From Gammaproteobacteria bacterium (GTDB lineage Bacteria; Pseudomonadota; Gammaproteobacteria; Nitrosococcales; Methylophagaceae): 42,697 bases of DNA. A program made the position numbers and the translations under genes. The stretch covers positions 52,165 to 94,861 of the forward strand of contig JARGFJ010000006.1 of assembly GCA_029210875.1 (NCBI GenBank), in the 5' to 3' direction. The notes under the pieces are model-generated. The model was not told the origin of the DNA, ran no database searches, and was given only the letters and a program-made list of their open reading frames with translations. This document shows positions 1 through 42,697 of this stretch, one piece after another. Each line of letters opens with the position of its first letter. Position 1 is the stretch's first letter.

Positions 1-2
1 CG

Positions 3-68
3 GATTGGTTTAAGGTGCATTATTCAACGGTGAGTCGGGTGGTGAAAAAGCATGAAAGCAAGACCTGA
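3..68 (+). CDS. 3' end of a transposase-like protein (partial)
   Basis: An open frame enters from the left edge and stops at 66-68. The 21 visible residues include YSTVSRVVKKHE, which resembles the helix-turn-helix tail of some REP-associated/IS200-like (Y1) transposase proteins, where an FGVHYSTVSR-type motif is common. This is recognition by motif memory only, and the catalytic part lies outside the window. It reads toward flgB and is separated from it by about 220 bp. Only the extreme C terminus is seen, so the family call is tentative. Confidence 0.4.
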   Translation, partial: DWFKVHYSTVSRVVKKHESKT

Positions 69-233
69 CCCTGTGACCCCCTGTGACCTGTGCTGTGACC
101 TGTCACCCTGCGGTTACCCAGTGTTTTCTGGCAAGGTTTTTGACTGTTATTTAACAGGCAAAGCCTTGCCGCTATTTTTTTGACGCGTTTGCCGCTCTGT
201 TTTTAACCTATTGAATTAAAACAAATTAAATAG

Positions 234-250
234 TTGGCATGTTTGGTGCT
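234..250 (+). promoter_or_regulatory. Sigma-54 promoter of the flgB operon
   Basis: TTGGCATGTTTGGTGCT has the invariant GG-N10-GC spacing and closely follows the TTGGCACG-N4-TTGCT consensus. It lies 38 bases before the flgB ATG, which leaves room for a short leader. Rod/hook operons are typical FleQ/FleR-dependent sigma-54 targets in polar-flagellated gammaproteobacteria. Confidence 0.75.
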
Positions 251-287
251 TTGCTTTAGTTAAAATAAATTAAAGTTGGAGCTAAAG

Positions 288-692
288 ATGCCGATAAACT
301 TTGATTCCGTCCTCGGAATTCACCAAGACGCAGTACGGATCCGTTCGCAACGGGCGGAATTGCTTGCGTCTAATATGGCGAATACCGATACGCCTAATTT
401 CAAGGCGCGTGATATTGACTTTGCTACTGCCATGAAGATGGCGGCAAGTGGTCAAAATTCTGCCGGCATCAAAACAACTCACTCCAATCATATTTCAATG
501 TCATCATCTGACCATTTGAATTCGCCTGCGATTCAATATCGCACTGCAATGCAAGATTCATTGGATGGCAACACAGTAGACGAGCAAATAGAACAAGCTC
601 AGTTCATGCAAAATGCAGTCCAGTACCAGGCTAGCCTTAATTTTCTAAGCGGAAAATTTAAAGGTATTTTGACTGCACTCAAGGGGGAGTAA
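288..692 (+). CDS. flgB: Flagellar basal-body rod protein FlgB
   Basis: A 134-residue protein of normal FlgB length. It carries the rod/hook family N-terminal signature LLASNMANTDTPNFKARDIDF at about residues 27-47 and a helical C terminus. FlgB forms the proximal rod in the periplasm and is exported by the flagellar type III system. The ATG at 288 is preferred because GGAG stands 6 bases upstream; a TTG at 276 would place that Shine-Dalgarno inside the gene. It is the first gene of flgBCDEFG, downstream of a sigma-54 promoter. Confidence 0.95.
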   Translation: MPINFDSVLGIHQDAVRIRSQRAELLASNMANTDTPNFKARDIDFATAMKMAASGQNSAGIKTTHSNHISMSSSDHLNSPAIQYRTAMQDSLDGNTVDEQIEQAQFMQNAVQYQASLNFLSGKFKGILTALKGE

Positions 693-698
693 CGCCTT

Positions 699-1112
699 AT
701 GTCTTTATTTAATATTTTCGATATCGCTGGTAGTGGTATGAGTGCTCAATCGTTACGATTGAATACGACGGCAAGTAATTTGGCCAATGCCAACAGTGTT
801 AGTAGCAGTGTCGATCAGACATACCGAGCTCGTAGCCCCGTTTTTTCTGCCGTGTTAGATGATGCTCAAAAAGGCTATCAACAAGGCGGTGTGCAAGTTA
901 ATGGCATTGTTGAAAGTCAAGCGCCGGTGCGTTCTGAATATAATCCAAGCCATCCGATGGCTAATGAAGATGGTTATATTTTTCATTCGAATGTCGATTC
1001 AATTTCAGAGATGGCCAATATGATGTCGGCTTCTCGTTCTTATCAAAATAATGTTGAAATTGCCAATACGTCAAAGCAATTATTGCTGCGTACATTACAA
1101 TTAGGTCAATAG
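699..1112 (+). CDS. flgC: Flagellar basal-body rod protein FlgC
   Basis: A 137-residue rod protein. The N terminus (IAGSGMSAQSLRLNTTASNLANANS) is the conserved D0 coiled-coil-forming segment, and the C terminus (MANMMSASRSYQNNVEIANTSK) is the matching helix of the FlgC/FlgG family. It builds the rod together with FlgB, FlgF and FlgG. It starts 6 bases after flgB stops, so the two are transcribed and probably translated together. Confidence 0.96.
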   Translation: MSLFNIFDIAGSGMSAQSLRLNTTASNLANANSVSSSVDQTYRARSPVFSAVLDDAQKGYQQGGVQVNGIVESQAPVRSEYNPSHPMANEDGYIFHSNVDSISEMANMMSASRSYQNNVEIANTSKQLLLRTLQLGQ

Positions 1113-1122
1113 GGAGATCGTT

Positions 1123-1809
1123 ATGGCTATAAATGGCGTAAATGACAATGTTTTTGCAACATTAGGATTAAGTTCGGCAAAAGATGTTCAGGCTGAAAAC
1201 GACCCGGGTAGTCTGGCTATGGAAGACTTTATGTCGCTGATGACAACCCAACTGCAAAATCAGGATCCATTAAAACCAATGGAAAGTGGTGAGTTTTTGG
1301 GACAGATTGCATCGTTTGCAACGGTCAGTGGGATTGGTGATTTGCAAAAATCGTTTGATGGTTTTTCAAGATCGATGCAATCGGATCAGGCATTACAAGG
1401 TTCGGCTTTGGTGGGTCGTTCTGTATTGGTTCCTTCATCGATTGGCACTATGACGGCAGAAGCAGGTTTGAAAGGACAAATTAATGTTGCTGATCCTGTT
1501 ACAGATTTAAAAGTGCAAATATATAACGAAGCGGGTGTTAAGGTCAGAACCCTTGAAATGGGATCGGCTTCTGGTTATACCAATTTCGCATGGGATGGTT
1601 TTTCTGACACGGGTGAGGCAATGCCTTCGGGTGTCTATCAATTTAGAGCGACGGGTACGGTAAATGAAACTAATACCGCATTTGCAACAGCAACCGTCGC
1701 AAAAGTAGACAGTGTTTTGGTCGGCTCGGGTAGTCAGGGTTTAACAGTTAATCTTGCTGGAATTGGTTCAGTACCTTTCAGTGAAGTGCAAGAAATTTTA
1801 GGAGTATAG
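1123..1809 (+). CDS. flgD: Hook assembly scaffold (capping) protein FlgD
   Basis: A 228-residue protein with the FlgD N-terminal motif (MEDFMSLMTTQLQNQDPLKPM, about residues 33-53), which sends the cap to the growing hook. A FlgD Ig/FlgD-Tudor-like region follows (VKVRTLEMG...FAWDGFSDTGEAMPSGVY). FlgD caps the hook during FlgE polymerisation and is then replaced by hook-associated proteins. The gap to flgC is 10 bases, holding a GGAG ribosome-binding site. Confidence 0.96.
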   Translation: MAINGVNDNVFATLGLSSAKDVQAENDPGSLAMEDFMSLMTTQLQNQDPLKPMESGEFLGQIASFATVSGIGDLQKSFDGFSRSMQSDQALQGSALVGRSVLVPSSIGTMTAEAGLKGQINVADPVTDLKVQIYNEAGVKVRTLEMGSASGYTNFAWDGFSDTGEAMPSGVYQFRATGTVNETNTAFATATVAKVDSVLVGSGSQGLTVNLAGIGSVPFSEVQEILGV

Positions 1810-1812
1810 CTC

Positions 1813-3564
1813 ATGTCTTTTAATACAGCGTTAAGTGGATTAAATGCAGCAACCGCAGATCTGAATGTTAAGTCAAATAATATCGCTAACGTTAATACCA
1901 CGGGGTTTAAAGAATCTCGCGCTGAATTTGGTGATGTCTTTGCCGTATCGGCATTTGGCACAACAAGTAAAACTGCCATTGGTAGTGGCGTGGTGTTACA
2001 GAATGTTGCTCAGCAATTTAATCAGGGTAACCTTGAGTTTACTGAAAATGCGCTTGATCTTGCGATTAGTGGCGAAGGCTTTTTTGCAATGGCACCTACC
2101 ATTGATAGCGGTGAAGTTATTTATACACGTGCAGGCGAGTTTGGTATCAACAAAGATGGTTTTATAGTTAATAGTCTGGGTAATTTTCTACGTACATTCC
2201 CGATTGATGCTGATGGTAATATTTCAGCAACGAGTATGAGTGCTGCAAGACCATTGCAATTACCACCTACAGCGGGTGCACCAGAATCAACTTCTTTATT
2301 GAGCATTGCAACTAATTTACCTTCTAATGCATCACCAATATCCAACACAGCTTTGGCTACACCTGCAACTGCTGGTACAGATACAATTAATTTCTCGACA
2401 GGCACAATTAGTGCGGGTGATACGGTAACAGTCAATGGCGTTGTGTTTACCTTTGCTGATGCAACTACTGCTAGTACTGTCGATAGTGCTACTGCTGTTA
2501 CCGTTAATGTTGATTTCACCGGTGGTGCGACACAGCAGAATGCATCGGATGCATTTGTTAGCGCTTTTACAGCTGCTGTTACAGATACTGGTGCAACTGG
2601 AACTGGTAGTGCATTAAGTGGTTTATCTGCTGCAAATGGTGGTGGATTAACTGCAACAATTACAGACACAGCGGCAGGCTTAGCTTTAACAGTTGGACGA
2701 ACAGTGACTGCCTCTGATGCCACAGTATCCCAAAATGTAACGGGTAGTGATGCGACTACCGGACCTATTTTAGCTATTAATCCACTTGATCCAACGACCT
2801 ATACCAATTCAACATCAGCCACTGTGTTTGATTCATTGGGTAATGAACATATTGTCACAACCTATTATCAAAAAATTGATGCTGAATCTGGAGGTGTTGG
2901 AGACAATCAATGGCAGATGGAAATGTATATCTCATCTGATGATATAAAAGTAACAGGAACAACGAATACTGTTACTGATGGCGCAACAACACTGGTCAAA
3001 CTGGGTGCAACAACGCGAATGGGGTTTAATAGCGATGGTACATTGAATTCAACAATACCCGATCCAATCACGATGACGTTTGCTGCAGCATCTGGTACAG
3101 AACTTGCGAGTGGTGCTGCCGATCAAACGATTACCTTGAGTCTTGCTGGTTCAACACAAAACTCAGGATCATTCAGCGTTGGTGGTCTTACTGTGAATGG
3201 TTTTCCAACAGGGCGTCTAACGGGTGTTGATATCAGTGAAGATGGTCTGATTCGTGCGACCTTTAGTAATGGTCAAGCCATTCCAATTGGCAAAATTGCG
3301 TTAGGTAATTTCGCTAACGTGCAAGCGTTAAACAAAATTGGTAATACTGCCTGGAAAGAAACAACGGATTCAGGCCCGGTTATTGCCGGTGAAGCAGGAA
3401 CAGGTAGTTTTGGTCAGATTCAGTCTGGTGCATTGGAAACATCAAACGTTGATTTGACCAAAGAATTAGTTGGATTGATTACGGCTCAACGTAACTTCCA
3501 GGCTAACTCGAAGGCGATTGAAACTAACAACGCTATTACTCAAACGATAATTAACTTACGTTAG
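1813..3564 (+). CDS. flgE: Flagellar hook protein FlgE (long form)
   Basis: 583 residues against about 400 for enterobacterial FlgE. The N terminus ([19 protein letters not shown], residues 21-39) and C terminus (LETSNVDLTKELVGLITAQR...ETNNAITQTI) are the paired D0/D1 hook signatures. The extra length sits mainly at about residues 181-320, an Ala/Thr/Gly-rich, Cys-free beta-type insertion expected to be exposed on the hook surface. The conserved SATVFDSLGNEH hook segment follows it. The gene starts 3 bases after flgD. Downstream, hairpin repeats separate it from flgF by 312 bases. Confidence 0.95.
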   Translation: MSFNTALSGLNAATADLNVKSNNIANVNTTGFKESRAEFGDVFAVSAFGTTSKTAIGSGVVLQNVAQQFNQGNLEFTENALDLAISGEGFFAMAPTIDSGEVIYTRAGEFGINKDGFIVNSLGNFLRTFPIDADGNISATSMSAARPLQLPPTAGAPESTSLLSIATNLPSNASPISNTALATPATAGTDTINFSTGTISAGDTVTVNGVVFTFADATTASTVDSATAVTVNVDFTGGATQQNASDAFVSAFTAAVTDTGATGTGSALSGLSAANGGGLTATITDTAAGLALTVGRTVTASDATVSQNVTGSDATTGPILAINPLDPTTYTNSTSATVFDSLGNEHIVTTYYQKIDAESGGVGDNQWQMEMYISSDDIKVTGTTNTVTDGATTLVKLGATTRMGFNSDGTLNSTIPDPITMTFAAASGTELASGAADQTITLSLAGSTQNSGSFSVGGLTVNGFPTGRLTGVDISEDGLIRATFSNGQAIPIGKIALGNFANVQALNKIGNTAWKETTDSGPVIAGEAGTGSFGQIQSGALETSNVDLTKELVGLITAQRNFQANSKAIETNNAITQTIINLR

Positions 3565-3574
3565 GTTTGATGAT

Positions 3575-3840
3575 GTTGGACTAAAGTCCAACCTACGGCA
3601 AGAGTAATGTAGGTTGGGTTTCAACCCAACGGTTGTTTAGCCCGATTGTTGGACTAGCCGAAAATTGCTCCTGCATTTTCGGCATACGATGGACATGGAT
3701 GTCCAAGTGTCGCGTTAGCAGGATAGCGATAGCGCCCCGACCATCCATGGTCATAAAGTCCAACCTACGGTAAAGGTAGTGTAGGTCGAGTTTCAACCCG
3801 ACAATGAAAGAATCAAACGTAGGTCGAGTTTCAACTCGAC
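3575..3840. repeat. REP-like hairpin cluster between flgE and flgF
   Basis: This fills the 312-base flgE-flgF gap. It contains GTTGGACTAAAGTCCAAC followed by CTAC (3575-3596), GTAG plus GTTGGGTTTCAACCCAAC (3609-3630), a 117-bp composite element (3648-3764), GTAG plus GTCGAGTTTCAACCCGAC (3781-3802) and GTAG plus GTCGAGTTTCAACTCGAC (3819-3840). Several variants change both arms together, so pairing is kept. I see no convincing promoter here; flgF has its own AGGAGGAG ribosome-binding site at about 3863. Confidence 0.85.
3648..3764 (+). repeat. 117-bp composite hairpin element, copy 1
   Basis: A REP-like stem (GTTGGACTA ... AAGTCCAAC) is split by about 99 bases. The insert holds further inverted repeats: CCGAAAAT/ATTTTCGG, TGGACATGGATGTCCA and GACCATCCATGGTC. 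A second copy of equal length and nearly identical sequence lies at 14157-14273. No coding capacity is evident, and it looks like a small non-autonomous element. Confidence 0.8.
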
Positions 3841-3876
3841 ACGTAACACAACAACAGCGCATCAGGAGGAGAAATT

Positions 3877-4620
3877 ATGGATCGCATGCTGTATATATCG
3901 ATGAATGCCGCTCAGCAAACGATGCTGTCGCAAGCTGCGAACAGTAATAATCTTGCTAATGTCAATACAACTGGATTTAGAGCCGATTTTGAACAATTTC
4001 GGAGTATGCCGGTATTTGGTGAAGGTTTGCCAAGTCGGGTTTACTCGATGAGCGAACGACCTCAAACGGACTATCAACAAGGTTCAGTTCAATCGACTGG
4101 TCGAGAATTAGATATTTCAATTCAAGGTGAAGGTTTTATCGCAGTTCAAGGCAAAGATGGTCGTGAAGGCTATACCCGAGCAGGTGATTTACACGTTACG
4201 GCAACAGGTCAGTTAGTCACAGGCACTGGCTTGGCGGTAATGGGTGAAGGTGGTCCGATTGCTATTCCACCTGCTGAAAAAATTGAAATTGGTAGTGATG
4301 GCACGATTTCGATTCGTCCTCTTGGTGCTGAGGCAAATGCATTGGCAACCTTGGATCGGATCAAATTAGTCAAACCTGAATTACAAAATGTGTTTAAAGA
4401 CAGTGATGGTTTGATGCGTTTGCAAGATGGTGGTGATGCACCATTGGATGCTACGGTCACGGTTGCCTCTGGCACATTAGAAAGCAGTAATGTTAATGCA
4501 GTTGGCGCTTTGGTTAATATGATTGAATTGCAACGACAGTATGAAATGCAAGTCAAGATGATGACGTCTGCAGATGATAACAGTGCAGCATCGGCACGTT
4601 TGTTGCAAATGCCAAGTTAA
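3877..4620 (+). CDS. flgF: Flagellar basal-body rod protein FlgF
   Basis: 247 residues, normal for FlgF. The N terminus ([22 protein letters not shown]) and C terminus (LESSNVNAVGALVNMIELQRQYEMQVKMM) are the rod/hook family signatures. The middle contains LDISIQGEGFIAVQGKDG and YTRAGDLHV, typical of FlgF/FlgG. FlgF contributes to the rod between the proximal and distal parts. It is preceded by a strong AGGAGGAG ribosome-binding site directly after the repeat cluster, which suggests translation is insulated from the hairpins. Confidence 0.95.
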   Translation: MDRMLYISMNAAQQTMLSQAANSNNLANVNTTGFRADFEQFRSMPVFGEGLPSRVYSMSERPQTDYQQGSVQSTGRELDISIQGEGFIAVQGKDGREGYTRAGDLHVTATGQLVTGTGLAVMGEGGPIAIPPAEKIEIGSDGTISIRPLGAEANALATLDRIKLVKPELQNVFKDSDGLMRLQDGGDAPLDATVTVASGTLESSNVNAVGALVNMIELQRQYEMQVKMMTSADDNSAASARLLQMPS

Positions 4621-4658
4621 TACGCAATAGTGCGTCAAAATAATGTAGGAGGTATACC

Positions 4659-5444
4659 ATGAATCAAGCATTATGGATTGCCAAAACAGGACTCGATGCC
4701 CAGCAAACGCGGATGTCGGTGATTTCAAATAATTTAGCCAATGTCAATACCACGGGGTTTAAACAAGATCGAGCGGTATTTGAAGATTTACTCTATCAAA
4801 CAATACGTCAACCCGGTGCGCAGTCATCTACCAGTACCGAGTTACCATCGGGTTTAATGATTGGTACTGGTGTTCGCACTGTTGCGACAGAAAAAATACA
4901 CACTCAGGGTAATATTATTCAGACAGAGAATGCGTTGGACTTGGCGATTCAGGGTCGTGGCTTTTTTCAGATATTGATGCCTGATGGTGCTATTTCATAC
5001 ACGCGAGATGGTACATTCCAAATTGATTCAACCGGACAAGTTGTGATGTCTAATGGCTATCCGCTTGAACCTGCAATTACCGTTCCTCAAGATACATTAA
5101 GTATAACGGTGGTTAGTGATGGTACGGTCAGCATATTACAGTCAGGTCAAACAACACCTACAATAATAGGCAATATTGAGTTGGCTGACTTTGTCAATCC
5201 AACCGGTTTACAACCGATTGGTGAAAACCTGTTTAAAGAAAGTGGTGCCAGTGGAACAGTTGTTACAGGAACGCCTGGATTGACTGGAATAGGCACTGTT
5301 ATTGGTGGCGCGCTGGAAACATCAAACGTGAATGTTGTAACTGAACTTATCAATATGATCGAAACACAACGTGCGTATGAAATGAATTCAAAAGCGATTT
5401 CGACAGCCGATCAAATGTTGCAATATGCGAGTCAAAATCTTTAA
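4659..5444 (+). CDS. flgG: Flagellar distal rod protein FlgG
   Basis: 261 residues, matching the usual 260-262 of FlgG. It starts [35 protein letters not shown] and ends with [36 protein letters not shown], both diagnostic of the family. FlgG polymerises as the distal rod, which the L- and P-rings surround. A TAGGAGG ribosome-binding site lies just upstream. In most gammaproteobacteria flgH and flgI follow immediately; here they do not, and an opposite-strand accessory block begins instead. Confidence 0.96.
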
Positions 5445-5492
5445 TTTTGTAATGTTATAGTCACTGCTTGGGTGTTTAATCATATCCTGATT

Positions 5493-5572
5493 GTTGGGGT
5501 TTATTATTCATCCCAACCTACGCCACTTGATAACTCACAGTAAGAACACTGTAGGTCGGGTTTTAACCCGAC
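5493..5572. repeat. REP-like hairpins downstream of flgG
   Basis: There is a degenerate, wide-loop stem (GTTGGG ... CCCAAC then CTAC, 5493-5521) and a clean GTAG plus GTCGGGTTTTAACCCGAC (5551-5572). They lie between the convergent flgG and dhaL genes, where such hairpins could also terminate or stabilise transcripts. No separate T-tailed terminator is visible. Confidence 0.7.
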
Positions 5573-5624
5573 AACCTGACTCTGTGCCATCTGCGTCGCT
5601 GTGATAAACATCGTTGTAGTTAAT

Positions 5625-6254
5625 TTATCCAATCAAATGATCAGCAATAGCACAGATCATTAACTGACTAGTGCGAGCACCGGCATCAATATGACCAATG
5701 GCACGTTCACCCAGAAACGATGCACGTCCTTTGGTCGCTAACATATTTTTTGTTGATTGCATTCCCGTAATGGCGACAGTTTTAGCGTTATTTAAAGCAA
5801 TATCGACCGCAACAGAGTGGTGTGCATCTGATAATAAACTGGCAGAGACAGGGATCAATGTATCCAGCATGGTTTTTTCACCAATATCGGCCTTGCCACG
5901 TTGTTTAACTGATTCAACCCCCTGAGCAAACACCTCTGCAAAGCCTGCAAAATCCAATGCTTTATCTTTTGACGCTTTCGCCATACTGACAAATAACGTG
6001 CCAAACAAAGAGCCTGATGCGCCACCCATCGTTGACATTAAGGTCATGCCTATTTTCATAAAAGCAGCTGACCACGCCATTTGAGCGAATTCATCACTCA
6101 TACTCGAAAGTGCATCCAATCCACGTTGCAGGTTAATGACATGATCACCATCACCAATAGCAGCATCAAGCTGTGCCACTTCATCAGCATTGTCATTGAT
6201 GGTGTTTTGGATAGCTGTCAATAATGAAGGTAAAGAATGTGTGTAGTCAGACAT
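5625..6254 (-). CDS. dhaL: DhaL-type dihydroxyacetone kinase ADP-binding subunit
   Basis: 209 residues, the normal DhaL size. GDGDH (residues 34-38, with Asp30, Asp35 and Asp37 as expected metal ligands) and GGASG (77-81) match the nucleotide-binding all-helical DhaL fold, as does GERAIGHIDAGARTS near the C terminus. In PTS-dependent systems DhaL carries ADP and passes phosphate from DhaM to dihydroxyacetone on DhaK. Neither dhaK nor dhaM is in the window, so its partner is unknown. It starts 14 bases after the PemK-type toxin stops and probably shares that transcript. Confidence 0.85.
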   Translation of the reverse strand: MSDYTHSLPSLLTAIQNTINDNADEVAQLDAAIGDGDHVINLQRGLDALSSMSDEFAQMAWSAAFMKIGMTLMSTMGGASGSLFGTLFVSMAKASKDKALDFAGFAEVFAQGVESVKQRGKADIGEKTMLDTLIPVSASLLSDAHHSVAVDIALNNAKTVAITGMQSTKNMLATKGRASFLGERAIGHIDAGARTSQLMICAIADHLIG

Positions 6255-6268
6255 CGTATTACTCAGTG

Positions 6269-6625
6269 TTATTGTTGATTAAATAAAGTCTGCAGCGCAG
6301 TTGTCACTTCGGTTTGGTCATGGCGAGATAAGGTGCCGGCTTTTCTGATGACTAACTGATCGTCCAGTGTAAACAACTTCATCCGTACCACTGAGGCAGA
6401 GGGTAAGCCCGCACTATCAAGATCACTAATCTCAGTATCTAAAGGCCAGTCAGAATTTTTAGCGCTGGTTATCATTGTCAATACTGATTGCCCCACAAGG
6501 GTGTTGAACTGTGTTGCATTAGAAACAACGAGAGCAGGACGACGTTTGTTGCTTGTGCGATCAGTGAATGGAAACGGCACGACAACAACATCAAATTGGT
6601 CAAAGCTCACGATAGGCTTCCTCAT
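6269..6625 (-). CDS. PemK/MazF-family toxin (endoribonuclease)
   Basis: 118 residues. The N-terminal FDVVVVPFPFTDRTSNKRRPAL is the PemK/MazF signature, and LDSAGLPSASVVRMKLFTLDD matches the conserved loop leading to the RNA-binding face. Family members cleave mRNA when released from their antitoxin. It overlaps the upstream AbrB-type antitoxin gene by 26 bases, the classic order and coupling of this module type. The preceding MRKPIV suggests the ATG at 6625 is the start, though a start a few residues later is possible. Confidence 0.88.
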   Translation of the reverse strand: MRKPIVSFDQFDVVVVPFPFTDRTSNKRRPALVVSNATQFNTLVGQSVLTMITSAKNSDWPLDTEISDLDSAGLPSASVVRMKLFTLDDQLVIRKAGTLSRHDQTEVTTALQTLFNQQ

Positions 6626-6833
6626 CCTCAGCGCTTGACCACTCAGTCAGAGTGTCTTCCAAGCTTTGAGCAAAGGCAAAATCTACCGCCCGTGCCTTAC
6701 GAATATGCACATCATTATTTTCGATATCAAAGGCAATCGCATCGCCCGCACCTAAATTAAGTAAGCGGCGAACGGGTTCAGGAATAGTCGCTTGATATTT
6801 TTTGGTTAATTTACTGGTAGTGGTTATGTTCAT
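6600..6833 (-). CDS. AbrB/MazE-family antitoxin
   Basis: 77 residues. The first 45 (TTTSKLTKKYQATIPEPVRRLLNLGAGDAIAF) form the swapped-hairpin AbrB DNA-binding fold. The acidic tail (LEDTLTEWSSAEDEEAYREL) is the expected toxin-wrapping segment. It is the first gene of the module, with AAGGTG upstream of the ATG at 6833. It should repress its own promoter, and an 18-bp palindrome lies 24 bases upstream. Confidence 0.88.
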   Translation of the reverse strand: MNITTTSKLTKKYQATIPEPVRRLLNLGAGDAIAFDIENNDVHIRKARAVDFAFAQSLEDTLTEWSSAEDEEAYREL

Positions 6834-6856
6834 TATTCACCTTGCTGTTACTTGCA

Positions 6857-6874
6857 GGTAATACTAGCATTACC
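6857..6874 (-). promoter_or_regulatory. Palindromic operator of the toxin-antitoxin operon
   Basis: GGTAATACTAGCATTACC is an imperfect palindrome (16 of 18 positions symmetric) just upstream of the antitoxin gene. On the minus strand it covers TAGTAT, a possible -10, with TTGCTA 18 bases upstream as a weak -35. AbrB/MazE-type complexes typically bind such sites to autoregulate. The palindrome is seen directly; its role is inferred. Confidence 0.5.
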
Positions 6875-6930
6875 CATTACGTCGTAGCAATAGTGAAAAC
6901 CAAGATGTGGGCCGGAAACGAAGTGATTGC

Positions 6931-7120
6931 GTAGCTGATCTTTCAACCCGACAGGGTGTCGAAATAGATGTAGGTCGGGTTTTAACCCGACAGAAAGTGC
7001 AGCGTCCAAGTTGGAATAAATTCCAACCCACGATGTGGGTCGGGTTTTAACCCGACGATTCGTTCAGCCCCATTGTTGGACTAAAGTCCAACCCACATGT
7101 GGGTCGGGTATCAACCCGAC
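6931..7120. repeat. REP-like hairpin cluster upstream of the toxin-antitoxin operon
   Basis: It contains a degenerate copy (6931-6952), GTAG plus GTCGGGTTTTAACCCGAC (6970-6991), GTTGGAATAAATTCCAAC (7010-7027, followed by CCAC), GTGG plus GTCGGGTTTTAACCCGAC (7035-7056), GTTGGACTAAAGTCCAAC (7075-7092, followed by CCAC) and GTGG plus GTCGGGTATCAACCCGAC (7099-7120). The tetranucleotide here is mostly GTGG rather than GTAG. With the porin terminator it accounts for the 6834-7230 gap. Confidence 0.85.
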
Positions 7121-7138
7121 AAAATCAAATCAACAGCC

Positions 7139-7175
7139 AAAAAAAAGCCCCAATCCGAAGACTGAGGCTTTTTTG
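7139..7175 (-). terminator. Rho-independent terminator of the porin gene
   Basis: On the minus strand, GCCTCAGTC-TTCG-GATTGGGGC forms a 9-bp stem (two G-T pairs) closed by a UUCG tetraloop and followed by a run of T. It lies 55-90 bases after the porin stop codon. Confidence 0.85.
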
Positions 7176-7230
7176 ATTTCTTCAAGTTTTAAACCATAAA
7201 GTTTGAAACTTTAAGTTGTTTGTATTCGAT

Positions 7231-8376
7231 TTAGAAGAATACAAAGCCACCGATAGCGACGCTTTCTTGGTCAAGACGAGTGTCAACATCGTCTTCAACT
7301 TTAGTGTACTCAGCAACCAATTTAAGGTTAGAGTTCACGTCGTGATAAACACCAACAGTGTAACGTTCAACGGCGTCATCATTAGCATTGCCGTAACGTG
7401 CAACTTTATTTGCAGTTGAACTATCATCTTCAAGTTCACTATAGTTAACAGAAACTAATGTTGTACCATTGAAACGGTAACCCGCTTGTACAACATATTG
7501 GCTCCATTCTGCGCTACCATCACCAGCAAAAGCTCCATCAATTGAATCTTCAGCATCTGAATATTGCGCCATAAACTCAAAACCGGCTACTGTTAAGGTA
7601 CCACCAACAGTCCAGTATTGTGCATCTTCAGGACCAACAGCTGCGTCATGATCTTGTATCGCGCCACTAACCCATGCAGTGAATGAGCCACCATCAAACG
7701 CACCAGCGTAAGATAAATCAGCTTCATAACGTAAGTCATCACCTAATTCGCCACCAGTTGTAACGGGACCAGTAGGCTTGCCTGATAGTGATATAGCAGC
7801 ACCTGCACTATCAACAACGGCAAATGCTACTTTAAAGCCGTTCATATCGTTCGATGTCCATTTGATTTGTGAACGCCAAGCCGCATAGTCATAACCTAAA
7901 CCGATACCACCTAGTGTTGTTGGTAAGGCGTCACCAAGAGTGTTAGGAATGTTGTAACCAACACCAAATAAAGTTTGTTCAGTTAAGATGTTATGTGAAC
8001 CGTATAGACCTAATGCTTTACCAGCTAGGATTTGACCGAATGAGCCATCAACTGTGAAGTACACTTCACGTTGTTCACCGAAATTGTAGCTGTTTGTGTT
8101 TGTACCAGGGCTGAAAGAGATATGAGCAGCAATATCCAAACCATTCATTGTTGGTGCTTTCATATCGAAGTTTAAGAATGCTGGTAAAAGACCATCACGA
8201 ATTTCTGCAGAGTCATTGCCCGTTGGCGTATCATCACTTGTGAAAACTGCGAATTGGTTGATTGAACCACTTACGCCTAATGTCCAGCCGTCGTTAGCAG
8301 CAACAGTTACCGCTTGCGCTGAGCTTGCAGCTGCAAATGCAACTAAACCAGCTAGGATTTTTTTGTTAAATGTCAT
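7231..8376 (-). CDS. Outer-membrane porin (Gram-negative type)
   Basis: 381 residues. Residues 1-22 (KKILAGLVAFAAASSAQA) are a clear Sec signal peptide with an AQA cleavage site. The rest is rich in alternating beta-strand patterns with Tyr/Trp girdles, has no Cys, and ends in ...GGFVFF; the terminal Phe is the BAM recognition signal. Substrate is not deducible. It is transcribed alone, with AAAGG before the ATG, a 5' region of about 200 bases rich in T-tracts, and a terminator downstream. It breaks the flagellar cluster and shares no pathway with it. Confidence 0.88.
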   Translation of the reverse strand: MTFNKKILAGLVAFAAASSAQAVTVAANDGWTLGVSGSINQFAVFTSDDTPTGNDSAEIRDGLLPAFLNFDMKAPTMNGLDIAAHISFSPGTNTNSYNFGEQREVYFTVDGSFGQILAGKALGLYGSHNILTEQTLFGVGYNIPNTLGDALPTTLGGIGLGYDYAAWRSQIKWTSNDMNGFKVAFAVVDSAGAAISLSGKPTGPVTTGGELGDDLRYEADLSYAGAFDGGSFTAWVSGAIQDHDAAVGPEDAQYWTVGGTLTVAGFEFMAQYSDAEDSIDGAFAGDGSAEWSQYVVQAGYRFNGTTLVSVNYSELEDDSSTANKVARYGNANDDAVERYTVGVYHDVNSNLKLVAEYTKVEDDVDTRLDQESVAIGGFVFF

Positions 8377-8591
8377 TTCTGTATACCTTTAATAATTGTT
8401 AACAGATTACTTTAAGTTTCTCTCGTAACCGTAGTAGTACCCGGTTGAGGGCTATATTTTCATTTTTTGGAATGCTTTGCAACACTTTTACAACAAAAAA
8501 GTTAAAAAAGTGGTGTTTTGTTGTTTTTGTGTCATTTTTGCAACATCATAGTATTGTTTAACAATAAATAACGTCGTTCTGTTGGGGCAGT

Positions 8592-8707
8592 GTTGGACTA
8601 AAATCCAATCTACGTGGGTCGGGTTTCAACCCGACAGGGCCGAGGCAAGATCAAAGCATGGAATGTTGGAATGAATTCCAACCTACGTAGGTCGGGTTTA
8701 ACCCAAC
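8592..8707. repeat. REP-like hairpin cluster downstream of the RAYT gene
   Basis: Two inverted pairs: GTTGGACTAAAATCCAAT with CTAC (8592-8613) against GTGG plus GTCGGGTTTCAACCCGAC (8614-8635), then GTTGGAATGAATTCCAAC with CTAC (8665-8686) against GTAG plus a shortened GTCGGG stem (8687-8707). The 29-base linker between the pairs (AGGGCCGAGGCAAGATC...) recurs inverted at about 13040-13067. The porin 5' region fills the rest of the 8377-8729 gap. Confidence 0.85.
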
Positions 8708-8729
8708 AAGCCCGACAAGCAATCCAATA

Positions 8730-9188
8730 TCATTTCAGCCACACGCTATCCCAATGCGGCCAATCGGCAAGGCGTTTAACTAATCGCGCACGTAAAGGAT
8801 TAGCCACAATATAACGGGCAATATTCACGCTATCTTCTTGTTGACGCAAAGCATGATCATGAAATCCGGTTTGCCAAAGTGAACCTGAACGTTTTAAATG
8901 GTGATTAATGGTTTTGGCACTTTGGCCTTTTATAAATTTCATTACATTTGATAAATCATTGGGTGGTGAATTATTAAGCCGTAACAGTCCATGAAAATGG
9001 TCAGGCATAATCACCCAGCATAACCATTGGCAATCGTGGTGATGTTCGCTCTCACGTAAGGTCTTAATAAGCAGGCGAGCGCAATGGAAATTATTGAAAA
9101 TCGTTGTTCGTTGGTGAGTGACGGCGGTGATTAAGTATTCTCGGCCAGATTCAGAAAACCGGCCTTTGCGTAAGTCGTTGTAGCTCAT
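8730..9188 (-). CDS. REP-associated tyrosine transposase (RAYT)
   Basis: 152 residues, typical of single-domain Y1 HUH enzymes of the TnpA-REP family. MPDHFHGLL supplies the HUH metal site (His64, His66). WQTGFHDHALR (about 105-115) is the family motif, and Tyr126 in ARYIVANPLRARLV is the likely nucleophile. In E. coli TnpA-REP cuts single-stranded REP hairpins preceded by GTAG; here GTAG hairpins lie on both sides of the gene. The ATG at 9188 follows AAGGA by 8 bases. All key residues appear intact, so the gene could be active. Confidence 0.9.
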   Translation of the reverse strand: MSYNDLRKGRFSESGREYLITAVTHQRTTIFNNFHCARLLIKTLRESEHHHDCQWLCWVIMPDHFHGLLRLNNSPPNDLSNVMKFIKGQSAKTINHHLKRSGSLWQTGFHDHALRQQEDSVNIARYIVANPLRARLVKRLADWPHWDSVWLK

Positions 9189-9234
9189 TGATTGCGTCCT
9201 TGTAATCAGTATAGTTAAGAGATGTTAGAGAATT

Positions 9235-9768
9235 GTTGGACTGAAGTCCAACCTACGTTAAGGATCCGGTAGGTCGGGTTTCAACCCGACGGTCTGATGT
9301 TGGACTGAAGTCCAACCCACAGCAAGGATCCGGTAGGTCGGGTTTCAACCCGACGGTCTGACGTTGGACTGAAGTCCAACCCACGTTAAGGATCCGGTAG
9401 GTCGGGTTTCAACCTGACGGTCTGATGTTGGACTGAAGTCCAACCCACGTTAAGGATCCGGTAGGTCGGGTTTCAACCCGACGGTCTGATGTTGGACTGA
9501 AGTCCAACCCACAGTAAGGATCCGGTAGGTCGGGTTTCAACCTGACGGTCTGATGTTGGACTGAAGTCCAACCCACGTTAAGGATCCGGTAGGTCGGGTT
9601 TCAACCTGACGGTCTGATGTTGGACTGAAGTCCAACCCACAGTAAGGATCCCGTAGGTCGGGTTTCAACCCGACGGTCTGACGTTGGACTGAAGTCCAAC
9701 CCACAGTAAGGATCCCGTAGGTCGGGTTTCAACCCGACGGTCTGATGTTGGATTAAAATCCAACCTAC
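9235..9768. repeat. 64-bp-period tandem array of paired REP hairpins
   Basis: Eight complete 64-bp units (9235-9746) plus a final half (9747-9768). Each unit holds GTTGGACTGAAGTCCAAC, then a linker with GGATCC, then GTAG and GTCGGGTTTCAACCCGAC or a variant with AACCTGAC (units 3, 5 and 6), then GGTCTGA. Linkers alternate between ACGTTAAGG and ACAGTAAGG types, and units 7-8 carry CCCGTAGG. It lies between the RAYT start and the fliC promoter. The rest of the 9189-9963 gap is AT-rich and carries that promoter. Confidence 0.93.
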
Positions 9769-9843
9769 AAGTGCAGGCCACAAACTCCAAGCCACAAAAA
9801 TTCAATCTACAAACATCCCACAAATAAAAATACAAAAAAATTC

Positions 9844-9870
9844 TAAAGTTTGAGCATTCCATGTCGTTAA
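9844..9870 (+). promoter_or_regulatory. Sigma-28 (FliA) promoter of fliC
   Basis: TAAAGTTT, an 11-base spacer, and GTCGTTAA match the TAAAGTTT-N11-GCCGATAA flagellar late-gene consensus (8/8 and 6/8). It lies 93 bases before the fliC ATG, and no other candidate is as good. Confidence 0.8.
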
Positions 9871-9963
9871 CATCTTCGGAAGCAGTAAATACGCATAATT
9901 TATGATGTATATCTGCTAATTTTAGAAACGGGTTAGGCACCCACTCACTAAGGAGAAAAAGTC

Positions 9964-11100
9964 ATGGCTTCAGTCATTAATACAAACGTTGCATCATTAA
10001 ATGCACAACGTAATTTAAGTACCTCTCAGTCATCTCTCGCTACCTCACTGGAACGTTTATCATCTGGGTTACGTATTAACAGTGCCAAAGATGATGCGGC
10101 GGGTCTTGCGATTTCAGATCGTTTTACCACGCAAATCCGTGGTTTAAATCAGGCAGCACGTAATGCCAATGATGCGATTTCATTATCACAAACCGCTGAG
10201 GGTGCCTTAGGCGAGTTAAATAACAACTTACAACGTATTCGTGAACTTGCAGTGCAATCTGCCAATGCAACCAACTCGTCATCTGACCGTGCAGCGATTG
10301 ATTTAGAGGTGCAACAGCGTTTAGCTGAAGTAGAGCGTATTTCAAGTCAAACTTCGTTTAATGGCCAAAAAATTCTCGATGGTACCTTTGGTAATGCCGC
10401 ATTCCAGGTTGGTGCCAATGTTGGTGAAACAATTTCATTAGACTTAACAACAAGTATGCGTCAAGGTGCCATTGGTTCAATTGCAACAGCAACATCAGTT
10501 GACTTGAGTACTGTTATCGATCCTGAAGCTGCAACTCCTCTTTCTCTTACCGTGAATGATGATTTCACAATTCAAATCGGTAGTGCAACAGCAGTGAGCG
10601 TAGCTAATGATACTTATACTTCAGCTCAAGATTTAGTTGATGCAGTTAATACTGCACTTTCTGGTAATGCCTCTGCAACATTAAATGATGACGGTACGAT
10701 GTCTATCTTTTCAGAAGAAGATATTACTATCGCTGGTGCCGCTGGAACGTCTGTATTTACTACTACAACTGCAATAGTAGATACAAATGGCTTGAGTAAT
10801 CTCAATGTAACAACTGTTGGCAATTCAAATGATGCCATTAGTCGTATTGATGCGGCTTTAGGTTCAGTCAGTGATTTACGTAGTACATTCGGTGCGATTC
10901 AAAACCGTTTTGAATCAACCATCACTAACTTGACTACTGCGGTTGAAAACTTGAGTGCTGCTCGTAGCCGTATTCAAGATGCTGACTTTGCGGCTGAAAC
11001 TGCGAACTTAACTCGTGCCCAAATCTTGCAACAAGCAGGTACAGCGATGTTAGCGCAAGCCAATGCGTTACCACAAAGTGTGTTGAGTTTGTTAGGATAA
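9964..11100 (+). CDS. fliC: Flagellin FliC
   Basis: 378 residues, a short-to-medium flagellin. The N-terminal 140 residues (VINTNVASLNAQRNL, LERLSSGLRINSAKDDAAGLAIS) and C-terminal 90 (LSAARSRIQDADFAAETANLTRAQILQQAGTAML...LLG) are the conserved D0/D1 coiled-coil parts. The central 170-285 region is a variable, Thr/Ser/Asp-rich, surface-exposed domain. Flagellin forms the filament. It is the only flagellin gene in the window, has a GGAG ribosome-binding site, a sigma-28 promoter and its own terminator. Confidence 0.97.
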   Translation: MASVINTNVASLNAQRNLSTSQSSLATSLERLSSGLRINSAKDDAAGLAISDRFTTQIRGLNQAARNANDAISLSQTAEGALGELNNNLQRIRELAVQSANATNSSSDRAAIDLEVQQRLAEVERISSQTSFNGQKILDGTFGNAAFQVGANVGETISLDLTTSMRQGAIGSIATATSVDLSTVIDPEAATPLSLTVNDDFTIQIGSATAVSVANDTYTSAQDLVDAVNTALSGNASATLNDDGTMSIFSEEDITIAGAAGTSVFTTTTAIVDTNGLSNLNVTTVGNSNDAISRIDAALGSVSDLRSTFGAIQNRFESTITNLTTAVENLSAARSRIQDADFAAETANLTRAQILQQAGTAMLAQANALPQSVLSLLG

Positions 11101-11112
11101 ATTAAGACTAAT

Positions 11113-11151
11113 ATGATGAGCCTGAGACGTCAGGCTCATCATTTCTTCTTT
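11113..11151 (+). terminator. Rho-independent terminator after fliC
   Basis: A perfect 13-bp stem, ATGATGAGCCTGA / TCAGGCTCATCAT with loop GACG, followed by TTCTTCTTT. It starts 12 bases after the fliC stop and would separate abundant flagellin mRNA from flaG-fliD. Confidence 0.88.
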
Positions 11152-11172
11152 GTAAGATAAAGGAGATACGTG

Positions 11173-11556
11173 ATGGAAATTACAACAAGTCAAACACCCC
11201 CAGCGACTTTGGATGGAACTAAAACTCCTGCCAAAGTTTCTGTCGTTGTGCCGAGTGTTGCTCGTGTTGAGTCTGCTGACACAGCGACGATTGATGTAAC
11301 ACAAGCTGTCAGTCAAGATGAAACGGCTCAGAATTTGCAAGGTGCTGTTAGTCAAATAAATGACTATGTTCAGAACTTACAACGCAGTTTATTGTTCACT
11401 GTTGATGAAGCAAGTGGCAAAGATGTTGTCACCGTTTTGGATAGTGAAACAGAGGAAGTCATTCGCCAATATCCTTCAGATGAGATATTAGCTATTGCGC
11501 GACGACTTGCAGAACAAAAAGATGAACAACTTAATTTATTTAGTTCGATCATATAA
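11173..11556 (+). CDS. flaG: FlaG-family flagellar protein
   Basis: 127 residues with a variable Thr/Val-rich N terminus. The conserved FlaG C-terminal domain spans about 55-127 (NDYVQNLQRSLLFTVDEASGKDVVTVLDSETEEVIRQYPSDEILAIARRL). FlaG proteins affect filament length in polar-flagellated bacteria. The ATG at 11173 sits 7 bases after AGGAG; the GTG immediately before it is less likely. It lies between fliC and fliD, the usual position in Pseudomonas and Vibrio. Confidence 0.9.
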   Translation: MEITTSQTPPATLDGTKTPAKVSVVVPSVARVESADTATIDVTQAVSQDETAQNLQGAVSQINDYVQNLQRSLLFTVDEASGKDVVTVLDSETEEVIRQYPSDEILAIARRLAEQKDEQLNLFSSII

Positions 11557-11587
11557 GGCTAATAGTTAAGTAAATTGAGGTAATGAC

Positions 11588-12964
11588 ATGGCAATTTCAG
11601 CAAGCGGTATTGGATCAGGTATAGACGTTGAGAGTCTGGTACGTCAATTGGTTGCCGCCGAAGGTCAACCTGCAACTACCCGACTTAATACCAAAGAGGC
11701 TAAACTTCAAGCTGATTTGTCTGCGTATGGCAGCTTGAAAAGTGCGTTAAGTTCGTTTCAAGCGACGGTTAAATCATTAAATGATTCAACTGACTTTTTA
11801 GCTCGCACATCGACATCAAGTAACACCGATTTATTCACAGCGAGCGCGGATAGAACTGCGACTCCTGGCAATTACACTATTGAAGTAGAGCAACTGGCGC
11901 AAGCGGCTAAGATGCGTTCTGGTGATTTTGTCGGTGGTGACACTGACGTAGTAGGAACTGGCACGCTTGATATCAGTTTAGGTTCCGATACATTTCAACT
12001 GACTATTGATGGCACCAATAACACCTTGGCAGGGATACGAGATGCCATTAACGCCGCCTCGGATAATCCTGGTATTACCGCTTCTATTATTAATGTTGAT
12101 GGCGGTTCACGGTTAGTATTAACGTCAGATAAAGTTGGTAGTGCCAATGCAATTACGATTGCTGCCAATGATGATGATGGTGCTGATGGTGCCGATTTAA
12201 CCCGATTGGCAACGGCTAATTTGACAGCATTACAAAATGCACAAGATGCGATTATTTATGTCGATGGTCAAAAGGTGACACGGGATAAAAACAGTTTTTC
12301 TGATGTCATTGCTGGTGTTAATTTTTCGCTGAAAGATTCAGAGCCAGGCACCATAGAAACCTTGGCTATCGGCCTCGATAAAGCCAGTGTCATCAATAAA
12401 GTTAACAAGTTTGTAGAAGCGTACAATTCGCTTGCTGATACTATGGCTAATCTATCTTCTTTTAATGCAGATACGGGTGCAGCAGGCGCATTATTGGGTG
12501 ATTCGGCATTGCGATCGGTGCAAAGTCAGCTTCGTCAGACCATGACGGAAGCGACCAAGGGGCTTGAGTTTTCGACATTGGTTGATTTAGGCATTACGAC
12601 TAATGATCAGGGGCATTTAGAAGTTGACTCTGCCAAACTTGATTCCGTTATGAATACTGATTTTTCGGCGGTTTCTCAGCTGTTTTCATCTGAAAATGGT
12701 TTGGCTAAAAAGCTGGATTCTGTTGTAGAGCGCTATATTGCATCAGATGGTATTCTTTCTTCGCGTTCGCAAGGTCTTCAATCAAATATTGACTCGATTG
12801 ATGATGAAAGAGTGCGTTTAGATCGACGTTTAGCAGCGTTGGAGTCTCGTTTTCGGGCTCAGTTCACTGCTATGGATGCTCTTGTGGCACAGCTTCAATC
12901 AGTGGGTGATTTTTTAGGGCAACAGCTGGCAAATTTGCCTAGTATTAACTTAAGAAATAGATAA
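11588..12964 (+). CDS. fliD: Flagellar filament cap protein FliD
   Basis: 458 residues. The N terminus (SASGIGSGIDVESLVRQLVAAEGQPATTRL) is the FliD/HAP2 signature. A flagellin-IN-like motif lies around 140-200 (GSDTFQLTIDGTNNTLAGIRDAIN). The C-terminal domain (VNKFVEAYNSLADTM... to the end) is the conserved coiled-coil region. FliD caps the filament and folds incoming flagellin. AATTGAGGTAATGAC provides the ribosome-binding site. Hairpin repeats follow the stop codon. Confidence 0.95.
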   Translation: MAISASGIGSGIDVESLVRQLVAAEGQPATTRLNTKEAKLQADLSAYGSLKSALSSFQATVKSLNDSTDFLARTSTSSNTDLFTASADRTATPGNYTIEVEQLAQAAKMRSGDFVGGDTDVVGTGTLDISLGSDTFQLTIDGTNNTLAGIRDAINAASDNPGITASIINVDGGSRLVLTSDKVGSANAITIAANDDDGADGADLTRLATANLTALQNAQDAIIYVDGQKVTRDKNSFSDVIAGVNFSLKDSEPGTIETLAIGLDKASVINKVNKFVEAYNSLADTMANLSSFNADTGAAGALLGDSALRSVQSQLRQTMTEATKGLEFSTLVDLGITTNDQGHLEVDSAKLDSVMNTDFSAVSQLFSSENGLAKKLDSVVERYIASDGILSSRSQGLQSNIDSIDDERVRLDRRLAALESRFRAQFTAMDALVAQLQSVGDFLGQQLANLPSINLRNR

Positions 12965-12981
12965 TGATGTTAAGTCAGACC

Positions 12982-13199
12982 GTCGGGTTGAAACCCGACC
13001 TACATGGCTATTTCCCGTAGGTTGAAATTTATTCCAACATTCGATACTTTGATCTTGCCTCGGCTCTGTCGGGTTAAAACCCGACCTACGTAGCTTGGAA
13101 TTTATGCCCTGTCGGGTTGAAACCTGACCTACATAAAAACGCGACCTACATAAAAACCCGACCTACACATTAGTGTTGTAGGTTGGATTTTAATCCAAC
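12982..13199. repeat. REP-like hairpin cluster between fliD and fliS
   Basis: It contains GTCGGGTTGAAACCCGAC with CTAC (12982-13003), GTAG plus GTTGAAATTTATTCCAAC (13017-13038), GTCGGGTTAAAACCCGAC with CTAC (13068-13089), GTCGGGTTGAAACCTGAC with CTAC (13111-13132), two half copies (13141-13166) and GTAG plus GTTGGATTTTAATCCAAC (13178-13199). The 13017-13089 part mirrors 8614-8686 in opposite orientation. The remainder of the gap to fliS is AT-rich and holds a sigma-28 promoter. Confidence 0.85.
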
Positions 13200-13279
13200 A
13201 TTAGAAGGTAAAAGAAGCATGAATCTTCAAGTCACTTGGGTATAAACTGTTTAAGCGTAAAATAATTTACATTTTTCTT

Positions 13280-13306
13280 TAAAGTATTTATGAGCTGTGA
13301 CGATAT
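13280..13306 (+). promoter_or_regulatory. Sigma-28 (FliA) promoter of fliS-fliT
   Basis: TAAAGTAT, an 11-base spacer, and GACGATAT give 7/8 and 6/8 matches to the FliA consensus. It is 58 bases before the fliS start and directly after the repeat cluster that separates fliS from fliD. Confidence 0.7.
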
Positions 13307-13363
13307 AAAATGTAACAGCATCATCACAAGATGAGCTTAAATATGAACACAAAGGATAATGAT

Positions 13364-13768
13364 ATGAATGCTAGTGCCGCCATGCAGCAATACCGTCAAA
13401 ATTATATTCATGGGGGGGCTGAAACGGCTTCTCCTCATCGATTGGTTCAGATGTTAATGGAAGGTGCGCTAGATAAGATAAGATCCTCTAAGAGGTTCAT
13501 GGCATCGAAAGATATCGCCAAAAAGGGCGAAAACATTAGTTGGGCTATTTCAATTATTGATGGTTTACGTTCGTGTCTTAATGTTGAAGCTGGCGGGGAT
13601 TTTGCTACAAACTTATCAGCACTTTATAACTATATGGAAACGCGTTTAGTCGAAGCTAATATGAAAGATGATCCTGAAATGCTTGATGAGGTGGCTCAAT
13701 TGTTACTTCAGGTTAAAGCTGGTTGGGATGCGATTCCTCCTGAACATCACAACACAACAAATAACTAA
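13364..13768 (+). CDS. fliS: Flagellin export chaperone FliS
   Basis: 134 residues, the usual FliS length. MNASAAMQQYRQNYIHGGAETASPHRLVQMLMEGALDKI is the conserved N-terminal helical bundle, and GLRSCLNVEAGGDFATNLSALYNYMETRLVEAN the central signature. FliS binds the flagellin C terminus in the cytoplasm and prevents premature polymerisation. The ATG at 13364 has AAAGGA 7 bases upstream; the in-frame ATG at 13331 has no ribosome-binding site and would add 11 atypical residues. Confidence 0.95.
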   Translation: MNASAAMQQYRQNYIHGGAETASPHRLVQMLMEGALDKIRSSKRFMASKDIAKKGENISWAISIIDGLRSCLNVEAGGDFATNLSALYNYMETRLVEANMKDDPEMLDEVAQLLLQVKAGWDAIPPEHHNTTNN

Positions 13769-13779
13769 AGGATGTCAAC

Positions 13780-14091
13780 ATGTCTCAGCAACTTAGCTTA
13801 GTGATTGAGAGTATTGCCAAAAGTGAGCAGTTACTGGAAATCGCTGCGCAAGGTGATTGGGATGTATTTTTTGAAGTGGATCAACAGCGTCAATCTGAGT
13901 TAACAAAATTAAAATTAGATGCTGTTGAGTTAGATGATGATGAGTTAATTGAATTAACCGATAACATGCTGCGCTTGATTGCCTTAAATCAGCAATTAGA
14001 GAGTATTTGTCAGCATGAGCGACAAATGATCGTTGAAAAACTTCACGAATTTAAGAAAGGAAATAATGCCCATAAGGCGTATTCTTCTTAA
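13780..14091 (+). CDS. fliT: FliT-like flagellar chaperone
   Basis: 103 residues, highly helical and acidic, starting 11 bases after fliS with an AAAGGATG ribosome-binding site. Size, position and composition (SIAKSEQLLEIAAQGDWDVFFEVDQQRQSEL, then a long amphipathic helix) fit the weakly conserved FliT family, which binds FliD before export. Sequence identity within this family is low, so the call rests largely on context. Confidence 0.75.
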   Translation: MSQQLSLVIESIAKSEQLLEIAAQGDWDVFFEVDQQRQSELTKLKLDAVELDDDELIELTDNMLRLIALNQQLESICQHERQMIVEKLHEFKKGNNAHKAYSS

Positions 14092-14104
14092 CATGAACCC
14101 CATT

Positions 14105-14499
14105 GTTGGACTAAAGTCCAACCTACGTAGGTCGGGTTTTAACCCGACGGTCTGACGTTGGACTAACCGAAAATTGCTCCTACATTTTCGGCATACGATG
14201 GACATGGATGTCCAAGTGTCGCGTTAGCAGGATAGCGATAGCGCCCCGACCATCCATGGTCATAAATTCTAACTTACAAAATCCAATCCACAAAAAATGA
14301 GATATTTGTAGGTCGGGTTTTAACCCGACAAAGCAGGAATAAGCACCAAGGCATCGAATGTTGGAATGAATTCCAACCTACGGGGTATAAGCCATGTAGG
14401 TCGGGTTTTAACCCGACAATCCGACGTTGGACAGAAGTCCAACCCACAAACAGAAGCCCAACCCACAGTAAGATGATGCAGGTTGGGTTTTAACTCAAC
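14105..14499. repeat. REP-like hairpin cluster between fliT and fleQ
   Basis: In order: GTTGGACTAAAGTCCAAC with CTAC (14105-14126), GTAG plus GTCGGGTTTTAACCCGAC (14127-14148), the 117-bp composite element (14157-14273), GTAG plus GTCGGGTTTTAACCCGAC (14318-14339), GTTGGAATGAATTCCAAC with CTAC (14360-14381), another GTCGGG hairpin (14396-14417), GTTGGACAGAAGTCCAAC (14426-14443) and a GCAG-preceded GTTGGGTTTTAACTCAAC (14478-14499). This accounts for most of the 541-base gap before fleQ. Confidence 0.87.
14157..14273 (+). repeat. 117-bp composite hairpin element, copy 2
   Basis: Exactly the same length as the copy at 3648-3764, with about four substitutions by eye, two of which weaken the right arm of the outer stem (ATTCTAAC instead of AGTCCAAC). 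The internal inverted repeats CCGAAAAT/ATTTTCGG, TGGACATGGATGTCCA and GACCATCCATGGTC are preserved. Confidence 0.8.
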
Positions 14500-14541
14500 A
14501 AAACGACGTTCCAATTCATTAAAATAAATAGTGTCATTATT

Positions 14542-14570
14542 TTGACAAGTGATATGAAAAATGGTTAACT
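14542..14570 (+). promoter_or_regulatory. Possible sigma-70 promoter of fleQ
   Basis: TTGACA and TTAACT are separated by 17 bases, 62 bases before the fleQ ATG. The -35 is perfect and the -10 is weak (4/6). A housekeeping promoter is expected because FleQ is the master regulator in related polar-flagellated bacteria. Confidence 0.35.
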
Positions 14571-14632
14571 TCAGTTTTCTGAATAACTTGCATTGATTAG
14601 TTCGATGTAACTTTAAGTTTCTGGAGTGCACG

Positions 14633-16099
14633 ATGAGTGCGAACAATGTATTGCTAATTGATGTTGATGAGAGTCGACGTGAACTTTTATCAACGTTAAT
14701 TGAGTTTATTAACTGTCATCCCGTTATTGTGCACGATCCTGATCTTTGGTTTGAGGATGCAGGCGACTTAGCCGATATCGTTATGGCGATTGTGGGTGAC
14801 GCTGGTGATAAGTATCAAACTAAACAGTTACTTCGAGAATTGGTTAATCATGAAGCGCGAGTGCCTGTATTCACATTAGAATTGTTAGAGTCTGAAGTAA
14901 GCGAGTTTCCAGGTACCTTAGGGTCGTTACGAATTCCTGTTAAATATCCTCAGTTAAGTAATGCATTGCAGCAAGCGACTGTTTATCGTGGGCAGCATGA
15001 GTCGCGTGATCAAAAGCAATCTGAAATACGTAGTCTGGTCGGCAATAGCCGCGCTATGAAGGCTGTGCAACAAATGATTGATCAGGTGTCAGATTCAGAT
15101 GCCAATGTACTTATTCTTGGTGAATCAGGTACTGGTAAAGAGGTTGTTGCCCGAAACTTGCATCATTATTCATCTCGTCGTTCCAAACCGTTTGTACCTG
15201 TTAATTGCGGTGCAATACCAGCAGAATTGCTTGAAAGTGAATTATTTGGTCACGAAAAAGGCTCATTTACCGGTGCGATAACAGCGCGTAAAGGTCGTTT
15301 TGAAATGGCGGAAGGCGGTACACTGTTTTTAGATGAAATTGGTGATATGCCATTACCGATGCAGGTTAAATTACTGCGGGTGTTACAAGAACGTACTTAT
15401 GAGCGTATAGGTAGTAATAAAACGATGGTGGCAAATGTACGGGTTCTTGCTGCAACCCATCGTAATCTTGAACATCACATTGCAGATGGCCGTTTTAGGG
15501 AAGATTTATTTTACCGTTTGAATGTCTTTCCTATCGAAATGCCGGCTTTACGAGAGCGACCCGAAGATATTCCTCTACTGATCAATGAGCTGATTACCCG
15601 AATTGAGTATGAAAATAGAGGTACAGTCAGATTAACACCCAAAGCGATAGCATCTTTATGTCGTTACCCATGGCCAGGCAATGTACGCGAATTGGCTAAT
15701 GTGGTTGAACGATTAGTCATACTGTATCCATACGGAATAGTTGATTTTGATGATTTACCTGAAAAATTTCAGGTTGAAGGTGATGACTTACCTGAGTTTG
15801 TGACCATGGCAATTGAACAAACGCGAGTTGAGCCAGCTAAACCTGCACCACAAGCTGCTGCACATTCGTCAGAGCCGGTTAAGATAAATTCGGGCGATGC
15901 CTATGCCTCGATTGATGAACTACCGGAAGAAGGGCTGGATTTAAAAGAACACTTGGCCAATTTGGAATATTTATTAATCAAGCAAGCACTTGATGAATCT
16001 ACTGGTGTTGTTGCTCATGCTGCAACGCGCTTGAAAATGCGCCGAACTACGCTAGTAGAAAAAATGAGAAAGTATGGTATTCAGCGCGAAGGTGAATAA
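14633..16099 (+). CDS. fleQ: Flagellar master regulator FleQ/FlrA (sigma-54 activator)
   Basis: 488 residues. Residues 1-125 are a FleQ-type degenerate receiver lacking the usual phospho-Asp context. The AAA+ domain has Walker A GESGTGKE (163-170), the sigma-54 contact loop GSFTGA (210-215; the family norm is GAFTGA) and Walker [14 protein letters not shown] Fis-type helix-turn-helix ([25 protein letters not shown]) ends the protein. The family activates sigma-54 flagellar promoters and can respond to c-di-GMP. It precedes fleSR, the usual order. Confidence 0.93.
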
Positions 16100-16175
16100 G
16101 CTCTCTCACTGTCAATGGCTTGACTATAGTTAAATAAATAAAACTAACCTATTGATAAATAACAGTTAAAAATGT

Positions 16176-16192
16176 AAGGCATGATTTTTGCT
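16176..16192 (+). promoter_or_regulatory. Sigma-54 promoter of fleSR
   Basis: AAGGCATGATTTTTGCT has GG-N10-GC spacing and a perfect TTGCT -12 half. It lies 41 bases before the fleS ATG, in the 133-base fleQ-fleS gap. FleQ-dependent transcription of the two-component pair is the known scheme in Pseudomonas and Vibrio. Confidence 0.75.
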
Positions 16193-16232
16193 CTAACGCG
16201 AATAGCGAACACTATTCGATTTGGAGTTAGAC

Positions 16233-17438
16233 ATGAGCCCTAAAACACTGACCAAACCTGATATAGGTACAAACAGTACTAAGGCTGCGATCCCTGCTTC
16301 ATTTATAAAAGAAGTTAATTTGGATTGGACTTTGGACAGTGGCACCATGCATTTGACCACTGAATTGCTCCGTAGTCGTAACGAACAACAACAAGAAGCT
16401 GAAAAGGCAACATGTTTGGCTAATCGCATGGTTCGTTTATTAGAGGTCTTACCTGGTGGTGTGGTTGTTTTAGATGGTAATGGTTATATTCAGCAGTACA
16501 ATCTTGCAGCGGTCAATCTATTAGGCGAGCCACTGGAAGGTCAGCTTTGGGCTAATATTATCCTGCGAGCCTTCTCCTCCAACGCAAATGATAGCAATGA
16601 TGTTGCATTAAAAGATGGTCGTTTAGTACATATTTCCACGAGTCCACTCGATGGTGAACCTGGTCAGATTGTATTGCTGCATGATGTGACTGAAACGCGT
16701 CAACTTCAATTAAAAGTGTCACATCTACAACGTTTATCAGCGATGGGTGAAATGGCAGCCAGATTAGCGCATCAAATCCGTACGCCATTGTCATCAGCCT
16801 TACTCTATATCGCCCCCTTATTAAAACAGGGAACAGATAAAAAAACCCAACTTCGCTTTGCTCAGAAATTACATTCAAGCATCAGTCACATGGAACGCTT
16901 GGTAAAAGATATGTTGGCTTTTTCACGCGGTGATATGGCTAAGACGGAACCAGTATCAGTTGCTGAAATAGTTCATGCTGTTGAACAGCAGTTTTATAGT
17001 CAATCAGACTCAGACAAGCTTAGTTTTCAAGTCTATAACTCAGTTGACGATGGCACTATTTATGGCAGCAAAGATGCATTAACAAGTGCAATCAACAATC
17101 TGGTTACCAATGCACGGTTGGCGTGTGAACAAGAGGGGGAAATCACGCTTTATGTCGAACATGTCGAAGATGAACGCGGTGCTGATTGTATCGAAATCAG
17201 TGTCGAGGACAATGGTGTCGGCATTCCTGAACAGGAACAATCCAGGATATTAAAGCCCTTTTATACAACACGTTCATCAGGTACCGGTCTGGGTTTAGCT
17301 GTAGTGCAATCAATTGTGACAGCACATCGTGGCACCTTATGGTTTGCCAGTGACGAGGGTGAGGGCAGTACCTTTTCCTTACGTTTACCGATGTATCAAT
17401 CGGTTGAAAAATTCACGCTTAAAATACAGAAGCAATAG
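16233..17438 (+). CDS. fleS: Flagellar sensor histidine kinase FleS/FlrB
   Basis: 401 residues with no transmembrane segment, as in soluble FleS. A PAS domain (about 70-160, MVRLLEVLPGGVVVLDGNGYIQQYN) precedes the HisKA box (LSAMGEMAARLAHQIRTPLSS, phospho-His180). The HATPase_c region has N, G1 and G2 boxes (NNLVTNA, VEDNGVGIP, GTGLGLAVV). FleS phosphorylates FleR. The ATG at 16233 is preferred because TTGGAG seven bases upstream is the ribosome-binding site; an in-frame TTG at 16221 would consume it. Confidence 0.93.
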   Translation: MSPKTLTKPDIGTNSTKAAIPASFIKEVNLDWTLDSGTMHLTTELLRSRNEQQQEAEKATCLANRMVRLLEVLPGGVVVLDGNGYIQQYNLAAVNLLGEPLEGQLWANIILRAFSSNANDSNDVALKDGRLVHISTSPLDGEPGQIVLLHDVTETRQLQLKVSHLQRLSAMGEMAARLAHQIRTPLSSALLYIAPLLKQGTDKKTQLRFAQKLHSSISHMERLVKDMLAFSRGDMAKTEPVSVAEIVHAVEQQFYSQSDSDKLSFQVYNSVDDGTIYGSKDALTSAINNLVTNARLACEQEGEITLYVEHVEDERGADCIEISVEDNGVGIPEQEQSRILKPFYTTRSSGTGLGLAVVQSIVTAHRGTLWFASDEGEGSTFSLRLPMYQSVEKFTLKIQKQ

Positions 17439-17448
17439 GAGTACAACA

Positions 17449-18807
17449 ATGGATCAAGCAACTATCTTAGTGGTAGAAGATGACAGTGATTTGCGAGGTG
17501 CATTATGCGATACCTTAGAGCTAGCTGGTTATAAGGTATCTTCAACCGACCAAGGCCAAAGTGCACTTGATAAATTAGCCAATGAAAAAGTGGGTTTATT
17601 GTTAAGTGATTTACAAATGCGCCCTATGGATGGCCACACCTTATTAAAAAAGGCTAAAGCATTATTACCCGATTTACCGGTGTTGATTATGACAGCTTTT
17701 GGCACGGTTCAAGGTGCAGTCGATGCCATGCATGAGGGTGCCAGTGATTATTTGATCAAACCGTTTGAAGCCGATGATTTGTTAGATCGCGTACAACGTT
17801 ATGTCCGTACAACGATTGTTGACGATATGGTTGCTGTCGATAAATCATCTCGTGATTTGCTTGCTTTATCTCGTCGTGTTGCTGACACAGATGCAACCGT
17901 GTTGATCAGTGGTGAAAGTGGCACAGGTAAAGAGGTGTTAGCACGATTTTTACACAATAACTCGCCACGTAATCTAAACCCATTTATAGCGATAAATTGT
18001 GCTGCTATTCCAGAAAATATGCTGGAAGCAACCTTGTTTGGTTATGAAAAAGGCGCATTTACTGGAGCAAGCCAGGCCTATGCCGGTAAATTTGAACAAG
18101 CCGATCAAGGTACGATTTTATTAGACGAAATATCTGAAATGGATTTGGGTTTGCAGGCAAAATTACTGCGTGTTTTGCAAGAGCGTGAAGTGGAACGAAT
18201 CGGTGGACGCAAGACCATGTCTCTTGATGTGCGTGTTCTTGCCACGACCAATCGTTTATTACGCTCAGAAGTCGAAGCGGGTCGTTTTAGAGAAGATTTA
18301 TTTTATCGGCTTAATGTGTTTCCATTGCAGTTGTTACCCTTGCGCGAACGTGTTGATGATATTGTGCCATTGGCTGAACAAATCATTCGCAAACATAGTG
18401 TGCAGTCTGGACGCGTCGCGCCTAAATTTAATAGTAGTGCACAAGAGAAGCTAATAAGCCATTCCTGGCACGGTAACGTTCGAGAATTAGATAATGTGTT
18501 GCAACGTTCACTTATTTTGCAAAGTGGCGATATTATCTCTGCCAGAGATTTGGCGTTTGAGATGATGAGTAGCACTGTTTATAGCAATCCTGGTTTTGAT
18601 ATGTCACGTGGAGTAATTAATTTAGGCGATGACTTACGCAGTCATGAACAGCGCCATATTCTGGATGCATTAGAGCTAAATAACGGAAATAGAAGGATAA
18701 CTGCCAAAGAGTTAGGCATAAGCGAACGGACATTGCGTTATAAATTGTCACGCTTTAGAGAAGAAGGTATTGCTATTCCTGCAAAGGTTGGCAAGAAGTC
18801 TGCATAA
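17449..18807 (+). CDS. fleR: Flagellar response regulator FleR/FlrC (sigma-54 activator)
   Basis: 452 residues. The receiver (1-120) has Asp10/Asp11 and the phospho-acceptor Asp54 (LLSDLQMRP). The AAA+ domain carries Walker [15 protein letters not shown] and GTILLDEISEMD, followed by a Fis-type helix-turn-helix (NNGNRRITAKELGISERTLRYKLSRF). Phosphorylated FleR drives mid-class flagellar genes. The ATG at 17449 follows TAGGAG and starts 10 bases after fleS; the longer frame from 17329 lies inside fleS. Its last codons contain the fliE sigma-54 promoter. Confidence 0.94.
   Translation: MDQATILVVEDDSDLRGALCDTLELAGYKVSSTDQGQSALDKLANEKVGLLLSDLQMRPMDGHTLLKKAKALLPDLPVLIMTAFGTVQGAVDAMHEGASDYLIKPFEADDLLDRVQRYVRTTIVDDMVAVDKSSRDLLALSRRVADTDATVLISGESGTGKEVLARFLHNNSPRNLNPFIAINCAAIPENMLEATLFGYEKGAFTGASQAYAGKFEQADQGTILLDEISEMDLGLQAKLLRVLQEREVERIGGRKTMSLDVRVLATTNRLLRSEVEAGRFREDLFYRLNVFPLQLLPLRERVDDIVPLAEQIIRKHSVQSGRVAPKFNSSAQEKLISHSWHGNVRELDNVLQRSLILQSGDIISARDLAFEMMSSTVYSNPGFDMSRGVINLGDDLRSHEQRHILDALELNNGNRRITAKELGISERTLRYKLSRFREEGIAIPAKVGKKSA
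18788..18805 (+). promoter_or_regulatory. Sigma-54 promoter of the fliE operon, inside the fleR 3' end
   Basis: TTGGCAAGAAGTCTGCAT keeps GG-N10-GC and matches TTGGCACG-N4-TTGCA at most positions. It overlaps the final codons of fleR and lies 37 bases before the fliE ATG. Confidence 0.7.
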
Positions 18808-18841
18808 GCTCACTTATAGTCTTTTTTAATGGAGAATACTG

Positions 18842-19174
18842 ATGATTAATGCCATTGACCCCAATCAATTATTAACGCAAATGCGAGCAGCGCAATCACA
18901 AGCGATGCAACAACCATTAGCCAGCTTGCACACGAATGAAACGGGTACTCGTGTTGATTTTACCAGTCTATTAAAAACAGCTGTGAATCAAGTCAATGAA
19001 ACCCAACAAGCGGCTGGCAAGTTAAAAACCGCGTTTGAGATGGGTGATCCTAATGTCAGTCTTGCTGATGCAATGATTGCCTCTCAAAAAGCATCCGTTG
19101 CATTTGAAGCAACACTGCAAGTTAGAAATAAGTTAGTCAGAGCATATGAAGAAGTTATGCGGATGAGCGTGTAG
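18842..19174 (+). CDS. fliE: Flagellar hook-basal body complex protein FliE
   Basis: 110 residues. The C-terminal region (DPNVSLADAMIASQKASVAFEATLQVRNKLVRAYEEVMRMSV) is the conserved FliE domain. It joins the MS-ring to the rod and is the first export substrate. A GGAG ribosome-binding site precedes the ATG. It heads fliEFGHIJ, downstream of the sigma-54 promoter in the end of fleR. Confidence 0.95.
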   Translation: MINAIDPNQLLTQMRAAQSQAMQQPLASLHTNETGTRVDFTSLLKTAVNQVNETQQAAGKLKTAFEMGDPNVSLADAMIASQKASVAFEATLQVRNKLVRAYEEVMRMSV

Positions 19175-19219
19175 AACCTTGGTCGTTAATGTCACATAAC
19201 TAAAAGATAGAGCAAAACT

Positions 19220-20890
19220 ATGGAAAATGTACCTGCAACAAATTCTGCGATGGCAATGCCAACCACTGCATTAGGCGCGATGCAATCGAATGTGTCACGA
19301 CAACCGGTGATGAAGCAAATTGGTTTTCTATTAGCGATTGCTGCCAGTATTGCTTTAGGCGGTTATGTGCTGATGTGGTCACAAACTCCCAGTTACCAAG
19401 TCTTATTTAGTGGTATGCAGGCTAAAGAGACTGCTGAAGTGGTTGCTGTACTTCAGCAATCAAATATTGATTACAAACTCGATCCTAATTCGGGTGCGGT
19501 GCTAGTGCCAGCGTCAGAACTGCAATCGCTACGTTTACGACTCGCAGCAGAAGGCTTGCCTCGAAGCAGCGTACAAGGCATGGAAATGTTGAATGGAGAT
19601 CAAGGTTTTGGTACCAGTCAATTTGTTGAGCGTGCCCGCTACCAACGTGCAATGGAGGAAGAGTTATCACGTTCAATATCTGAAATGTATAACGTGCGAA
19701 GTGCGCGCGTGCATCTGGCAACGCCTAAACAATCTGTTTTTGTACGTGACCGCAAGCCACCGACCGCCTCGGTAGTCGTCAATCTGTATGCTGGTAGAAA
19801 CCTGGAACGGGGGCAGGTCGAAGCCATTACTCATATGGTTGCTTCAAGTGTTCCAGATATGTCGAGCGCTCATGTCACCGTTGTTGATCAAAAAGGCAGA
19901 TTATTAACGAAGTCTGATCGCGATATGGGCATTGCGATGAGTGATACACAATTGCAATACACTCAAAAACTGGAACAAGCCTATATTCGTCGCATTGAAG
20001 ATATCTTGTCACCGATTGTTGGGTTGGATGGTGTTAGAGCGCAAGTTGTCGCTGAAGTTGACTTTACGGTAACTGAGCAGACCAATGAAAGTTATAATCC
20101 TGATAACGCTGTCATTCGAAGTGAACAAGTCCAGGAAGAAAATCGTGTTGGTATCGCTGGTGCAATGGGTGTGCCTGGGGCATTATCAAATCAACCTCCC
20201 GGCGGTGGTGTTGCACCTGAAGTCGCTGGCGACAATGTCCCTCAAAATGGAGCCGCAACAGCGCCTGGAAGTACTAGCAAACAGAGCACACGTAACTTTG
20301 AAGTCGATAGAACGATTAGTCATACCCGTGTTGCTCCTGGTGCGGTCAGAAAATTGAGTGTTGCCGTGTTGGTTGATGAACGTCGTACAATGAACGAAGA
20401 TGGTAGTGTCGAATCAACACCATTAAGTGAGGCTGAAATGACACGAATTAACGCCCTTATTATCGATGCAATTGGCTTTAGTAAGGCTCGTGGAGATAGC
20501 CTGAATATTGTTAATGCGCCTTTTGTTGTGCCTGCATCAGCAGAACCTTTGCCTGAACCTGCAATTTGGGAACAACCTTGGGTTTGGACAATTGCAAAAC
20601 AGGTATTAGGTGGTTTACTGGTATTATTCTTAGTGTTTGGTGTTATTCGTCCTGCATTTAAAGATCTGAATAAAGTGCCTGTAGTGTCTAATAACCAGGC
20701 TGGTGGTGCAGATGGAATGACACCAGAACAAGCCTTGGCAATGGGAGCAAGCGCGCCAGCAGCTAAGAGTATTGAGCAGATAACGACTGGCTCGCAAAAT
20801 GTCGAAGCCACAGTTGATAATGTACGCAGTCTTGTGCAACAAGATCCCGCATTAGTTGCTCAAGTCATGAAAAATTGGACTGAGAGTTAA
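19220..20890 (+). CDS. fliF: Flagellar MS-ring protein FliF
   Basis: 556 residues, normal for FliF. A transmembrane helix at about 33-51 (IGFLLAIAASIALGGYVLM) is followed by the YscJ/FliF ring-building domain (about 55-230), a periplasmic beta-collar region, a second transmembrane helix at about 453-473 and a cytoplasmic tail that binds FliG. FliF forms the inner-membrane ring on which the motor is assembled. The central linker (about 300-360) is Gly/Pro/Ala-rich, as usual. It begins 45 bases after fliE. Confidence 0.96.
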   Translation: MENVPATNSAMAMPTTALGAMQSNVSRQPVMKQIGFLLAIAASIALGGYVLMWSQTPSYQVLFSGMQAKETAEVVAVLQQSNIDYKLDPNSGAVLVPASELQSLRLRLAAEGLPRSSVQGMEMLNGDQGFGTSQFVERARYQRAMEEELSRSISEMYNVRSARVHLATPKQSVFVRDRKPPTASVVVNLYAGRNLERGQVEAITHMVASSVPDMSSAHVTVVDQKGRLLTKSDRDMGIAMSDTQLQYTQKLEQAYIRRIEDILSPIVGLDGVRAQVVAEVDFTVTEQTNESYNPDNAVIRSEQVQEENRVGIAGAMGVPGALSNQPPGGGVAPEVAGDNVPQNGAATAPGSTSKQSTRNFEVDRTISHTRVAPGAVRKLSVAVLVDERRTMNEDGSVESTPLSEAEMTRINALIIDAIGFSKARGDSLNIVNAPFVVPASAEPLPEPAIWEQPWVWTIAKQVLGGLLVLFLVFGVIRPAFKDLNKVPVVSNNQAGGADGMTPEQALAMGASAPAAKSIEQITTGSQNVEATVDNVRSLVQQDPALVAQVMKNWTES

Positions 20891-20895
20891 TCCTG

Positions 20896-21906
20896 ATGGC
20901 AGAACAACCTAGAACATTAACTGGCACTGAAAAAGCAGCAGTATTTTTACGCTCAATTGGTGAAGCAGAAGCAGCAGCAGTGTTGAAACACATGAACCCT
21001 AAAGAGGTTCAGAAAGTGGGTCAGGCTATGGCTATGCTTACAAATGTGTCGCGTGAAGAAGTTCAAGGTGTATTGGATAACTTTATTGCAACGGTAGAAG
21101 AACAAACTGGCCTAGGTATTGGTTCACATGATTATGTTCGCAGCATGTTGGTTAATGCGTTAGGTGAAGATAAAGCCAGCAGTGTATTAGATCGTATTTT
21201 GTCAGGTGGAAACACGACAGGACTAGAACAACTGAAATGGATGGATGCGCGTGGAATTTATGAAGTCATCAAGCTGGAACACCCTCAAATTATTGCTATT
21301 GTGTGTTCATTTCTTGAACCGGATCAATCAGCTCAGGTTTTAAGTATGTTCCCTGAGCGTGATCAAGCCAATATTTTGCTACGTATTTCTACATTGGATG
21401 GTGTTCAGCCATCTGCTCTGAGTGAACTCAATGAGATTCTGGAAAAACAATTTAGTGGTAATGCCGGTAGCCAATCTGCAACGGTAGGCGGCCTAAAAAC
21501 AGCGGCAGATATTCTTAACTTTGTTGAAGGTTCGCTCAGCGCTGCCATCATGGAAAAAATTAAAGAAACTGAACCGGATCTTGGGCAGAATATTGAAGAC
21601 TTGATGTTTGTCTTTGATAATTTAATTGATCTGGATGATCGTGGTTTCCAAACATTAATGCGAGAAATTCAAACCGATCAGTTGCAATTGGCATTAAAAG
21701 GCACTGATGAAGCATTGAAAGAAAAATTCTTGAAGAATATGTCACAACGTGCGGCTGAAATGATGCGTGATGATCTTGAGGCAATGGGGCCGGTTCGAGT
21801 CAGTGATGTTGAAGCAGCACAAAAAACTATCTTGGCAGCAGCGAGAGTGCTGTCTGACAAAGGTGAAATTATGCTAGGTGGAGGCGGTGGAGATGAGTTC
21901 CTCTGA
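20896..21906 (+). CDS. fliG: Flagellar motor switch protein FliG
   Basis: 336 residues, the standard length. The N-terminal FliF-binding domain (LTGTEKAAVFLRSIGEAEAAAVLKHM), the middle EHPQ-containing domain (VIKLEHPQIIAIVCSFLEPDQSAQVL) and the C-terminal torque domain with its charged helix (MREIQTDQLQLALKG) are all present. FliG converts stator ion flow into rotation and interacts with FliM. It starts 5 bases after fliF and overlaps fliH by 14 bases. Confidence 0.97.
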   Translation: MAEQPRTLTGTEKAAVFLRSIGEAEAAAVLKHMNPKEVQKVGQAMAMLTNVSREEVQGVLDNFIATVEEQTGLGIGSHDYVRSMLVNALGEDKASSVLDRILSGGNTTGLEQLKWMDARGIYEVIKLEHPQIIAIVCSFLEPDQSAQVLSMFPERDQANILLRISTLDGVQPSALSELNEILEKQFSGNAGSQSATVGGLKTAADILNFVEGSLSAAIMEKIKETEPDLGQNIEDLMFVFDNLIDLDDRGFQTLMREIQTDQLQLALKGTDEALKEKFLKNMSQRAAEMMRDDLEAMGPVRVSDVEAAQKTILAAARVLSDKGEIMLGGGGGDEFL

Positions 21907-22579
21907 TGAGCTGATCACTGAGCAAGCAGATGAAGTGACTGCAGAAGAATTAGCTAACTATCAACGTTGGCAAGCACCTCGTATGGTTTCAGTTGATGAT
22001 GTAGAGCATGATCCCAATCAATTTTTGACGGTTGAAGCCATCGAGTCGATGCAAAAAGAGGCTCAGGAAGAGGGCTATAAAATTGGTTTTGAAGAAGGGA
22101 AAGCAGCCGGTCATCAGGCCGGACTTAAAGCTGGTCAGAACGAGATTAACCAACAAGTAACACTGCTTAAACAAGTGCTATCTAAGCTGAATACGCCCTT
22201 ATTAGAGTTAGATCAGCTGATAGAAAATGATTTAATTACATTGGTCACGACAGTGGCACGTCACGTTATTCGTCGTGAATTAAAAACAGATCCCGAGCAT
22301 GTGATTGGTGCAGTTCGTTCAGCCATGGCAGTGTTACCTATCAATGATCGTAAACTCAAAATATACCTGCATCCACATGATATCGAGTTAGTTAAGAAAG
22401 GCCTTGCTGTTGATGATGATGGCATCACCTGGAAGTGGATAGAAGATCCATTATTAACTCGAGGTGGATGTCGTTTAGAGACGGCGGATACGCGGATAGA
22501 TGCCAGCGTAGAGGCCAGACTTGAAAGTGTCATTAATAAATTATTGGGTGACGAACGAACTGATGACCAATCTAGGTAA
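21893..22579 (+). CDS. fliH: Flagellar export apparatus protein FliH
   Basis: 228 residues. An acidic N terminus is followed by the helical glycine-repeat region ([24 protein letters not shown], about 63-87) typical of FliH, then the HrpE/YscL-like domain ([25 protein letters not shown]). FliH dimers bind and restrain the ATPase FliI. The ATG at 21893 is chosen because GGAGG lies 8 bases upstream inside fliG; an in-frame GTG at 21878 is less likely. Confidence 0.92.
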
Positions 22580-23975
22580 TATTGCTAATAGAACAGCGCA
22601 ATGGCATCAGCGACTTAATGAATGCCAACAACGCCTGGATAATGACCCTTCAGAATTAATTTGTGTTGAAGGACGTTTGACACGGATGGTAGGACTCACA
22701 CTTGAAGCAGTTGGTTTTCAGGCACCAATCGGCAGCCGCTGTGAAATTCAAGGTGCAAATGGCAAACCAATAGAAGCGGAAGTGGTCGGGTTTTCAGGTG
22801 ATATTCTTTACTTAATGCCAACCGATGATATTCGAGGTCTGGTGCCTAATGCCAGAGTCAGGCCAATTCAGAGTGATTCCCAAGTGCCTGTTGGTGAAGC
22901 CTTATTAGGACGTGTGGTTGATGGCAGTGGTAAACCACTCGATGGTAAAGGACCGTTACGAGTCAAAGAAAAAGTCCCTTTGCACGGTGAAGCGGTTAAT
23001 CCTCTAGCCCGAGCGCCAGTACGCCAACATCTTGATGTTGGGGTAAGAGCAATCAATGCATTACTAAGTGTTGGTCGTGGTCAACGCATGGGATTGTTTG
23101 CCGGTAGTGGTGTCGGTAAAAGTGTATTATTAGGTATGATGACGCGATTTACTGAAGCCGATGTGATCGTGGTTGGCCTGATTGGTGAACGTGGGCGTGA
23201 GGTAAAAGAATTTATTGAAGATATTCTGGGGGAAGCCGGTCTGGCACGAGCTGTAGTTGTGGCTTCACCAGCCGATCATTCACCTTTGATGCGTTTACAT
23301 GGTGCCATGTTAGCGACCAGTATTGCTGAATATTTTCGCGATCAAGGCAAACAGGTTCTGTTGTTGATGGACTCATTGACCCGTTATGCTCAGGCGCAAC
23401 GTGAGATCGCATTAGCCATTGGTGAGCCTCCTGCTACCAAAGGCTATCCACCATCAGTATTTTCATTATTACCTAAGCTGGTTGAACGTGCCGGTAATGG
23501 TTTAAATGGTGGTGCGATTACTGCAATTTATACGGTATTAACTGAAGGTGATGATCAGCAAGATCCTATTGCCGATGCAGCGCGTGCTATTTTGGATGGT
23601 CATATCGTGTTATCGAGACGTTTGGCTGAAACGGGTATTTATCCAGCGATTGATGTGGAAGCGTCGATTAGTCGGGTCATGCCCCAAATCGTTGATGATA
23701 ATCATCTTAAACAGGCGCAACAATTCAAACAAATTTACTCAACCTACCGCCAGAATCAGGATTTGATTAGCGTTGGTGCTTATGCCATGGGTTCTGATCC
23801 TAACATTGATGAAGCGATTCAATTATTCCCAACTCTGACAGAGGTAATTCAACAAAAAATGAATGAAGCGGTTGATTGGGTAACCAGTGTTGGTAATTTA
23901 AATCAGACAATGCAACAACCTGCATCGACATCGTCAGGTATGCAACGCTCCCCAGCTGTACTTAATCAGCGATAG
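22563..23975 (+). CDS. fliI: Flagellum-specific export ATPase FliI
   Basis: 470 residues. An F1-ATPase-like fold with Walker A AGSGVGKS (180-187), Walker [19 protein letters not shown] and the [29 protein letters not shown] segment diagnostic of FliI/YscN. It powers or assists substrate unfolding at the type III export gate. The ATG at 22563 overlaps the fliH end by 17 bases. The longer frame from a TTG at 22521 adds 14 residues that do not look like FliI. Confidence 0.96.
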
Positions 23976-24003
23976 CGATGTTAAAACCTTATAGAGAAGC
24001 AAA

Positions 24004-24447
24004 ATGAAACGGTCACAACGCCTGACACCAGTTGTTGATATTGCACATAAGAAAACCACGGAAGCACTGACATCACTGGGTGAAAGTAATGCGTTATGGC
24101 AACGTGAAAAGCAACAATTGGCAGAGTTACAGAGCTATAAACAAGAATATCTTGATAAACTCCGTCAAGGTGATACCTTGTCGATGACAGCAAAAAAGGT
24201 GCTCGAATTTAGAGGGTTTCTGACCCAAGTAGATCAGGCGATTCACGCTCAACAGCAACAAGTCAACAACTGTCTTAAACGCCTGCAATACCATCAGAAT
24301 TTATGGCAACAAGCTCATAGCAAGGAACAGGCGATGCAATCCCTAGTTGATCGTTATATCGACGATGAAATAAAAACCGAATTAAAACAAGAGCAACAAG
24401 ATTCTGATGAAAGAAACACATCTCAATGGCTTCGCAAGCCTAAATAA
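24004..24447 (+). CDS. fliJ: Flagellar export protein FliJ
   Basis: 147 residues, nearly all charged or glutamine-rich coiled coil (residues 1-135), ending in ...ERNTSQWLRKPK. Size, composition and position after fliI match FliJ, the gamma-subunit-like rod that links FliI to FlhA. AGAGAAGCAAA precedes the ATG. It ends the fliE operon; the usual next gene, fliK, is displaced to 33744. Confidence 0.9.
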   Translation: MKRSQRLTPVVDIAHKKTTEALTSLGESNALWQREKQQLAELQSYKQEYLDKLRQGDTLSMTAKKVLEFRGFLTQVDQAIHAQQQQVNNCLKRLQYHQNLWQQAHSKEQAMQSLVDRYIDDEIKTELKQEQQDSDERNTSQWLRKPK

Positions 24448-24465
24448 TTATCTTTGACAATCTAG

Positions 24466-24481
24466 TGGCATGGTCTCTGCA
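24466..24481 (+). promoter_or_regulatory. Sigma-54 promoter upstream of the chemotaxis operon
   Basis: TGGCATGGTCTCTGCA keeps GG-N10-GC and resembles the other four sigma-54 sites in the window. It lies 19 bases after fliJ. Transcription would begin near 24492, about 55 bases before the small ORF at 24547 and 270 before the STAS gene. Confidence 0.65.
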
Positions 24482-24546
24482 TTCATGGTTAGTAACACAG
24501 GTTTATCTGAATGAATGAGATACAGGATAATAAGAGGTAGTAAGCG

Positions 24547-24732
24547 ATGACAGTAGATGGGGAGCAGGCTTCAACTCAAGACAAGCGGCAACAATCCTCG
24601 ATTAGATCAGCAAAGCCAGCTGTTAGAGTGGCAAAAATGACCATCAACACGACAGTCGTTTTTAAAAAGGAATACACTACTATTTGGTCTCAGACCATAC
24701 AAACATATAGTGATTATTTAATTCGATATTGA
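24547..24732 (+). CDS. Small hypothetical protein ahead of the chemotaxis operon
   Basis: 61 residues, no recognised domain and no transmembrane segment. The first half is polar and basic (EQASTQDKRQQSSIRSAKPAVRVAK), the second Thr/Tyr-rich. AGAGGTAG lies about 8 bases upstream and the sigma-54 promoter about 66 bases upstream, which favours a real first gene. It could equally be a chance frame in a leader, or debris from the fliK gene that normally occupies this place. I see nothing else in the 312-base gap. Confidence 0.35.
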   Translation: MTVDGEQASTQDKRQQSSIRSAKPAVRVAKMTINTTVVFKKEYTTIWSQTIQTYSDYLIRY

Positions 24733-24759
24733 ATAAACAGGATGATCGAGAGTTAAATT

Positions 24760-25074
24760 ATGTCAGAGGTAGTGATTGATTGTGGTGAAATGCTGACGAT
24801 TGCAGGCGTAGGTGATCTGTATGCACAGTTGTTAACCTACTTGGCAGAAGGTAAAACAGTCTCATTTGATTGCAGTAAAATTGAACGTATTGATACGGCT
24901 TCATTGCAAATATTGTTGGCTTATGCAAAAGAGGCACAAACTCGTTCGGCCCCATTGAATTGGTATAAGCCGAGTGATACCTTTATTGAGAATGCAGCTT
25001 TATTGGGCTTGGCGTCAACGTTAAACATACAACAAGATAATCAGTCGCTTTTTCAGTGGTCTACGAAACAGTAA
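24760..25074 (+). CDS. STAS-domain protein of the chemotaxis operon
   Basis: 104 residues forming one STAS (anti-sigma-factor-antagonist-like) domain. The hallmark helix start is IERIDTASLQILLAYA, with Asp45 and Ser48 in the usual DxxS place where partner-switch proteins are phosphorylated. STAS proteins head several F7-type che clusters in gammaproteobacteria, but their role there is unsettled. No anti-sigma kinase is nearby. It begins 27 bases after the small ORF and 58 bases before cheY. Confidence 0.85.
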   Translation: MSEVVIDCGEMLTIAGVGDLYAQLLTYLAEGKTVSFDCSKIERIDTASLQILLAYAKEAQTRSAPLNWYKPSDTFIENAALLGLASTLNIQQDNQSLFQWSTKQ

Positions 25075-25132
25075 AACCAAAAGAATAATGGCATTTAAAT
25101 CGTAATGCCCAAGATAAGGAGAAAAACGAACC

Positions 25133-25495
25133 ATGGCAAACATTTTAGCAGTTGATGACTCAGCTTCTATGAGACAAATGGTCGCGTTTACATTGAAGGG
25201 GGCTGGTCATGCTGTGACTGATGCAGTTGATGGTAAACAAGCGCTCGATCTGGCTGGGACACAGACCTTTGATTTAGTGTTGACGGATGTAAATATGCCG
25301 GTGATGGATGGTATTACCTTAACAAAAGAGTTGCGCGCTTTAACTGATTATAGATTTACACCTATTTTGATCTTAACAACTGAGGCTGGAATGGAAAAGA
25401 AGCAGCAAGGTAGAGCTGCGGGTGCCACCGGCTGGTTAGTAAAGCCATTTAATCCTGAGCAGTTACTTGCAACGGTACGCAAAGTGCTCGGGTAG
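25133..25495 (+). CDS. cheY: Chemotaxis response regulator CheY
   Basis: 120 residues, a single receiver domain. Asp8/Asp9, phospho-acceptor Asp52 (LTDVNMPVMDG), Thr82 and Lys104 (WLVKPF) form the full active site. It matches CheY-type proteins paired with a CheA of the same operon. It may bind FliM or, in F7/Che2-like systems, act elsewhere. The ribosome-binding site is AAGGAG at about 25115. Confidence 0.95.
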   Translation: MANILAVDDSASMRQMVAFTLKGAGHAVTDAVDGKQALDLAGTQTFDLVLTDVNMPVMDGITLTKELRALTDYRFTPILILTTEAGMEKKQQGRAAGATGWLVKPFNPEQLLATVRKVLG

Positions 25496-25567
25496 ATTAT
25501 ACTTCAATAAAAACAGTAAGTTACGTTTTTTTAGGAGTGGTAGGCATTGAGATTTTAGGGATTGGCT

Positions 25568-27688
25568 ATGAGTATTGATATTTCACAGTTTTATGATGTG
25601 TTTTTTGAAGAAAGCTTTGAAGGGCTTGCGGCCATGGAAAGCGGTCTATTGAGTCTGTCAATGGGCTCAGCGGATGCGGAACAGATCAATACTATTTTTA
25701 GAGCAGCACATTCAATCAAAGGCGGTGCCGGCACGTTTGGATTTATGACCATATCTGACTTTACGCATGTTATGGAAACCTTGCTTGATCAAATGCGTAA
25801 TGGTGAGCGTGATGCGACCACAGAATTAACTAATGTATTACTTGAGGCGGTTGATGTGCTTCGAGAAATGTTGACGGCGGCTCAACAAAAAATCGATAGC
25901 GATGAGTCACGTATCGCTGCGGTCAGATTAAAACTTGAAACCATGTTAAACAGCCAGTCAGATAATGGTTCCGAATCAACCGGGCCAGATCAAGTCCATC
26001 CACAACAAGTCTATCCAGAACAAAACAAGGTATCGGTTTGGAACATATTTTTTAAGCCTCATCCCCATTTATTACAGACGGGTAACGATCCTGTCAGAAT
26101 GTTTCGTGAATTAGACATGATGGGTTCGTTAACGGTTGTTGCGGATGATTCCCAGTTGCCCCCTTTTTTTGATTTAGAGCCAGAAGATAGTTATTTATCC
26201 TGGACATTGACACTAGAAGGCACTGTATCAAAACAGGACGTGTTTGAAGTGTTTGAATGGGTCGAGGACGATTGTGAACTTACCATCGAGCTAGTCAGTT
26301 CAAACGACTCAAGCCAACACGATTCCGATATAGAATTATCACCGATCAAACAGCCAATTCAAGATGATTTTTTGGCAAATGCGGAGCCAACTGGTGATGA
26401 TGTCGCTGTGCAAAACGATGATTCAAACCAAACATCGCCAGTCGTAAGTAAGGCCTTAGTTCAGGTCACTACGTCACAACCCGCCAGTTCAATTCGTGTT
26501 GGTACAGACAAGGTTGATTCATTGATAGATTTGGTTGGTGAATTAGTTATTACTCAGTCAATGTTAAGCCAAATTGGTGATACGTTTACCGAAGACATGC
26601 TGCCACAGCTGATTGATGGCCTTGCTCAACTTGAACGAAACACTCGTGAAATGCAAGAAGCAATTATGCAGATCAGAATGTTACCGATTAGTTTTGCTTT
26701 TAATCGTTTTCCACGCCTGGTCCATGACATGAGTGCTAAAACAGGTAAACAGGTTGAACTCAAACTTTCAGGTGAACAAACGGAATTGGACAAAACCGTG
26801 ATCGAGAAAATGGGTGATCCCTTAGTACATCTGGTTCGAAACTCGCTCGATCATGGTTTGGAAACACCAGCAGTACGACGTGCTGCTGGCAAGAATGAAA
26901 CAGGTCTGTTGTGGCTAAACGCCTTCCATCAAGGTGGCAATATTATTATTGAAGTGACCGATGATGGTGCTGGATTAAATGATGAAAAGATTTTGAACAA
27001 AGCGATAGAGCGTGGATTGGTCAGCCCAGATGAGGTGTTAAGTCCACAAAGAATTCATGAATTGATTTTTTTACCAGGGTTTTCAACTGCTGACAGTGTT
27101 ACCGATGTCTCTGGTCGTGGTGTTGGTATGGATGTTGTACGAAAAAATATCGTTAGTCTTGGCGGTAGCGTTAATGTTGTGTCAACACTCGGTCAAGGCT
27201 CCACTTTTACGATTCGCTTACCGTTAACGCTGGCAATTATGGATGGTCAAACGATTCGGGTGTCAGATCAACATTACATTTTGCCGTTGATCTCAATTGT
27301 AGAGACGCTTGAAATAAAAAATAGTGATATCAAACACGTGTCAGGAAAAGGGGAACTCTATCCGTTACGTGATGAGTATGTGCCAATTATTCGTCTTTAC
27401 GACGTGTTAGGACTTAAACCGATAGTGACTAATTTAGAGGAAGGTCTGCTGGTTGTAGTTGATGGTGCAGAAAGTAAAGTTGGCTTGTTTATTGATGACT
27501 TACTGGGGCAACAACAAGTCGTTATTAAAAGTTTAGAAACAAATTATCGCAAAGTGATGGGTGTTTCTGGGGCAACTATTCTTGGCGATGGCACGATTGC
27601 ATTGATCCTGGATGTACAGGGGCTAGTGTCACTATATAAAGATCCTTCATTAGCACATGTCATTATTGCTGATGAGCGTGCGGCCTGA
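25568..27688 (+). CDS. cheA: Chemotaxis histidine kinase CheA
   Basis: 706 residues. P1 carries His48 in AAHSIKGGAGTFGF. A P2-like region and an acidic linker span about 130-310. P3 dimerisation starts at IRVGTDKVDSLIDLVGELVI. P4 has the N box (DPLVHLVRNSLDHGLE, about 415-430), G boxes DDGAGL and GRGVGMDVV, and P5 is the CheW-like C terminus. CheA phosphorylates CheY and CheB under receptor control. The ATG at 25568 has TAGGGA upstream; a TTG two codons earlier is possible. Confidence 0.96.
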   Translation: MSIDISQFYDVFFEESFEGLAAMESGLLSLSMGSADAEQINTIFRAAHSIKGGAGTFGFMTISDFTHVMETLLDQMRNGERDATTELTNVLLEAVDVLREMLTAAQQKIDSDESRIAAVRLKLETMLNSQSDNGSESTGPDQVHPQQVYPEQNKVSVWNIFFKPHPHLLQTGNDPVRMFRELDMMGSLTVVADDSQLPPFFDLEPEDSYLSWTLTLEGTVSKQDVFEVFEWVEDDCELTIELVSSNDSSQHDSDIELSPIKQPIQDDFLANAEPTGDDVAVQNDDSNQTSPVVSKALVQVTTSQPASSIRVGTDKVDSLIDLVGELVITQSMLSQIGDTFTEDMLPQLIDGLAQLERNTREMQEAIMQIRMLPISFAFNRFPRLVHDMSAKTGKQVELKLSGEQTELDKTVIEKMGDPLVHLVRNSLDHGLETPAVRRAAGKNETGLLWLNAFHQGGNIIIEVTDDGAGLNDEKILNKAIERGLVSPDEVLSPQRIHELIFLPGFSTADSVTDVSGRGVGMDVVRKNIVSLGGSVNVVSTLGQGSTFTIRLPLTLAIMDGQTIRVSDQHYILPLISIVETLEIKNSDIKHVSGKGELYPLRDEYVPIIRLYDVLGLKPIVTNLEEGLLVVVDGAESKVGLFIDDLLGQQQVVIKSLETNYRKVMGVSGATILGDGTIALILDVQGLVSLYKDPSLAHVIIADERAA

Positions 27689-27697
27689 GGTATACAA

Positions 27698-28195
27698 ATG
27701 AGCGAATTACAACAGGCAAATGAGTTTTTAGAACCCCGTGATAGTGTTGAGAAAAGTGGTGATCACTATCTCAGCTTTATGTTGGGTGATGAAGCTTATG
27801 GTGTTGAAATTCTGCGAGTTCAGGAAATTAAAGCCTGGCAAAATGTAACCCTGATCCCTAATACGCCTGATTATGTGTGCGGTGTTTTGAATCTTCGAGG
27901 TGCGATCATTCCTGTGGTTGATCTGCGTCGCCGTCTTGACATGACACCCAAACCCTATATCTCGACAACGGTAGTTATTGTGTTAAAAGTTGAAGGAATG
28001 ACTAGCCGAATAGTCGGTATTGTTGTTGACGCTGTGTCGGATGCAATTAATGTGACTGAAGATATGATTCGTCCAACGCCAGACTTTGGTACACATCTTG
28101 ATACTCATTACATCAAAGGCTTGGTGCCTAATGATAATAACATGATGATGTTGTTAAATATTGATCACTTACTAAGTGTCGAAGCACTTGGGTAA
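27698..28195 (+). CDS. cheW: Chemotaxis coupling protein CheW
   Basis: 165 residues, a single CheW domain (about 22-160). Conserved patches include YGVEILRVQEIKAW, PDYVCGVLNLRGAIIPVVDLR and IVGIVVDAVSDAINV. CheW joins CheA to chemoreceptors in arrays. It starts 9 bases after cheA and is followed by parA, so all appear co-transcribed. Confidence 0.96.
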   Translation: MSELQQANEFLEPRDSVEKSGDHYLSFMLGDEAYGVEILRVQEIKAWQNVTLIPNTPDYVCGVLNLRGAIIPVVDLRRRLDMTPKPYISTTVVIVLKVEGMTSRIVGIVVDAVSDAINVTEDMIRPTPDFGTHLDTHYIKGLVPNDNNMMMLLNIDHLLSVEALG

Positions 28196-28216
28196 CAGGA
28201 AGCGTTGGTAATTATT

Positions 28217-28975
28217 GTGACTAGAATCATAGCTGTGATGAACCAGAAAGGTGGGGTAGGTAAGACAACGACCACGATCAATCTCGGTCATGCACTTGCC
28301 TTGGCCGGTAACAAAGTCACCTTATTGGATATGGATCCACAAGGTCAAATCGCGACTGGATATGGTTTAGACAATAATCAGTCAGGCTTAGATGACGTTC
28401 TGCTTAATGATGTGGCGATAGATGATGTCAGAGTAGAAGCGAGAGATAAGCTTTATATCATAGCGGCTGGTCGCCAATTAGCTGATTTTGAACATGTTTC
28501 GGAAGGTGGATCTGCACGAGGTCACAGATTAAGATTGGCGATAGAAGCATCATCGCTTAACGATCAGGATTTTATCTTAATTGATTGTCCGCCTTCATCT
28601 GGCCTATTAGGTATCAATGCGATGTTTGCTGCCTATGAAGTGGTGATCCCTGTATCAAGTGATTATCTGTCTTTACAAGGTTTATCTCGCATGATTCCGA
28701 TTGTAAAGCGAGCTGAATCGCTATCGGGCCACACCATCAAATTATGGCTGGTATCAACACGTATGGATATGCGACGTCGTTTGGCACATGAAGTCAGAAA
28801 CAGAATTTTGAACTACTTCCCAGGACGTGTATTTGCGACAGTAGTACGAGAAAACGTTGCTTTAGCAGAAAGTCCGAGTTTTGGTAAAACCATATTTGAA
28901 TATAAACCTACAAGTGCAGGTGCAGAAGATTATTTTTCACTTGCCCAAGACCTATTAGAGCGGAGGATCAGCTAA
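28217..28975 (+). CDS. parA: ParA-family ATPase of the chemotaxis operon
   Basis: 252 residues. It has a deviant Walker A KGGVGKTT (residues 11-18), Walker A' DMDPQGQ and Walker B LIDCPPS, all canonical ParA. It lacks the features and neighbours of FlhG/FleN and has no ParB or parS nearby. ParA-like proteins (PpfA of Rhodobacter sphaeroides, ParC of Vibrio) place chemosensory arrays. Its stop TAA shares one base with the ATG of the soluble receptor. A GTG at 28217 gives the family-like start MTRIIAV; an in-frame TTG at 28205, nearer AGGA, is the alternative. Confidence 0.9.
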
Positions 28976-30987
28976 TGGCAGAAAGTAAAACACCTATGGG
29001 CGATGACCCATTAGCGTGGTTGGCTGAGGAAGATAAGTCTGTGACTGAGAAGCAAACACCACAACCTAAACGTACTAGAGCAAGAGCTACACCAAAAGCC
29101 ACATCGGATACGGAACTGTTACAACAAAGTTTTGCTGTTCTAGCGGCTAGGGGTGAAGCGCTGACAGCACGATTTTATCAGCGTTTACTTGAAAATAATC
29201 CACAACTGTCCCCCTTATTTGATGGTGTTTCATTAGCCGGACTACAAAAAAAATTATTCGCATCCCTGGTCTTGATTGTACAAAATCTGCATAAACCTGA
29301 TGTGATAAAAGACTATTTGATGGGCCTGGGAGCAAGACATGTTCATTATGGTGCGCTAGCAGAACATTATCCGATAGTGACAGAAAATTTATTAGCCGTA
29401 TTAGCTGAATTTTCCGGGCCAGCATGGACAGCTGATGTGCAACGAGCGTGGGCAAAAACCTTAAAGAATGTAGCCAAAATCATGTTGGAAGCATACGAGC
29501 CAATCGAGGAAAATGAAATGGCAAGTCGTAATAAGACAGAAGTTCAACCAGACAATACATCACTACTTTCCAGCGATCAGATAGCTGATTTTAAAGGTCA
29601 AGTAGCCGCTATTGATAAAGTAATGGCTGTGATCAGTTTTAATATGGATGGCACTATTATCGATGTGAATGATAACTTTCTAAAATTGGTGGGTTACACC
29701 AAACAAGACGTTATCGGCAAGCACCATGGCATATTTGCACAACCGGGCTTGGTCAATAGTCCCGAATATGCTGAATTCTGGGCTAAACTCAACCGTGGTG
29801 AATTTGATTCAGGTGAATATAAGCGCATTGGCAAAGAGGGAAAGGAAGTCTGGTTACACGCATCCTACAATCCTATTTTTGATTTAAATGGCAAGCCGTT
29901 CAAAGTGGTCAAATATGCAACAGATATTACTGCTCAAAAACAACTGCAGATGACCGTTGATACACTATTTTCCTCTATTGCGACTGTGATGACTGCGATG
30001 GCAGAAGGTGACTTAACGCAACGGATAGAAGGCAATTTTGAAGGTGAATTTGGCGTATTACAACAGGCTGTCAATACGACTGTGGCTAAAATGGCTGATA
30101 CGGTCAAAGCAATTAATGACGTAGCACAAACCATCAGCATAGGCGCAAGTGAAATTTCAGAAGGTAATATAGATCTAAGCCAGCGTACTGAAGAGCAAGC
30201 TTCGTCATTAGAAGAAACAGCAGCAAGTATGGAAGAATTGACCAGTACGGTAAGACAAAATTCTGATAATGCACGACAAGCGAATCAACTGGCGGCATCA
30301 AGTCGTGAACAGGCTGAAAAAGGTGGTTCAGTCATTAAGCGTGCAATTGAGGCAATGACTGCGATTAGTTCCTCTAGTCGAAAAGTATCAGATATTATTG
30401 GTGTAATCGATGAAATTGCATTTCAAACCAATTTATTAGCGTTAAATGCAGCAGTAGAAGCTGCACGCGCAGGTGAACAAGGACGAGGTTTTGCTGTTGT
30501 TGCATCAGAAGTGCGTAATTTGGCCCAACGTTCAGCATCTGCCGCTAAAGAAATTAAAGCGTTGATCAATGATAGTGGTGATAAAGTTAAAGAAGGTTCG
30601 ATGCTAGTTGATGAGTCAGGCAGAACCTTGGAAGAAATCGTTGCCAGCTCGAAAAAAGTGGGCGATATTATTTCTGAAATTGCAGCGGCAGGAGAAGAGC
30701 AAACTCAAGGAATTGAACAAGTTAATAAGGCGGTTACTCAAATGGATGAAATGACCCAGCAAAATGCAGCTTTGGTAGAACAGGCAGCGGCTGCGAGTGA
30801 GTCATTAGATGAACAAGGTAAGCATTTAGAAAACGTAATAGCATTCTTTAATATTGGCGAACAGCCGAGCGTTGATCAACATGCCAGTAAACCTAAGCAA
30901 GAAGTCAAACCCAATCCGATTTCATCTGTTAAAAAAGTAATAAGACAATCGGCACCTGAAGCTGATGATGAATGGGATGAGTTTTAA
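28975..30987 (+). CDS. Soluble globin-PAS methyl-accepting chemotaxis protein
   Basis: 670 residues and no transmembrane helix. Order: a 45-residue tail ([10 protein letters not shown], then basic [11 protein letters not shown]), a flavohaemoglobin-type globin (about 46-175; Tyr68 B10, Gln91 E7, His122 F8, Tyr132), a PAS domain (about 205-320), a HAMP-like linker ([18 protein letters not shown]) and an MCP signalling domain with the tip [31 protein letters not shown]. The last five residues, EWDEF, match the xWxxF CheR tether. It likely senses oxygen or NO through haem. Its place in the operon and its soluble form recall Aer2/McpB of the Pseudomonas Che2 cluster, but the sensory module differs. 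Confidence 0.92.
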
Positions 30988-31015
30988 ATTGAAAAAACTA
31001 AGCTAGGCGTATTGG

Positions 31016-31852
31016 ATGTCTCAACCGCGTGAGTTTGTAATGTCTGATAGCAATTTTGAACGGATACGCCAGTTTGTATCGGAACATACTGGCATTGTAT
31101 TGTCAGATGCCAAGAAAGATATGGTCTATGGTCGTTTATCTAAACGAGTTAGGAAAGGACGATATAACAATTTTGATGCATTTTGTGATGCACTTGATGC
31201 TGGCGATCAAGAAGAACAGGCGTTCCTGATTAATGCGATCACAACCAATCTAACATCATTTTTTCGGGAACATCATCATTTCGAATTTTTAGCTAATACC
31301 CTGATTCCTGAGCTGATTAAACATAATAATTCAACTAAAAGAATACGCATTTGGTCAGCAGGGTGTTCAACAGGTGAAGAACCATACAGCATAGCAATGA
31401 CACTCAAAGAGTCGATAGCAGACATGTCGCAATGGGATGTCAAAATATTAGCCACAGATCTTGATGCTAATGCCATCGCCTATGCTAAAACAGGCATATA
31501 TAGGGCAGATCGTGTTGCCGAGCTTCCTCAACAACAAATCGAACGGTGGTTCAAACGAGGACGGGGCGATCACGAAAACAATGTAAAAGTATCTAAAGCG
31601 TTACAAGATTTAATCACCTTTAAACGTCTAAACTTACTACAAGATTGGCCGATGAAAGGGATATTTGATGTCATATTTTGTCGTAATGTAGTCATTTATT
31701 TTGATAAAGAAACACAACGGACTTTATTTGAGCGTTATGCAGATATTCTAAAGCCGGATGGCTATTTGTTTATTGGTCATTCCGAAAGTTTATTTAATGT
31801 CACAACCCGGTTTGATAATCTGGGTAAAACTATTTATAGAAAGAATAGTTAA
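31016..31852 (+). CDS. cheR: Chemoreceptor methyltransferase CheR
   Basis: 278 residues. An N-terminal helical domain with ITTNLTSFFRE (Arg84) precedes the SAM-binding domain (RIWSAGCSTGEEPYSIAM, 111-128) and DVIFCRNVVIYFD. CheR methylates receptor glutamates. The upstream receptor ends in EWDEF, a plausible docking tail for the CheR beta-subdomain. Its stop overlaps the cheD start by one base. A start at the second ATG (31040) is possible. Confidence 0.95.
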   Translation: MSQPREFVMSDSNFERIRQFVSEHTGIVLSDAKKDMVYGRLSKRVRKGRYNNFDAFCDALDAGDQEEQAFLINAITTNLTSFFREHHHFEFLANTLIPELIKHNNSTKRIRIWSAGCSTGEEPYSIAMTLKESIADMSQWDVKILATDLDANAIAYAKTGIYRADRVAELPQQQIERWFKRGRGDHENNVKVSKALQDLITFKRLNLLQDWPMKGIFDVIFCRNVVIYFDKETQRTLFERYADILKPDGYLFIGHSESLFNVTTRFDNLGKTIYRKNS

Positions 31853-32478
31853 TGACCAAGTACCTCAGTAAACCGGCATGTTTGGCTGGTTTTGAACATA
31901 TAAATCGCTATTGGGATCACGCCCATGCTACCTGGGTCGCAAAGCTATTGCCGGGCGAATATTATGTTACAACACAAGCAAATGAAGCCGTGGCTACAAC
32001 ATTAGGCTCCTGTGTTTCAGCATGTATTCGCGATAAGGTCACAGGTATAGGTGGCATGAATCATTTTATGCTTCCAATTAAAGCTGAATATGCGAGTGAT
32101 ACTTGGATGAATTCAGCGACACGCTATGGTAGTTATGCTATGGAGCACTTGATAAATCAAATTCTAAAAAATGGTGGCGAACGCAAAAATTTAGAAGTGA
32201 AGTTGGCTGGTGGTGGAAAAGTCATCACCACGATGTCAGATATAGGTGCTAGAAATAGTGAGTTTGTGCTTGAGTATCTGCATATAGAGAGAATAACAGT
32301 CGAAGCACAGGATTTAGGCGATATCTACCCACGGAAAATAATGTATTACCCGGCATCTGGACGATTACGAGTCAAGCGACTGCGTGCATTGCATAATGAG
32401 ACAGTATTTGAACGTGAACACGCCTATCAACGTCAATTGGATAGTCAACCGGATTCTGGCGAAATTGAACTGTTTTAG
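31852..32478 (+). CDS. cheD: Chemoreceptor glutamine deamidase CheD
   Basis: 208 residues. TTLGSCVSACIRDKVTGIGGMNHFMLP carries the catalytic Cys54 and His71, 17 residues apart as in characterised CheD. LKVKLAGG-type (here VKLAGGGKVI) and DLGDIYPRKIMYYPASGRL segments follow. CheD deamidates receptor glutamines. It has an N-terminal extension of about 30 residues before the core. CheD next to cheR and cheB is typical of F7/Che2-like clusters. Confidence 0.94.
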   Translation: MTKYLSKPACLAGFEHINRYWDHAHATWVAKLLPGEYYVTTQANEAVATTLGSCVSACIRDKVTGIGGMNHFMLPIKAEYASDTWMNSATRYGSYAMEHLINQILKNGGERKNLEVKLAGGGKVITTMSDIGARNSEFVLEYLHIERITVEAQDLGDIYPRKIMYYPASGRLRVKRLRALHNETVFEREHAYQRQLDSQPDSGEIELF

Positions 32479-32511
32479 TTTTAATTTCAATGTGAGTGAC
32501 AGCACAGCACC

Positions 32512-32539
32512 TTGATGTTCATCACTGACACGATATACT
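32512..32539 (+). promoter_or_regulatory. Possible sigma-70 promoter of cheB
   Basis: TTGATG and TATACT are separated by 16 bases, 36 bases before the cheB ATG, in the 97-base cheD-cheB gap. The -10 matches 5/6 and the -35 4/6. It may give basal expression apart from the sigma-54 che transcript. Confidence 0.35.
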
Positions 32540-32575
32540 TGAGTCACAAAAACGTGATTTTAGTGTGCTGACTGT

Positions 32576-33655
32576 ATGGCAAAAATAAACGTGCTGGTGA
32601 TTGATGATTCAGCGCTAGTTAGAAAATTATTGAGCGAGATCCTAAATTCTGATCCTGGTATTGAAGTGATCGGCACTGCAATTGATGCCTATCAAGCACG
32701 TGCAAAAATCAAGCGGCTAAAGCCAGATGTATTGACACTTGATGTTGAAATGCCGGGTATGAATGGTGTGACGTTTTTAAAAAATCTAATGCGGCTTCAC
32801 CCCTTACCTGTTGTTATGGTTTCAACGTTGACGCAAGCAGGTGCTCAGGTAACCTTAGATGCACTTGAGTTGGGCGCTGTCGACTTTGTTAGTAAACCTA
32901 AAATGGATTTGTCTCATACCATCAATGACTATGCACAGGAAATTATTCAGAAAGTAAAAACAGCGGCAACCGTTAATGTCGACAAGCTTGGTTTGGTAAA
33001 GACTGTGACCAAAACCTTGGATGTGACCTCCAGATTATCAGCTGATGTTATCTTGCCCAAGGCAACGTTAAGTAAGGCTTCCGATCTGAGTCAAACAATT
33101 ATTTCGATTGGAGCTTCAACTGGTGGTACCGAAGCTATAAAACAAGTCTTGCAGTCACTACCGGCAGACTGCCCGGCTATCGTTATTACGCAGCATATTC
33201 CAGCAGCATTTAGTCAAGCATTTGCTTTACGATTAGATCGCCATTGTGCTTTGAGTGTATGTCAAGCCGAACACGGTCAACGCATTTTGCCTGGACATGC
33301 GTACTTGGCACCGGGAGATAAACATTTAATTGTTCGATGCAGTGGCGATCACTTTTATTGTGAACTGAATGATGGCCCATTAGTGAATAGACACAAACCT
33401 TCGGTTGATGTGTTATTTCGATCGATGGCTCAAAATGTTGGTGCTAATGCTATCGGTATTCTGCTAACAGGAATGGGGGATGATGGGGCTCAAGGTATGT
33501 TGGAAATGAAACAGGCAGGTGCGTTCAATTTTGTTCAAGATGAAAAGTCGAGTGTAGTATGGGGTATGCCTGGACAAGCAGTAAAAATTGGGGCAGCAAC
33601 CCTGCAAGTTCCATTGGTGCAAGTGGCTACCATTTTGCTGGATAAGGTGACTTAA
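32576..33655 (+). CDS. cheB: Chemoreceptor methylesterase CheB
   Basis: 359 residues. The receiver domain has Asp10/Asp11 and phospho-acceptor Asp56 (LTLDVEMPGMNG). The methylesterase domain has the triad Ser181 (IGASTGGTEA), His207 (ITQHIP) and Asp303 (LTGMGDDGAQGM). CheB removes receptor methyl groups when phosphorylated by CheA. No clear ribosome-binding site is seen before the ATG. It closes the che block; fliK follows after a gap with its own promoter. Confidence 0.95.
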   Translation: MAKINVLVIDDSALVRKLLSEILNSDPGIEVIGTAIDAYQARAKIKRLKPDVLTLDVEMPGMNGVTFLKNLMRLHPLPVVMVSTLTQAGAQVTLDALELGAVDFVSKPKMDLSHTINDYAQEIIQKVKTAATVNVDKLGLVKTVTKTLDVTSRLSADVILPKATLSKASDLSQTIISIGASTGGTEAIKQVLQSLPADCPAIVITQHIPAAFSQAFALRLDRHCALSVCQAEHGQRILPGHAYLAPGDKHLIVRCSGDHFYCELNDGPLVNRHKPSVDVLFRSMAQNVGANAIGILLTGMGDDGAQGMLEMKQAGAFNFVQDEKSSVVWGMPGQAVKIGAATLQVPLVQVATILLDKVT

Positions 33656-33675
33656 TTCAGATAAAGATATTATCT

Positions 33676-33692
33676 TTGGCATATTGATTGCT
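33676..33692 (+). promoter_or_regulatory. Sigma-54 promoter of fliK
   Basis: TTGGCATATTGATTGCT has GG-N10-GC and the full TTGCT half-site, the best match among the five sigma-54 sites here. It is 52 bases before the fliK ATG and separates fliK from the che operon. Confidence 0.75.
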
Positions 33693-33743
33693 AGGACATT
33701 ATTCAAAACATGAACATCATTGTGATGGCATTGTGGAGAAGAT

Positions 33744-35102
33744 ATGAATCAAGCAGTTTTAATTAATACAAATACGGTGCAAGCTAGTGTTCCTGCTGCA
33801 GCACATGCCGCTATTCAGTCTGATTCTCATCAGGATAAAACGCAGGCGGGTGAAGCCTTTTCGAGTGAATTGGATAAGCATGTTGAAAAGACAAACGCTA
33901 CGTCATCGAAAGTTGATTCTGATGGCAAAAAATCTGATAAAGACACTACTAGCAATACCAAATCTCAAGATTCAGTTGATAAAGACGGCAATAACTTGCC
34001 GGAAGATAACACTGTTGCTGAACAACTGGGCAATGATGATGAGTTTGTGGCAGAAGGGTTTGAGTTAGCAGAGTCAGATATGTCTGCTGTGGGCGATAAC
34101 ACTGTCAAAAATAGACCAGATCAAGATGATATTGAACAAGGTCTTATTCAAACTGAGGCTGTTGATGACATTAGGCCGATGGTGATGGAGCAAAAACAAG
34201 TCACTGAACAAACACAGCACAAATCAGCAATAGGCAAACTTGTTTCCGATAATGTCAAAAATATGACTAAACCGAATCAAGACGGTTCAATAGCTGCTCA
34301 AAGTGCTTTGGTTGAAGAAGTCGCACAAACGAAAGTTGCCACTACACAATCAGCGCTAGAAAAAGAAAACGCACCAAAATTAAGACCCGATATTTTACAG
34401 GCGTTGTCGTTACGATCAGCTGATGGTAAAGGATCTGCTCTGCCTGCAGGGGAAAAGGCTAAGACAGAAGCAATTATTGATAAAAACGTGGCAAGTCTTA
34501 AAGCTCATAATAGTCAATTGCAAATACCAGAGTTTATATCTAAAGCCGCCACCAACCAATCGAATGCGAGTAGTGATAAATCACTACTGGGTGTGTTTTC
34601 GACCCCACTTAATCAAACTGCTTTATCTGGACAGGCTAAAACCGATGGACCAGTATTAGATATTCAGCCTTCTCTCCAGAGTGCTGCTTGGAATCGTGTG
34701 ATGACTAGCCGGGTTTTATGGATGGCGCGTGAAGGAGTGCAACACGCTTCATTAAAACTGAATCCTGCTAATTTAGGGCCAGTGGAAGTGCGATTGAATA
34801 TGCATCATGATCAAGCTAATGTTACTTTTATTGCGCAAAGTGCTGTTACCCGCGATGCATTGGAGCAAGCACTTCCCAGACTCAGGGAAAGTTTTGCTCA
34901 AAATGGACTTGAGCTAACCAATGCTGATGTATCCCAGCAGTCATTTGGTCAATCAGGTGACAATAATCAGGACGAAGCAGGCTTGAATTCAGGGACTATG
35001 CAACATAATCTATTGCAAACGAGTGATGACGATAGCGAACAACAACAAAAAATAGTGGATAATGACAGCGAGATAGAGCTAGGTTTGAGTATTTATGCTT
35101 GA
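33744..35102 (+). CDS. fliK: Flagellar hook-length control protein FliK
   Basis: 452 residues. The N-terminal 300 are low-complexity, Lys/Asp/Gln-rich and probably disordered, as expected for the ruler. The C-terminal Flg_hook domain contains HASLKLNPANLGPVEVRLNMHHDQANVTFIA and ALPRLRESFAQNGLELTNADV. FliK measures hook length and switches export specificity at FlhB. The gene sits after cheB rather than after fliJ. A TGGAGAAG ribosome-binding site precedes the ATG. Confidence 0.9.
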   Translation: MNQAVLINTNTVQASVPAAAHAAIQSDSHQDKTQAGEAFSSELDKHVEKTNATSSKVDSDGKKSDKDTTSNTKSQDSVDKDGNNLPEDNTVAEQLGNDDEFVAEGFELAESDMSAVGDNTVKNRPDQDDIEQGLIQTEAVDDIRPMVMEQKQVTEQTQHKSAIGKLVSDNVKNMTKPNQDGSIAAQSALVEEVAQTKVATTQSALEKENAPKLRPDILQALSLRSADGKGSALPAGEKAKTEAIIDKNVASLKAHNSQLQIPEFISKAATNQSNASSDKSLLGVFSTPLNQTALSGQAKTDGPVLDIQPSLQSAAWNRVMTSRVLWMAREGVQHASLKLNPANLGPVEVRLNMHHDQANVTFIAQSAVTRDALEQALPRLRESFAQNGLELTNADVSQQSFGQSGDNNQDEAGLNSGTMQHNLLQTSDDDSEQQQKIVDNDSEIELGLSIYA

Positions 35103-35140
35103 TGTATTTCTAGCCAGATACAGCGTAAATGGGGAAGAAA

Positions 35141-36340
35141 ATGTTTAAATTAGAAAATTACTCTTTAAGAAAGCGCATGTACATGGTTGCGGCTTTAGGT
35201 ATCTTCGGTCAACTTCTGTTGGCAGCGTTATATTTTTATATGACGATGAAAGAGATGGCGGTTATTGACCAACTTAAACTCATGAGTGTTTTTGTGGTGA
35301 TTGGCAGTGGTATTTTGATGTTTATGGCTCACCTGATAGGACGATTTGGTGAAACCAGAGCCAATACCTTGGTCGGGGCTATTCAAAATATTAAAAAGGG
35401 TGATTTAACACAGAAAATTGGCATCGCAGGTAAAAGTGATTTCAGTTGGATGGCATTTGAGTTAGACAGTGCACGAAAAAATGTCTCTAATTTAGTACAT
35501 ACACTTATCGGTGGTGTAGCTCAAATGGAAGCTGCAACAAAAAACATGGCGACAATTAGCAAGGAAACGGTCGATGGTGTTTTAACGCAACAATCAGAAA
35601 CCAGCCAGGTTGCAACAGCAATGAACGAAATGACTGCATCTGTGCAAGAGGTAGCCAGAACCGCAACCAATACAGCTGAAGCTGCCCGTGATGCAGACAA
35701 TGAAGCACAAGCAGGTAAACGTGTTGTAACCGAAGTGATGGATGCGATTGATGCTTTGTCCAGTGAAGTCGAAAAAGCCGCTGAAACACTGAATAATCTT
35801 GAATCTGATATTGGTAATATCGGTGCTATCGTCGATGTTATTCGCGGGATTACAGAGCAAACTAATCTATTGGCATTAAATGCAGCGATAGAAGCAGCGC
35901 GAGCAGGTGAGCATGGCCGTGGTTTTGCTGTTGTTGCCGATGAAGTGCGTACATTGGCAGCAAGAACGCAGTCATCAACCCATGAAATTGAAGAAATGAT
36001 CGGTCGCTTGCAAAATGGTGCTCATGCCGCTGTAAAAGTCATGAATCAAGGTCGTGAAAGCGCTAAAACAAGTGTTGAAAAAGCATCAAGTGCAGGTGTC
36101 GCTTTAGATACCATTACAGCAATGATTTCTAAAATGGATGAAATGAGCGCGGCTATATCAAGTGCTGCCAATGAGCAATCTGCCGTTGCTGAAGATATTA
36201 ACCGAGGCATTGTTAATATTAGCCAAATTGCAGAACATACTGCTGAAGGTGCGAGAGAAACATCAAATGCGGTTGATACGATGTCGTCACTGTCAGCACA
36301 ACTTCAAGAAGCTGCATCTAAATTTAAAGTTTCAAACTAA
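35141..36340 (+). CDS. Membrane chemoreceptor without a ligand-binding domain
   Basis: 399 residues. Two transmembrane helices (about 13-36 and 47-66) are joined by a loop of only about 10 residues, leaving no periplasmic sensor. A HAMP-like segment ([13 protein letters not shown]) and a full MCP domain with tip [31 protein letters not shown] follow. The tip and adaptation region differ from the globin receptor, so it may serve another array class. There is no xWxxF tail. The ATG at 35141 has GGGGAAG upstream, which an earlier ATG at 35129 lacks. It is probably co-transcribed with fliK. Confidence 0.9.
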
Positions 36341-36370
36341 CATTTAGTTGAATCTGAAACGCTTTCCCCA

Positions 36371-36408
36371 AAACAAAAAGCCCGCTATATTACGTGGGCT
36401 TTTTGTTT
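36371..36408. terminator. Bidirectional rho-independent terminator
   Basis: AAACAAAAAGCCC / GGGCTTTTTGTTT, a 13-bp perfect stem with a 12-base loop. T-runs fall on the correct side for both strands, so it can end both the fliK-MCP transcript and the convergent pyrF transcript. Confidence 0.88.
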
Positions 36409-36508
36409 AAAAATATAGTAGTGATTTTCAAATTAGTTTTAAATCTTGTGTTTTAGGGAATGTTATAAAAACCGCGCTTTGCGTTGTTTGTTTGGTAGAT
36501 CACGTTTT

Positions 36509-37201
36509 TTAGTTTAATTCTTGTTCTATTTGTTCTAATGCAATCATAGGAACGGCTGCACCAGTAATTGGACGGCCTATTACAAGGTAACTACTACCAG
36601 CAGCTATTGCTTGTTGAGGCGTCATTGTACGATGTTGATCGCCTTGTTCACTATTAGCAGGGCGAATGCCTGGTGTCACTAACTGGAAGTCTGCACCGTG
36701 TTGTGTGCGAAGAATTGGCGCTTCCTGGGCAGAACAGACAACGCCATCCAAACCACTTTGTTTTGCTAAATTAGCAAGCCGAACTACTGTTTCAGGGATA
36801 GAGCCTTGTAAACCAATCTGATTAAATGTGTGTTGATCCATGCTTGTTAATAGGGTGACGCCAATTAAAAATGGGCGATCGGCTTGATTACCAATGGCAT
36901 CACGAGCAGCTTCCATCATCGCGCTACCGCCTAATGTATGTACATTCATCATCCATACACCTAAATCAGCAGCGGCAGCACAGGCCTTAGCAACAGTATT
37001 TGGGATGTCGTGATATTTTAAATCAAGGAAAATATCAAAACCTTGTTTAACCAAAGACTCAACTACTGCGGGACCTGAACGGGTGAAAAGCTCTTTACCT
37101 ACTTTTAACTTACAACGCTGTGGGTCAAGTTGTTGTGCGAGTGATAATGCGGCATCGGCAGTTGGATAATCTAAAGCAACGATGATTTTTGAATCAGACA
37201 T
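36509..37201 (-). CDS. pyrF: Orotidine-5'-phosphate decarboxylase
   Basis: 230 residues, standard for bacterial PyrF. The catalytic signature DLKYHDIPNT gives Asp60, Lys62 and Asp65; Asp11 and Lys33 line the rest of the site. VTPGIRP and GSSYLVIGRPITGA bind phosphate. It makes UMP in pyrimidine synthesis. It is divergent from tgt and convergent with the flagellar genes, marking the return to housekeeping sequence. Confidence 0.97.
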   Translation of the reverse strand: MSDSKIIVALDYPTADAALSLAQQLDPQRCKLKVGKELFTRSGPAVVESLVKQGFDIFLDLKYHDIPNTVAKACAAAADLGVWMMNVHTLGGSAMMEAARDAIGNQADRPFLIGVTLLTSMDQHTFNQIGLQGSIPETVVRLANLAKQSGLDGVVCSAQEAPILRTQHGADFQLVTPGIRPANSEQGDQHRTMTPQQAIAAGSSYLVIGRPITGAAVPMIALEQIEQELN

Positions 37202-37312
37202 TGAGTGTTTCCATCTAATAGTAATGACATGATCCTACCTCAAGTGGTCGAATTATGCGTTAGTTTCAGCTCTATTGTGCTGAAAGTGGTATTCTTTGCC
37301 GGCAATTTTTAG

Positions 37313-38425
<1,113 letters not shown>

Positions 38426-38491
38426 GCAATCATGACGCTAGGTCCTGCCTGTGGCATAATTCGATTCTTTTTAATCAATGAGTATTGAGAC

Positions 38492-38821
38492 ATGATCGAC
38501 TTTTTAATTTCTCCTGCATACGCTGCAGGTGAAGCAACTGCAACGCCTGGTCTTATGGACTTTGCTTTTCCTGTTGTTTTATTAGTGCTGTTTTATTTTA
38601 TGTTAATTCGTCCACAATCTAAAAAAGCAAAACAACATCGTGCGATGCAAGAAAGCCTGACCAAAGGTGATGAGATTGTTACTGATGGCGGTTTGATGGG
38701 CAAGATCGTGAGCATCAATGAAAACGCAATTTCAGTGCAACTTGCTGAAAATATTGAAGTCAAAGTGCGTCGCGAATCAATCAATTCAGTTTTGCCAAAA
38801 GGCACATTGAAAAAGCTATAA
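38492..38821 (+). CDS. yajC: Sec translocase accessory subunit YajC
   Basis: 109 residues. One transmembrane helix (about 21-40, DFAFPVVLLVLFYFMLIRP) is followed by QSKKAKQHRAM and a cytoplasmic domain with LTKGDEIVTDGGLMGKI. YajC associates with SecDF-YidC and is non-essential in E. coli. It lies 66 bases after tgt and 64 before secD. Confidence 0.96.
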   Translation: MIDFLISPAYAAGEATATPGLMDFAFPVVLLVLFYFMLIRPQSKKAKQHRAMQESLTKGDEIVTDGGLMGKIVSINENAISVQLAENIEVKVRRESINSVLPKGTLKKL

Positions 38822-38885
38822 CAGCAGGACGTGTTAAATTTCATTATTTAACGTACTTATGTTTTAGCGATTAGGATATCCAGAA

Positions 38886-40739
38886 ATGAACCATTATCCC
38901 ATGTGGAAAAATTTGTTAATCATCACAATTATTGTGATTGGTGCTGTGTTTGCGCTACCGAATCTATTTGAAGATGATCCAGCTGTTCAAGTATCTGCCA
39001 GTAGAAACGCCAAAGTAGACTTGGCTTTGATGGCGGATGTTGAAAAAGCACTACAAGCTCAGTCAATTAGTTATAAACGTGCAGAGCTTGATGATGATCG
39101 TTTGCTCGTTAGATTTGCTGATGGTGAAACCCAGCTAAAAGCAAAAGATGTGTTATCAAGCTCATTGGCAGACAATTATATTGTTGCTTTGAATTTGGCT
39201 CCGACAACACCTTCATGGCTAAGTGCATTAGGTGCAAAACCTATGAATTTAGGTTTGGACTTACGAGGTGGTGTTCATTTCTTGATGGAAGTCGATATGG
39301 ACGCGGCTGTGGGTTTAGCCTTAAATGGTTATGCCAGTGACTTTAGAACACTGTTACGTGATGAAAAAATTCGTTATAAAAACATAGCGATTGACTCTGA
39401 TAAGGTTAAGCTTGAGTTTAGAACCGCTGAAGATCGTGACCAGGCTGAGGCTAAAATGGCACGTGAATATAATCAATTGCAATTGGAAATGGTTGATGAC
39501 ACTAGTACACCCTCATTAAATGCCACTTTAACAAAAGTTGCGTTACGTGAAACACAAACATTAGCCTTACAACAAAACATTATTACCTTACGTAATCGTA
39601 TCAACGAATTAGGTGTTGCAGAACCAACCGTACAACAACAAGGTGAAAGTCGTATTGTTGTTCAGTTACCAGGTGTTCAAGATACGGCTCAAGCTAAAAA
39701 AATACTAGGTGCAACGGCAACACTTGAGTTTCGTTTAGTTGATTTTGAACATGACGTGCAAGACGCGATTAATGGTCGTGTACCAGCAGGTTCACAATTA
39801 TATTATCACCGTGATGGCAGACCGTATTTGTTGAATAAACGAGTCATGCTAACCGGTGAACATATTATCAATGCGGCATCTACATTGGATTCGCAATCTG
39901 GAACACCTGCTGTATCAATTACCTTGGATGGTAAGGGTGCTCGTGCATTTAGTAATGCTACCCGTGACAATATTGGTAATCCAATGGCGGTCGTGTTTAT
40001 TGAGTCTAAAACTGAAACACGTCAAGTTAATGGTGAAATGGTGAAAGTACGCCGTCAATTGCCTGAAGTTATTAATGTTGCAACCATTCGCGACCAATTA
40101 AGTAAAAAATTCCAAATTACAGGGCTTGATTCAACCACCGAAGCCCGCGATTTGGCGTTATTATTGCGTGCTGGCGCGTTAGCAGCACCGATTGAAATTG
40201 TGGAAGAACGCACGGTCGGTCCAAGCCTTGGGCAGGACAATATCGATCAAGGTTTTGCTTCGGTCATGATTGGCTTTGCATTTGTTCTGGTCTTTATGGT
40301 GGTGTGGTATCGCGTGTTTGGTGGAATAGCCAACCTTGCTTTAGCCGCAAATCTGGTGTTAGTTGTTGCTTTATTATCGATGTTACAAGCCACATTAACC
40401 TTGCCTGGTATCGCTGGTATTGTTTTAACGGTGGGTATGGCTGTTGATGCCAATGTCTTGATCTTTGAACGGATTAGAGAAGAACTTCGTGTAGGAAATA
40501 GCCCTCAAGCCAGTATCAAGGCTGGTTATGAAAAAGCATTTTCAACCATTGCTGATGCCAACGTTACAACTTTGATCGCCGCGATTGTGTTATTTGGTTT
40601 TGGCACAGGTTCAATCAAAGGGTTCGCAGTGACCTTATCGTTGGGTATTTTGACCTCTATGTTTACGGCGATTATGGGTACACGTTCTTTGGTCAATGTG
40701 GTCTACGGACATAAGACACGTCCAACGTTATCAATTTAA
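38886..40739 (+). CDS. secD: Protein translocase subunit SecD
   Basis: 617 residues, normal for SecD. A first transmembrane helix (about 9-25), a large periplasmic part with LGLDLRGGVHFLMEVDM (about 119-135), and five C-terminal helices with GIAGIVLTVGMAVDANVLIFERIREE, the proton-relay signature. SecD/SecF use proton motive force to help release exported proteins into the periplasm. Confidence 0.97.
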   Translation: MNHYPMWKNLLIITIIVIGAVFALPNLFEDDPAVQVSASRNAKVDLALMADVEKALQAQSISYKRAELDDDRLLVRFADGETQLKAKDVLSSSLADNYIVALNLAPTTPSWLSALGAKPMNLGLDLRGGVHFLMEVDMDAAVGLALNGYASDFRTLLRDEKIRYKNIAIDSDKVKLEFRTAEDRDQAEAKMAREYNQLQLEMVDDTSTPSLNATLTKVALRETQTLALQQNIITLRNRINELGVAEPTVQQQGESRIVVQLPGVQDTAQAKKILGATATLEFRLVDFEHDVQDAINGRVPAGSQLYYHRDGRPYLLNKRVMLTGEHIINAASTLDSQSGTPAVSITLDGKGARAFSNATRDNIGNPMAVVFIESKTETRQVNGEMVKVRRQLPEVINVATIRDQLSKKFQITGLDSTTEARDLALLLRAGALAAPIEIVEERTVGPSLGQDNIDQGFASVMIGFAFVLVFMVVWYRVFGGIANLALAANLVLVVALLSMLQATLTLPGIAGIVLTVGMAVDANVLIFERIREELRVGNSPQASIKAGYEKAFSTIADANVTTLIAAIVLFGFGTGSIKGFAVTLSLGILTSMFTAIMGTRSLVNVVYGHKTRPTLSI

Positions 40740-40749
40740 GGTACCTAAC

Positions 40750-41700
40750 ATGCAATTTTTAAAAGAAAAAACACAGTTTAATTTCATGGGAAAACGCAAA
40801 ATTGCGGCACTTTTCTCAATATTGTTAATCCTTGCATCGGTCACATCATTGTTCACACAAGGTCTGAATTTTGGTATCGACTTTACTGGCGGCACCATGA
40901 TTGAGCTTGCTTACCAGGAAGAAGCTGAATTAAATAAAATTCGAGCGATGTTAGAAGCGGCAAATTATGATCGCGCTGTGGTTCAAAATTTTGGTTCTAT
41001 TTATGATGTGTTAATTCGTCTTCCCGCAATCGAAAGTGCCAATATGGCTGAGTTAAGTAACAACGTTGTTTCGATGTTACAAGCGCAACACGACACAGCA
41101 ATTGATGTACGCCGAGTAGAGTTTGTTGGTCCACAAGTAGGTGAAGAGTTAACTGAGCAGGGCAGCCTGGCGATGCTTTATGCTTTGATCGGTATTCTAA
41201 TCTATGTGTCATTACGATTTGAATATCGCTTTGCGATTGGTTCGGTTGTGGCATTGATACATGACGTTATTATTACCTTAGGTGCATTTTCTATCTTGCA
41301 ACTAGATTTTGATTTGACGGTTTTAGCGGCAATATTAGCCATCATAGGTTATTCGTTAAATGACACCATTGTGGTATTTGATCGGATCCGAGAAACCTTT
41401 TTACGTATGCGTAAAGGAGGACCAGAAGAGATAGTCAATCTCGCGTTAAACGATACCTTGAGTCGTACTATCATGACATCATTAACGACATTACTCGTGG
41501 TTATGTCATTGTTTGTATTTGGCGGCGAAGTTATCCATGATTTTGCTATTGCCCTGCTTTTAGGTATTGTTGTTGGTACCTATTCGTCAATATACATCGC
41601 AAGTAATACCGTGCTAGCAATGGGGGTGAGTAAAGCTGATTTATTGCCGCCTGAGAAAGATGAAAACCAGCAAATTAACGAAGATGGCAGCCAGGTTTAA
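40750..41700 (+). CDS. secF: Protein translocase subunit SecF
   Basis: 316 residues. A first transmembrane helix at about 17-35, then NFGIDFTGGTMIEL and C-terminal helices with GYSLNDTIVVFDRIRETF. The ATG at 40750 has AAGG upstream (overlapping the secD stop) and begins 10 bases after secD; the longer frame from 40696 lies inside secD and is not used. It ends the tgt-yajC-secDF operon. Confidence 0.96.
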   Translation: MQFLKEKTQFNFMGKRKIAALFSILLILASVTSLFTQGLNFGIDFTGGTMIELAYQEEAELNKIRAMLEAANYDRAVVQNFGSIYDVLIRLPAIESANMAELSNNVVSMLQAQHDTAIDVRRVEFVGPQVGEELTEQGSLAMLYALIGILIYVSLRFEYRFAIGSVVALIHDVIITLGAFSILQLDFDLTVLAAILAIIGYSLNDTIVVFDRIRETFLRMRKGGPEEIVNLALNDTLSRTIMTSLTTLLVVMSLFVFGGEVIHDFAIALLLGIVVGTYSSIYIASNTVLAMGVSKADLLPPEKDENQQINEDGSQV

Positions 41701-41805
41701 CTGATTATCAATAAAAAAAGCCCAGTGTAACTCAAGGCATTACCTTAAGGTGTGGCACTTTTGAAAGAATGCCCCTTGGTTAGCCACTATAAGACTGACT
41801 AACGT

Positions 41806-41821
41806 CTGTAAATATTTACAG
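41806..41821. promoter_or_regulatory. LexA-box-like perfect palindrome
   Basis: CTGTAAATATTTACAG is a 16-bp perfect palindrome matching the CTGT-N8-ACAG pattern of gammaproteobacterial SOS boxes. It lies between the convergent secF and hipA-like genes and has no obvious gene to control, so it could be a chance or orphan site. Confidence 0.35.
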
Positions 41822-41861
41822 ATAACAAAAGCCCTGAGTTGTTGCGACAATCCATTAAACT

Positions 41862-41895
41862 AAAGTGTGACCGAGTTAATCGGTCACACTTTTTT
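41862..41895. terminator. Rho-independent terminator overlapping the hipA 3' end
   Basis: AAAGTGTGACCGA / TCGGTCACACTTT, a 13-bp perfect stem with loop GTTAA. On the plus strand it runs into TTTTTT; on the minus strand it covers the hipA stop codon and is followed by a weak T-stretch. Confidence 0.8.
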
Positions 41896-42620
41896 GTTGG
41901 GTGAAATCATCTCGGGCTTAACCCCGTACCCATAATCAACCAACTGTTCTTCGGCCTCATCCTGAGTCATAAATGCCCGTTGCATGAGTTTAATTTCATG
42001 ACCTTTTATGCCAGATTTTGTGGCGAACTCTTCAAATCTTACCACTACTGACATCACATCGTTGATGACTTTCAGTGCGTCATCATCAGATAATCTGAAG
42101 AATTTGGCTTGCTGGAGAACGAGTCCCAGATCCAACGCGTTACTCGTCTCACTGATGTTAAGGCTCAAACCCGTTCCTTCTGGGTTAGGGTTAACATCAA
42201 ATGCTGGAGACAATTGCCAGCCATCTCCATAAAAAAGGAAACCATGATTTCTTAGGTGATCGTCCGTGTTCTTAACCGCCACATTAAACACGATGCGTCG
42301 AAAGAGCTCGGTCAGATCAGACTTAATATTTGCCCCAGCGCTACTAATGAAGGTGGCCAGCTCAATATAGCTTGCAGGATGGTGTTCCCCTATAGCTGCT
42401 GATTGAAAATAACCGCCACCCATGTCAGCCTTGCCGTCGTAATGACCAAGCTGAGTCATTGCTGAAGTAAAGTGAATACGGCTCACCACATCACCCGTTA
42501 AGAGCCGGTCAAACCGCCTTGAGAGATAGGTTGAATACTCGTTGTTAAACTTAGCGATATGACCTTCACTCATATTGATGCCAGCATCAGAAGCCATCAG
42601 ACCAGTAACGTGCTCCCATG
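41884..42620 (-). pseudogene. HipA-type serine/threonine kinase, 5' end lost to an insertion
   Basis: About 245 residues of HipA C-terminal domain. FTSAMTQLG, FNVAVKNTDDHLRNHGFL (catalytic Asp and Asn) and WQLSPAFDVNPNP (metal-binding Asp) are present, as in HipA kinases, which phosphorylate glutamyl-tRNA synthetase in E. coli. The N-terminal half and the HipB antitoxin are missing. Homology seems to begin at about WEHVTGLMASDAGI; sequence upstream (42621 on) looks like an IS end, and the frame only appears open by running into it. I infer a broken gene. Confidence 0.7.
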
Positions 42621-42697
42621 TGTCACCAACACTGCAAAACTGACCCCCTAGCACCGTAGTAAAATTGACCCCCTTGGGCAATTATGACGACCTTTTA
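42621..42697. mobile_element. Terminal part of an IS21-like insertion sequence (partial)
   Basis: The sequence from TGTCACCAACACTGC onward has two spaced copies of an AAAAyTGACCCCC motif (GCAAAACTGACCCCC at about 42635 and GTAAAATTGACCCCC at about 42659). Closely spaced terminal repeats of this kind are typical of IS21-family ends. An ATG at 42684 may start its first transposase gene, but only 14 bases remain. The family call is from pattern memory. Confidence 0.5.

Follow-up and report, generated by a model that had tools for sequence, protein, structure and literature searches.

From sequence, a nine-residue N-terminal tag on the protein encoded directly downstream of a Soj-type ParA ATPase is best read as a portable ParA-docking element, possibly ParB-like in register. 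In the window considered here, which is the whole stretch of 42,697 nucleotides of gammaproteobacterial DNA that was analysed, the candidate cargo of the ParA appears to be a soluble globin-PAS chemoreceptor. The explanation favoured here, with a probability of roughly 0.7, is that ParA recognises its cargo through the tag and that the chemosensory array would thereby be held or moved over the nucleoid. As judged by comparison of the operons, the tag follows ParA and not the receptor. The features of the window operon are as follows:

24760..25074, + strand: STAS-domain protein, first gene of the operon, without the tag (Pfam STAS_2, 52.8 bits; operon comparison)
25133..25495, + strand: cheY (Pfam Response_reg)
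25562..27688, + strand: cheA (Pfam Hpt, H-kinase_dim, HATPase_c, CheW)
27698..28195, + strand: cheW, N-terminus without the tag (Pfam CheW)
28217..28975, + strand: parA, ATPase of the Soj type with a deviant Walker motif, KGGVGKT and DCPPS being intact (Pfam AAA_31 / CbiA; closest sequences of known structure 8ray and the Soj entries 1wcv/2bek; clade tree)
28975..30987, + strand: soluble chemoreceptor (MCP) with tail, F-type globin, PAS, HAMP, MCP signalling domain and C-terminal DDEWDEF (Pfam, PDB sequence matches, hydropathy)
28996..29022, + strand: candidate ParA-docking tag MGDDPLAWL, receptor residues 8-16 (conservation beside ParA; strict motif 0 in control proteins)
29065..29097, + strand: basic stretch of 11 residues, receptor residues 31-41 (sequence; differs between relatives)
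29107..29496, + strand: globin domain, receptor residues about 45-174 (Pfam PF00042 at 66-169; matches to 3wfw and bacterial haemoglobin 1vhb)
30964..30984, + strand: DDEWDEF, receptor C-terminus, WxxF ending (sequence)
31016..31852, + strand: cheR (Pfam)
31852..32478, + strand: cheD (Pfam; NCBIfam CheD)
32576..33655, + strand: cheB (Pfam; NCBIfam CheB)

The order STAS-cheY-cheA-cheW-receptor-cheR-cheD-cheB is that of the F7 stage 1 operon (Ortega et al. 2020, PMC7184735), from which the window differs in having parA at the place of the second cheW-like gene and a globin ahead of the receptor PAS domain. The function of the stage 1 array is described in that paper as unclear, and the word ParA is absent from its main text. 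The parA gene starts with GTG at 28217 (an alternative in-frame TTG lies at 28205) and is located, as originally described, between cheW and a membrane-free MCP, the A at 28975 being common to the parA stop codon TAA (28973-28975) and the MCP ATG. Such a one-base overlap is typical of the family of the window; gaps of 100-221 bases between parA and the partner gene are common elsewhere, and the overlap was rejected as a defining trait owing to gaps of up to 221 bases in relatives. With cheW and the MCP as its neighbours, parA is not adjoined by a ParB gene, and neither parB nor flhF occurs among the window proteins scanned (a subset of the window ORFs), in agreement with the original prediction. 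The STAS gene heading the operon, which was absent from that account, has homologues that bear the tag in operons with an untagged receptor.

The window ParA displays, in its sequence and in alignments, the deviant Walker A motif with the signature lysine (KGGVGKT), a D-x-DPQ motif and the switch DCPP, and it matches 8ray by sequence with an E-value of 3.8e-45; the model of a relative (L029) has the Soj fold and matches 2bek with a TM of 0.91 of the target. It is a member of a distinct clade of Soj-type ParAs occurring mostly with chemosensory operons, as seen in a tree that left out one locus with many N (L028). Soj-type ParAs bind DNA non-specifically. The same genome also possesses an apparent F6 ParC-ParP pair separate from the window (L274), the ParP-like partner of which has no tag in the 70 residues inspected, and a chromosomal ParA-ParB pair located elsewhere (L275). 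The clade-level bit score was reached by four of 397 sampled genomes of the phylum, two from the class of the window and two from another class (that of G498), and outside the class of the window ParA of this clade is accompanied by a tagged STAS protein in 3/3 genomes. A scan of the genome contigs with generic ParA peptides yielded 80 loci, all 34-43% identical, which were taken for other ParAs and served solely to supply N-termini of ParB.

The consensus of the tag is [MLI]-G-x-D-P-L-[A/S]-W-[LMI]. Across 68 loci of the ParA clade, a receptor or STAS-type gene is next to parA in 62, and 56 of these 62 partners carry the tag or a close variant, namely 35 of the 41 MCPs, all 19 STAS proteins and both globin-STAS fusions (L170 and L171, labelled MCP by the script and reassigned by hand, with L170 covered by the domain scan). 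The six loci with neither type include three without a tagged neighbour (G128, in which parA lies directly before cheR, G243 and G345), one with fliK next to parA (G007) and one with only a short tagged ORF (G137). The strict motif is found in 49 of the 62 ParA neighbours, the two fusions included, and is absent from the other MCPs (0/21) and STAS proteins (0/20) of the same loci as well as from CheW (0/59), CheA (0/35), CheR (0/34), CheD (0/33), CheB (0/32) and CheY (0/35), proteins with cut N-termini being left out of these control counts; a relaxed form occurs at two of the 32 CheB N-termini. Of the 24 families of the class in which this ParA occurs, 22 have the DPLAWL part together with it, the family, reversed-control and upstream counts having been made by eye from tables.

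A search that started from the motif placed it almost exclusively beside this ParA. In 370 genomes, 32 matches were obtained against one for the reversed control pattern (counted by eye), of which 28 fall in the 43 ParA-bearing genomes. Twenty-seven of these 28 are within about 350 bases downstream of a clade ParA and the remaining one is at a contig end, the ParA of that genome being at another contig end; the four matches outside ParA-bearing genomes are not N-terminal tags. A looser DPLxW pattern was near background in 51 genomes and was replaced by the stricter motif. Like the relaxed motif in CheB, a protein from another class (L282) speaks against docking on ParA: it has GSDPLSWL at its N-terminus, and ParA is absent from the surrounding 1.5 kb or so. 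No earlier description of the motif was found in the literature listings examined; subscription papers may contain one.

The distribution of the tag among the partners shows its exchange between receptor and STAS protein. All 17 MCP-tagged loci of the class for which upstream sequence is available have an untagged STAS gene preceding cheY, and a second STAS gene is present in the fetched stretch of none of the 16 STAS-tagged class loci. In many operons the tag is on the STAS-domain protein and the receptor is untagged, so that the tail is no receptor-specific feature; the original proposal of a compact ParA-cargo pair in an F7-type operon, in which ParA probably contacts the N-terminus of the receptor, is supported. 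Six receptors of one genus are untagged and the signature lysine of ParA is changed in four of the six, as against 0/52 readable ParAs with a tagged partner (four loci with a Walker motif unreadable by the pattern were left out, the lysine being visible by eye in two); the ParAs beside the untagged receptors G015 and G026 retain the lysine. As read from these sequences, the tag is lost in some lineages, partly alongside ParA decay, the evolutionary events being few (three tag losses and two lysine losses) and the independent-pairs test not significant.

The basic half of the tail behaves differently from the tag. The expectation that DPLAWL and the basic tail would together co-occur with ParA was borne out for the DPLAWL half, which is conserved, and failed for the basic half, which is not. 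Two of the three loci from genus g3, which belongs to the family of the window, have an acidic sequence in its place (L021 and L022), and 18 of the 19 STAS-type partners are acidic in the residues following the tag; all six receptors without DPLAWL, conversely, keep a basic stretch. The basic tail as the ParB-like element was thus discarded, being acidic in relatives and kept where DPLAWL is lost. Six of the 19 STAS tags are preceded, over up to 14 residues, by a sequence free of K/R, a departure from the rule of positively charged N-termini in ParA partners (PMC7993993) that counts against the docking explanation.

Direct binding of the basic half to the nucleoid, with ParA being secondary, is the model offered by FrzCD of Myxococcus xanthus, a soluble receptor that resembles the one in the window in its charged N-terminal tail and its nucleoid scaffold and that binds DNA itself through this positive tail (PMC5716589). 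Tails after the tag are net positive in 23 of 37 MCP-labelled proteins, and the retention of the basic stretch in the untagged receptors also fits such a role. However, the acidic stretches in the two g3 loci and the 18 STAS partners all belong to tag-bearing proteins, the whole tail of the window receptor is neutral (8 K/R and 8 D/E), and in the clade of the window conservation does not fall on the basic part, which makes this explanation unlikely. It is quite possible that the basic stretch contributes in receptors, or that it has assumed the role in untagged lineages.

Returning to docking by the tag, a comparison with ParB bears on its mode of action. The window system is akin to ParABS (Soj-Spo0J) in the fold and sequence of Soj and in the location of the partner motif at the very N-terminus, possibly also in the spacing of that motif, K-K..[LM]-G....A.[LMI]; it differs in that the ParA has no adjoining ParB and no known parS, and in that the tag contains DPL and W while lacking a central Arg/Lys. 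Column shuffling of the common register K-K-x-x-[LM]-G-x4-A-x-[LMI] gave p 0.0064 at the preset register and 0.12, not significant, over all registers; of the 89 ParBs, 15 in which no motif could be recognised were left out, as were seven of the other 74 because their motif was too near the start. ParB is reported to stimulate ParA through its central Arg/Lys (PMC12462528), and this residue, expected after the G and ahead of the hydrophobic helix, is missing in 56/56 tags; the designation 'ParB-like activator' is doubtful for this reason, and docking is better supported by the sequences than strong ATPase stimulation as the role of the tag. An AlphaFold model of a read-through ParA-STAS protein (L029; monomer, two rows over the tag) displayed no docking, the mean pLDDT of the block with most of the tag being 45 in ParA-STAS versus 59 in STAS alone, and this prediction weighs weakly against docking.

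By analogy with the ParA family, ATP-bound ParA dimers would reside on the nucleoid, and the many tags displayed by an array may bind the ParA dimer in the form of short helices, as the ParB N-terminus does. The array would thereby be held or moved over the nucleoid and, as proposed for PpfA/TlpT, daughter cells would inherit an array; nucleoid positioning of the arrays is inferred in this way. A bolder proposition, conceivable though short of even odds, is that the tag, which is like the ParA-binding helix of ParB minus the catalytic arginine, hands a receptor, an STAS antagonist or a globin-STAS fusion to one dedicated ParA, which would then serve as a slow tether to the nucleoid and not as a motor driven by ParB. 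In some lineages the direct cargo might then be an anti-sigma-antagonist-like switch, tying the ancestral F7 output to the nucleoid.

Alternatively, ParA might use the tag to bring the array to the cell pole, in the manner of ParC with HubP, instead of placing it over the nucleoid. The Soj type of this ParA, non-specific DNA binders as a type, and the F6 ParC-ParP system already present in the genome speak against polar targeting and leave it improbable. Its precedents are the polar ParC-type arrays of Vibrio and Halothiobacillus neapolitanus (PMC10241942) and the Che1 (F7) array of Shewanella oneidensis, which is located both at the poles and at mid-cell (PMC9855816).

Less probable still is a contact between the tag and some other part of the array, for instance CheA or the STAS protein, in which case operon order alone would account for its location beside ParA. 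Such a contact would agree with the occurrence of the tag on a member of the same operon in nearly all loci and with the AlphaFold model without ParA docking; against it, three genomes (L162, L163 and L176) have ParA and a tagged STAS protein with no cheA, cheW, MCP or cheR recognised in the surrounding stretch, so that the tag persists with ParA as its sole constant neighbour, and the signature lysine is lost in four of six ParAs of the tag-loss loci. Another Che protein as the ParA partner, with some other role for the tag, whether CheW, the N-terminus of which was docked in silico as the ParC partner in H. neapolitanus (PMC10241942), or a ParP-like protein as in Vibrio, is very unlikely for this clade, since none of 59 CheW N-termini has the motif, the tag tracks ParA and not CheW and shifts between unrelated proteins, and a separate, untagged F6 ParC-ParP pair is present in the genome.

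Docking of a tagged cargo on ParA, the reading preferred here, has its nearest known counterpart in PpfA-TlpT of Rhodobacter sphaeroides CheOp3, in which a ParA likewise neighbours a soluble receptor in a parB-free che operon (PMC3964821) and partner contact is proposed at the receptor N-terminus (PMC3964821, PMC10924463); PpfA homologues without ParB were reported in the che operons of 77 of 206 species (PMC2829493). The window has the same arrangement of parA, adjoining soluble receptor and absence of parB in the operon, and differs from PpfA-TlpT in that the partner in its ParA clade is often an STAS protein. The parallel drawn in the original prediction is sound in its logic, but the tag was found beside ParA in none of 250 genomes of the other large class of the phylum (that of G480, inferred to be Alphaproteobacteria, in which R. 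sphaeroides is perhaps not sampled); the eight motif matches in these genomes, versus seven for the reversed control, include no N-terminal tag beside ParA. ParC-ParP of the F6 systems of Vibrio and its relatives is similar in employing a ParA family ATPase for the positioning of chemosensory arrays, and unlike in its CheW-like ParP partner, the MCP directly following parA in the window.

ParA partners are described as extremely diverse and often unidentified (PMC10241942), and a motif readable from sequence would point to the probable partner in about two dozen families and serve as a source of minimal peptides for biochemistry. Exchange of the tag suggests that evolution moves cargo identity between proteins, and the missing central arginine bears directly on whether ParA positioning requires ParB-style activation. 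The tag may also provide a handle on the F7 stage 1 arrays, as it predicts the component held and, by inference, the location of the array.

The receptor of the window, which resembles an oxygen sensor, has the Pfam architecture Globin, PAS, HAMP and MCPsignal, its globin and PAS sensor domains having been overlooked in the original account. It lacks a membrane-type hydrophobic stretch, the top 19-residue Kyte-Doolittle mean of 1.52 being inside the globin, and the N-terminal tail of 45 residues is present as reported, with its second half basic. The best matches of the signalling domain are Aer2 and Tsr-type entries. The C-terminal DDEWDEF may be a CheR docking sequence, and the WxxF ending is found in 18 of 23 complete MCP-labelled proteins adjoining ParA and in 13 of 19 MCPs elsewhere.

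In the window, a complete chemosensory operon comes after a flagellar region; its genes are arranged as follows.

STAS gene, 24760-25074, opens the operon
cheY, cheA and cheW, in that order, between STAS and parA
parA, 28217-28975, after cheW
Soluble receptor gene, 28975-30987, directly after parA
cheR, cheD and cheB, in that order, after the receptor

The coordinates of parA and the receptor gene, their one-base overlap and the 45-residue N-terminal tail of the receptor had all been predicted correctly. The tail carries MGDDPLAWL, a copy of the tag [MLI]-G-x-D-P-L-[AS]-W-[LMI] seen near the N-terminus of proteins encoded after ParA, followed by a basic half. The receptor has a globin-PAS-HAMP-MCP architecture (Pfam), and because the sequences nearest to its globin are 3wfw (Hemoglobin-like flavoprotein fused to Roadblock/LC7) and the bacterial haemoglobin 1vhb, presumably that of Vitreoscilla, the domain is taken as a putative F type (flavohaemoglobin-like) and not the protoglobin of HemAT; protoglobin is the usual globin of HemAT-type receptors. 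Similar globin starts occur in other tagged receptors. In gene order the operon matches the F7 'stage 1' cluster of Ortega et al. (PMC7184735), parA occupying the site for which those authors describe a second cheW-like gene. A membrane-type MCP gene (35129-36340) lies after fliK, downstream of the operon, a position that resembles the one held by the mcpA-like gene in stage 1 F7 clusters.

The association of the tag with ParA was examined at 68 loci, 25 from the window's family (23 places and two reached via the receptor), 41 from elsewhere in the class and 2 from outside it, a third out-of-class locus found later being left out. The gene after parA encodes an MCP at 41 loci, a STAS protein at 19, a globin-STAS fusion at 2 and neither at 6, and the tag or a variant is present near the N-terminus in 35/41, 19/19 and 2/2 of the three types, respectively. 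DPL[AS]W is exact in 49 of the 56 tags, the variants being DPMAW, DPLGW (twice), DPLAA, DPFDW, NPLAW and DPLDD. P is invariant across the 56, D is retained in 55, L and W in 54 each, and a G at the second position before D in 52; conservation of the core is partly built in by the search pattern, that of the G is not. The strict motif was absent from the other proteins of the same loci (MCP 0/21, STAS 0/20, CheW 0/59, CheA 0/35, CheR 0/34, CheD 0/33, CheB 0/32, CheY 0/35), and a relaxed pattern matched only 2/32 CheB N-termini among these controls. Judged by sequence, the tag tracks ParA rather than the receptor.

A converse scan sought G-x-D-P-[L/F]-[A/S]-W-[L/I/M] as DNA in 370 genomes of the class and yielded 32 matches, counted by eye; the control, the pattern in reverse, yielded 1. 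The 43 ParA-bearing genomes hold 28 of these and the other 327 hold 4, which lie in no ORF of the matching frame (2), in mid-protein (1) or in a 75-codon ORF (1). By coordinates, 27/28 sit within about 350 bases downstream of a ParA of the same clade as the window's; the remaining match belongs to a tagged STAS that borders a contig end, and the ParA of that genome borders a different one. The window's own tag escapes the pattern because its leucine codon is TTG. Gene content and group size suggest that the window's class is Gammaproteobacteria and that G480 belongs to Alphaproteobacteria; across 250 genomes of the latter class the identical pattern gave 8 matches against 7 for the control. 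One of these (L282), GSDPLSWL, falls close to the N-terminus in a long ORF, and no ParA-like protein was seen in the 3-kb stretch around any of the eight.

The tag also changes carrier. At 17/17 class loci that have a tagged receptor and upstream sequence, the gene before cheY is an untagged STAS; a tagged STAS is located after parA, and the operon's receptor, where seen, is untagged. A second STAS was found at 0/16 STAS-tagged class loci, only some of these stretches extending far enough upstream. Two genomes (one at locus L170) bear the tag on a globin-STAS fusion, which is followed by an untagged receptor. On the ParA tree the type of partner must have changed 3 times. Three genomes of one family (L162, L163, L176) have ParA and a tagged STAS with no cheA, cheW, MCP or cheR recognised around them, which suggests a two-gene module. 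The ParA-receptor association originally predicted is real and larger than stated, the element being a portable ParA tag with a putative mechanism in cells. ParA positioning of a chemosensory array is already known as a kind of system. Five loci (L143, L146, L151, L174 and L178) share a gene, around 190 codons long and similar between them, immediately after the tagged STAS gene; it precedes cheR in 4/5. The L143 copy (7348-7944) had no Pfam match above cut-off, and a possible product is a phosphatase or an adaptor for these arrays.

Six receptors of the window's genus (genomes G010, G012, G015, G017, G026, G027) lack the tag and all retain a basic stretch. The signature lysine of the adjoining ParA is replaced in 4 (N, H, Q, Q) and retained in 2, against 0/52 losses among readable ParAs with a tagged partner (Fisher p 3.5e-5, ignoring descent). 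On the tree there are three tag losses and, by the groups shown, two lysine losses, events too few for an independent-pairs test. In G011 the receptor is kept, the tag is absent and ParA is not seen in the stretch; in G009 the operon is interrupted immediately upstream of the receptor and no tag is left. Unrelated sequence lies upstream of the G009 receptor (L269, 1100-5930), where relatives have STAS to parA, and the receptor gene is cut within its tail. Reduced operons in four relatives (L270, L272, L182, L271) have a short cheA, with no cheY, cheR, cheD or cheB recognised alongside, and a ParA with NQQAQVGKT or NQHTQVGKT, or none in the stretch.

Over the 45 residues that follow the tag, the median net charge is +2 in receptor-type partners (n=37, including fusions) and -9 in STAS-type partners (n=19), so that the basic stretch is mostly a receptor feature, outside the conserved element. 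Of the predicted co-occurrence of DPLAWL plus a basic tail with ParA, the DPLAWL part holds, with 56 tags beside ParA, and the basic part does not. By analogy with FrzCD (PMC5716589), the basic stretch may help the receptor stay on DNA.

The tail had been proposed as a ParB-like activator. In Myxococcus ParB the hydrophobic residues L11, L15, L18 and I19 fit into a pocket on the edge of the ParA dimer, R13 in the centre has a part in the stimulation of hydrolysis, and binding is limited to ParA dimers (PMC12462528). Tag and ParB motif align G on G, with K-K ahead, A five after and a hydrophobic residue seven after, a register well ahead of all others in score (p 0.0064 only if it is fixed, 0.12 over all registers). 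K/R occurs at the R13 position in 0/56 tags, from which we infer that the tag would dock on ParA without ParB-style stimulation. Such docking would fit PMC10924463, in which PpfA is called not dynamic and the process passive. No description of the tag, its partner exchange or its missing arginine was met among the papers that a literature search turned up. AlphaFold did not place the tag in a read-through ParA-STAS chain, mean pLDDT being 45 over a block of ten residues that covers most of the tag, against 59 in STAS alone; the model lends docking no support, and the test is weak because ParB needs ParA dimers, yet a monomer was modelled with two alignment rows over the tag.

The clade ParA has the Soj fold, and its profile gave 332-384 bits in 4 of 397 genomes of the phylum and at most 239 bits in the remainder, setting it sharply apart from generic ParAs. 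With a single-sequence query (E <= 1e-52), 43 of 370 class genomes matched, in 32 genera and 24 families, and beyond the class it occurs in 3/78 genomes of one smaller class. A quick tree search on 67 members plus 7 outgroup ParAs separated the clade from the outgroup with SH-aLRT 94, in a tree that has long branches and leaves many forks open. One member (L184, genome G007), with NQKCGVGKT, lies alone between fliJ and fliK, no adjoining che genes being recognised.

Elsewhere in the window's genome is an F6-like cluster, interpreted as FlhF, FlhG, FliA, CheY, CheZ, CheA, CheB, Mot proteins, ParC, ParP-like, CheW; BLAST matched CheY, CheA, CheB, CheW and the two ParA-type proteins, and the other names are presumed from position. 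The first 70 residues of the ParP-like partner of ParC contain no tag, and the chromosomal ParA is paired with a ParB starting MAIKKRGLGRGLDALLSD. Together with the window ParA, three ParA systems therefore coexist in this genome, each with its own partner N-terminus.
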